From: Peptococcaceae bacterium
GTDB taxonomy: Bacteria; Bacillota; Peptococcia; DRI-13; PHAD01
DNA: 42,087 nucleotides
Assembly: GCA_024655825.1 (NCBI GenBank)
Contig: JANLFJ010000028.1
Location: forward strand, 1-42,087
Direction of reading: 5' to 3'
The stretch's first letter is position 1. Every line of letters starts with the position of its first letter. This document shows positions 1 to 42,087 of the stretch, in pieces. The notes under the pieces are model-generated. The model worked only from the letters and a program-made list of their open reading frames with translations. It made no database searches and was not told the DNA's origin. The position numbers and the translations under genes are program-made.

Positions 1-66
1 AACCAGGAACCCTTGTCACCATTGGCATGGAAATATTTGTCGCCAAACTCGGGTTATTATTTTTGT

Positions 67-198
67 TTATTCCAAACGCGCCTTCCCTTTTACCAGCAAA
101 TACACGAGCATATTGGTGTGGGTGAAGACAGCCAACAAAAAAGTTAAAAATGGGGTCCAGCGCAAGTTTTCAAATAAACCAGTTTTTATACGCCGCAT
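67..198 (-). CDS. possible tiny single-pass membrane protein (43 aa), doubtful
   Basis: This is a 43-residue ATG-started reading frame just downstream of the ComM-type gene. It has a short basic N-terminus (MRRIKTG), a hydrophobic stretch around residues 14-36 that could span a membrane, and a basic tail ending KARLE. I see no convincing ribosome binding site before the ATG, unlike nearly all neighbouring genes, and I do not recognise a family. The 222 bases from the window edge to the end of the ComM-type gene hold nothing else I can support. A second minus-strand frame runs open off the window edge but has no good start. The ORF may be chance. Confidence 0.2.
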   Translation of the reverse strand: MRRIKTGLFENLRWTPFLTFLLAVFTHTNMLVYLLVKGKARLE

Positions 199-222
199 CA
201 AAAAATGCCAATCGACAACACA

Positions 223-1752
223 TCAGACCACTACCCGGTCAAAGCTGCGGTACCGGACAGCTTCGGCCACGTGTTCGGCCGTTATTTCCTCGTTTCCTTC
301 CAGGTCAGCGATGGTACGGGCAATCTTAAGTATCCGGTCATGAGCCCGTGCACTCAAACCAAGACTCTGAAAAGCGCCCTGCAAAAGCTTTCTGGCTTCT
401 CCGCGAACAGCGCAGTACTTCCTAATATCTTTCGCTTTCATAAAAGCATTGCAGGTGATGCCGCTGCCGTCAAACCGTTCCAGCTGCCTTTGTCTGGCCC
501 TGACCACCCTTTCCCTGATCAGGACCGAGGATTCTTCGGGTCGATCACTGTTCAGTTCCTGGAAGGCCACGCGCGGTATTTCCAGGTGGATATCGATCCT
601 GTCCAGCAAAGGACCGGAGAGCTTGCTCCGGTACTTGTTAACCTGGTAAGGCGTGCAGGTGCACTCCTTGGTAGGGTCACCGAAATACCCGCAGTAACAG
701 GGATTGGCCGCCCCGACCAGCTGGAACCTGGCTGGATAGGTCATGGCCGACGTAACCCGGGAAATGGTTACAACCCGGTCTTCCATGGGCTGGCGCAGCG
801 ATTCCAGGACTTCCCGGCGGTATTCGGGAAGCTCGTCTAAAAAGAGAACTCCATGCGTGGAAAGAGTGATCTCTCCCGGCCTGGGAATCTGCCCCCCGCC
901 TATTAAACTGGCCAGTGAGGAGCTGTGATGTGGGGAACGAAAAGGCCGCGCCGTGACAAGAGGCATTTCTTTGGTGAGCAGCCCGGCTATGCTGTAAATT
1001 TTGCTCACCTCCAGAGCTTCTTCAATGGTAAGCGGCGGTAAAATCGAGGGCAGGCACCTGGCCAGCATGCTTTTGCCGGAACCCGGCGCCCCGATCAGCA
1101 AGATGTTATGACCGCCGGCAGCGGCCACTTCCAGGGCCCTTTTGGCCATATTCTGACCTTTTACCTCGCTGAAATCCGGACCGGCAGAAGGCAAATTCTG
1201 CAGGTAGTCTGACAAGCTTATTTTTTCCAGGGGCTTGTAACTGCCTTCGCCCTCCAAAAAGTCCTTCACTTCGGCAAGGGTTGCAAAAACATATGTATCC
1301 AAAGGCGTTAATGCGGCTTCCCCGCTGTTGTTCACCGGAATAACAAACGCTTTATTCGACTGTTCCGCCAAGTACAGGGCCATGGGCAGTATTCCCGCGA
1401 CAGGGCGCAGCCTGCCGCCCAAAGAAAGTTCTCCCACCAAGACATGCTTTTCAAGAGACACAGCCTTCAACTGCCGGGTCGCGGCGAGGATGCCCACGGC
1501 AATAGGCAAGTCAAAGCCCGGCCCCTCCTTTTTAATATCGGCTGGCGCAAGGTTGACGATGATCCTGCGCGGCGGGAATTCAAAACCGGAATTCTTTATA
1601 GCGGTCCTGACCCTTTCTTTGCTTTCTCTCACCGTGGTATCAGGCAAACCTACAATTTCCAGGCACGGAAGGCCTGCCGAAACATCCACTTCCACTTCGA
1701 TCAAATGCGGGTCCATTCCCACCGTAGTGCAACTGTACACCCTGGCCAGCAC
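223..1752 (-). CDS. comM: YifB/ComM family Mg-chelatase-like AAA+ ATPase
   Basis: This is a 509-residue YifB/ComM-type ATPase. In naturally competent bacteria ComM is a hexameric helicase that promotes branch migration during recombination of incoming DNA; in Bacillota the role is less established. The N-terminal third is the ChlI/Lon-like domain (VGLPDTTVRESKERV). The AAA+ core has Walker A GAPGSGKSML, Walker B VLFLDELPEY and an SPHHS motif, and the C-terminal third is the Mg_chelatase_C helical domain. I chose the GTG at 1752, eight bases after GGGAG, because the protein then begins LARVYS as in homologues. An ATG at 1782 in the same frame adds ten residues without a good ribosome binding site. 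It lies downstream of the amidase/yraN group, in the position next to dprA seen in many Bacillota, but dprA is not inside the window. Confidence 0.93.
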   Translation of the reverse strand: MLARVYSCTTVGMDPHLIEVEVDVSAGLPCLEIVGLPDTTVRESKERVRTAIKNSGFEFPPRRIIVNLAPADIKKEGPGFDLPIAVGILAATRQLKAVSLEKHVLVGELSLGGRLRPVAGILPMALYLAEQSNKAFVIPVNNSGEAALTPLDTYVFATLAEVKDFLEGEGSYKPLEKISLSDYLQNLPSAGPDFSEVKGQNMAKRALEVAAAGGHNILLIGAPGSGKSMLARCLPSILPPLTIEEALEVSKIYSIAGLLTKEMPLVTARPFRSPHHSSSLASLIGGGQIPRPGEITLSTHGVLFLDELPEYRREVLESLRQPMEDRVVTISRVTSAMTYPARFQLVGAANPCYCGYFGDPTKECTCTPYQVNKYRSKLSGPLLDRIDIHLEIPRVAFQELNSDRPEESSVLIRERVVRARQRQLERFDGSGITCNAFMKAKDIRKYCAVRGEARKLLQGAFQSLGLSARAHDRILKIARTIADLEGNEEITAEHVAEAVRYRSFDRVVV

Positions 1753-1782
1753 GCCCATCACTCCCGTGACATTATACAACAT

Positions 1783-1839
1783 ATTTTGCTATTACTACAT
1801 AATATTGCATATATCTACATGATATGCAATACATTTCCA
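1783..1839 (-). promoter_or_regulatory. palindrome-rich intergenic site, candidate operator/promoter of comM
   Basis: The gap between the amidase stop and the ComM-type gene is AT-rich and dominated by inverted repeats. TATTGCATAT at 1803-1812 is matched perfectly by ATATGCAATA at 1822-1831. Inside it lies ATATC/GATAT, and next to it TATTA/TAATA around 1791-1805. On the minus strand TTGCAT and TATTAT stand 19 bases apart, a weak -35/-10 pair overlapping the palindrome. This layout suits a dimeric repressor or activator controlling comM. There is no U-tract, so it is not a typical terminator. Binding is inferred. Confidence 0.4.
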
Positions 1840-3162
1840 CTAGGGCGTCTGTTTATCATATGCCAGCAGTTCTTCCAATTTTACAGCCCAGGCCAGCAGC
1901 ATTTCATCGGCCATAAACCGGGCGCTGAACTGCAACCCCAAAGGAAGTCCTTTTTTACCCCTGCCGGCCGGAAGGGTCACGGTCGGCAGGCCGGCATGGG
2001 TCCAGGGAAGATTCATAATTGGGTTGCCCGTCGACTCTATTCCTGCGGGAGCCTCGCCGGTAGACGGAGGCGACACCCAGAGGTCAAGCCCATTTTCATC
2101 CATTAAACCTTCCAGTTCTGTCCTCAGAAGCCCTCTTGACTTTTTCCCCTCTTCTACTTCTTCGGCGCTCACCTCTTTCCCTTCCCTGATTAAATCAGCC
2201 GTGCGCTCCCGGTACAGCCCTTCGTATTCCGCAAACAGTTTTTCATGCTCCCTGGCCATTTCGGCGGCCCCGAGCCGGTTATGGCGCCTGTTGATCTCTT
2301 CAATGTTTTCCAATGCCGGGATGCGTTTGACCGTGCAGCCGGCTTCCACCAGCCGGAGCAGGTATTCCTCGAAGGCGGCCAGCGTGCCGGCAGGGGCCTG
2401 TTTTAGGTATGGGCCTTCAGGCACTCCCAGCACCGGCAGCGTCATGTTAGCTGCCGCCCTGTCCTGTTCCCAATCCCGGCAAACGACTGCGGCCGCTAAC
2501 AACATACCGGCTGCATCACGTGTAAACAACCCCACATGGTCCAGGGAACGCGAGTAATAAAGCAGCCCCTCGGTCGAAATCCGGTCATAGCTTGGCTTGT
2601 AGCCGGTTATCCCGCAAAACGCCGCCGGCCTGATCACCGAGCCCACAGTCTGGGTGCCTACGGCCAGCGGGCAAAAACCGGCGGCCACAGCCGCGGCCGA
2701 ACCGCTGCTTGAACCGCCCGGTGTATGAGCGAGGTTGTGAGGGTTTCGCGTCGGCCCCGGGGCAAAATACGCAAATTCCGTGGTAACCGTTTTCCCCAGG
2801 ATAAGAGCTCCGGCCTCGCGCAGCCGGGTAACGCACCTGGCCTGCGCCCCGTCGAACAGGTGCGCGGGAAGCTTGGACCCCGCCCTGGTGGGGAATCCAT
2901 CAACCCTGAATATGTCTTTTATTCCAACCAGCACCCCGAATAACGGCGGCCGGTTCCCTGTAAGAGGGTATTTTTTCTCCAGTTCTGCGGCTTCCCAGAG
3001 CAGGCGTTCCCTCCTTCCCGTCTCAGGAACAAGCGCCTGTATCCGTGAATCCCTTTCGTCAATCCGGTCGCAAATGGAGTTTATATAGTCCTGCAAATCG
3101 ATCTTCCCGCTCCGCAGGGCTGTTGTTACCTCCAAAAGCGTTTCAGGGTAATCCTTCATCAT
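1840..3162 (-). CDS. amidase signature family hydrolase (GatA-like)
   Basis: This 440-residue amidase-signature enzyme hydrolyses a carboxamide bond through a Ser-cisSer-Lys triad. The triad is visible: Lys82 in GVLVGIKDIF, the cis-Ser in the glycine/serine loop PGGSSSGSAAA near residues 148-157, and the nucleophile Ser175 in QTVGSVIRPA. The protein is shorter than a housekeeping GatA (about 480-490 residues) and no gatB or gatC lies beside it, so a stand-alone amidase acting on small amides is more likely than Glu-tRNA amidotransferase. The substrate cannot be told from sequence. A GGAGGTGG ribosome binding site precedes two adjacent ATGs at 3162 and 3159; either could be the start. It follows the glycosidase-domain gene by 27 bases and is probably cotranscribed with it. 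Confidence 0.88.
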   Translation of the reverse strand: MMKDYPETLLEVTTALRSGKIDLQDYINSICDRIDERDSRIQALVPETGRRERLLWEAAELEKKYPLTGNRPPLFGVLVGIKDIFRVDGFPTRAGSKLPAHLFDGAQARCVTRLREAGALILGKTVTTEFAYFAPGPTRNPHNLAHTPGGSSSGSAAAVAAGFCPLAVGTQTVGSVIRPAAFCGITGYKPSYDRISTEGLLYYSRSLDHVGLFTRDAAGMLLAAAVVCRDWEQDRAAANMTLPVLGVPEGPYLKQAPAGTLAAFEEYLLRLVEAGCTVKRIPALENIEEINRRHNRLGAAEMAREHEKLFAEYEGLYRERTADLIREGKEVSAEEVEEGKKSRGLLRTELEGLMDENGLDLWVSPPSTGEAPAGIESTGNPIMNLPWTHAGLPTVTLPAGRGKKGLPLGLQFSARFMADEMLLAWAVKLEELLAYDKQTP

Positions 3163-3189
3163 TCCACCTCCATGTTTAATCACCCTACA

Positions 3190-4236
3190 TCAGGGCATAA
3201 TCACAATATTTGTCACCACCGGGCGCGGTTTTCCATCCGAAGGCCGGTTCAGTATTTTGCCGTCGTAAACAAAAGTGCTCGACCCGCCGCCGTCCAGGTT
3301 GTACCCCTCCTTAACGCCAAGCTCCACCAGCTTATCTAGTAGCCTTTCCAGGGTCACGCCGCTGCTCCAGTCTGACTGGCGCCCGTCCACGACAATAAAA
3401 ATGATGTCCCCGTTGGCGTATTCGCCGATAATCGTGCGCGGGTGTTTGGTTTCTTTCCATTCCTGGTCTACGGGACGGGCAAGCCCGCCCTTGATCAAAA
3501 CGGGAACAAAACTCACGCCCTGCCAGGGGTCAAGCGCCATTAACCCGTTTAATTCATAAAAAATCCCGCCGATGAATTTTCCCTGCCTGTTGATCCCGGC
3601 AAAAAAGAGGTTTTCGGGATAAGGATTAAAAGGGCCCAGCAGTTTCCCGTCAATCATGACGTTACCCATCGGCACCGCGTAAGGCTTCCCATCCCTCATT
3701 TCGGTATAAAAACCGCCACCGTTAATCCCCAGGATAGCTCCCGTGCGCTGCACCGCTTCGAGGGTCGTTTCCTTTTCGCCCGGGGTATCCTTGGCCAGCA
3801 CCACCTTGAACGCACTGGGATCGTATAGTTTAACCTTGGCGATATAGCCCCGGTATCCCATCTCATCCAGTTTAAAGACCTTTACTTCCACCCTGCTGGA
3901 TTTATATATTTTAACAGGGGGACCGAGCATGGCCAGGATGCGTTCTTCATAAATATTGTCCGACAGTTCCCTTTGAGTGGATACCTGCTCACTCAGCTGC
4001 CCAAGGGTGGACTGCTGTTCCCGGAAACGGGATTCCTGCTCCTGTGCCGTTTCGGCAATAAGCCCAATTTTCTCCAGCGCCGTTTCAAAACCGGCGGCGA
4101 TTGATTCCACCGCCTGGCCTGTCTTCTCAAGCGGGAGCAGCATATTGTTGGTATCAGATGCAAAACCGTATATTGAAAAAGCCAGGCCTAAAAACGGGGC
4201 AAGAACAAAGAGCATCAATACATTAACAAACCTCAT
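3190..4236 (-). CDS. membrane-anchored phosphodiester glycosidase (NAGPA/DUF2233 domain) protein
   Basis: This 348-residue protein has an N-terminal hydrophobic segment (about residues 4-26) that should anchor or export it. A glutamine/glutamate-rich probable coiled coil covers about 45-95, and a C-terminal NAGPA-type domain covers about 130-348. That fold, shared with human uncovering enzyme, hydrolyses phosphodiester-linked sugars. The family signatures ILGINGGGFYTE and YNLDGGGSSTFVYDG near the end are present, as is the terminal VVTNIVIMP. In bacteria such proteins are often called exopolysaccharide-related, but their substrates are mostly unknown. The ATG overlaps the stop of the upstream coiled-coil gene by one base (TGATG) and sits after AAGGAGG, so the two are translationally coupled. 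Confidence 0.85.
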   Translation of the reverse strand: MRFVNVLMLFVLAPFLGLAFSIYGFASDTNNMLLPLEKTGQAVESIAAGFETALEKIGLIAETAQEQESRFREQQSTLGQLSEQVSTQRELSDNIYEERILAMLGPPVKIYKSSRVEVKVFKLDEMGYRGYIAKVKLYDPSAFKVVLAKDTPGEKETTLEAVQRTGAILGINGGGFYTEMRDGKPYAVPMGNVMIDGKLLGPFNPYPENLFFAGINRQGKFIGGIFYELNGLMALDPWQGVSFVPVLIKGGLARPVDQEWKETKHPRTIIGEYANGDIIFIVVDGRQSDWSSGVTLERLLDKLVELGVKEGYNLDGGGSSTFVYDGKILNRPSDGKPRPVVTNIVIMP

Positions 4237-4631
4237 CAGGGGGCCTCCTTTAGGATTTTGAGGCTTTTCTCCAGTTCCTGCATCTGCAAATCAAGCTGTT
4301 CTATCCTGGCGTTCAGTTCCTGCTGCAGGCTTCCGGTGCTGGAAATAGTCTGGTCCGCACTGCTCAGCAGCCTTTTCAATTCGTTCATTTCGGAAGAAAG
4401 AGCGCTCAACCGCTCGTTCAATAACTGGACATGCATGGCATTGGTCTGCTGGACCTTTTGCACAACCTGGTCCACATATCTTTTGGCAGCATAATAGCCG
4501 CCGCCCACCAAGCCGCACCAGATGACCACCGCCAAAAAAACAGCCAGCACACTGCCAGCCTTGTTCTTTTTACGGTTTACCACCCGGCTGGATTCGGGCT
4601 GGAAACTGATATTTTCTCTCCGCTCATTCAC
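4236..4631 (-). CDS. single-pass membrane protein with C-terminal coiled coil
   Basis: This is a 131-residue protein with a basic, polar N-terminus, one membrane segment at about residues 25-48 (AGSVLAVFLAVVIWCGLVGG) and a heptad-like charged region from about 55 to the end, probably a coiled coil outside the cell. It starts at a GTG seven bases after GAGGGG. Its stop overlaps the start of the glycosidase-domain gene, whose product also carries an anchor followed by a coiled coil. The simplest inference is that the two proteins interact at the membrane. I recognise no named family. Confidence 0.75.
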   Translation of the reverse strand: MNERRENISFQPESSRVVNRKKNKAGSVLAVFLAVVIWCGLVGGGYYAAKRYVDQVVQKVQQTNAMHVQLLNERLSALSSEMNELKRLLSSADQTISSTGSLQQELNARIEQLDLQMQELEKSLKILKEAP

Positions 4632-4718
4632 TTTCGTTCACCCCTCTTTTTTTTGTTCGCCCGCAATTGTTTTCCATTATTTCAAATTACCTAGCCTACG
4701 CTTTCAATCTATATTTAT

Positions 4719-5075
4719 TTAAAAAGCGTCCCGGAGCAGTTCAATCTCCTTCATTTCGCCCTTCTCGTCAAAAAGTACCCAAACACAATCGAACCTGCAA
4801 GGCCGTTCCCAATCGTTTTTTCTCTGCAAGTAAGCACTGGCCAGTTTTCTCAGCCTTTGCCGCTTAGTCCAATTCACTGTTTCCTGCGGAAGTCCGAACG
4901 CAGTATTACCCCTGCTCCTCACCTCGATAAAAACCAGGTACGCTCCGTCCTCGGCAACAATATCTATTTCTCCCTGGGGGAAGCGGCAGTTTCTTTCCAC
5001 TATCCTGAAGCCTTGCTGTAAAAGGTGTTTTATGGCCAAATCCTCCGCCTTGCGTCCCATTTCCACCTTATCCAC
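4719..5075 (-). CDS. yraN: UPF0102 / YraN family endonuclease-like protein
   Basis: This 118-residue protein is of the usual length for YraN (UPF0102), a restriction-endonuclease-fold family of unsettled function. The core motif is intact: GEIDIVAED followed by LVFIEVRSR, matching the D-x(n)-ExK-type nuclease centre, here with Arg or Ser in the third position region. The start is the GTG at 5075, preceded by GAGG with seven bases of spacing; an internal ATG at 5060 has a ribosome binding site that is too close. In many Bacillota yraN follows rnhB and precedes comM. Here the complex I operon lies between rnhB and yraN. Confidence 0.9.
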   Translation of the reverse strand: MDKVEMGRKAEDLAIKHLLQQGFRIVERNCRFPQGEIDIVAEDGAYLVFIEVRSRGNTAFGLPQETVNWTKRQRLRKLASAYLQRKNDWERPCRFDCVWVLFDEKGEMKEIELLRDAF

Positions 5076-5177
5076 CGTGTTTCCTCACCGGCCTCGTTCT
5101 TGTTTTCTTCTATCATACCACGGCTGCCCAACGCAATGAAGAACACTCATTATTTCCCACAAATTCCCGACCTATGA

Positions 5178-5205
5178 ACAAAAATCGCCGTCAGCCGGCG
5201 ATTTT
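5178..5205 (-). terminator. Rho-independent terminator of the nuo operon
   Basis: A perfect 10-bp stem (AAAATCGCCG at 5181-5190 with CGGCGATTTT at 5196-5205, five-base loop) lies just past the nuoN stop. On the minus strand it ends in a TTTTTG tract, as expected for an intrinsic terminator closing the complex I operon. Confidence 0.85.
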
Positions 5206-5224
5206 CATAATTAATTTTAATTAT

Positions 5225-6652
5225 TTAAGGCAGGAATGTTTTGGCCACAGTTACAGCCACATCAGTCAGCGGGTCCGGGTAGACCCCGATAAAAATCGTT
5301 ATGAGCACAGCCGCAACCATCACTATTCTTGCCGCTAAAGGCACCGGTATCGGCTGGTCTTCCTTGGGATCAAAATAATACATGACCTTGGCCACCATCA
5401 GGTAATAATAAACCGAGACCATGCTCATCCCCAGCGCCACAATGACCAGCCAGAGGTACCCCTGCTCCATGGCCGCAGTAAATAGGTAGAATTTGCCATA
5501 AAAACCAGCCAGGGGCGGGATGCCGGCTAGGGAAAGAAGGCAAATCAGCATCGTAGCCGCCATCAGGGGCGAGCGTTTCCACAGGCCCGCATAGTCCTCT
5601 ATCTCGTCGCTCTCCAGCGCTTCACCCATCACGGTAATCACCGCAAATGCGCCCAGGTTGCAGAAAACGTAGAGCATCGCATAGAAAATGGCCGATTCAA
5701 GGCCCGCCCGGGTATAGGCGACCAGTCCCAGCAAAATGTAGCCGGCTTGGGCAATCCCTGAATAGGCCATCAGCCTCTTGATGTTGGTCTGGGGAATAGC
5801 CACGTAATTGCCGAGCAGGATGCTCAGGGCAGCAATCACCACGACAACCGGCATCCAGACCTGCGTATCCGTAAAAACGCGCATAAATAGGCGCAGCAGT
5901 ACGGCAAATCCTGCTCCCTTGGAGGCAACGGAAAGAAAGGCGGTGATCGTGGTCGGGGCCCCGTCGTACACATCGGGAGTCCACATGTGGAAAGGAACAG
6001 CCGATACTTTAAAAGCAAAACCGGCCAGGATGAAAACCAGTCCCATCAACATGAGCGGTTCAAGGACGTGCTTTGTTTTGACATACAGAGCAATATCCGT
6101 AAACAGCGTTGAGCCGGATAATCCGAAAACCAGGGTCAACCCGTAAAGAAGCAGCGCCGACGAAAGCGCGCTAAGCAAAATATATTTGACCGCGGCCTCC
6201 GGGGCCTTGCGCAAAAATGTGCCAAACCCTACCAGGGCAATAAACGAAATCGTCATCAGTTCCAGGGAAGTATAAAGGGTGATCAGGTCACCGGCGGAAA
6301 CGAGAAGCATCATTCCCAGGACGGCGAAGAGCAAAACGGAATTATATTCGCTTGTGCTGTCAGGCATGAATTTTCCGGTGTATCCCGGGGAAATCAGGCT
6401 GACCATAATGGCTGAAATAACAACCAATATTTTAAAATACGTGGCAAACCCGTCCACAACATACATGCCGTCCAGCAGGGAATCATTTACTCCCAGCATA
6501 CCAACGAGGACAGCCAGGACCGCCGCAAGGCCAAGGACTGACGCATAATTCAGGGCGATCCTGCGCTCACGCGGGACCAAAATCGATAACACCAGCACAC
6601 CGAAAGCCAGGGCAGTGGTCAACAGTTCGGGATAAACCAGGCGAAACTCCAT
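5225..6652 (-). CDS. nuoN: complex I subunit N, antiporter-like membrane subunit
   Basis: This 475-residue membrane protein is one of three Mrp-antiporter-like ion-pumping subunits of complex I. About 13-14 hydrophobic segments fill the chain. The conserved glutamate appears in LYTSLELMTIS and the conserved lysine/histidine channel region in AGFAFKVSAVPFHMWTPDVYDGAPT. It ends the operon and is followed by a strong terminator. Its start overlaps the nuoM stop by one base and follows GGGGGTGG. Length and motifs are typical. Confidence 0.96.
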   Translation of the reverse strand: MEFRLVYPELLTTALAFGVLVLSILVPRERRIALNYASVLGLAAVLAVLVGMLGVNDSLLDGMYVVDGFATYFKILVVISAIMVSLISPGYTGKFMPDSTSEYNSVLLFAVLGMMLLVSAGDLITLYTSLELMTISFIALVGFGTFLRKAPEAAVKYILLSALSSALLLYGLTLVFGLSGSTLFTDIALYVKTKHVLEPLMLMGLVFILAGFAFKVSAVPFHMWTPDVYDGAPTTITAFLSVASKGAGFAVLLRLFMRVFTDTQVWMPVVVVIAALSILLGNYVAIPQTNIKRLMAYSGIAQAGYILLGLVAYTRAGLESAIFYAMLYVFCNLGAFAVITVMGEALESDEIEDYAGLWKRSPLMAATMLICLLSLAGIPPLAGFYGKFYLFTAAMEQGYLWLVIVALGMSMVSVYYYLMVAKVMYYFDPKEDQPIPVPLAARIVMVAAVLITIFIGVYPDPLTDVAVTVAKTFLP

Positions 6653-8139
6653 CAGAAACCACCCCCTATGCTTATTTGACCCAGATAAGTTCGCACGAAA
6701 GGATCAACTCCGTTATTAATGACATCCACCAGCAGCGAGGGGAAAAACCCGAAGAAAATGAGGACTCCGCACAGGACAACAATGGGAACCATCTGGGCGC
6801 CCTGGGCGTCGGTCATCTTTTCCCACTTAGGATTGGGCGGCCCGAAGAAAACCTTTTGAACAACCCTCAGCACATACACCGCAGTGATGACAATCCCGGA
6901 AATGGCCAGGATGGACGAGACCTGGTACACCCTGAAGCTTCCCACAAAAATCAAGAACTCGGCCACGAAGTTGTTCAGTCCCGGCAGCCCCAAAGAGGCG
7001 AGCCCCGCGATGACAAATCCTGTCGCCACTCGCGGCATCTGCGCGGCCAGGCCTCCAAATTCCGCGATCACCCTGGTGTGTGCCTTATCGTAAATGATTC
7101 CTACCAGGGCAAAGAAAAGCGCCGTCATAATGCCGTGAGCGAACATCTGGGCCACGGCCCCGTTGATGCTGATGGTGTTAAGGGCGGCAATCCCCAGCAG
7201 GACATAGCCCATATGGCTAACGCTGGAATAGCCGACCACGAATTTCAGGTCTTTCTGGTGCATGGCCACCATGGCCCCGTACACCACATTAACGATGCAC
7301 AGCGTGGCTATAAGCGGCGACCAGAATACCGCTCCTTCGGGGAACATAAAAATCCCCGCTCTTACCAGGCCGTAAGCTCCCAGCTTCATAAGGACACCGG
7401 CATGAAGCATGCTTACCGCTGTCGGCGCCGCCACGTGTCCATCAGGCGACCAGGTGTGCAGCGGCCACATGGGGACCAGGAAACCGAAACCGATCATCAT
7501 GAAAAAGAACGCAAATTTCTGGAACGAAGGATCGTAAGCAACAGCAGTCAAAGCCTGAATATCGAAAGTTCCCAACCCGCTTTCGAGATAAACGGCGATA
7601 ACGCCGATCAGGGCAAAAGCGCTCCCCACCAAAAGATAAAGCGTCAGCTTCATTGCCGCGTATTCCTTGCGGGTGCTGCCCCAGACACCTATCAGCAAGT
7701 ACATGGGAATGACGGCCAATTCGTAAAAGAGGTAGAAGAAAAAGAGATCGCGGGAACAAAACACGCCAAAAACACCGGTCACCAGGGTCAAAAGCCAGAT
7801 GAAAAATTCTTTGACCCTTAATTCCATGCCCCAGGAAGCAAAAACACCAGTGAAAATCACAATGGCCGTCAACAGGACCAGGGGAAGGCTGATGCCGTCA
7901 ACCCCCAAGGAATAACTGATGCCGAACCGGTCAATCCAGGGTATATCTTCTACAAACTGCAGCCCGCCCTTTACCTTGTCGTAGGTCGCGTACCCGTATA
8001 CGGAAAGGGCCAGGGATACTCCCGTGCAGGCGGCGGCTACCTTCTTGATTGTCCCCGCTTTTTCAGCGGGAATTAACAAAATGGTCAGCACCCCAAGCAG
8101 GGGAGACAGGATAATAAGGGAAAGTACTGGCAGGCTCAT
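6652..8139 (-). CDS. nuoM: complex I subunit M, antiporter-like membrane subunit
   Basis: This 495-residue subunit is of normal length for NuoM and carries about 14 predicted membrane segments. The key glutamate is in LFFFYLFYELAVIPMYLLIG and the conserved channel stretch is MWPLHTWSPDGHVAAPTA. The GGAGGTG ribosome binding site lies inside the end of nuoL, and the ATG overlaps the nuoL stop by four bases, so translation is coupled. It works with NuoL and NuoN in moving protons or sodium ions; the ion used is not evident from sequence. Confidence 0.96.
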   Translation of the reverse strand: MSLPVLSLIILSPLLGVLTILLIPAEKAGTIKKVAAACTGVSLALSVYGYATYDKVKGGLQFVEDIPWIDRFGISYSLGVDGISLPLVLLTAIVIFTGVFASWGMELRVKEFFIWLLTLVTGVFGVFCSRDLFFFYLFYELAVIPMYLLIGVWGSTRKEYAAMKLTLYLLVGSAFALIGVIAVYLESGLGTFDIQALTAVAYDPSFQKFAFFFMMIGFGFLVPMWPLHTWSPDGHVAAPTAVSMLHAGVLMKLGAYGLVRAGIFMFPEGAVFWSPLIATLCIVNVVYGAMVAMHQKDLKFVVGYSSVSHMGYVLLGIAALNTISINGAVAQMFAHGIMTALFFALVGIIYDKAHTRVIAEFGGLAAQMPRVATGFVIAGLASLGLPGLNNFVAEFLIFVGSFRVYQVSSILAISGIVITAVYVLRVVQKVFFGPPNPKWEKMTDAQGAQMVPIVVLCGVLIFFGFFPSLLVDVINNGVDPFVRTYLGQISIGGGF

Positions 8140-10019
8140 CTCACACCTCCTATTACAGGCACTGCTGTGAAAAGCACAATCAAAACGACTGCGGCAAATA
8201 TTACCAAGGCATAAACCTGCAAATTACCGGTCTGGAGATAACGAAGCATCCTTCCCAGACCCCGCGTCCCGTCGGCAACAGCGTGGGCCGTGCCATCCAC
8301 CAGGTTGCGGTCGCTCCAGTTGAAGGCCGCAGCAATCCGCAGCACGACATTGTCAAAAAACCAGAGATAAAGCTCGTCAATGTAATACTTATTATCTAAA
8401 ACCCTGTAAATGCGTGGAAAAGCACGGGCAATGCTTTCCGCAGGGATAACTTTCCGGATATAGATTAACCACGCCATTGCTATACCTCCGATACCCAGGA
8501 GGATGGATGACCACATAACAGGCCAGTTGACCTCCGGGTGATGCGCTTCCCCGAAATATACGAACGAACTGAAACCGTGTTCAATAAAAGGGGCCCCCAG
8601 CAGGCCGCTCGTAACGGCGAAGAAGGCCAGCACAATTAGAGGAATGGTCATTACCGGCGGCGACTCGTGGGGGTGGTGCTCACCCCTCTTTTCACCGAAG
8701 AAGGCCAGGAAAATCATGCGGAACATGTAAAAAGCGGTCATAAACGCGGTGAGGGCGGCCATGATATAGAGAATATTATAACCGAAGATACTCGGTCCGT
8801 TTGCGTAGGCAGCCGACAATATCTCATCCTTGCTCCAAAAACCCGCAAAAGGCGGTATGCCGGCTATAGCCAACCCTCCGATGATCATCGTGACAGTTGT
8901 TATTCTCATGTCCCCGCTCAGACCGCCCATTTTCATAATGTCCTGTTCATGCAGAGCGTGGATAACACTGCCGGCGCAGAGAAACATGAGGGCCTTGAAA
9001 AAGGCGTGAGTCGTCAGGTGGAACATCCCTGCCGTCATGCTGCCCACACCCATAGCCAGAACCATGTATCCCAGCTGGCTCAACGTGGAATAAGCCAGGA
9101 TTCGTTTCATGTCTCGCTGGACCAGGGCAATGGAGGCGGCAAACAGGGCAGTGAACCCGCCGGTCACGGCGACAACCAGCAGGGTTGCGGCTGATGACGC
9201 AAAAAGGATGTAACCGCGGGCCAGCAGGTAAACACCGGCCGCCACCATGGTGGCGGCATGGATCAGGGCGCTGACGGGCGTAGGCCCTTCCATGGCGTCA
9301 GGAAGCCAGACATGTAAAGGAAACTGGCCCGACTTGCCCACTGGTCCAAGGAACACCAGGATTCCGGCCAAAGTCAAAAACCCCGTCTCGGCACAACCCC
9401 GTATGCCGACTGCCAGTTCCCCGAAATTAAAGGTGCCGAAATAGCTGAACAGGACCAAAATACCCAGCAGGAAACCGAAATCAGCTACCCGGTTGGTGAT
9501 GAACGCCTTTTTGTTGGCGTCGGCGGCCGAATTCTTCTGGTACCAGAAACCGATCAGTAGATACGATGACAGGCCCACCAGTTCCCAAAAGACATACATT
9601 TGCAAGTAGTTGTTGGAGATAACCAGCCCCAGCATGGAAAAGGTAAAAAATACCAGGTAGGAAAAGTAACGTGAAAACCCTGGGTCTTCGTGCATATAAC
9701 CCACCGAGTATATAAAAATCAGGAGCGAAATAAAAGTTACCACCAGCAGCATTACCACTGTCAGGGGGTCAATCAAAGCTCCCATCTCAATAAAAATTCC
9801 AGGCAGGTTTAACCATTGAACTCCTAGTTCCACGGGCTTTTCCATGGTTATACCCCCGCCCAGCACCTCACGCGCAATGCCGGCGGAAACCGCAAACGAC
9901 CCGCCAATGGCCGCTATTGCCGAAAGGGCACTCACAGCTCGATACTTTTTAACCACAAAGTTAATGAAGACAAACGCAGCCAGCGGTAAAAACGGTACAA
10001 GCCAGACTTTCTCAATCAT
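8136..10019 (-). CDS. nuoL: complex I subunit L, antiporter-like subunit with lateral helix
   Basis: This 627-residue subunit has the NuoL hallmarks: FWELVGLSSYLLIGFWY with the conserved glutamate, the channel segment GPVGKSGQFPLHVWLPDAMEGPTPVSALIHAATMV (only part is needed to recognise it), and a long C-terminal extension that forms the lateral helix along the other antiporter subunits. I took the ATG at 10019; a TTG two codons earlier (10025) is possible with the same GGCGGGTG upstream. The length agrees with NuoL proteins of about 610-660 residues. Confidence 0.96.
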   Translation of the reverse strand: MIEKVWLVPFLPLAAFVFINFVVKKYRAVSALSAIAAIGGSFAVSAGIAREVLGGGITMEKPVELGVQWLNLPGIFIEMGALIDPLTVVMLLVVTFISLLIFIYSVGYMHEDPGFSRYFSYLVFFTFSMLGLVISNNYLQMYVFWELVGLSSYLLIGFWYQKNSAADANKKAFITNRVADFGFLLGILVLFSYFGTFNFGELAVGIRGCAETGFLTLAGILVFLGPVGKSGQFPLHVWLPDAMEGPTPVSALIHAATMVAAGVYLLARGYILFASSAATLLVVAVTGGFTALFAASIALVQRDMKRILAYSTLSQLGYMVLAMGVGSMTAGMFHLTTHAFFKALMFLCAGSVIHALHEQDIMKMGGLSGDMRITTVTMIIGGLAIAGIPPFAGFWSKDEILSAAYANGPSIFGYNILYIMAALTAFMTAFYMFRMIFLAFFGEKRGEHHPHESPPVMTIPLIVLAFFAVTSGLLGAPFIEHGFSSFVYFGEAHHPEVNWPVMWSSILLGIGGIAMAWLIYIRKVIPAESIARAFPRIYRVLDNKYYIDELYLWFFDNVVLRIAAAFNWSDRNLVDGTAHAVADGTRGLGRMLRYLQTGNLQVYALVIFAAVVLIVLFTAVPVIGGVR

Positions 10020-10053
10020 AAGCAATCAACACCCGCCTTTGTTTGAAGGGCTC

Positions 10054-10362
10054 CTACCATTTGAGCCAATCGAGGTTTTCGATGGTAATTGTTTCCCTGC
10101 GGCGATAAACGGCGATGACAATCGCCAGGGCCAGCGCTATTTCAGCGGCGGCGACGACAATAACAAAGATCGCGAACACCTGCCCGGTAATATCGCCCGG
10201 TTGGAGATACTTGGTAAAGGCCACCAGGTTTATATTGATGGCATTCAACATCAACTCTATGCATAAAAGGACCGCCACCGCGTTTTTCTTGGAAAGGGCT
10301 CCAAAAAGGCCGATAGAAAAGAGAAGCGCGCTCAAGAAAAGGTAATGGTTAATATTGATCAT
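10054..10362 (-). CDS. nuoK: complex I subunit K
   Basis: This 102-residue, three-helix membrane subunit has the standard NuoK length. Conserved glutamates sit in the second and third helices: VLLCIELMLNAININL and VVAAAEIALALAIVI. These carry the proton path between the quinone site and the pumps. The ATG overlaps the nuoJ stop by four bases and has GAGGTG in the end of nuoJ. Confidence 0.96.
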   Translation of the reverse strand: MININHYLFLSALLFSIGLFGALSKKNAVAVLLCIELMLNAININLVAFTKYLQPGDITGQVFAIFVIVVAAAEIALALAIVIAVYRRRETITIENLDWLKW

Positions 10363-10916
10363 TTCGTGCCTTTCACCTCTTTCCCGATAACGATTGCCGC
10401 GATCATCGCCACTAAAAGCAGCACCGCCGCTATTTCAAAGGGAAACACATACCTGGCAAGCATCACCTCGGCAATGGAGAAAACCGCGTTTCCCGCCGCT
10501 GCTGGCGTTTGACCCGCCTTTACAACCCAGTTTTTTTGTAAAAGCGACCAGCCGATCAGCGCAAAAACGGCAAATGCAGTGAAAAAAGCCGGTACGGCCA
10601 GGCGTCCGAACATGTTCGTTTCCTTTACCGATCCCCTTTGGATGAGCATGAGGGCAAAAACGATCAAAACGGAAACCGCGCCGCCGTATACCAGGACCTG
10701 GACAAGAGCCAGGTATTCGGCTTCCAGGGTAATAAACAGCGCGGCAACACCCAAAAAGGTGACCACCAGGCTCAAGGCGCTGTGGACGATATTCCTGAAA
10801 AAAACCACCCCCAGCGCGGAAAGCACCGTGACAAATGATACGGCCAAAAAAACCAGGTCGAATACATGCCTGACAAACAGGTCATTAAAATAAACAATCA
10901 GCTCGGATAAACCCAC
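10359..10916 (-). CDS. nuoJ: complex I subunit J
   Basis: This 185-residue membrane subunit has five predicted helices. The conserved third-helix segment AEYLALVQVLVYGGAVSVLIVFALML, with its pi-bulge region, identifies NuoJ. The start is GTG at 10916, three bases after the nuoI stop, with GAGGA in the end of nuoI. It is somewhat longer than the shortest Bacillota NuoJ but within the family range. Confidence 0.95.
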   Translation of the reverse strand: MGLSELIVYFNDLFVRHVFDLVFLAVSFVTVLSALGVVFFRNIVHSALSLVVTFLGVAALFITLEAEYLALVQVLVYGGAVSVLIVFALMLIQRGSVKETNMFGRLAVPAFFTAFAVFALIGWSLLQKNWVVKAGQTPAAAGNAVFSIAEVMLARYVFPFEIAAVLLLVAMIAAIVIGKEVKGTK

Positions 10917-10919
10917 CTG

Positions 10920-11360
10920 TTATGCTTCCTCCTCTCTGGCCGGAACCCTTTGCGCATACTTCGAAGCCGGGGCGTCCAGGTTGTCGTTTTTAAGCAAGTC
11001 AAGGGCCACATCCTCCCGGAAATATGAGGCCAGTTCATATTCTCGCGTAAACCGCAGGCAGCCCTGGGGACAGGCCTCTACGCAAAACCCGCAGACCAGG
11101 CACCGCTCAAAATCTATTTCATAACGGGTCAACACGCGCCTGCCATCCTGGCTTTTGGCGGCTTCCATAACAACAGCCCTGTTGGGGCAGGCGTTGACAC
11201 ACATCCCGCAGCAGATGCAGGCCTCCCTGTCGAGTTGAAAGGATCCCCGCCAGCGGTGGTCTATGAACGGTCTTTCATCCGGGTACTGCTCCGTAATCTT
11301 TCGCGTAAACATTACCTTGAAGGTCAGGGAAAGACCTTTGATTAAGCCCGCGCCGAACAT
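10920..11360 (-). CDS. nuoI: complex I subunit I, 2x[4Fe-4S] ferredoxin-like subunit
   Basis: This 146-residue subunit carries the two clusters (N6a/N6b) that pass electrons to NuoB. The ligands are Cys48, Cys51, Cys54 and Cys58 in CICCGMCVNACP, then Cys87, Cys90, Cys93 and Cys97 in CLVCGFCVEACP; the alternative last ligands are also in place. I used the ATG at 11360, five bases after the nuoH stop. The same frame stays open much further upstream inside nuoH, but that extension is only the shadow of nuoH. With no NuoEFG in the operon, NuoI is the probable entry point for electrons from a soluble donor. Confidence 0.93.
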   Translation of the reverse strand: MFGAGLIKGLSLTFKVMFTRKITEQYPDERPFIDHRWRGSFQLDREACICCGMCVNACPNRAVVMEAAKSQDGRRVLTRYEIDFERCLVCGFCVEACPQGCLRFTREYELASYFREDVALDLLKNDNLDAPASKYAQRVPAREEEA

Positions 11361-11365
11361 CGTTC

Positions 11366-12511
11366 TCACCACCCCATTGATTTGTAAAGGTAAACCCCGA
11401 TCCCGGTGATGAAAATATTGACCAGGGAAACGGGAACCAGGTACTTCCAGCCGATTTTCATCAGCTGGTCCACCCTTACCCGCGGAAAGGTCCACCGCAT
11501 GAGGATGAAAAAGCCAAGCAGGAGCGAAGTTTTTAACCCGAACCAGAACCAGCCCGGCAGCAGCGGCCCGTGCCAGCCTCCCAGGAACATGGTAGTGGCG
11601 ACGGCGGAAACCAGGACCAGGTTGCCGTACTCGGTCATCATGAACAGGGACCATTTCATCCCTGTGTATTCCGTATAAACACCGGCCGTAAGCTCCGATT
11701 CCCCCTCGGGGATGTCGAAAGGAAGCCTGTTGCACTCTGCTGTGGCCGCGATGATATAGATAAAGAATGCCAGCGGCTGCAGGAAAACGAACCACACTTT
11801 CTGTTGAGCCTCGACGATCTGCGACATCTGGAGCGACCCGACGATCATCACCACTCCCAGCAGTGAAAAGACCATGGGCACCTCGTAGCTGATCATTTGG
11901 GCAACCGCCCGCATCCCTCCCAGCAGCGAGTACTTGTTGTTGGAACCCCATCCGCCCATCAAAAAGGGAATGGTAGTCAAGGAAGTAACGGCTATCAAGT
12001 AAAAAATACCGATGTTAAGGTCTTGCGCGATCATGCCCCGGCCAAACGGGACAACAGCAAAGGCCAAAACTGTCGGCACAAGCACCAGCACGGGAGCCAG
12101 GGTATGAAGAGTTTTATCCACACCTGCCGGGGTTATGTTTTCTTTGGTCAACAGCTTAAACATATCGGCTACAGGCTGCAGCACCCCTTGGAAGCCCACG
12201 CGGTTGGGACCGAGCCGGTACTGGACAAAACCCGCCACCCTTCTTTCCACCAGCAGCAAAACCAGTGCGGCGGCCATAATCACGCCCAAAATCCCGGCGA
12301 GGTATACCAGGACCATGCCCAGCTCCACCCAGACGCTATCCACTCCCAGCCAGCCTGTCAGCATGGTAAAGACAAGCCTGGCCAGATCCGCTCCAAGCAA
12401 AAAGACATTGTCGGCCAAATCAAGCAGGAACCAGAACAGGTCAACTCCCAGCTTAAACAACCGCACGCCTAAATCCCAAGAATAATTCCAGGCTGCACTG
12501 ATAATGCTCAT
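11366..12511 (-). CDS. nuoH: complex I subunit H, with N-terminal extension
   Basis: This 381-residue membrane subunit joins the quinone site to the membrane arm. Family motifs are LVERRVAGFVQYRLGPNRVGFQGVLQPVADMFKLLTKE (recognised in part), DIPEGESELTAGVYTEYTGMKW and FPRVRVDQLMKIGWKYLVPVSL. The core starts near residue 62. The first 60 or so residues are extra compared with the usual 320-340-residue NuoH and form hydrophobic/amphipathic stretches (WFLLDLADNVFLLGADLARLVF). The ATG has GGAG upstream and follows nuoD closely, so the extension is probably translated. Confidence 0.95.
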   Translation of the reverse strand: MSIISAAWNYSWDLGVRLFKLGVDLFWFLLDLADNVFLLGADLARLVFTMLTGWLGVDSVWVELGMVLVYLAGILGVIMAAALVLLLVERRVAGFVQYRLGPNRVGFQGVLQPVADMFKLLTKENITPAGVDKTLHTLAPVLVLVPTVLAFAVVPFGRGMIAQDLNIGIFYLIAVTSLTTIPFLMGGWGSNNKYSLLGGMRAVAQMISYEVPMVFSLLGVVMIVGSLQMSQIVEAQQKVWFVFLQPLAFFIYIIAATAECNRLPFDIPEGESELTAGVYTEYTGMKWSLFMMTEYGNLVLVSAVATTMFLGGWHGPLLPGWFWFGLKTSLLLGFFILMRWTFPRVRVDQLMKIGWKYLVPVSLVNIFITGIGVYLYKSMGW

Positions 12512-12526
12512 TTCTCCGCTGCCCCC

Positions 12527-13621
12527 TTACCCATCGACTTCGCCAAGCACTATATCCAGGCTGGCCAGTATCGCCACCACATCAGCCACCAGCCAGCCGG
12601 GCACTATTTCGTCCAGTACGGCCAGGTTCACGAAGGACGGCCTTCTTATGTGCAGCCGGTAAGGTTTATTGCTGCCGTCGCTGACCAGGTAGAACCCAAG
12701 TTCCCCCTTGGGGTTTTCGATGGAATGATATGTTTCTCCGGCCGGAGGTTTGATAACCCTGGGCACTTGCGCTATTACCGGGCCTTCGGGCAGGTCATGA
12801 ACAGCCTGCCTGATTATCTTGAGGCTTTCTTCAATCTCCATCACGCGCACCATGTAGCGGTCAAAACAGTCGCCGTTTTCCAAAACGCAGGCCTTAAAGT
12901 CAAAACGGTCATAAATGCCGTATGGCCTGTTCTTGCGGACGTCATAGTTGACACCGGAAGCCCTCAGGTTAGGGCCGCTCAACCCGAAGTCGCGCGCCTT
13001 TTCGCCGGTAATCACCCCGACACCCTTGGTCCTGGCCAGAAAAATCTCGTTTCCCGTTACCAGGCGCTGGAATTCTTCCACTGAACGCTCCATGTAGTCC
13101 AGGAAATAGCGGAGCCGCGGCATAAAGGCCCAGGGGATATCATGCGAAACACCGCCGACACGCATATAGTTATAGGTTAAACGCCCCCCGCAGGTCATGG
13201 AAAAGAGGTCCATTATTTTTTCCCGGTAATTGAAAGCGAAAACCACGGCCGTCCACGCTCCCAGGTCCAGGGCAAACGTCCCTATCGCCACCAGGTGGCT
13301 GGCAATCCGTTGCAGTTCCGCGAAAATAACCCGCAGGTATTCGGCCCGTTCCGGAACCGTTATGGACAGCATTTTTTCCACGGCCTGCACGTACCCCAGG
13401 TTGTTGCTCATCGACGACAGATAATCAAGCCTGTCCGTATAAGGTATAAACTGGGGGTATGTGCGCCCTTCGGCCAGCTTTTCCAGGCCCCTGTGCAAAT
13501 AACCCGGCACGGAAGTTGAACCTGTGGCCACTTCGCCGTCCAGGTTCAAAATCAGGCGAAACACCCCGTGGGTACTGGGGTGCTGCGGGCCCATATTGAT
13601 TGTCAGTTCTTGAGTCCTCAC
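12527..13621 (-). CDS. nuoD: complex I subunit D (49-kDa type), quinone-site subunit
   Basis: This 364-residue subunit is homologous to the large subunit of NiFe hydrogenases and forms the quinone pocket with NuoB. It shows [15 protein letters not shown] near the N-terminus (quinone-site His), [14 protein letters not shown], and the terminal IVLGEVDG. The hydrogenase nickel ligands are absent, as expected. I chose the GTG at 13621, seven to eight bases after AGGTGG, because homologues begin only a few residues before NMGPQHP. A TTG at 13645 would add eight residues and has no good ribosome binding site. It is separate from nuoC, not fused as in enterobacteria. Confidence 0.95.
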
Positions 13622-13667
13622 TCGCTCCCACCTCAAACGTCTCAAAGTTTAACTCCGAATTGCCTGG

Positions 13668-14078
13668 CTACGACTGGAAATCCTTGCGGAGGGGGTACCC
13701 GACAAAATCGTCCCCCAGCAGGATGCGTCTCAGGTTGGGATGCCCTTCAAATACTATCCCAAACATGTCGTAAACCTCGCGTTCCATCCAGTTGCCCGCT
13801 TTCCATATTCCGGTCACCGAAGGCGCCCTGGGGTCGTCCCTTTCCAGGTCGGTCTTGACCGTAACCTCCTCAGGTTTGCTGTACGAGCGAACCTGATAAA
13901 CCAGGGTGAAATGTTTTTGCCAGTCTACCGCTGTCAGGTCGTTCAAATAATCAAAACCCTGCTCTTTCAGAAACTCCATTACCGAAAGGAGTTTTTCCCG
14001 CGGCACCTGGATTACATTATCGCTGGACTTTACGCCTGGAAACTTCTCTTCCAGGAATGCGAAACCATTACCGGCCAT
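13668..14078 (-). CDS. nuoC: complex I subunit C (30-kDa type)
   Basis: This 136-residue subunit has the NuoC core [17 protein letters not shown] and the terminal signature [45 protein letters not shown] (seen in parts). It is a compact version without the long C-terminal tail. Its start overlaps the end of nuoB by 11 bases. It helps hold the peripheral arm together. Confidence 0.95.
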
Positions 14079-14586
14079 ATTTCTTCGCCCTCGCCTTTTG
14101 TGGATTCATCACCTTTTCTTTCAACTGCAGCATGGCGTAAAACAGGCTTTCCGGCCGGGGAGGACACCCCGGAACATAAACATCCACCGGCAGGAACTCG
14201 TCGGCTCCCGGAACCACCGCGTAAGAATCGGCGAACGGTCCGCCGCCGATGGCGCAGTTCCCCATGGCAATAACCCATTTTGGTTCGGGCATCTGGTCAT
14301 AAATTCTTCTGATCGCAGGCTGCATTTTCTTGGTAATTGTTCCCGCCACGATCATCACATCGGCCTGTCGAGGAGATGGACGGAACACTTCATACCCAAA
14401 GCGGGAAAGATCAAAACGGGCCTGTCCAGAGGAAATCATTTCGATGGCACAGCAGGCCAAGCCAAACTGCAGCGGCCACAGGGAATTGCCCCTTCCCCAG
14501 TTGAAAAGCTTATCCAGAGTAGTAAGCAACACATTCTTTTCCAGCGTTTTTTCCAAAGTCTTTTCATCGTTTATTTCTAGCGCCAT
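14068..14586 (-). CDS. nuoB: complex I subunit B, carrier of cluster N2
   Basis: This 172-residue subunit binds the terminal [4Fe-4S] cluster N2 next to the quinone. The four ligands are visible: the adjacent Cys45-Cys46 in GLACCAIEM, Cys111 in GNCAIGGG and Cys141 in VPGCPPRPE. The N-terminal stretch [14 protein letters not shown] is polar and variable, as usual. Overlaps with both neighbours (10 bases with nuoA, 11 with nuoC) point to tight coupling. The ribosome binding site GGAAGGAG lies within nuoA. Confidence 0.96.
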
Positions 14587-14939
14587 TCAAATGCTCCTTC
14601 CTTCAAGGCATACCAGAATCCGACTACAAGAATCGCCAGGAAAACAAACATTTCGATAAACGCGAATAAACCCAATTTCTGAAAAGCTATCGCCCAGGGG
14701 TAAAGAAATATCGTTTCAACGTCAAAGACCATAAACACCAGCGCAATAATAAAATAGTTTATCCTGAACTGGACCCAGGTGGGCCCGATTGTCTCCATGC
14801 CGCATTCGTAAGCCTCCAGCTTGGCGGGCGGCGCGTTTTTTGGTTTGGGCCGCAGCAGCCAGTTGGCAAAGAGCGCGCCAAAACCGAAAATAATGCCTGC
14901 AATTAAGAAGATGCCGACTGTTGCGTACTGCATAAACAT
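14577..14939 (-). CDS. nuoA: complex I subunit A
   Basis: This 120-residue, three-helix subunit opens the operon. The family loop [39 protein letters not shown] (read in parts) is complete, including the ECG motif and FDVE glutamate. The ATG stands 12 bases after a GGGG run, with a candidate promoter about 70 bases further upstream. Confidence 0.96.
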
Positions 14940-15013
14940 TTTTTAAACCAACCCCTTTACCGGAAAATCGCGGCAGTCCTTGTTTCGCCTCCGCAAAGTT
15001 TTCTATCTTTTTT

Positions 15014-15030
15014 ATATTACCAGTTTTCGC
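15014..15030 (-). promoter_or_regulatory. candidate extended -10 promoter of the nuo operon
   Basis: On the minus strand TGGTAATAT forms an extended -10 element (TGnTAATAT; -10 hexamer at 15014-15019) in the 157-base gap between rnhB and nuoA. The -35 region is weak (TGGTCT at 17 bases), which extended -10 promoters tolerate. It implies a leader of about 65-70 bases before nuoA. The rest of the gap is AT-rich, with no clear terminator after rnhB, so read-through from rnhB is also possible. Confidence 0.4.
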
Positions 15031-15096
15031 GGCGCAAGACCAGCCAATATTTTTTGGTTTTTATCTTCATATTCTTTCCATATTTCAGGAAATATC

Positions 15097-15741
15097 TCAA
15101 TTTCTTGTTTTATTCATTTTATGTATAAACGTAACCCGGTGAATCGGACAGGGCCCGTAGCACCTCAGCGCCTCAAGATGGCGCGGTGTTCCGTATCCTT
15201 TGTGGTCCTTAAAACCGTATTCCGGGTAAAGCACGTCCATCATCTCCATCAGCGAATCGCGGTGCGTTTTGGCAATAATAGAGGCGGCGGCAATAGAGGC
15301 TGATAAGGTATCCCCATGAACAATTCCTTGTTGAGGTATATCCAGGGCAACAGTAAGCGCATCGATCAACAGAAAATCGGGCCTTACTCCCATTTGCCGC
15401 ACCGCTTCGATCATGGCTATTTTAGAAGCCTGCAGAATATTGATCCGGTCTATCTCGCTTTGGTCAACTACCCCCACACCCCAGGCTAAAGCCTTTTGTT
15501 TTATTATCTCCGCCAGGGCCGACCTTTTATTTCCGGAAAGCTTTTTGGAATCATTGAGACCGGGTATCTCGATTTCCGGCGGTAATACTACAGAAGCTGC
15601 CACTACAGGGCCGGCCAGCGGCCCTCTCCCCGCCTCGTCGAGACCGGCTACCTTACTGTAACCCGCTGTCCAAAGACTTCTTTCCCATTCCCACAATCTA
15701 TACAGGCGCTCTTTTTCGGCTTTTTGCTTTTCCATTTTCAT
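15097..15741 (-). CDS. rnhB: ribonuclease HII
   Basis: This 214-residue enzyme cuts the RNA strand of RNA-DNA hybrids and removes single ribonucleotides from DNA. The motif GLDEAGRGPLAGPVVA places catalytic Asp35-Glu36 near the start; LLIDAL supplies the third carboxylate and SIIAKTHRD the fourth. I chose the ATG at 15741, which follows GGCGGGGGT; longer in-frame starts overlap rbgA and have no ribosome binding site. rbgA-rnhB is a common Bacillota pair. Confidence 0.95.
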   Translation of the reverse strand: MKMEKQKAEKERLYRLWEWERSLWTAGYSKVAGLDEAGRGPLAGPVVAASVVLPPEIEIPGLNDSKKLSGNKRSALAEIIKQKALAWGVGVVDQSEIDRINILQASKIAMIEAVRQMGVRPDFLLIDALTVALDIPQQGIVHGDTLSASIAAASIIAKTHRDSLMEMMDVLYPEYGFKDHKGYGTPRHLEALRCYGPCPIHRVTFIHKMNKTRN

Positions 15742-15757
15742 CTTTATTACCCCCGCC

Positions 15758-16612
15758 TTACAATTTACCGGGCAAGGCATCCAGGGTAAAAGCGCCTATC
15801 TTTCCGGCGCGGAATTCGTCAAGCAGCATCGCTGCGCCTTTTTCCACATCCACTTTGCCGCCCCTTTGCAAAAAACCGCGCTTCCTGCTTATTTCTTCCA
15901 GCAATAAATTGGCGTCTTTACTTTCTTCAATACCGTATCTTTCCCTTATTCTCCCCGGCGCGTTTCCGGCAAGCCATTTTATCAGCCACAAGGCCAGTTC
16001 CTGTCCATCGACCGCTTCATCCCTGATTGCGCCGGTCACAGCCAGCTTCAACCCGGTCTCGCGGTCTTCAAACTTCGGCCAGAGCAGCCCAGGCATGTCC
16101 AGGAGTTCAACCTCGCCTTCCAGCCTGATCCACTGTTTTCCCCTGGTCACTCCTGGCCTGTCGCCGGTCTCCGCTGCTCCCTTTCCCGCAAGGAAATTAA
16201 TGAGCGTTGATTTGCCCACGTTGGGGATACCTACTACCATGGTCCGCACGGTCTGTTTTTTTATCCCTCTCTGCACCCTTTTGGCCAGTACCGGTTCTGC
16301 CAGGCTTCTGATAGCCTGCAGGAGTTTTTTCCTGGCGGTTTTTGTCCCGCGCACCATATTTAAAGCCAGACTCTTTTGCCCTGACCGGTTATAGTATTCG
16401 AGCCACAAGCCGGTTGCGGCCGTATCAGCCAGGTCTTCCTTGCCGAGGACCAAAAGGCGCGGCTTGTTTCCGGCAAGCCCGTCAAACAACGGGTTGCGGC
16501 TGCTGGCGGGGATCCTGGCGTCACAAAGCTCCGTAACAACATCAACCAGCTTGATGTTCTCATATACCAGTCGCCTTGTTTTGGCCATATGACCGGGAAA
16601 CCACTGGACCAA
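15758..16612 (-). CDS. rbgA: circularly permuted GTPase RbgA/YlqF, 50S assembly factor
   Basis: This 284-residue GTPase promotes late maturation of the 50S ribosomal subunit. The GTPase motifs occur in permuted order: G4/G5-like VLGKEDLAD near residue 58, then G1 GIPNVGKST, the threonine-containing switch (RPGVTRG), and G3 DMPGLLWP. The N-terminal WFPGHMAKTRR is the family signature. The start is a TTG at 16612 after AGGAG. It lies between rplS and rnhB, the normal Bacillota position. Confidence 0.95.
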   Translation of the reverse strand: MVQWFPGHMAKTRRLVYENIKLVDVVTELCDARIPASSRNPLFDGLAGNKPRLLVLGKEDLADTAATGLWLEYYNRSGQKSLALNMVRGTKTARKKLLQAIRSLAEPVLAKRVQRGIKKQTVRTMVVGIPNVGKSTLINFLAGKGAAETGDRPGVTRGKQWIRLEGEVELLDMPGLLWPKFEDRETGLKLAVTGAIRDEAVDGQELALWLIKWLAGNAPGRIRERYGIEESKDANLLLEEISRKRGFLQRGGKVDVEKGAAMLLDEFRAGKIGAFTLDALPGKL

Positions 16613-16676
16613 AAGAATCTCCTCATTTCTTCACAACCGCTTTGATCAGGTAAATACTACACTCCCATTTTAGACG

Positions 16677-16700
16677 CAAAGGGGCTGAATATCAGCCCCC
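16677..16700 (-). terminator. probable terminator after rplS
   Basis: GGGGCTGA at 16681-16688 pairs with TCAGCCCC at 16692-16699 in the gap between rplS and rbgA. On the minus strand the stem is followed by a short TTTG rather than a long U-tract, so it may end only part of transcription and allow some read-through to rbgA. Confidence 0.6.
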
Positions 16701-16760
16701 CCATTCTTAAATTAATTGCCCGCAGGGGATAAACAACAACACCCCTTACTGGTCAGTCTT

Positions 16761-17120
16761 TTACTTGCTCTCGCCGCGGGTCCTTTCCTTTATTCTTGTC
16801 GCCGCCTTGCCTGTGCGCTCGCGAAGATAATATAATTTTGCTCTGCGCGCATGGCCCTTGCGAACCACTTCTATCTTTTCCAATCTGGGCGAATGCACGG
16901 GAAAACAGCGTTCCACTCCCACCCCGTATGAAATACGGCGCACGGTAAACGTCTCATTCAGCCCGCCGCCCCTTCTTTTAATGACTATGCCTTCATAGGC
17001 CTGGATTCTCTCCCTGTTGCCTTCGACCACTTTCACCTTGACCCGCACAGTATCGCCGGGACGGAAATCGGGGATATCCTTCCTTAATTGTTCCGCTTCG
17101 ATTGTCTTCATCAAATCCAT
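16761..17120 (-). CDS. rplS: 50S ribosomal protein L19
   Basis: This 119-residue protein is L19, which lies at the interface of the ribosomal subunits. Recognisable segments are [51 protein letters not shown] and [17 protein letters not shown]. The ATG follows GGAAGGAGGG. A strong promoter and a structured leader lie upstream, so it can be expressed independently of trmD. Confidence 0.97.
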
Positions 17121-17201
17121 GGTATTCCCTCCTTCCCGCTTAGATGTTCTTATCCTGCACCCGCGTCAGGACAGCGGACCATCCGTTTTCCTCGGCAACC
17201 G
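17121..17201 (-). ncRNA. structured rplS leader, candidate L19 autoregulatory leader
   Basis: About 80 transcribed bases separate the promoter from rplS. On the minus strand they contain short complementary pieces: TCCTG with CAGGA enclosing a GC-rich loop, CCGC with GCGG, and CCGAGG/CGG elements near the 5' end. Position, length and promoter placement match the L19 leader RNAs known from other Bacillota, in which L19 is thought to bind its own mRNA. I could not compare it with the covariance model, so the family call is inference. Confidence 0.45.
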
Positions 17202-17207
17202 ACAGTA

Positions 17208-17237
17208 ATTATAGCATAAACAATTCTTTTCTGGCAA
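17208..17237 (-). promoter_or_regulatory. strong sigma-A-type promoter for rplS
   Basis: On the minus strand TTGCCA (17232-17237) and TATAAT (17208-17213) are 18 bases apart, and a TGC before the -10 makes it an extended -10 promoter. Transcription would start near 17201, giving the leader described above. Confidence 0.75.
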
Positions 17238-17238
17238 C

Positions 17239-17814
17239 TTATTGCCACCAATTTTCGCCTAAAACCCGGTCAAGAATTATGGCCACCGCACTCCTGACTG
17301 AAAGGTGATTGTAAGAACCCCTGCCGTAAATCGGCTGTAATATGTAATCAGCCTGGTTGATGACTTCCGCCGACATGCCCCAGCCAGTCCCGAAAAGCAG
17401 CAGAAAATTGTTCCCGCCCTCTCCGGCCAGGATACTTCGAAACTCCCTATAACCAACCGTGTGAGGATACGCCCTGGCATCCGTAGCCACCGTATACACT
17501 TTCCCGCCGTATTCTGCTTTAATGGCCTGTTTCGCTTCTTCGATAGATTCCTTTAGTTCCACAAGTTCCAACGCTTCTTTGCGGTCGGGGTTGTATACCG
17601 CCCCGTATCCTGTCTGCCAGTAATCGGTAATCTCCCGGATTAATTTGCGCTGGGTAGGAAGCGGATGAATCACATAATAGCGTGCCAAGTTATAAGTAAT
17701 CGCGCAGCGGGCAATATCGTGAATATCCAGGTTGGTAATCGATGTCGTGATTATTTCCGAATTCTTATTATAGACAGGATAGTGAACCAGTCCAAGAAAA
17801 ACGCGATTATTCAT
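17239..17814 (-). CDS. SPOUT-type RNA methyltransferase (PF09936-like)
   Basis: This 191-residue protein fits the SAM-dependent RNA methyltransferase family found between trmD and rplS in many anaerobic Bacillota. It begins [13 protein letters not shown], and has [18 protein letters not shown] and, in the C-terminal half, [14 protein letters not shown] followed by [17 protein letters not shown]. The last two correspond to the glycine-rich and AdoMet-knot segments of SPOUT enzymes. The RNA substrate is not established. Its start overlaps the end of trmD by eight bases. Confidence 0.8.
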
Positions 17815-18544
17815 CTTTTTGACGCTCCTCCCGGGCGATCTCCTCCAAGAGTTCTCGGTCCTCTTCAGAAAGACTGGCCTTAGCCAAGAGATCGGGCCGT
17901 CTCAACAATGTGCGCCTTAATGACTCTTTACGCCGCCAGACCCGGATTTGTTCATGATTTCCGGAAAGCAAAACGTCAGGAACCCTCATGCCGCGAAAAT
18001 CCCTGGGCCTTGTGTACTGCGGGTGTTCGAGAAGCCCATCATAAAACGAGTCAGTCAACGGCGATTCCTTTTCTCCTAAAACCCCGGGCAAGAGCCTGCA
18101 CACAGCGTCGATGACCACCATGGCAGGAAGTTCGCCTCCCGTTAAAACATAGTCGCCGATCGATAGCTCATAATCGGACAGTGCGCGTATCCTTTCGTCA
18201 TATCCCTCGTAATGACCGCAAATGATAGCCAGTGATTCCTCGCTGGCCAAAAGCTTGGCCAGCGCCTGATCAAAAGTTTTCCCTTGAGGAGTCATGAGAA
18301 GCACCTTCCCTGGACGGGGACAGTTTTTTTCCAGGGCATAATAAATTGGTTCCGGCTTTAACACCATTCCGGCTCCCCCGCCAAAAGGACTATCATCCAC
18401 ATTCTTATGCCGGGAGGGGGAATAATACCGGTAATCAATAATTTTAATACTAATAAGTCCTTTTTCCCGGGCTTTTTTAAGGATACTGTTATCGAGAGGT
18501 CCGGTAAACATTTCCGGGAAAAGAGTGAAAACGCAAATATCCAT
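17807..18544 (-). CDS. trmD: tRNA (guanine-N1)-methyltransferase
   Basis: This 245-residue SPOUT enzyme makes m1G37 in tRNAs reading codons that start with C or part of G boxes, which prevents +1 frameshifting. It shows [13 protein letters not shown] at the start, [29 protein letters not shown] and [16 protein letters not shown], the TrmD knot. The C-terminal domain includes [21 protein letters not shown]. Length is typical. The ribosome binding site is GAGGG. Confidence 0.97.
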
Positions 18545-18560
18545 AGGGACCCTCCAAAAT

Positions 18561-19076
18561 TTATAAATCCAGCAGTCCAGGCGGGAGTTTCACTCTTATT
18601 GCGCCAGAAGACAAATCGATTTTCTCCACAACTTCCTTGAGCGCGGGTATAAGAATCTCTTTTTTACTCCCCACGGCTTTCACCACATAGACATCGTTGC
18701 TGCCGGTTTTAATAACATCAATCATTTTTCCCAGCAGCTTATCATCTTCGTAAACATTAAGGCCTATCAATTGAAATATATAGTAATGACCCTCCGGCAG
18801 CGGTTTCAATTCGGAAACCGGAAGTTCCAGGTAAAGCCCCTTCATTTTTTCAGCTTCGAGCAGATCGTTTATTTCGGCAAAAGCAACCAGCACCATACCT
18901 TTGTGAATCCTGGCAGACGCAACATTGTACTTGATGTAATCCCTGTCTTTCCTGAAAACATAAACTTGGGTCAATTCTTCAAACCGGCCGGGATCGTCAG
19001 TGAGAGGCAGCACCTTCAACTCTCCCCTGCAGCCGTGGGTATTAACGATCTGGCCGATTTTTATAAACTGCTCCAT
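18561..19076 (-). CDS. rimM: 16S rRNA processing protein RimM
   Basis: This 171-residue protein assists assembly of the 30S head, where it contacts S19. It has the N-terminal beta-barrel ([23 protein letters not shown]) and the C-terminal PRC-barrel ([35 protein letters not shown], seen in parts; [10 protein letters not shown]). It sits 16 bases upstream of trmD and is cotranscribed. Confidence 0.95.
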
Positions 19077-19124
19077 TAGAATCCCTGCCTTTTATCAGCC
19101 ATAATTCCAGCCGCTCGCACAGGG

Positions 19125-19162
19125 CCCAAACCTGGCCTAAAAACCTCCAGGCCAGGTTTGGG
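19125..19162. repeat. perfect 14-bp inverted repeat in the khpA-rimM gap
   Basis: CCCAAACCTGGCCT (19125-19138) and AGGCCAGGTTTGGG (19149-19162) are perfectly complementary around a 10-base loop. No U-tract follows on either strand, so it does not look like a classical terminator. It occupies the middle of the 136-base gap between khpA and rimM, which holds nothing else I can identify. A possible role is mRNA processing or stabilisation between the two cistrons. Confidence 0.8.
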
Positions 19163-19212
19163 AATCATCCCTTTTAAGTCCTTGAAAACAAAGAGAGGCA
19201 AGAGGCCCCTCC

Positions 19213-19455
19213 TTACTGCGTGATATCCACAATCACTTTCTTGCCTTCCTCGCGGGCGGCCGCCGCCCTGACCAGGGTACGGATCGCCCTGGCTATCCTG
19301 CCTTGTTTGCCAATCACTTTACCCATATCATTAGGCGCGACACGCAGCTCGATAAAAATGATTCTGTTCTCTTCCCGCTCAGTAATCCTGACCTCTTCCG
19401 GGTGGTCAACCAGGGCCAGCACCAGAGCTTCTACTAATTCTTTTAATCCTTTCAC
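19213..19455 (-). CDS. khpA: KH-domain RNA-binding protein KhpA/YlqC
   Basis: This 80-residue single KH-domain protein carries the GxxG loop in MGKVIGKQGRIARAIRTL. KhpA pairs with KhpB/Jag in several Bacillota and binds many RNAs. The GTG at 19455 follows GGGGG by nine bases and gives the normal length; an ATG at 19473 would add six residues and place the ribosome binding site inside the gene. Its position between rpsP and rimM is the standard one. Confidence 0.93.
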   Translation of the reverse strand: MKGLKELVEALVLALVDHPEEVRITEREENRIIFIELRVAPNDMGKVIGKQGRIARAIRTLVRAAAAREEGKKVIVDITQ

Positions 19456-19477
19456 TTGCCTACCCCCAAACATTCGG

Positions 19478-19735
19478 TTATTCGCTCAATTTAGCGATAA
19501 TACCGGTTTTGTTTAGTAAAGACCGGGCAGTCTCGGATGGTTGGGCGCCGTTTTTCAACCAGTATAATGCTCTTTCCTCGTTTATTTTAATTATTGAAGG
19601 GTTTTTGGTCGGATCATAATAACCAAGCTCTTCAATAAACTTCCCGTCGCGTGGGGAACGGGAATCAGCCACTACCAGGCGATAGAAAGGGGCTTTCTTT
19701 GCTCCCATCCGCTTAAGTCTGATTCGTGTCGCCAA
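19478..19735 (-). CDS. rpsP: 30S ribosomal protein S16
   Basis: This 85-residue S16 protein begins [20 protein letters not shown] and continues [20 protein letters not shown], both typical. I chose the TTG at 19735, eight bases after AAGGAGG, since S16 proteins begin Met-Ala/Val-x-x-IRL; the GTG at 19744 overlaps the ribosome binding site itself. It lies 54 bases after ffh. Confidence 0.96.
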
Positions 19736-19789
19736 TGTTTTCACCTCCTTGCGGCAGCTGGCACATTTCGTTTTACCTGTTCGGTTTTT

Positions 19790-21142
19790 TTATTTGAAAA
19801 AGGGGAAGCCGAAGCCGCCCTTTTTGCCGCCCTTTGCCAGTTGCTGCATCTGGCCAAACTGCTTGAACATCTTCTGGGACTGTTCGTACTGCTTGATGAG
19901 CCTGTTAACCTCCTGCACGGATGTGCCGCTCCCGGCCGCAATGCGTTTTCTGCGGCTGCCGTTTATGATCTCCGGTTTTCTTCTTTCTTCTTTGGTCATG
20001 GAGAGAACAATGGCCTCCGTCCTCTTGATGTCCTTTTCGCTGATTTCCATCCCTTGCCATCCTTTAACCTTTCCCATCCCCGGGAGCATATCCATAAGCT
20101 GGCTGATTGGTCCCATGGACCTCATCTGCTGCAACTGGTCCAAAAAATCTTCCAGGGTATATTCGCTTTTTCGCAGCTTTCTCTCCAGTTCAGCGGCTTT
20201 TTGAGCGTCAACACTGGCCTGGGCCTTCTCAATCAAAGTGAGGACATCGCCCATCCCCAGTATGCGCGAAGCCATGCGGTCAGGATGAAACGGCTCCAGG
20301 GAATCGAGTTTTTCTCCCATCCCAGCAAACTTAATCGGTTTCCCTGTAACGGCTTTGACCGAAATAGCCGCACCGCCACGAGTATCTCCCTCAAGCTTGG
20401 TTAGAATGACGCCATCAAGTCCCAGGCGCCCATTAAAAACCTCGGCCGCGTTTACGGCATCCTGGCCGGTCATGGCATCAACCACCAGCAGGATCTCGTG
20501 AGGCCTGCAGGCGGACTTCATTCGTTCTAGTTCCGTCATCAGCTCGTCGTCGATGTGCAAACGCCCGGCCGTATCAATAATAACTACGTCCAGACCCTGG
20601 CATTCCGCATATTCTTTCGCTGCCCTGGCAATATCCACCGGGTCATGTTTATCTCCCCTGGAAAAAACGGGGACTTCGACCTGTTCGCCCAGGATTTCAA
20701 GCTGCTTGACGGCCGCAGGGCGGTAAACATCGCCGGCAACCAGGAGCGGCCTTCTGCCCTGTCTTTTCAATAATCGCGCCAGCTTGCCGCAGGTCGTGGT
20801 CTTGCCCGAACCCTGCAGTCCCACCAGCATAATTACGGTAGGAGGCCGCGATGCTGTCGTTATCTTGCTCGCGGTACCGCCCATCAGCCGGGTCATTTCT
20901 TCATGGACGATCTTTATAACCTGCTGCCCGGGAGTAAGGCTGGCCATGACTTCCGCTCCCACGGCCCTTTCTTTCACTTTTCCGATAAAGTCTTTGACAA
21001 CTTTATAATTCACGTCTGCTTCCAGAAGAGCCATCCGAACTTCGCGCAGGGCCTGCTCAACGTCTTTTTCCGAAACCTTTCCCTTGCCTCGCAAAACCTT
21101 GAAAGCTTTCTGCAGTTTCTCGGCCAGTCCCTCAAAAGCCAT
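19790..21142 (-). CDS. ffh: signal recognition particle protein Ffh (SRP54)
   Basis: This 450-residue GTPase binds signal sequences and the SRP RNA and delivers nascent membrane proteins to FtsY. The N domain is followed by the G domain with GLQGSGKTTTCGKLA, DTAGRLHID, and TKLEGDTRGGAA. The methionine-rich M domain has SRRKRIAAGSGTSVQEVN and ends in a glycine/lysine tail. I chose the ATG at 21142 after GGTAGGTG; a GTG three codons earlier directly abuts the ylxM stop. Confidence 0.97.
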   Translation of the reverse strand: MAFEGLAEKLQKAFKVLRGKGKVSEKDVEQALREVRMALLEADVNYKVVKDFIGKVKERAVGAEVMASLTPGQQVIKIVHEEMTRLMGGTASKITTASRPPTVIMLVGLQGSGKTTTCGKLARLLKRQGRRPLLVAGDVYRPAAVKQLEILGEQVEVPVFSRGDKHDPVDIARAAKEYAECQGLDVVIIDTAGRLHIDDELMTELERMKSACRPHEILLVVDAMTGQDAVNAAEVFNGRLGLDGVILTKLEGDTRGGAAISVKAVTGKPIKFAGMGEKLDSLEPFHPDRMASRILGMGDVLTLIEKAQASVDAQKAAELERKLRKSEYTLEDFLDQLQQMRSMGPISQLMDMLPGMGKVKGWQGMEISEKDIKRTEAIVLSMTKEERRKPEIINGSRRKRIAAGSGTSVQEVNRLIKQYEQSQKMFKQFGQMQQLAKGGKKGGFGFPFFK

Positions 21143-21151
21143 ATTCGTCAC

Positions 21152-21503
21152 CTACCAGCTTTTTTCGATTTTATCAAGGATAACCTGAAGATTGTAAAGT
21201 TCGGCGGGGCTCACTTTCCCTTGCAGGCTGGCCAGTTTCACCTTCATATTTTCAACCAATCTGCATCTCTCCATGTGCCTACCTACCAGCCCAAGCTTCT
21301 CTTCATATGATTCCAATGCTTCCTCGGACCTTTGCAGCAAATCGTAAACGGCGTTGCGCGAGACATTCTTTATCTGGGCTATTTCACCCAAAGAAAGGTC
21401 TTGCTGGAAGTAGAGATCGTACACCTCTTGCTGTTTTTTTTGTTAACAGAGAACCGTAAAAATCAAACAAAAGAGCGCGGCGGACCATACCGTCCATGGT
21501 CAT
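21152..21503 (-). pseudogene. ylxM: ylxM, SRP-associated HTH protein, split by an apparent +1 frameshift at A8
   Basis: YlxM is a roughly 110-residue helix-turn-helix protein encoded before ffh that modulates SRP. The 90-residue frame 21152-21424 carries the HTH (DLSLGEIAQIKNVSRNAVYDLL) but starts too late. Upstream, from ATGs at 21503, 21497 or 21488, another frame encodes VRRALLFDFYGSLLTKK, which is the missing N-terminus. The two meet at a run of eight A's on the coding strand (21433-21440). With seven A's they would read continuously as LLTKKQQEVYDLYFQQ. This could be a sequencing error, a real mutation, or slippage at the A-run that restores some full-length protein. Confidence 0.8.
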
Positions 21504-21533
21504 GCACCAACCCTGCCGTTTATGCTGTTAAGT

Positions 21534-21567
21534 AAAAAAACTTAACAGGGTATATTTTACCCTGTTA
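21534..21567 (-). terminator. terminator of the glg-PHP operon, with an overlapping alternative hairpin
   Basis: TAACAGGGTA (21543-21552) and TACCCTGTTA (21558-21567) form a perfect 10-bp stem, followed on the minus strand by AGTTTTTTT: a strong intrinsic terminator after the PHP gene. Part of its descending arm (ACTTAACAG, 21540-21548) can instead pair with CTGTTAAGT at 21525-21533, so two mutually exclusive hairpins exist just before ylxM-ffh. Confidence 0.85.
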
Positions 21568-21578
21568 TCTTTGCCGTG

Positions 21579-22412
21579 TCAAATGCCAAGATAGGACTTC
21601 AGCCTGTCCAGTTTTAGCTGTTCAAGAAAAACCTGCGGGTTTCCCAACTGCCGGGTTTTGATAAATACACCGTGACAGTCCGAACCCCCGGAAATATCAA
21701 GCCTTCCTTTCCTGCACCAGTCCAGGCAAAAATTGACTTCTTCCCTGTCGTGTTCGGGATGCCAGCATTCGATTCCGGTGATGCCCAGCTGTGTAAAATG
21801 TTCCAAGACCTCCGGCAAATTCAGCCTTTTATGGAGGTTCCCGGCCGGATGGGCCAGGAAAGGCACCCCTCCTGCCTCTGTTACCGTCTTGATTACCTCC
21901 TCCGGCGGCGGGAAAACGGGAAATTCAAGCCTGTATTTTTCAGTAAAAAGATTCGTAAAAAAATCTCCCGCATCTTTGCAGAGCCCTTCATCAATCAGGA
22001 AATTCAACGCTTTCCAGCCGCCGCGGGTCCCGTCATCCCGGTAATTCCTGTACTTTTCAAAATCAAGCCGGTAACCCTGCTTGATCAGGGTTCTGATGCT
22101 GTCGTCATCTTTCTTGTTCATCAGGTCCGTGTTATGCTGCAGGAGTTCGTTAAGCCTGCGGTTTGCCGGATCGATGCCATAACCCAGGATATGAAAAAGA
22201 TTCCCCTGAACAGAGGTGGAAATCTCGACCCCTGGTATGAAGCAAAGCCCTTCTTCCCTGGCCAGCTCCTGTGTTTCACTCAAATTTGAAACCGAGTCAT
22301 GGTCGGTTACAGAAAACATGCTGATGCCTTTTTTCTTCAATGCTCCCACAAGCATTCCGGGCGTCCAGCTGCCGTCGGATGCGGTGGTGTGGATGTGCAG
22401 GTCTGCCCTCAT
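21579..22412 (-). CDS. PHP-domain metal-dependent phosphoesterase
   Basis: This 277-residue protein is a PHP phosphoesterase related to YciV/RnmA-type 5'-3' exonucleases and nucleoside 3',5'-bisphosphate phosphatases. Metal ligands appear in order: HIHTTASDGSW, FSVTDHDSVSN, PGVEIST, FLAHPAGN and GSDCHG. The length matches the family. It is the last gene of the glycogen operon, 41 bases after glgA, and is followed by a terminator. Its link with glycogen is only positional. Substrate uncertain. Confidence 0.88.
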   Translation of the reverse strand: MRADLHIHTTASDGSWTPGMLVGALKKKGISMFSVTDHDSVSNLSETQELAREEGLCFIPGVEISTSVQGNLFHILGYGIDPANRRLNELLQHNTDLMNKKDDDSIRTLIKQGYRLDFEKYRNYRDDGTRGGWKALNFLIDEGLCKDAGDFFTNLFTEKYRLEFPVFPPPEEVIKTVTEAGGVPFLAHPAGNLHKRLNLPEVLEHFTQLGITGIECWHPEHDREEVNFCLDWCRKGRLDISGGSDCHGVFIKTRQLGNPQVFLEQLKLDRLKSYLGI

Positions 22413-22453
22413 CGCCAGTTTCCAGCTTCCCTTCTTTTCTCATTTTGTTTATT

Positions 22454-23884
22454 TTACCAATCAGCCAGTTCCCTGTACAGTTTAACATATTCCCCGGCTG
22501 ACCTGTCCCAGCTGTGGTCAGCTTGCACAGCGTTTTTAACGATGCCGGCCCAAACCTCCCTTCTTTTATAAACCTCAAGCGCTTTTTCGACCGCGTCCCT
22601 TAAGGCGTCAGCGGAGTATTCCCCAAAACAAAACCCATTGCCCTCGCCTGTGACCTCGTTGTACGGCCTCACCGTATCTTTAAGTCCTCCCGTTTCCCTG
22701 ACCACCGGTATAGTGCCGTAGCGCAAGGCAATGAGCTGGCTCAGCCCGCACGGCTCAGTGCGCGAAGGCATCAAAAGCATGTCGGAACCTGCATAAATCC
22801 TGCGGGCCAGGGATTCGTCAAATGAATTTCTCACCGCCATCCGGGCCGGATACATCCCGGCAGCCGCCGAAAGATGCCTTTCCACCGCCTCATCTCCCGT
22901 GCCCAGGACCACCAGCTGTATCTCTTTTTTCAACAGGTCCGGCAAAAGGGCAAGCAAAAGGTTAATCCCTTTATGCTCTGCCAGCCTTGAAACTACTGCC
23001 AGCATGGGGATTCTTTCCCTGACCGGCAGGTTAAGCTCCTGCTGGAGCCTCATTTTGTTCTGTCCTTTTTTGCGCAGGGAACAACGGTAGTTGCAGTAAA
23101 TATGGGGGTCGGTACGAGGATTATAACTCCCGCCGTCAATACCGTTGATTATACCACACAGCTTATCTTTTCTTTTTCGCAGTACATTGTCCATGTTTTC
23201 CCCATATGCGGGGGTCATTATTTCTTCGGCATATGTCTTGCTTACCGTCGTCAGCCGGTCGGAAAAGATAATGCCTCCTTGAAGATAATTTATACAGTCA
23301 AAAAACCTCAGGCCTTCTGCGTGATAGTAATCGTCTTTTAATCCCACCACATCACCAAGCATCCAGGCCGGAAAAACGCCCTGGTAGGCGATGTTGTGGA
23401 TTGTAAAAACCGTCTTCAGGGAGGAATAAAAAGGCTGCCGGCTGTAAAACGCCCGCAGGTAAACGCTGACCAGGCCGGTATGCCAGTCATGGCAGTGGAG
23501 AACTGAAGGTCGAAAACCAATGAATGGCAAGCTCTCCAGGACCGCGCGCGAAAAAAAGGCGAAGCGCTCGGCATCGTCGCCGTACCCGTAAAGCCCTTCC
23601 CTTTTAAAATAATATTCATTATCAAGAAAATACCAGGTTATCCCTTCAAAATGGAGGGCATTAATCCCGCAGTACTGCTTCCGCCAGGAAACCGGAACCG
23701 TAAGCGCGCCCAGTTCCTTCATCTTCCGGCGGTAAGCGGCCGGGACATTTCCGTATAAAGGCATGATAACCCGCGCCTCGACTTTTTTCGCTTGTAGGGC
23801 CCTGGGAAGAGAGCCGATCACATCCCCCAGGCCTCCGCTCTTGGCAAAAGGAGCTCCTTCCGCAGCGGCAAAAAGAACTTTCAT
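22454..23884 (-). CDS. glgA: glycogen synthase (ADP-glucose, GT5)
   Basis: This 476-residue enzyme adds glucose from ADP-glucose to the growing alpha-1,4 chain. The ADP-glucose-binding motif AKSGGLGDVIGSLP lies near the start. HCHDWHTGL, the C-terminal domain with VLGTGDEAVE, and the catalytic RTEPCGLSQLIALRYGTIPVV are present. I chose the ATG at 23884 (MKVLFAAAEG, as in homologues, with GGAG upstream and AAAGGTG close by). An ATG at 23902 that overlaps the glgD stop as TAATG is also possible. Confidence 0.96.
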   Translation of the reverse strand: MKVLFAAAEGAPFAKSGGLGDVIGSLPRALQAKKVEARVIMPLYGNVPAAYRRKMKELGALTVPVSWRKQYCGINALHFEGITWYFLDNEYYFKREGLYGYGDDAERFAFFSRAVLESLPFIGFRPSVLHCHDWHTGLVSVYLRAFYSRQPFYSSLKTVFTIHNIAYQGVFPAWMLGDVVGLKDDYYHAEGLRFFDCINYLQGGIIFSDRLTTVSKTYAEEIMTPAYGENMDNVLRKRKDKLCGIINGIDGGSYNPRTDPHIYCNYRCSLRKKGQNKMRLQQELNLPVRERIPMLAVVSRLAEHKGINLLLALLPDLLKKEIQLVVLGTGDEAVERHLSAAAGMYPARMAVRNSFDESLARRIYAGSDMLLMPSRTEPCGLSQLIALRYGTIPVVRETGGLKDTVRPYNEVTGEGNGFCFGEYSADALRDAVEKALEVYKRREVWAGIVKNAVQADHSWDRSAGEYVKLYRELADW

Positions 23885-23901
23885 CACCTTTGTTAACTCC
23901 A

Positions 23902-25017
23902 TTACAGCATGTTATTCTTGCCAATAACGATGGGCTGTCCTTCTTGGCCTTTCAACACCGTGCCTTTTCTTATCACTACTTCTTTATCCAAGATGACGTT
24001 TTCAAGGACAGCATTTTCCTCCACTGCGCTTTTCTGCATGATGATGCTGTTTTTGACCAGGGCGCCGCGCCCGATATCGACACCCCTGAAGAGAACGCTG
24101 TTTTCCACGCTGCCTTCAACAATGCAGCCGGAAGCCACCAGGGAGTTCGTAACGCTGCATCCCTCAGAATACCTCGTAGGAGGACCGTCTTTTGTCTTTG
24201 TATAAATCGGCCCGTGGCCAAAAAACAGTTCCTGTGAGATTTCAGGATTCAGGAGTTCCATATTGTGCCTGAAATAGGACTCGACCGAGTTGATCCTGGC
24301 AAGATAACCTTTAAACGGAAAAGCAAAGACTTCAATATCATCGAGGTTGCCGGCAATAACAGCGGTAAGATCCCAGTTGCCTGAAGCCAGAGCTGCCCAG
24401 ATCAATTCTTTAAGAAATTCTCGCCGCATGATCATCATTTCCATCGAAACATTGTTGTGCCCCAATTTATATGGTGTCCTGTAAATCCCGTTAACCCGCC
24501 CGTCATCACCCACGCCCAAGAAAACAACCCCACTCAAGTCAGCTGCGCTGCCTTTCTCCTGTTTATAAATCATGGTAATATGGGCATTTTTTTGCTTGTG
24601 GTAAACCAACACGTCCTGGTAGTTGAGGTTACAGATTACATTATTGCCGGAAATTACCACATACTGCTGCCTGCTCTTTTCCAGGTAATCAATATTGGCA
24701 TACATGTCTTTCAAGTCCAGGCTCAGATTTCTCCTGGCGAGGCCGGGACTGGCCGAAGGCAAAACCATCAAACCTTCCGACTTGCGGTCAAGCCCCCACT
24801 CTTTGCCGGAGCCGAGATGACCCACCAGTGACCTGTATTTATGAGAAGAAATAACAGCCACGTTGCGGATGCCCGAGTTAACCATGCTGGAAAGCACAAA
24901 ATCAATCACCCGGTAGCGCCCGCCAAACGGCACGGCGGATAAACAGCGGTGCTGGGTCAGTTCAGGCATCAACTCTTCGTTTTTGATATTAGCGATAATG
25001 CCCATCATTTCCTGCAT
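23902..25017 (-). CDS. glgD: glucose-1-phosphate adenylyltransferase, GlgD-type subunit
   Basis: This 371-residue protein is the GlgD partner of GlgC. It keeps the nucleotidyltransferase fold (SAVPFGGRYRVIDFVLSSMVNSGI, VISGNNVICNLNY) and a left-handed beta-helix tail (GSVENSVLFRGVDIGRGALV). The N-terminal GGxGxRL nucleotide loop of GlgC is replaced, the mark of GlgD, which in Bacillota is chiefly a regulatory subunit that raises GlgC activity. It starts 40 bases after glgC, with AAGGAG before the ATG. Confidence 0.94.
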   Translation of the reverse strand: MQEMMGIIANIKNEELMPELTQHRCLSAVPFGGRYRVIDFVLSSMVNSGIRNVAVISSHKYRSLVGHLGSGKEWGLDRKSEGLMVLPSASPGLARRNLSLDLKDMYANIDYLEKSRQQYVVISGNNVICNLNYQDVLVYHKQKNAHITMIYKQEKGSAADLSGVVFLGVGDDGRVNGIYRTPYKLGHNNVSMEMMIMRREFLKELIWAALASGNWDLTAVIAGNLDDIEVFAFPFKGYLARINSVESYFRHNMELLNPEISQELFFGHGPIYTKTKDGPPTRYSEGCSVTNSLVASGCIVEGSVENSVLFRGVDIGRGALVKNSIIMQKSAVEENAVLENVILDKEVVIRKGTVLKGQEGQPIVIGKNNML

Positions 25018-25057
25018 ATGATCCTACTCCTTGATAAATCCGATTCTCGTTTCGTTA

Positions 25058-26266
25058 TCAACTTATTTTCGACTGCCGCCAGCCAGCGATTTGCGAACTC
25101 TTCTTTACTCTCACCCTCCCGGGTAAAGTCACATTATCGGCAATAACCGTGAGTTCAATATTACTGACCTCATCACCGCTTTCATACCCGATGCGGCATT
25201 CGTCACCCACAATGGTGTTTTCGCCGATGATTGTCTTTTTAATCATGCAGCCTTCACCTATTTCCACTTTCGGCATGATGATGCTGTCAATCACCTTGCT
25301 CCCCTCGCCGATATAGACTCCCGTGAAGAGGACCGAGTTCTCCACCTCTCCGAGAATAACGCAGCCGTCGGGGACAAGCGCTCTCCGCACCTCAGCCCGG
25401 GGACCCAGGAAATGAGGAGGTAAAACGGGAGCCTTCGAGTATACCTTCAAATAGTCTTCAAAAATATCAAATTCCGGGTCTCTTTTAAGCAAGTCCATGT
25501 TAGCCGCGTAATAGCTTTCTATCGTTCCCACATCTTTCCAGTAGCCCCTGAAGCGGTACGCGTACATGCCCACGCCCTCACCGAGCATGCGCGGGATAAC
25601 ATTTTTACCGAAATCATGGTCGGACGAGGGATCGTTTTCATCCATGGCCAGGTGTTCTTTTAATACAGACCAGTTGAATATGTAAACTCCCATGGAAGCC
25701 AGGTTGCTTGCGGCTTCTTTTGGTTTTTCCTTAAATTCCGTAACTCTCCCCTCTTCGTCTGTTCTTACAATGCCAAAACGCTTGGTCTCATCCCGGGGCA
25801 CTTCAATGACGGCTATGGTAACATCGGCTTGCTTTTGCCGGTGGTATTCCAGCATCAGGGAATAGTCCATCTTATAAATGTGGTCGCCGGAAATCACCAG
25901 CACGCACCTCGGATCATAATGCTCAATAAAGTCAAGGTTCTGGTAGACCGCGTTAGCCGTGCCTTTGTACCACTCCCCGCCTTTTTCTCCCATATAGGGA
26001 GGCAGCACATAAACCCCACCATCGCCCACGTCAAGGTCCCAAGCGCTCCCCACGCCGATGTAGGAATTGAGCAGCGTCGGTTTATACTGGGTCAAAACCC
26101 CGACGGTGTCTATGCCGGAATTGCTGCAGTTGCTCAAACTAAAGTCTATTATCCGGTATTTTCCGCCAAAAGGAACAGCGGGTTTGGCTATCCTTTTTGT
26201 GAGGCAGCCCAGCCTGCTTCCCTGCCCGCCGGCAAGGAGCATGGCAATACATTCTTTTCTTGGCAT
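25058..26266 (-). CDS. glgC: glucose-1-phosphate adenylyltransferase, catalytic subunit
   Basis: This 402-residue enzyme makes ADP-glucose, the committed step of glycogen synthesis. It has [33 protein letters not shown] (seen in parts) for nucleotide binding, [13 protein letters not shown], the metal-binding [10 protein letters not shown] and the sugar-phosphate motif VTEFKEKP. The ATG at 26266 follows AAGGAGGGG by nine bases; the frame stays open upstream into glgP but has no reason to be translated there. Confidence 0.96.
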
Positions 26267-26316
26267 GCGCGTTTTCCCCTCCTTATTAACAATTTTTAGC
26301 ACGAGTTTAAAACAGG

Positions 26317-28725
26317 TTAAACCTGCCAGATCTCCCCGGCATATTCGGCAACCGTCCTGTCGCTGCTGAACCTGCCCGACTGCGCTGTATTGCTGACAGA
26401 CATCCTCAGCCATTTCCTGGTTTCCCTGTACAGCCGTTCGACCTTATCCTGGGCTTCCGTATAAGAGGAAAAATCCTTCAGGTGGAAAAACTCGTCGTTG
26501 TCAACCAGCAAAAAATTGTAGATTTCGCGGAACTCTTCTGCGGGCGCCGGCAAGAACCCGGATACCAGCTGGTCGATAACTCTTCTCAGGCGATCGCTGC
26601 GGCGGTATTCTTCCCAGGCGCTGTACCCGCCCTGTTGATAATATCCAAGCACCTCATCCACCGTCAGCCCGAAGCAGATAATATTTTCTTCGCCCACAGC
26701 ATCTCTTATTTCGATGTTAGCCCCGTCCAGGGTACAGACGGTAACAGCCCCGTTCATCATGAACTTCATATTGCCTGTACCCGAGGCTTCCTTGCCGGCC
26801 GTGGAAATCTGTTCGCTCACATCAGCCGCCGGTATCACCCGTTCGGCCAGCGAGACATTATAGTCTTCCAGGAAAACAACCTTGAGCTTATCCCGGACGA
26901 GCTTGTCGCTGTTTATTTTTGCGGCCACAGTGTTTATAAGCTTGATGATTTTTTTGGCCAGATAATAGCCGGGAGCGGCCTTGCCGCCAAAGATAAAGGT
27001 TCTCGGAACAATCTCCAGCTGCGGGTTATCCTTGAGACGGTTGAACAAATCCAAAATGTGCAGCACGTTTAACAGCTGCCTTTTGTAGGCGTGTATTCTT
27101 TTGACCTGCACATCGAAAATGGAATCAGGGTTAACCGCAATCCCGTACTTGTCAAAAATAAGCTTACCCATTTTCAGTTTGTTTTCCCTCTTAACAGCGG
27201 CAGCCTTCTCCAAAAAAGAGGCATCGTTAGCAAAGGCCGCCAGCCCGGACAATTGCTGCGGCTCCCCTATCCATTCCGGGCCGAGGACCTCCGTGATTAA
27301 AGAACTAAGGCCCGGATTGGCTTTCAACAAGAACCTGCGGTGCGAGACGCCGTTTGTCTTGTTGCTGAACTTCTGCGGGTACAATCCATAGAAATCGCTC
27401 AATACCTGCTTCTGCAAGATTTCCGTATGCACTCTTGAAACCCCGTTTAGCCGGCTGCTCCCAACCACCGCCAGATGGGCCATAACCACCTGGTCTTTAT
27501 TCATTACCGCCATCCTGTCGACCTTCTGCCAGTCTCCCGGGAAGCGCTGCCATAATTCCCGGCCCAGCCTCTCGTTGATTTCCTGCACAATCAGGTAAAG
27601 CCGCGGCAGGAGCGTTTTGAACATCTCCACAGGCCATTTTTCCAGGGCTTCGGGAAGAATGGTGTGGTTGGTGTAAGACATGACACCGGTGGTGATGCGC
27701 CAGGCTTCATCCCAGCCCATTCCTTCCACGTCGATCAGCAGCCGCATCAGTTCCGGGATACAGAGAACGGGATGCGTATCGTTAAGGTGAATCGCCACCT
27801 TGTTTTCAAAATTCAAAAGTGAACCGTGCTTTTTCTTATACCTTCGCAAAATGCTCTGCAACCCCGCCGAAACGAGAAAATACTGCTGTTTTAAACGCAA
27901 CAGCTTGCCTTCGCTGCTGCTGTCATCGGGATACAGGATCTGGGAAATCGCTTCCACACTTTGTTTGTACTCCAGCACTTTCAAATAATCCCCCCGGGGG
28001 AAGGAGGAAAGATCAAAATCTTCCCCGGCCGCCTCGGCCCGCCAGAGCCTTAGGGTATTAACAACCCCGTTTTGATACCCGGCAATAGGTACGTCGTAGG
28101 GAACGGCTTTTACCGCTTCATAGTTCTCGTGGATAAAAACAAGCCTGCCGCAAAGCATATCCGTTCGCACAGTGCCGCCAAATCTCACTTCCACAGCCTT
28201 ATCCGGCTTCCTGATTTCCCAGATGTTGCCGTTGACCAGCCAGTTGTCGGGCAGTTCCACCTGGAACCCGTCCACAATGCGCTGCCTGAAGAGCCCGTAC
28301 TTATAGCGGAGACAACAGCCGTGCCCTGCTATGCCCATGGAAGCCATGGAATCCAGCAAGCAAGCGCCCAGCCTGCCCAGCCCTCCGTTCCCCAGTGCAG
28401 CATCGCTTTCCAATTCTTCCAGTTCCTCCAGGTCAAGGCCCAGGTCTTTTAAAGCCTCCCTGGCCGTCTCCCGAATTCCCCTGTACAGCAGATTAATCCC
28501 CAGAAACTTGCCCGGCAGAAACTCCATGGCGAAATAATATACCTGCTTTTGATCTCGTTCGCTGTATAAATTGTTTGTCTTAACCCAGTCCACCGCCAGC
28601 AGGTCCTTGACCAGACCGGCCAGGGCCACGTATTTATCGTACATGGTTCCCTCGTCAATGCTTTTACCATGGATCTTTTCAAATTTATCGAGGTACAGCT
28701 TAATGAATTCTTCCTTGCTTATCAT
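26317..28725 (-). CDS. glgP: glycogen/starch phosphorylase
   Basis: This 802-residue enzyme releases glucose-1-phosphate from glycogen. The PLP-lysine motif [28 protein letters not shown] (recognised in part) is complete, as are [19 protein letters not shown] near the N-terminus, [16 protein letters not shown] and [17 protein letters not shown]. The length equals that of other Bacillota GlgP. Having it between the branching and synthesis genes means breakdown and synthesis are cotranscribed, so flux is probably controlled at the enzyme level. Confidence 0.97.
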
Positions 28726-28729
28726 TTTT

Positions 28730-30625
28730 TCACCTGTCTTTTTCTTTGATTTGCTGCTGTTTCTTCAAAAAAACTACGGCCAAAGGTGGGATATCCACTT
28801 CCACCGAAAAGGGCTGGTTCTGCCAGGGGACCTTTCTCGCCCGGATCGAGGCAGGGTTTTTCCGGCCCGAACCCCCGTATATTTCCAGGTCGCTGTTGAA
28901 TACTTCCCCATACCAGCCTGAGAAGGGGACACCAATCCTGTATTTTTCATACGCGGCCTGTGTAAAGTTGCCGACCACGACCACAAAATCCTCTCCAGCC
29001 GCATCCTTTCTCATAAAAACGATCACGCTCTGGCGCCAGTTGTCAGCCTCAATCCAGCTGAAACCCCGCCACTCGCTGTCGTTTTCCCACAGCGTTTTTT
29101 CTTCCAGGTAAAAACGGTTCAATTCCCTTACATACCTCTGAAAGCTCCTGTGCATTGGGAAATCGAGAATTTTCCAGTCCAGTTCCTCGTAAAACCGCCA
29201 TTCCAAAAACTGGGCGAACTCTCCGCCCATAAAGAGCAGCTTTTTGCCCGGATGCGTCATCATAAAACCGATAAGCAGCCGCAAGTTGGCGAACTTTTGC
29301 CAGTAGTCTCCCGGCATCTTCTCTATGAGCGACTTTTTCCCGTGCACCACCTCGTCGTGCGAAAACGGCAGGATAAAGTTCTCGCTGAAGGCATACAGGA
29401 GAGAAAAGGTCAGCTTCTGGTGGTGCCATTTCCGCTGGAGTGGGTCCTTGCCCATATACTCCAGAATGTCGTTCATCCAGCCCATATTCCATTTATAATT
29501 GAAGCCCAGCCCGCCCGCGTAGGTGGGACTGCTCACCAGGGGCCAGGCCGTCGATTCTTCAGCAATCATAAGCGCATGAGGAAAGTAATAAAAAACCGCT
29601 TCATTCAATCTTTTTAAAAAGTCGATTGCTTCCAGGTTTTCTTTGCCGCCATATTTGTTGGGCCGCCATTTTCCTTCTTTCCTGCCGTAGTCAAGATAGA
29701 GCATGCTGGCCACGGCATCTAGGCGCAGCCCGTCCACGTGATAGACCTCGAACCAGAAAAGAGCGTTGGAAACGAGAAAACTTACCACTTCCGGTTTGGA
29801 AAAGTCAAAGTGGAATGTGCCCCACTCAGCGCTTTCCCCCTTTTCATAAAGAGAAGTGCCGTCAAACTTTGCCAGGCCGTGCTCGTCACGGCAGAAATGG
29901 GAAGGAACCCAGTCGAGGATCACGCCGATCCCCTGCCGGTGGCAGTAATCAACGAAATACATAAAATCGTGCGGTGGGCCGTAACGGCTGGTAACCGAAT
30001 AATATCCCGTCACCTGGTAGCCCCAGGAACCGTCAAAGGGATGCTCCATCAAGGGCAGCAGTTCAAGGTGAGTGTAGCCCATTTCACGCGCATAGGCGGC
30101 AAGCTCGTGCGCAAGTTCGCGGTAACCGAGAAATTCCCCGTTTTCTTTGCGTTTCCATGAGCCGGCGTGCACTTCATAAATATTGAGCGGTCCTAGGTAG
30201 GGAGGCGTTTTTTTCTGCAGCCAGCAATCATCCCCCCAGTGATAACCGTCCAGGTTATAGACAATGGACGCGCTTTTGGGCCGCACCTCGGAATAAAAGG
30301 CATACGGGTCAGCTTTCATAAAAGCCTGCCCGCGGCCAGTGTCTATTTCGTACTTGTAAAGCTCACCTTCCCTGATCCCCGGAATAAATGCAGACCAGAT
30401 GCCCGAAGGGCTGATTTTTTCCAGGGGACACTTCAAGCCCCGCCACCCGTTAAAATCTCCGGCCACGCCCACCTGCCTGGCCTGGGGAGCCCACACCGTG
30501 AACCTCGCGCCGTCTACCCCGTTCTCATTTGTAACGTGCGCCCCGAATTTTTCATAAGCCCTGAACAACTTGCCTTCATGAAAAAGGTGAATGTCATAAG
30601 AAGTCAGCTTTTTATGACCCATCAT
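28730..30625 (-). CDS. glgB: 1,4-alpha-glucan branching enzyme (GH13)
   Basis: This 631-residue enzyme introduces alpha-1,6 branches. An N-terminal CBM48-like domain ([20 protein letters not shown]) is followed by the GH13 barrel: [23 protein letters not shown] (part), nucleophile Asp in [12 protein letters not shown], acid/base Glu in [10 protein letters not shown] and the transition-state pair in [12 protein letters not shown]. It is the first gene of the operon, with GGAG before ATGATG, and lies four bases before glgP. Confidence 0.97.
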
Positions 30626-30738
30626 TTTCTTTCTCCGCTTCTTGCATAATATTCAGTCTTTTATGTTCTCTTTTGCTGGCACGTCCTTGAAGAATATATC
30701 TGATTAAACATATTTGCTCATTTCCGTCACAATGAGAC

Positions 30739-30769
30739 AAAAAACGCCTTTTGATTCAATCAAAAAGCG
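30739..30769. terminator. bidirectional-looking terminator between phzF and glgB
   Basis: The stem CGCcTTTTGATT/AATCAAAAaGCG around a one-to-two-base loop is flanked by AAAAAA on its left and CGTTTTTTT shortly to its right. On the minus strand it ends the phzF operon before glgB. The rest of the 300-base gap (30626-30925) is AT-rich. A weak promoter-like TTGAAA with TAATGT about 18 bases further lies on the phzF side of the hairpin, and I see no clear promoter between the hairpin and glgB. Confidence 0.75.
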
Positions 30770-30925
30770 CCTCGTTTTTTTCTGATTTCTAAATTATTAT
30801 CATCGCTTTTATAATCGCTACCACATCTATCTTAACATTACCATTTTTCAACCATTTTTTCAAGCACAAACCTTGCTTTTTTACCTGCCGTTCTGACAAT
30901 TCGCAAACCATGTCTCATTCTTCCT

Positions 30926-31717
30926 TCATTCTGAAGGCAAAAGCTCTCCTTCTATTACGGTAACTGCCTGCCCGGCTATCAACACCCTGTCGCCTTTTAC
31001 GCAGACCTTCAGAATCCCGCCCCGCTTTGAGGCCTGGAAAGCGGTGAAACTGTCTTTTCCAAGCTTTTTCATCCAGTACGGGCCGAGGCAGCAGTGAGCC
31101 GATCCCGTTACAGGGTCTTCCGGCACCCCGGCCGCCGGCGCAAAAAACCGGGACACAAAATCATATTCTTTATCTTTAGCCTTTGCTGTAACTATAACCC
31201 CGCGCGCCGGCAGCTTTGAAACAATTGAAAAATCAGGTTTTATCCGCCTTACTGTCTCTTCGGATTCCACCTCGATTATATAATCATAAATACTCTTGCC
31301 TGTATAGACCGGTTCGACATCCAAAGCCGCCAGCAGTTCCGCCGGCGCATCAACTCTTTCATCCGGCGTGGCCGGAAAATTCATCCATATCCATCCTTCC
31401 CTGTAATCAGCGGTAAGAAGCCCGCTTTTGGTCTGAAACTTTGCTGTTTCTTTCATTCTCAAATATCCCTTTTCCCACAACACATGGGCGCTGGCCAGGG
31501 TGGCATGGCCGCAGAGGTCAACTTCAACTTCCGGAGTAAACCAGCGCAAATTATACCCGTCGTCAATTCTCAAAAGAAACGCCGTCTCAGATAAATTCAT
31601 TTCCCTGGCCACATCACTCATCCACCTGTCAGTTTGGGGTTTCTCCATAATGCAAACCCCTGCCGGGTTTCCCGCAAACGGTCTGCCGGTAAAAGCGTCC
31701 ACCTGGAAAATTCTCAT
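30926..31717 (-). CDS. PhzF family isomerase/epimerase-like protein
   Basis: This 263-residue protein has the diaminopimelate-epimerase-like PhzF fold: VDAFTGRPFAGNPAGVCI, the catalytic glutamate in NLSETAFLL, DLCGHATLASAHVL and the C-terminal DPVTGSAHCCLGPYW. Members isomerise small metabolites (PhzF itself acts in phenazine synthesis), but no phenazine genes are here, so the substrate is unknown. The ATG overlaps the stop of the HD-domain gene by four bases. Terminator downstream. Confidence 0.9.
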   Translation of the reverse strand: MRIFQVDAFTGRPFAGNPAGVCIMEKPQTDRWMSDVAREMNLSETAFLLRIDDGYNLRWFTPEVEVDLCGHATLASAHVLWEKGYLRMKETAKFQTKSGLLTADYREGWIWMNFPATPDERVDAPAELLAALDVEPVYTGKSIYDYIIEVESEETVRRIKPDFSIVSKLPARGVIVTAKAKDKEYDFVSRFFAPAAGVPEDPVTGSAHCCLGPYWMKKLGKDSFTAFQASKRGGILKVCVKGDRVLIAGQAVTVIEGELLPSE

Positions 31718-32325
31718 ATTCTTCTTCCTCCTTTTGCATGTGCCAAATACCCCGCTGCAGCTGCTTCGTCAATAATTCTTACGGCAATGTTCCATAATAC
31801 ATCCGAATTCTCCTTGATTACTTCATTCCTTACCAAGACCTGATCGCAAGAAATATTGTTCTCAAGCCATGATTTCCCTTTCGATTGAAAATTCAACAAC
31901 AGAGGCTGCAGCCGGTCAAGAGCGGCTGAAAACCTGGCTTCCGGGGTTTTACATTCCTCAAACTCTACCCAGAGTTTATAAAATTCTTCTGCCTGATCCT
32001 TAGGAAGCAATCGGTACAACCTGTCGGCGGCCTGACGTTCACGTTCAAACCTGCCGCAGTTTGCCTCCCCATCGTAACAATAGGTATCGCCTGCCTCAAT
32101 CTCGACAAGGTCGTGCATCAGGGTCATCTTGAGCACTTTAAGCAAATCAATCTCTTCCGGAAAATGCTCGGCAAGAATCAAGGCCATTACAGCAAGGTGC
32201 CAGGAGTGTTCGGCATCATTTTCCTTTCGCGAGCCGTCGGCTAAATAACTTTGCCTGAATATTGTTTTCAACCTGTCAATCTCGATAACAAACCTTACCT
32301 GCTGGTCAATTCTGCTGTCACTCAA
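31714..32325 (-). CDS. HD-domain phosphohydrolase (YfbR/5'-deoxynucleotidase-like)
   Basis: This protein has 203 residues if started at the TTG at 32325, which lies nine bases after AGAGGTG and gives an N-terminus like that of homologues (DQQVRFVIEIDRLKTIFRQ). The HD metal ligands are AEHSWHLAVMALILAEHFP and TLMHDLVEIEAGDT, followed by a downstream Asp in the FSAALDRLQPL segment. The family removes phosphate from (deoxy)nucleotides. The frame extends upstream into the isochorismatase gene without a ribosome binding site. Overlaps phzF. Confidence 0.88.
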   Translation of the reverse strand: MSDSRIDQQVRFVIEIDRLKTIFRQSYLADGSRKENDAEHSWHLAVMALILAEHFPEEIDLLKVLKMTLMHDLVEIEAGDTYCYDGEANCGRFERERQAADRLYRLLPKDQAEEFYKLWVEFEECKTPEARFSAALDRLQPLLLNFQSKGKSWLENNISCDQVLVRNEVIKENSDVLWNIAVRIIDEAAAAGYLAHAKGGRRI

Positions 32326-32359
32326 ATGGATTACACCTCTCGCCTTCAACCATAACCGG

Positions 32360-32911
32360 TTATTTGACCAGTCCGGATACGAACTTAAACTCTGATGTGC
32401 CAGCTTCTTTAAGCAAATCGAACAAAATGGTTTCCGTGTTGGAAACCACCGCTCCCATTTCACGCATCAAATCAAGACCGCTGGAATAATTTTCTTCTGT
32501 GCGGGAGCACACCGCATCTGCCGCCACAAAAACGGCATACCCATGGTTAAGCAGATCCCTGGCCGTCTGAAAAACACAGACGTGTGTTTCCATACCGGTC
32601 AAAATCACCTTCCGCCTTCCCATTCCCTCCAGACAAGAAAGCACCTGGTCCGTACACCCTGAGAAAGTCATTTTTTCAAACTTGCATCCCTCTTTCAGTT
32701 GGTCGTTTATCTCCGGAACCGTCGCTCCCAAACCTCTGGGGTATTGTTCTGTCGCTATTACCGGGATACCCAGTTGCGAGGCAGCAGAAATCAAGACACA
32801 GTTTCTTCCGACAACCCTTTCCCTGTCTTTCATTGCCGCGGCCAAACGTTCCTGGACATCAATCACCATCAGCACCGCTTCTTCCCTGGTTAAAGTAAAC
32901 TTCTTCATCAT
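32360..32911 (-). CDS. isochorismatase/nicotinamidase family cysteine hydrolase
   Basis: This 183-residue hydrolase shows the D-K-C triad: Asp18 in LMVIDVQERL, the lysine in CKFEKMTFSG, and the nucleophile cysteine in LTGMETHVCVFQTARDLL. Nicotinamidase metal ligands are not clear, so it is safest to call it a YcaC-like/isochorismatase-family hydrolase of unknown substrate. AAAAGGGGAG precedes the ATG. It opens a three-gene operon with the HD and PhzF genes. Confidence 0.9.
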   Translation of the reverse strand: MMKKFTLTREEAVLMVIDVQERLAAAMKDRERVVGRNCVLISAASQLGIPVIATEQYPRGLGATVPEINDQLKEGCKFEKMTFSGCTDQVLSCLEGMGRRKVILTGMETHVCVFQTARDLLNHGYAVFVAADAVCSRTEENYSSGLDLMREMGAVVSNTETILFDLLKEAGTSEFKFVSGLVK

Positions 32912-33024
32912 GTTCCCACTCCCCTTTTGTTATTCTACCCGCACTGTACCTTTAATCGAGTTTAGCAAAACCTTTTCAATTATGCCTTATACAGCCGCAC
33001 CCGTTGTGTGAAGCCATTGTATTG

Positions 33025-33226
33025 TTATACACCTTCCACAGCTTTAGCTGCGTTTTTCCCTAATTCATATGCTTTCTCCATGTATTCATTTTTTTCTTTT
33101 GCTTCTCCCTTGCGTGTTACTCCTGGAACTATTATTTTCCCGATTAATTTCATTTCTAAGAAATTCAAGTTTCATGGTCACACCGTCCCAAGCGAATTGA
33201 TAAATTGTCTTTATCATGAATGGCAT
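33025..33226 (-). pseudogene. C-terminal remnant of a flavodoxin/FMN-reductase-like gene
   Basis: The 337-base gap between the isochorismatase and dehydrogenase genes carries protein-like sequence on the minus strand. One 42-residue frame (33025-33153) reads MKLIGKIIVPGVTRKGEAK and ends AYELGKNAAKAVEGV, resembling the C-terminus of flavodoxin-family NAD(P)H:FMN oxidoreductases. In another frame just upstream (to 33226) lies IYQFAWDGVTMKLEFL, which would join on through a frameshift. The N-terminal flavin-binding part is missing. I read it as a decayed gene tail. The family call rests on general resemblance only. Confidence 0.5.
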
Positions 33227-33248
33227 ATAACGTTCCCGTTTTATTAAT

Positions 33249-34325
33249 TTAAAAATCAGGAGTTAGTACAATCCTTTGCCTCAATCCCCCTTTGTGCGCT
33301 TCTTCGTATGCTTCTTTTATCCGGCTCATCGGCATGGTTTTAATAAACGGCTCTATCTGGATTTTGCCGCTGAGCACCATGTTTAAAACATCAGGGTAGT
33401 ACTTAGGCAGGCAGGCCCAAGTGCCTATTATCTCAGCCTCCAGGGCCATCACCCTGGATAAAGAGAACTCATTTTTGTGCATTCCGAAACCAGCTATCAC
33501 TAATTTGCCGATAAAGGGCAGCAGTTCTAAAGCGATTTCCTGCCCCGCCGCGGTGCCTGTCCACTCAAAAATCTTCCACCCGTAATGGGAAGGCAATCCC
33601 TTACTCCTGCAGTAGGCATAGAACTCATCGCGTACATTCTTAGCTGTCTTGTTCTGGCTGCTAATAACATGAGTTGCGCCGAACTTAAGCGCCCTCTGAA
33701 GTTTTTCCTGATTGCGGGCGATGCCAATAATCTCTTGGGCACCCATTGCCGCACAGATCTGAGTAGCATAAACGCCAGCCCCTCCCGTGGCGCCGACGAC
33801 GATTACCAGGTCTCCCAACTTCACATCTGCCCTTTTAGCCGCTTGATAGGCAGAAGCAACGGCATCAGCAACTACCGCGAGATGAGAAAGCGCTATTCCC
33901 TTCCTTTCTTTAATGTAACATAAGTCTTCCGAAGGTACGGCGATATGACTGGAGTTGCCACCATAAATACCCATGCTGTAGCCTGGTATTTTTGCCGCTA
34001 GGCATCGGTTCCCCCTCCCAGCTTTACAGATGGAACAGTTGTTGCACGGCATCGTGGGGGGAATGATAACCTCTTTACCCACGAGTTTGGCATCGCCGGC
34101 GACAATAGTACCGCTAATCTCATGCCCTAATGTTCGCGGTGTCACCGTAACAGTCGGCACTTTACCATAGAACACATTATGATCCAAACTGCAAATACCG
34201 CAACCTGCTATTTCCACCAGTACCTCGCCCGGTTTAAGCTTAGGCACGTCAATAGTGGCTTTCTCCATTTTACCAAGAGAGACCATCTGCCAAGTCTCGA
34301 TTTTGCTTGGTACCTTTGTCATCAT
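33249..34325 (-). CDS. zinc-dependent alcohol dehydrogenase, Had-like (6-hydroxycyclohex-1-ene-1-carbonyl-CoA dehydrogenase type)
   Basis: This 358-residue medium-chain dehydrogenase has catalytic-zinc ligands in GCGICSLDHN and GHEIS, a structural-zinc loop MPCNNCSICKAGRGNRC, and the NAD-binding GATGGAGVYATQ. The segments GYSMGIYGGNSSHI, VVADAVASAYQAAKRA, LPSHYGWKIFE and EIIGTWACLPKYYPDVLNMVLSGKI strongly recall Had, the NAD-dependent dehydrogenase of anaerobic benzoyl-CoA degradation. None of its usual partners (dch, oah, bam/bcr) lies nearby, so the physiological substrate is open. The start at ATGATG (34325/34322) follows AGGGGA. Confidence 0.78.
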   Translation of the reverse strand: MMTKVPSKIETWQMVSLGKMEKATIDVPKLKPGEVLVEIAGCGICSLDHNVFYGKVPTVTVTPRTLGHEISGTIVAGDAKLVGKEVIIPPTMPCNNCSICKAGRGNRCLAAKIPGYSMGIYGGNSSHIAVPSEDLCYIKERKGIALSHLAVVADAVASAYQAAKRADVKLGDLVIVVGATGGAGVYATQICAAMGAQEIIGIARNQEKLQRALKFGATHVISSQNKTAKNVRDEFYAYCRSKGLPSHYGWKIFEWTGTAAGQEIALELLPFIGKLVIAGFGMHKNEFSLSRVMALEAEIIGTWACLPKYYPDVLNMVLSGKIQIEPFIKTMPMSRIKEAYEEAHKGGLRQRIVLTPDF

Positions 34326-34518
34326 ACTTTCCCCTAAAAGCAAGATGCAGATAACATCATCTTATCCGCCCGAAATTCTCTCCCTTCGAAGCTGCGCAAT
34401 ACCGCTTTAACATGAATATGACACTTTTGTATGTGTTTTAGGATATCTTGAAAATCCTATAAGTTGGGCTTTAGAAACCTTTATTGTCTTTCCTAATACC
34501 AAAAAACCATGAAATTAA

Positions 34519-34992
34519 TTACAATTGATGTAACGCTTTTTGATAGTCCTTTACAAAATACCTTTTGCCTTTCTGTATTATTTCATGCCCCTCCATTTCT
34601 AATAATAACCTTTGTTTGTCTATACCACCTGGATACTTTTCGTTTAACTCACCGCCCTTTTTCAAGGTGCGCCAATATGGTGTTATTTCACTACTTCCTG
34701 AATTTTCTCGTTCCTGTGATGCATTTGCAGCGATGTTTATAAAAATTCCCGCAGTAAGCTGACAAGTGAAATCAGCATTATGCTTTTTGGCAAGAAATGC
34801 TCTGATTTCATCAGAAGTAATAAGCTTACCTTCGGGTATCCTCTTCATTACCTCATCATATTCGATAGGCGCTGCAATAAGCATATTGCCACAGCCAAAG
34901 CGCTTGGCCATTTTATTGTCAGCACCTACAAATTGTACCTTAGGCAGTTCTTTGGTGTTATTAAGTTTTTCATTAAATGATTTTTTGGACAT
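34519..34992 (-). CDS. MGMT-family (alkyltransferase-like) protein
   Basis: This 157-residue protein resembles the small MGMT-family proteins of Bacillota and Archaea: PEGKLITSDEIRAFLAKKHNADFTCQLTAGIFINIAANA (read in parts), ITPYWRTLKKGGELNEKYPGG and KGKRYFVKDY. The first matches the winged-helix DNA-binding half of O6-alkylguanine transferases. There is no PCHR active-site cysteine motif, so it may recognise lesions without repairing them, as alkyltransferase-like proteins do. I chose the ATG at 34992 after GGGAGG. The 193 bases to the Had-like gene hold nothing I recognise. Confidence 0.72.
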   Translation of the reverse strand: MSKKSFNEKLNNTKELPKVQFVGADNKMAKRFGCGNMLIAAPIEYDEVMKRIPEGKLITSDEIRAFLAKKHNADFTCQLTAGIFINIAANASQERENSGSSEITPYWRTLKKGGELNEKYPGGIDKQRLLLEMEGHEIIQKGKRYFVKDYQKALHQL

Positions 34993-35117
34993 TTCTTTTC
35001 CTCCCTCGGTTAGATAATCATTAGTCAAATACTTGTAAAAAACCATAAGACAGAAATATTTTCAGTTCTTGGTTCATTTTGGAGAAAATTGACGGTAATT
35101 TGTCGAATCATTAAAGT

Positions 35118-35642
35118 ATGAATAGTACATCAAATACTGCCACAATGACCATAGAAGAACTTCAAAAGCGCTGTGTTGTGAACGGTCAAAACGCTAAACT
35201 GACCGCCAAGCTGAACTGGTTTATGGAGCAGTTTCGCTTAAGTAAACACCGGCAATTCGGCGTTTCCAGCGAACGGACCGCTCCTGAACAACAGCAGCTT
35301 TTTCTTTTTAATGAGACGGAAGTGGAAGCCCAACCGGTTCCAGCTGAGCCGACCGTGGAAACGATCACCTACCAGCGCCGCAAACAACGCGGCCACCGTG
35401 AGACGGTGCTCGAAAACCTGCCGGTTGAAACGGTTGAGTACCGTCTGCCTGTCGAAGAGCAGGTCTGTTCATGTTACGGCGGTCCTTTGCATGAAACGAG
35501 CACCGAGGTACGGCAAGAACTTCAGATCATTAGCTATCTCTTCGAAAAACTTCCCAACCTGGATACCAAAGACGAGAATGCTTTTGATAAGCTGCTCCCA
35601 TGGTCCGAGTCCTTGCCCCTTGTCTGCCGGGGCAGCAAATAA
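35118..35642 (+). pseudogene. internally deleted IS66 transposase (TnpC) remnant
   Basis: This 174-residue frame joins the N-terminal part of an IS66-family TnpC (a leucine-zipper-like region, then RLSKHRQFGVSSER, the QRRKQRGHRE stretch and the zinc-finger region CSCYGGPLHE, in which one Cys of the usual pair is Tyr) directly to the extreme C-terminus (SYLFEKLPNLD, LLPWSESLPLVC). The junction is near residue 139 (about nt 35530). The whole DDE catalytic core, some 330 residues in the family, is missing, so it cannot transpose by itself. No TnpA or TnpB is present. Confidence 0.85.
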
Positions 35643-35656
35643 GCCTTACTTGAGTC

Positions 35657-35690
35657 CCCACCTTACTTGCAAGGTGGGGATTATTTTACG
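35657..35690 (+). terminator. hairpin after the IS66 remnant
   Basis: CCCCACCTT (35657-35665) and AAGGTGGGG (35672-35680) form a perfect 9-bp stem with a six-base loop, followed by ATTATTTTA. It sits just downstream of the IS66 stop, in the element's end, and probably ends transcription. Confidence 0.65.
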
Positions 35691-35814
35691 TTTACACTTA
35701 TACTCATGAAACGCACCTCATTAATAATTGACTTTATAATTAAATTATACCCTATATTAATAAGGTAGTTTCTATCATCGTTTTACGTTAATTACCGCTT
35801 TGTTAAGTCTTTAT

Positions 35815-36017
35815 ACGTCGACGCCTTCCGACCTTAAGGCGAAGGCCAAACCTTAGCTAGCTCTTAGCTTAGGCCCGGGCGAGCCGGGTCATGCCTGACT
35901 TGGGCCGGGGGATGTGGCGCGGCTGCCCCAGACATGTACTACCCCCTGGTCGACTTCTCGCGCTTACCGCGCCCACTGCGTGAAGCCATTGTTGAACTAA
36001 ACCGCTGGCGCGGTGGC
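35815..36017 (+). other. GC-rich orphan block with a protein-like fragment and short hairpins
   Basis: Between the IS66 remnant and the recombinase lies a GC-rich block sharply different from its AT-rich surroundings. It contains short palindromes (GCCTT...AAGGC near 35823-35852; CCCGG/CCGGG near 35873-35890). From an ATG at 35932 one plus-strand frame reads MYYPLVDFSRLPRPLREAIV and continues ELNRWRGG, which looks like real protein, before running into AT-rich sequence and a stop near 36068. I do not recognise it. It may be debris of a gene cut by insertion of the recombinase/IS91 unit. Confidence 0.45.
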
Positions 36018-36088
36018 TTTTCCAATTTATTCCTGCCAGTTTATTACACTTTCCTTTATTCTCAATAGAAATAAGGAAGGTGTTTTTT

Positions 36089-36940
36089 ATGCAAGATTAT
36101 CTTCAATTGATGATGACCTCCATGGAGCTAAGGGGCTTTGCCAAAAGCACTCAAAAAAACTATCTGGCACACATCCGCCGTTTTACGCAATTTTGCGGCA
36201 AACACCCTGCAGCAGCCGGCTATGACGATGTCAGGGCTTTTCTTCATCATGCTATTTGCAAAAGAAAACTGAGCTCAGCTTACGTTAATTCTGCCTATGG
36301 AGCTATTAAATTCTTTTTTCAGTCGGCTCTATGCCGGAAATGGAATATGCTTCATGTCCCCAGAGTGAAAAAGAGGTCTTTTCTTCCGGTAATTTTATCT
36401 CCCCAGGAAGTTTTTCAGATTATTAATTCTACTAATAATCTCAAACACAAAGCTATTCTTTCTACGATTTATTCAGCTGGGCTTCGGGTCAGTGAAGCTG
36501 CCCATTTGAAAGTTTCCGATATTGATAGTTCCCAGATGCGTATCTTTATTCGTCAATCTAAAGGAAATAAGGACCGTTATTCGATTCTGTCAGAGAAGAA
36601 TCTTTCTCTTCTTCGTGAATACTGGAAACTGTATCGTCCTAAATCCTGGCTCTTTCCAGGTGTTCCTGATTCTAAGCCAATTTCTGCCCGGACAATCCAA
36701 TCCGTTTTTCATAATGCCCTTGTCACTGCCGGGATTTTTAAGGATGTTTCTGTTCATACTCTACGCCATTGTTTTGCTACACACCTTTTAAATAATGGTC
36801 CCAGCATCCTGCAAATTAAGAATCTGCTGGGTCATTCCGATATTCAAACTACTTCTATATACCTGCATCTTACTCACGCTCAGGTTCTTGGCCTAAAAAG
36901 TCCCCTGGATTTTGCCATTAGGGGTGACTTTGATGCTTGA
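36089..36940 (+). CDS. tyrosine recombinase (phage-integrase family), IS91-associated
   Basis: This 283-residue recombinase has the N-terminal SAM-like DNA-binding domain (SMELRGFAKSTQKNYLAHI) and a catalytic domain with a complete active site: Arg133 (SAGLRVSEAA), Lys158 (RQSKGNKDR), His223 and Arg226 (HTLRHCFATHL), His249 (LLGHSDIQTT) and Tyr258 (SIYLHL). I chose the ATG at 36089, eight bases after AAGGAAGG. It overlaps the HUH transposase by eight bases, an arrangement known in one branch of IS91-like elements. It is the only gene of the island that seems intact. Confidence 0.9.
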   Translation: MQDYLQLMMTSMELRGFAKSTQKNYLAHIRRFTQFCGKHPAAAGYDDVRAFLHHAICKRKLSSAYVNSAYGAIKFFFQSALCRKWNMLHVPRVKKRSFLPVILSPQEVFQIINSTNNLKHKAILSTIYSAGLRVSEAAHLKVSDIDSSQMRIFIRQSKGNKDRYSILSEKNLSLLREYWKLYRPKSWLFPGVPDSKPISARTIQSVFHNALVTAGIFKDVSVHTLRHCFATHLLNNGPSILQIKNLLGHSDIQTTSIYLHLTHAQVLGLKSPLDFAIRGDFDA

Positions 36941-37664
36941 GTTGCAAGATGTTTTTTCCCGCTTCGGTGTTCGTTTTATTGATTCTCATTTTATTCATTA
37001 TGAAGGCTTGAATGCTATAAATGCGATTAGAAATTGTAGGACTTCTTCTCTGGGAGGTCATGTGGATGTTTGTGATTCCTGCGGATGTTCCAAGGTCTCA
37101 TATAATTCTTGCCGGAACAGGAATTGTCCTAAATGCGGTAATTTGAATAAGGAGCAGTGGATTTTGGATCGAAAGTCTGAGCTTTTGCCAGTCCGGTATT
37201 TCCATGTTGTTTTCACTGTACCTCATAAACTTAATGGTTTGTTTCTCTCTAACCAGGATTTGATGTACTCTCTTCTTTTTAAGGCGGCATCAGAAACTCT
37301 CTCCAAACTTGCTCTGGATAAAAAGTTTTTGGGAGCTCAGATCGGCGTGACGATGGTACTTCATACATGGGGACAAAACCTTTCTTTCCATCCCCATGTC
37401 CACTGTATTGTTCCTGGGGGTGGTCTTTCTCCTTCCGGCTTATCTTTTGTGCGTTCGAGAAAAAAGTTCTTTATTCCTGTAAAGGTTTTGTCCAAGGTGT
37501 TCCGGGGCAAGTTCCTTTTCTACTTGAAAAAGGCTTTTGTGAAAATCAAATTAAGGTTCTCTGGAGAATCGCTTCAATATGCCGAAAAATCTAGTTTTCA
37601 GTCTTTGCTCGATTCTCTATATGATACTTCCTGGGTAGTCTACTGCAAGAAGCCTTTTAAGTAG
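36933..37664 (+). pseudogene. IS91-family HUH transposase, truncated before the catalytic tyrosines
   Basis: 243 residues are present. A zinc-binding region (VCDSCGCSKVSYNSCRNRNC with PKCG) is followed by the HUH motif HPHVH at residues 153-157. The frame stops at TAG (37662-37664) right after VVYCKKPFK. In the same frame beyond the stop comes SHRVVEYLSRYLYP, which is the place of the catalytic tyrosine motif, then another stop. After a frame change HKIAIYNNRLVSMDDWYEV follows to about 37760. Thus the C-terminus has decayed and the enzyme should be inactive unless suppressed. The start at ATG 36933 follows AGGGGTGA; 36912 is an alternative. Confidence 0.87.
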
Positions 37665-37800
37665 TCTCATCGTGTGGTGGAGTATTTAAGCCGCTATCTA
37701 TACCCATAAGATTGCTATTTACAATAACCGCTTGGTTTCTATGGATGATTGGTATGAAGTTTAGCTTCCCCGGGAAAAAGACCCGCAAAGCCATTCTTAA
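37665..37800 (+). pseudogene. decayed C-terminal tail of the IS91-like transposase
   Basis: This stretch keeps codon-level similarity to the end of the transposase in two frames, with VEYLSRY, HKIAIYNNRLVSM and DDWYEV still readable, but contains several stops. The element's end lies somewhere between here and the IS110 gene (37885) and could not be located. 37800-37884 is AT-rich with no gene. Confidence 0.7.
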
Positions 37801-37884
37801 CCCTAAAAAAGACAATAAAAAACTACAAGCATAATAAAACGTGCTTTGGGTAGAAAAGTTATCTATCGACCTTTACGAACCTTG

Positions 37885-39133
37885 TTAAACAGCTAAACCT
37901 TTTTCTTTGACTTCGTAACCAAGAGCCTGAAGCCTCTTAATCATGCTGCGAGCTTTGTTTTTGTTCCTTGCTTCTTTATAAAAATCCGGACCATGTTCCT
38001 GGTAAAGGCTCTTTGTCTTGAGCATATGGTAAATTGTTGTTACAATTTTTCTTGCAGTTGCAACAGCAGCTTTTTGAGGCCCACGTCTTACTTTGATTGA
38101 CCAGTACCTCGCAGAAATGTAAGTGTTTTTTGTGTTTGAAGCTGCATGAGCACACTGGCAAAGAAGGGTTTTTACGTAGTTGTTTCCGGCTTTAACGCGC
38201 GTGGATTTTCTTTTGCCGGCGCTCTCGTTATTACCCGGATTTAGCCCACACCATGAAGCAATATGATCCTCAGAATGAAACACTTCCATGTCAGGGCCTA
38301 TTTCCGCAAGAATCGCCTGAGCAGCCGTTTTGTCAATGCCGGGATGAGAGTCGATGATATCAATAAGTTCCTTGTAAGGCTCACATTTTTCATCGATCAT
38401 GCTTTCCAGCTTGGCAATTTGTGAATTAAGAAAGTCCAGATGCCCTAAAATTTCCTTGATGAGATCTTTTTGATGGTTGTTCAGCTGGCCATTTAAAGAT
38501 TCAAGCAACTGAGGGATTTTTTGGCGAAGCTTGCGTTTCGCAAGATTGGCAATTGATTCGACATCGTTGCTTTTCTCCTCATCATCGGATATTAATGCAG
38601 CAATCATTGCCATTCCAGAAACGCCGAAAACGTCTGAAACAACGCTTGAAAGCATGATATTGCTTGTACGAAGGACATCAAGGAGACGGCTTCTTTCCGA
38701 TGAACGCATTTGAATCAGTTTTTGTCTGCGTCTTGTTAAATCTCTAAGTTCCCTGATGTATTTTGGAGGGACAAAGCTGCCTTCTACAAGGCCCAGTGCA
38801 AGAAGCTTTGCCAGCCATCTAGCATCGTTGGTATCTGTTTTGCGCCCAGGAAGATTCTTTACGTGACGAGCATTAGCCAGAACAATTTCCATTGAATCCT
38901 CAAGGATATTGTGTACAGGTATCCAGTTCTTGCCGGTGCTCTCCATGGCTACTTTGGTATAGTCTTCTTCCAAAAGCCATGCTTTTAATTTTTCAAGGTC
39001 CGAGGTCATAGTTGTAAATGTTTTGATTGTGTCTTCATACCTTTGTGAATCTTTGGGCCTTAAGGAGACATGCTTTTACAGAATCCTTATGGACATCAAG
39101 ACCACAAACAACTGGGTTAATAACTTTTAGCAA
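37885..39133 (-). pseudogene. IS110-family transposase with a frameshifted N-terminus
   Basis: The main frame (37885-39009, 374 residues) contains most of an IS110 DEDD transposase: VAMESTGKNWIP, GRKTDTNDARWLAKLL, and the C-terminal transposase_20 region (HPGIDKTAAQAILAEIGPD, ASWCGLNPGNNESAGKRKS). It lacks the first catalytic Asp. That residue is found upstream in another frame from TTG 39133: LLKVINPVVCGLDVHKDSV, ending near KACLL. The main frame's own continuation (RPKDSQRYEDTIKTFTT) joins it only if one base is removed near 39059-39068. The gene is thus probably inactive as read, or is expressed through frameshifting. Confidence 0.85.
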
Positions 39134-39593
39134 AGGATCACGCTCCCTGAAATATGTATTATACAGATGTATGGCAGCTCAATGTTACCATTGATTGGTA
39201 TTCATGCTCTAAGGCAATATTTTTGTGTGCATACGAGCTGGCTCGAGTTGATGGCATTGATGTCTTGCGTTCATTTTTGAACCTTACGTATGCGGGAACA
39301 TATCAATGGGTTTTTGGCTGTTTTCCACTAAGATATGAAGTGCTGATACAGCATTAAAGAAATTGTTAATGGTTTAACGGATTCCTTATTGTCTTCTTCC
39401 ATTTATTTAAAAATTCTTCCAAATAATTTTGTATCTTTCACATAGCAATTTTATTTTTATATCTTCGAAACTTTTTGCATCAAAGACTTTTCTGTTCCAT
39501 ATATATTACTTAAGCCCATCATCATATATATTGGATTATTTGTTTCTTTCTCTACTTCGATTTCATTCTATTTAGTTATAATAAATCAAGTCA
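39134..39593. other. AT-rich intergenic region; possible left end of the IS110 element
   Basis: About 460 bases hold no convincing gene. A 67-codon plus-strand frame (39154-39357) has no ribosome binding site and no family resemblance. The part next to the transposase (39134 to about 39360) would be the upstream non-coding end of the element, where IS110-group elements encode their bridge RNA; a short stem TACCA/TGGTA (39186-39200) is visible. The rest (39360-39593) is very AT-rich and contains nothing I can name. Confidence 0.4.
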
Positions 39594-41846
39594 TCAATTT
39601 TTTCTTTGAATTGTAAACTCATCAGCAACTGTAAAATCACCGTTGTTTTTGTCTGTTTTTATATAAGAAATACAAATTAATTCAGATTCAATCGATATAT
39701 TTAAAAATCCAGCAGATGGTAATGTATCGTCCGGATTGTAACCATATTCCACTGCTTTTTTTGTTGCTATACGACTTATTCCAGGTTGGGGAACTAAAAT
39801 ATAATGAATTCCGTCCCTTTGCTCGTTGGCATAAAAATGATCATGTCCATGAAAAACAGCAGTAACATGATTTTGAACAAGCAACTCATGAATTGGCATA
39901 GTAAAATCCACTCTGTTTTTATTAAAGGTATATGAACCGTTGAGATCCCTTCCTCCCCATTCAAAATATTTTGAAGCCTGCGCCCCACCTCTGTGTTCTA
40001 CATCGATTCCACCAAGCAAATGGTGGACAAAGACAAACTTTGTATCACACTTACTGTTTTTTAATATGCTTTCCAGCCACTGATACTGTTCTAAACCCAA
40101 TGTATCAGACCATCCTGCTGAAGAATCTGTTGTAAAAGTAAAGGCGTCCAATACCACAAAAAGAACATTTTCATATTCAAATGCGTAGTAGTTGGCATTT
40201 TTTGTGTCACCTGAAAATGATGAGTTGATACTTGGCATTGGAAAATATTCGTTCCGTATACTTCTCGATAGTCTTTGCTGTTTAGGCCGGAAACCGTTCT
40301 CGCCATCATGATTCCCTGTTACAAAATATATCGGAATATTCTTCAGAGGAGACAATTTTTCTGAAACAAACAGAGCCCTTTCACGCATTTCTTCCAGCGT
40401 TTCTCCATAATCTCCAAACATTAGTGTATCTCCTAAATCCATAATGAATGCCGGAGAAGACTTAACAATATTGTGAAAGGTTTGATAGAGAATATCGAAA
40501 TCTGTTTCTTCGTCCATGTGGGTATCTGCCATAACGACGAAGGAAAACGGAGAAACTTCATCAGTATTACCACTTTGGGCTTGAGATTTCTCAGCTTTTG
40601 TATTTAACGAAGACAAATCTACAGTTCGTACACAACGCACATAGTTATAAACCATACGGATATCACCCTGCGGTCCCCATGCCTGAGGATAGTCCATCTT
40701 GTTGCCGGATTTTGGATCACTGCGTTGTGCTCCCGCACCATGTACATCCATGAGCTTATTATTCATTATCCCTTGTGCATAACCAAAAGCTATATAAGCA
40801 GCAGAAGAATACGGATTTTTCCCATCCAGGTGAGTAGTGCTTGTCCAGAAATAAGGATATTGTTTATTGCCCTTAATATCCTTAATCGGGGTAACATTAA
40901 ATAATGGATCAATAGCAGCCGAACCAGTTGTTCCAGGTGAACGCGTATAATCTACAATACTATGCAGTTCTTTAGCATTAGGCAATCGCCAATCTTTATA
41001 TCCAGCCAGTTCAAGATTTTCAGCATAAGCAAGTGCTTCCTGCCAATTTAAACCAACCCCACTATCATTCTTCTGCCACATAAGTCCCGTAGCAAGGTCA
41101 GTAATCGTACCATCTCCGTTATCAATAAAATTATTCTTACCATATTCCGGATTTCCTCTTACAAGTCTTACATACATAGCATTTGGTCTTTTGGTACCTG
41201 GCTTATATTTTGGATAAGCTTTGATTCTTCCATCCACAAAATTTACTCCAAATATTGCTTCTTGCCCATTCATTACTTTTCCAACATAAACGGTCGAAGA
41301 CCATGTCTGGGCGTCAATTTCTCTTTCTCCCTTGGTAACATCTCCAAGCGGTTGATTGAAGTAGCGGGTATCAATAAACAACCTTTCTCCTGCCTTTTCT
41401 CCGCCAGATGTTCCTGTAAAGAGAATAAGTGAATACAGTTCTTTTATAGACGGCACCCGCCAATCATTATATCCTGCAAATGTGCAAGTTTCAGCATAAG
41501 CCATTGCTTCTTCCCATGTCATCTTCTCGCCCATGTCCTTCATCCACATTAACCCGGTAACATTGTCTGTTACAGTACCATCCCCATTATCAGTGTAACT
41601 AGGTTCATTTCCGCTATAATTAGAATCTTGTCCATAAAATGGATCGCCTTCTTTAGGTTTAGGGATAACATCTGTATCACTGTAGCTTTCCTTAACACCA
41701 GTATCAACAATCGGATAAGTCAATGTTACCGAAGAATCATCTTGAGAGCTATTATTAATGTTCAAATCTGCACTGTTTGAATTGGTACTGCACCCAAACT
41801 GAATCATAATCAATGTTATCAACAATATTACTATTACTTTCTTCAA
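39594..41846 (-). CDS. lipoprotein with two Lcl/DUF1566 domains fused to a calcineurin-like metallophosphoesterase
   Basis: This is a 750-residue exported protein. Residues 1-18 form a signal peptide ending IQFGC, so Cys19 is a probable lipid-attachment site. Two Lcl C-terminal (DUF1566) domains follow at about 83-232 and 239-409, each with DNGDGTxTDxxTGLMW, W(E/Q)EAxAYAE, and DWRxPxxKEL. A metallophosphoesterase domain spans about 435-745, with DTH (441-443), LGDT (471-474), GNHD (511-514), HH (608-609) and HGHDH (666-670): all metal ligands are present. The start is TTG at 41846, seven bases after GAGGGTG. It stands alone beside the mobile-element island, with AT-rich codons unlike the core genes. 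Substrate unknown; the Lcl domains may bind surface ligands. Confidence 0.85.
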   Translation of the reverse strand: MKKVIVILLITLIMIQFGCSTNSNSADLNINNSSQDDSSVTLTYPIVDTGVKESYSDTDVIPKPKEGDPFYGQDSNYSGNEPSYTDNGDGTVTDNVTGLMWMKDMGEKMTWEEAMAYAETCTFAGYNDWRVPSIKELYSLILFTGTSGGEKAGERLFIDTRYFNQPLGDVTKGEREIDAQTWSSTVYVGKVMNGQEAIFGVNFVDGRIKAYPKYKPGTKRPNAMYVRLVRGNPEYGKNNFIDNGDGTITDLATGLMWQKNDSGVGLNWQEALAYAENLELAGYKDWRLPNAKELHSIVDYTRSPGTTGSAAIDPLFNVTPIKDIKGNKQYPYFWTSTTHLDGKNPYSSAAYIAFGYAQGIMNNKLMDVHGAGAQRSDPKSGNKMDYPQAWGPQGDIRMVYNYVRCVRTVDLSSLNTKAEKSQAQSGNTDEVSPFSFVVMADTHMDEETDFDILYQTFHNIVKSSPAFIMDLGDTLMFGDYGETLEEMRERALFVSEKLSPLKNIPIYFVTGNHDGENGFRPKQQRLSRSIRNEYFPMPSINSSFSGDTKNANYYAFEYENVLFVVLDAFTFTTDSSAGWSDTLGLEQYQWLESILKNSKCDTKFVFVHHLLGGIDVEHRGGAQASKYFEWGGRDLNGSYTFNKNRVDFTMPIHELLVQNHVTAVFHGHDHFYANEQRDGIHYILVPQPGISRIATKKAVEYGYNPDDTLPSAGFLNISIESELICISYIKTDKNNGDFTVADEFTIQRKN

Positions 41847-42087
41847 GTTATATCACCCTCACTTATTTATTCATATTAAAAAGCATCTCTATAAGATATT
41901 TTTAACATACAGTCACTTTATCAACCTACAAAACTAAATAGATGGTTCTCTCTGTGTTTTTATTTGTTCCAATAAATACTTGCCATTATACCCTTGACAT
42001 CCACAAAATCAGCAAGATGTTTATATAATATTACAGGAGTTATGCAGTTGATGGAAAATAACACCAAAGCATAATCAAAAAATATTT
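41847..42087. other. AT-rich upstream region at the window edge
   Basis: This is the presumed promoter region of the lipoprotein gene. On the minus strand GGTATAATGG gives a -10-like TATAAT, with TTGCTG 19 bases before it as a weak -35. On the plus strand TTGACA occurs with TATAAT 24 bases on, which is too far. Near the edge AGGAGTT precedes ATG and a nine-codon frame that closes with TAA; it may be chance. Nothing further can be supported. Confidence 0.3.

Follow-up and report, generated by a model that had tools for sequence, protein, structure and literature searches.

An intact open reading frame at positions 39594-41846 (minus strand) of the window, i.e., the whole 42,087-nucleotide stretch of Peptococcaceae DNA analyzed here, joins two DUF1566/Lcl domains to a calcineurin-like metallophosphoesterase (MPE), and we consider it moderately likely that its product is an exported, probably tethered binuclear phosphoesterase docked by the lectin-like Lcl pair onto its substrate polymer. 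In this model, the protein would be exported and probably held at the outward side of the membrane by an N-terminal lipid or signal anchor; the tandem C-type-lectin-like Lcl domains would attach it to a polymer, of which the likeliest kind is an anionic glycan bearing sulfate or phosphate groups; and the C-terminal binuclear MPE, with GpdQ/Rv0805-like DxH ligands in a purple-acid-phosphatase/PhoD-like fold, would hydrolyze phosphoesters on or near that polymer. The gene would then represent, in a single reading frame, a modular set joined by fusion or neighborhood, in which the partners of the Lcl pair are phosphoesterases, formylglycine-type sulfatases, arylsulfotransferase (ASST)-like propellers, FGE-like domains and metallo-beta-lactamase (MBL) hydrolases. 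The preliminary description of this DNA had the protein bind through its Lcl pair and hydrolyze a phosphoester there, a reading that fits the evidence given below, from which we infer surface location, ligand class, substrate and activity.

Gene and domain organization

The gene, recognized from the open-reading-frame list, Pfam and sequence, encodes 750 aa without an internal stop and starts with TTG, directly 5' of which lies the purine-rich, ribosome-binding-like GAGGGTG. A promoter and terminator scan gave no excess over shuffled sequences. Pfam Lcl_C (PF07603) matched the protein twice, with 159 bits against a curated cut-off of 34.9 and a whole-protein E of 6e-47. The first Lcl_C domain spans residues 90-230 (41157-41579, minus strand; E 1.6e-23) and the second residues ~246-359 (40770-41111, minus strand; E 6.9e-23), its module extending to about residue 410. 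A linker delimited by sequence and alignment (residues ~411-430; 40557-40616, minus strand) leads to the MPE domain (39597-40556, minus strand), which was identified by Pfam, ligand alignment and a structure model and matched Metallophos (PF00149) at residues 435-671 with E 3e-15 and 57.5 bits, against a curated cut-off of 21.5. None of the NCBIfam models matched the protein at its own cut-off. The protein is the sole Lcl protein of the 3.16-Mb host genome.

The N-terminus carries a signal peptide with an imperfect lipobox (residues ~1-20; 41787-41846, minus strand). The protein had been described as a lipoprotein, a weaker point of that description: in the stretch I15-Q16-F17-G18-C19 the Cys and the Gly at −1 fit a lipobox, while the Gln at −3 makes it non-canonical. 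A close relative, the protein of locus L087, has the canonical LLISGC. Judged from the N-terminal sequence, the protein is probably located at the surface through a lipid or signal anchor.

Phosphoesterase domain

The seven metal ligands D441, H443, D473, N512, H608, H668 and H670 are kept in 99-100% of 123 aligned sequences; their pattern, DxH/GD/GNHD/H/GHDH, is what we take to be the binuclear ligand set of GpdQ and Rv0805. Together with the Pfam matches, this conservation bears out the earlier claim of two DUF1566/Lcl domains joined to a phosphoesterase with complete metal ligands. When the MPE domain was modeled alone with AlphaFold2, the fold formed confidently (pTM 0.87), with PhoD as the best structural match (Z 22.9 over 286 residues, rmsd 3.3), followed by purple acid phosphatases (Z 21.5) and GpdQ (Z 20.7). 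The first full-length model was weak over residues 335-540 (pTM 0.50), probably because partial sequences were mixed into the alignment. Although the fold (Z 20-23) and the full binuclear ligand set are common to the window MPE and these solved structures, identity to them is only ~14-23%, and the window MPE and its relatives carry an extra, family-specific insert between the fifth and sixth motifs, with RGG, E and GG residues (RGG..., E.GG) invariant across the MPE relatives. Assignment as a standard purple acid phosphatase was rejected, since the window protein has DTH and GDTLM in place of DxG and the Tyr motif GDxxY.

A tree of 134 rows contained two old paralogue groups of MPE, and placed the window domain near Clostridial, Chlorohelix-plasmid, Planctomycetal and sulfatase-adjacent Verrucomicrobial copies; its branch is very long (1.89 changes per site), so this position is unsure. 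In the 123-sequence alignment, the window MPE also departs from its family at many near-invariant positions other than the ligands, and the two features together suggest that its substrate may have changed. The MPE of locus L044 has a Pur_ac_phosph_N match, and the linker of the window protein occupies the position of the PAP-N/FN3-like N-terminal domain of at least some free-standing relatives.

Lcl pair

The model of the first Lcl domain is C-type-lectin-like, resembling botrocetin (Z 9.1 over 106 residues) and InvE (Z 8.6 over 95 residues); in the mixed alignment the second domain was poorly modeled, and the fold prediction for the Lcl half therefore holds for the first domain. Window Lcl domains share PF07603 and, for the first domain, this fold with Legionella Lcl, whose solved C-terminal domain (Lcl-CTD) binds sulfated glycosaminoglycans through surface lysines that are little conserved across other Legionella species (PMC11162425). 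In contrast to Legionella Lcl, which has a single domain, the window protein has a tandem pair, no collagen-like stalk and an attached enzyme. The L. pneumophila protein has a strongly cationic, sulfate-binding face, whereas such a face is not evident in the window domains, which are slightly acidic (20 and 17 K+R versus 23 and 19 D+E in the two halves). With this slight net negative charge, the ligand class named above is a guess guided by the partner enzymes.

In a quick tree, the window Lcl pair grouped (support 95-100) with the MBL-Lcl-Lcl protein of L087 and with pairs from a Polaribacter MAG, a Persicobacter plasmid and a genome of the Verrucomicrobiota sample. Its branch is short (0.27), identity to relatives reaches 68-71%, and the cross-phylum spread of the closest pairs suggests transfer. 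DUF1566 is a target class of diversity-generating retroelements, and the Lcl domains could thus form a variable receptor-binding head to which the enzyme is secondary. Papers on these retroelements do name DUF1566 (PMC4159848, PMC6642488); however, the reverse-transcriptase matches of the host all lie on contigs other than that of the window, and relatives share a well-conserved Lcl pair, not a hypervariable one, so that we regard such a role as highly improbable.

A second alternative, which we consider somewhat unlikely, is that the Lcl pair is a structural, adhesion or oligomerization module, anchoring the protein in the cell's own matrix or forming multimers, and does not guide the enzyme to its substrate, while the MPE scavenges phosphate from soluble phosphoesters. 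Legionella Lcl-CTD is a trimer, and the paper describing it suggests that DUF1566 might instead serve to form trimers (PMC11162425); the MPE fold resembles that of the phosphate-scavenging PhoD and purple acid phosphatases, and free-standing MPE relatives had no Lcl gene in the fetched flanks at 48 of 76 loci. Against this, the fusion partners of the Lcl pair, described in the next section, include several different enzymes that act on phosphate or sulfate esters, which suggests a shared substrate class over a generic anchor.

Fusions of the same modules in other genomes

The preliminary description had called the domain fusion unusual. It is rare, and no function was found assigned to it in the libraries or papers searched; it is not unique, as it recurs in locus L104 and inside the giant proteins of L102 and L103. 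The L104 protein (5115-8213, 1033 aa, Verrucomicrobial) has the architecture PKD-Lcl-Lcl-Metallophos, with the same Lcl-Lcl-MPE order as the window protein and 40% identity to it over 589 aa. It differs in its additional PKD region, in an MPE of a subfamily that lacks the insert and in an Lcl pair from another branch of the tree, and on these grounds the two fusions probably arose independently. The Verrucomicrobial loci L102 (1066-11703, minus strand, 3546 aa) and L103 (2353-13575, plus strand, 3741 aa) encode ASST-MPE-MPE-Lcl-Lcl-FGE-ASST in a single chain, as assigned with HMMs built in this work and, for the first, with Pfam. The giant reading frame of L102 also has an SMP-30/gluconolactonase-like region. 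Adjoining the L104 fusion is a protein with EF-hand, beta-helix and MBL-fold regions (1638-5075), and EF-hands recur in loci L005, L006 and L137.

Among the closest Lcl pairs (68% identity) is that of L087 (1504-3729), from another genome of the phylum, which belongs to a lipoprotein and, as in the window protein, has a hydrolase partner; here the catalytic domain has a metallo-beta-lactamase fold and is N-terminal, whereas the window protein has a C-terminal MPE. The 79 distinct tandem-Lcl proteins included 15 Lcl-Lcl-FGE and four ASST-Lcl-Lcl proteins, along with one each of ASST-Lcl-Lcl-FGE-ASST, MBL-Lcl-Lcl and sulfatase-Lcl-Lcl; Pfam was run on examples of these architectures. Within the stretches fetched for the first 80 loci, no reading frame held both Lcl and MPE modules, but at many of these loci the two were encoded by neighboring genes. 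At L148, a 1218-aa protein (4154-7807) combining YHYH, two Lcl domains and an ASPM-SPD-2-Hydin-like domain adjoins a 1542-aa sulfatase-MPE protein. Fusions of the Lcl pair to different phosphate- and sulfate-ester enzymes point to a shared substrate class, and since the same modules are fused elsewhere and are frequent neighbors, the window fusion is one outcome of a recurring partnership.

Each of the domains is already known; no account of their recurring combination turned up in the libraries and open-access papers searched. In those papers, we found neither DUF1566 combined with a metallophosphoesterase or an arylsulfotransferase nor the gene cluster described below, and DUF1566 together with sulfatase occurred only in papers on retroelements, reverse transcriptases and ice-binding proteins.

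Gene clusters and neighborhoods

Lcl-pair and MPE genes are neighbors in clusters of Bacteroidota, Ignavibacteriota, Verrucomicrobiota and Lentisphaerota, and tandem-Lcl and ester-enzyme genes are neighbors in 40-70% of the sampled loci. Genes were called by a simple longest-ORF rule, and the first scan was queried with peptides from both halves of the protein. According to our HMMs, the cluster set consists of Lcl-Lcl (or Lcl-Lcl-FGE), one or two MPEs, and FGE-like, ASST-like and sulfatase genes; L044, for example, encodes an ECF sigma factor, an LTXXQ-like protein, Lcl-Lcl, two MPEs, FGE and ASST, and further examples are L074, L078 and L006. At L074, L044, L006, L102 and L103, an Lcl pair of the window's kind and MPEs of its family occur adjacent or in one polypeptide, but these systems are multi-gene or multi-domain, whereas the window host keeps only the two-module version. 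Many Verrucomicrobial loci have sulfatase and MPE reading frames that are contiguous or overlapping. In Clostridia and on the Chlorohelix plasmid, the MPEs are preceded by a response regulator, a histidine kinase and a long LTXXQ-like protein with the CPERHGTYFGGF motif.

At least one partner family was present within ~6 kb in 51 of the 76 MPE-anchored loci (Lcl in 28, ASST in 33, FGE in 27 and sulfatase in 20). When Verrucomicrobiota loci were picked by Lcl similarity, an ester enzyme (sulfatase, ASST or MPE) flanked the Lcl pair or was fused to it in 17 of 40, whereas one of 20 control windows, drawn from genomes of that sample, contained such an enzyme (Fisher p = 0.002), a comparison to be read in light of the few controls, the commonness of sulfatases in Verrucomicrobiota and the phylogenetic non-independence of the loci. 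Sulfatase alone accounted for 13 of the 40 loci versus one of 20 controls, the difference for MPE alone (3/40 versus 0/20) was not significant, and the remaining 23 Lcl-pair genes had no ester enzyme nearby. The Cys of the formylglycine motif is kept in 33 of 35 sulfatase domains. In 20 cluster genomes, tandem-Lcl proteins were few, with many of the strongest matches on the contig of the cluster. A role of the FGE-like neighbors as sulfatase activators was rejected, because the usual catalytic stretch lacked cysteines in the six C-terminal blocks examined; presumably, an active, formylglycine-generating FGE has cysteines in this stretch. The ASST of L006 had no match among PDB sequences at E 0.001.

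We tentatively propose, with the fusions and clusters taken together, that these genes could form an undescribed extracellular system of several phyla, in which the Lcl pair would present an anionic polymer to any of a set of ester enzymes that can stand in for one another (PAP-like phosphoesterases, formylglycine sulfatases and ASST-like propellers) and that are in many cases encoded next to LTXXQ/Spy-like proteins and a two-component or ECF regulator; a single polypeptide of ~3,500 residues would be its extreme and the window gene its minimal mobile form. Next to nothing is known of what DUF1566/Lcl, a large family, does in organisms other than Legionella; its recurrent physical link to enzymes of phosphate and sulfate esters suggests a role that can be tested, i.e., guiding enzymes to ester-bearing polymers. 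The cluster is conserved in lake, sediment and marine bacteria of Bacteroidota, Ignavibacteriota, Verrucomicrobiota, Planctomycetota, Chloroflexota and Bacillota, and may matter for the recycling of phosphorus and sulfur from organic matter.

Adjoining MPEs we also observed a conserved extracytoplasmic family of 420-600 aa with the CPERHGTYFGGFYMKD motif, weak LTXXQ (Spy/CpxP) matches and no informative Pfam name, whose genes frequently follow those of a histidine kinase and response regulator (L073 4202-5641, L011 3799-5592, L007 4294-5724, L009 3695-5275 and L101 7385-8986). In the host's own family, at L086 (G001:C126, 351-1506), a short single-Lcl reading frame lies directly behind a histidine kinase/response regulator pair that resembles those upstream of Clostridial MPE genes, with the kinase split into two reading frames.

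Genomic context and acquisition

The gene had been placed beside a transposon island and thought to be possibly acquired, and both suggestions were supported. It is flanked by an IS110 transposase (37885-39009, minus strand), beyond which lie a truncated IS91-type transposase (36912-37664, plus strand), a Xer-type recombinase (36080-36940, plus strand) and an IS66-like reading frame (35118-35642). We regard the IS110, IS91-type and Xer elements as mobile surroundings with no part in the protein's function. Core genes in the window near it include glgA, glgB, glgC, glgD, glycogen phosphorylase and ffh, a set consistent with a host from the Bacillota. Its GC3 is 0.293, compared with 0.49-0.70 in 26 core genes, and its codon distance is 0.312, compared with a maximum of 0.222 in the same genes. 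The Lcl and MPE halves are equally deviant, so they probably arrived already joined or share a long history. Only four of 398 genomes of the phylum, the host included, strongly match either half. This clearly foreign codon use suggests that horizontal transfer brought the gene into its host. As for the vehicle, phage and plasmid origins were set aside: one scan of viral contigs gave no relative, and related Lcl-pair proteins on Persicobacter, Vibrio and Photobacterium replicons do not cover the fusion.

The host genome contains no ASST, FGE-like or LTXXQ-like partner genes, and the contig ends at position 42087, 241 bp upstream of the gene; without ASST and FGE-like partners, the protein would act alone or be a passenger. 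That it is decaying or passenger cargo of the island with no present role in the host is in our view unlikely: the foreign codon use, the nearby IS110, the truncated IS91 and IS66-like remnants, the lack of partners, the very long MPE branch and the strong matches in only three phylum genomes besides the host would all agree with it, but the 750-codon reading frame is unbroken, every metal ligand is in place, and the Lcl pair retains its short branch and high identity to relatives. A functional docked phosphoesterase remains the reading that we prefer.

Just ahead of the island, the reading frame at 33249-34343 of the window matches 6-hydroxycyclohex-1-ene-1-carbonyl-CoA dehydrogenase, an enzyme of the anaerobic benzoyl-CoA pathway, above the cut-off.
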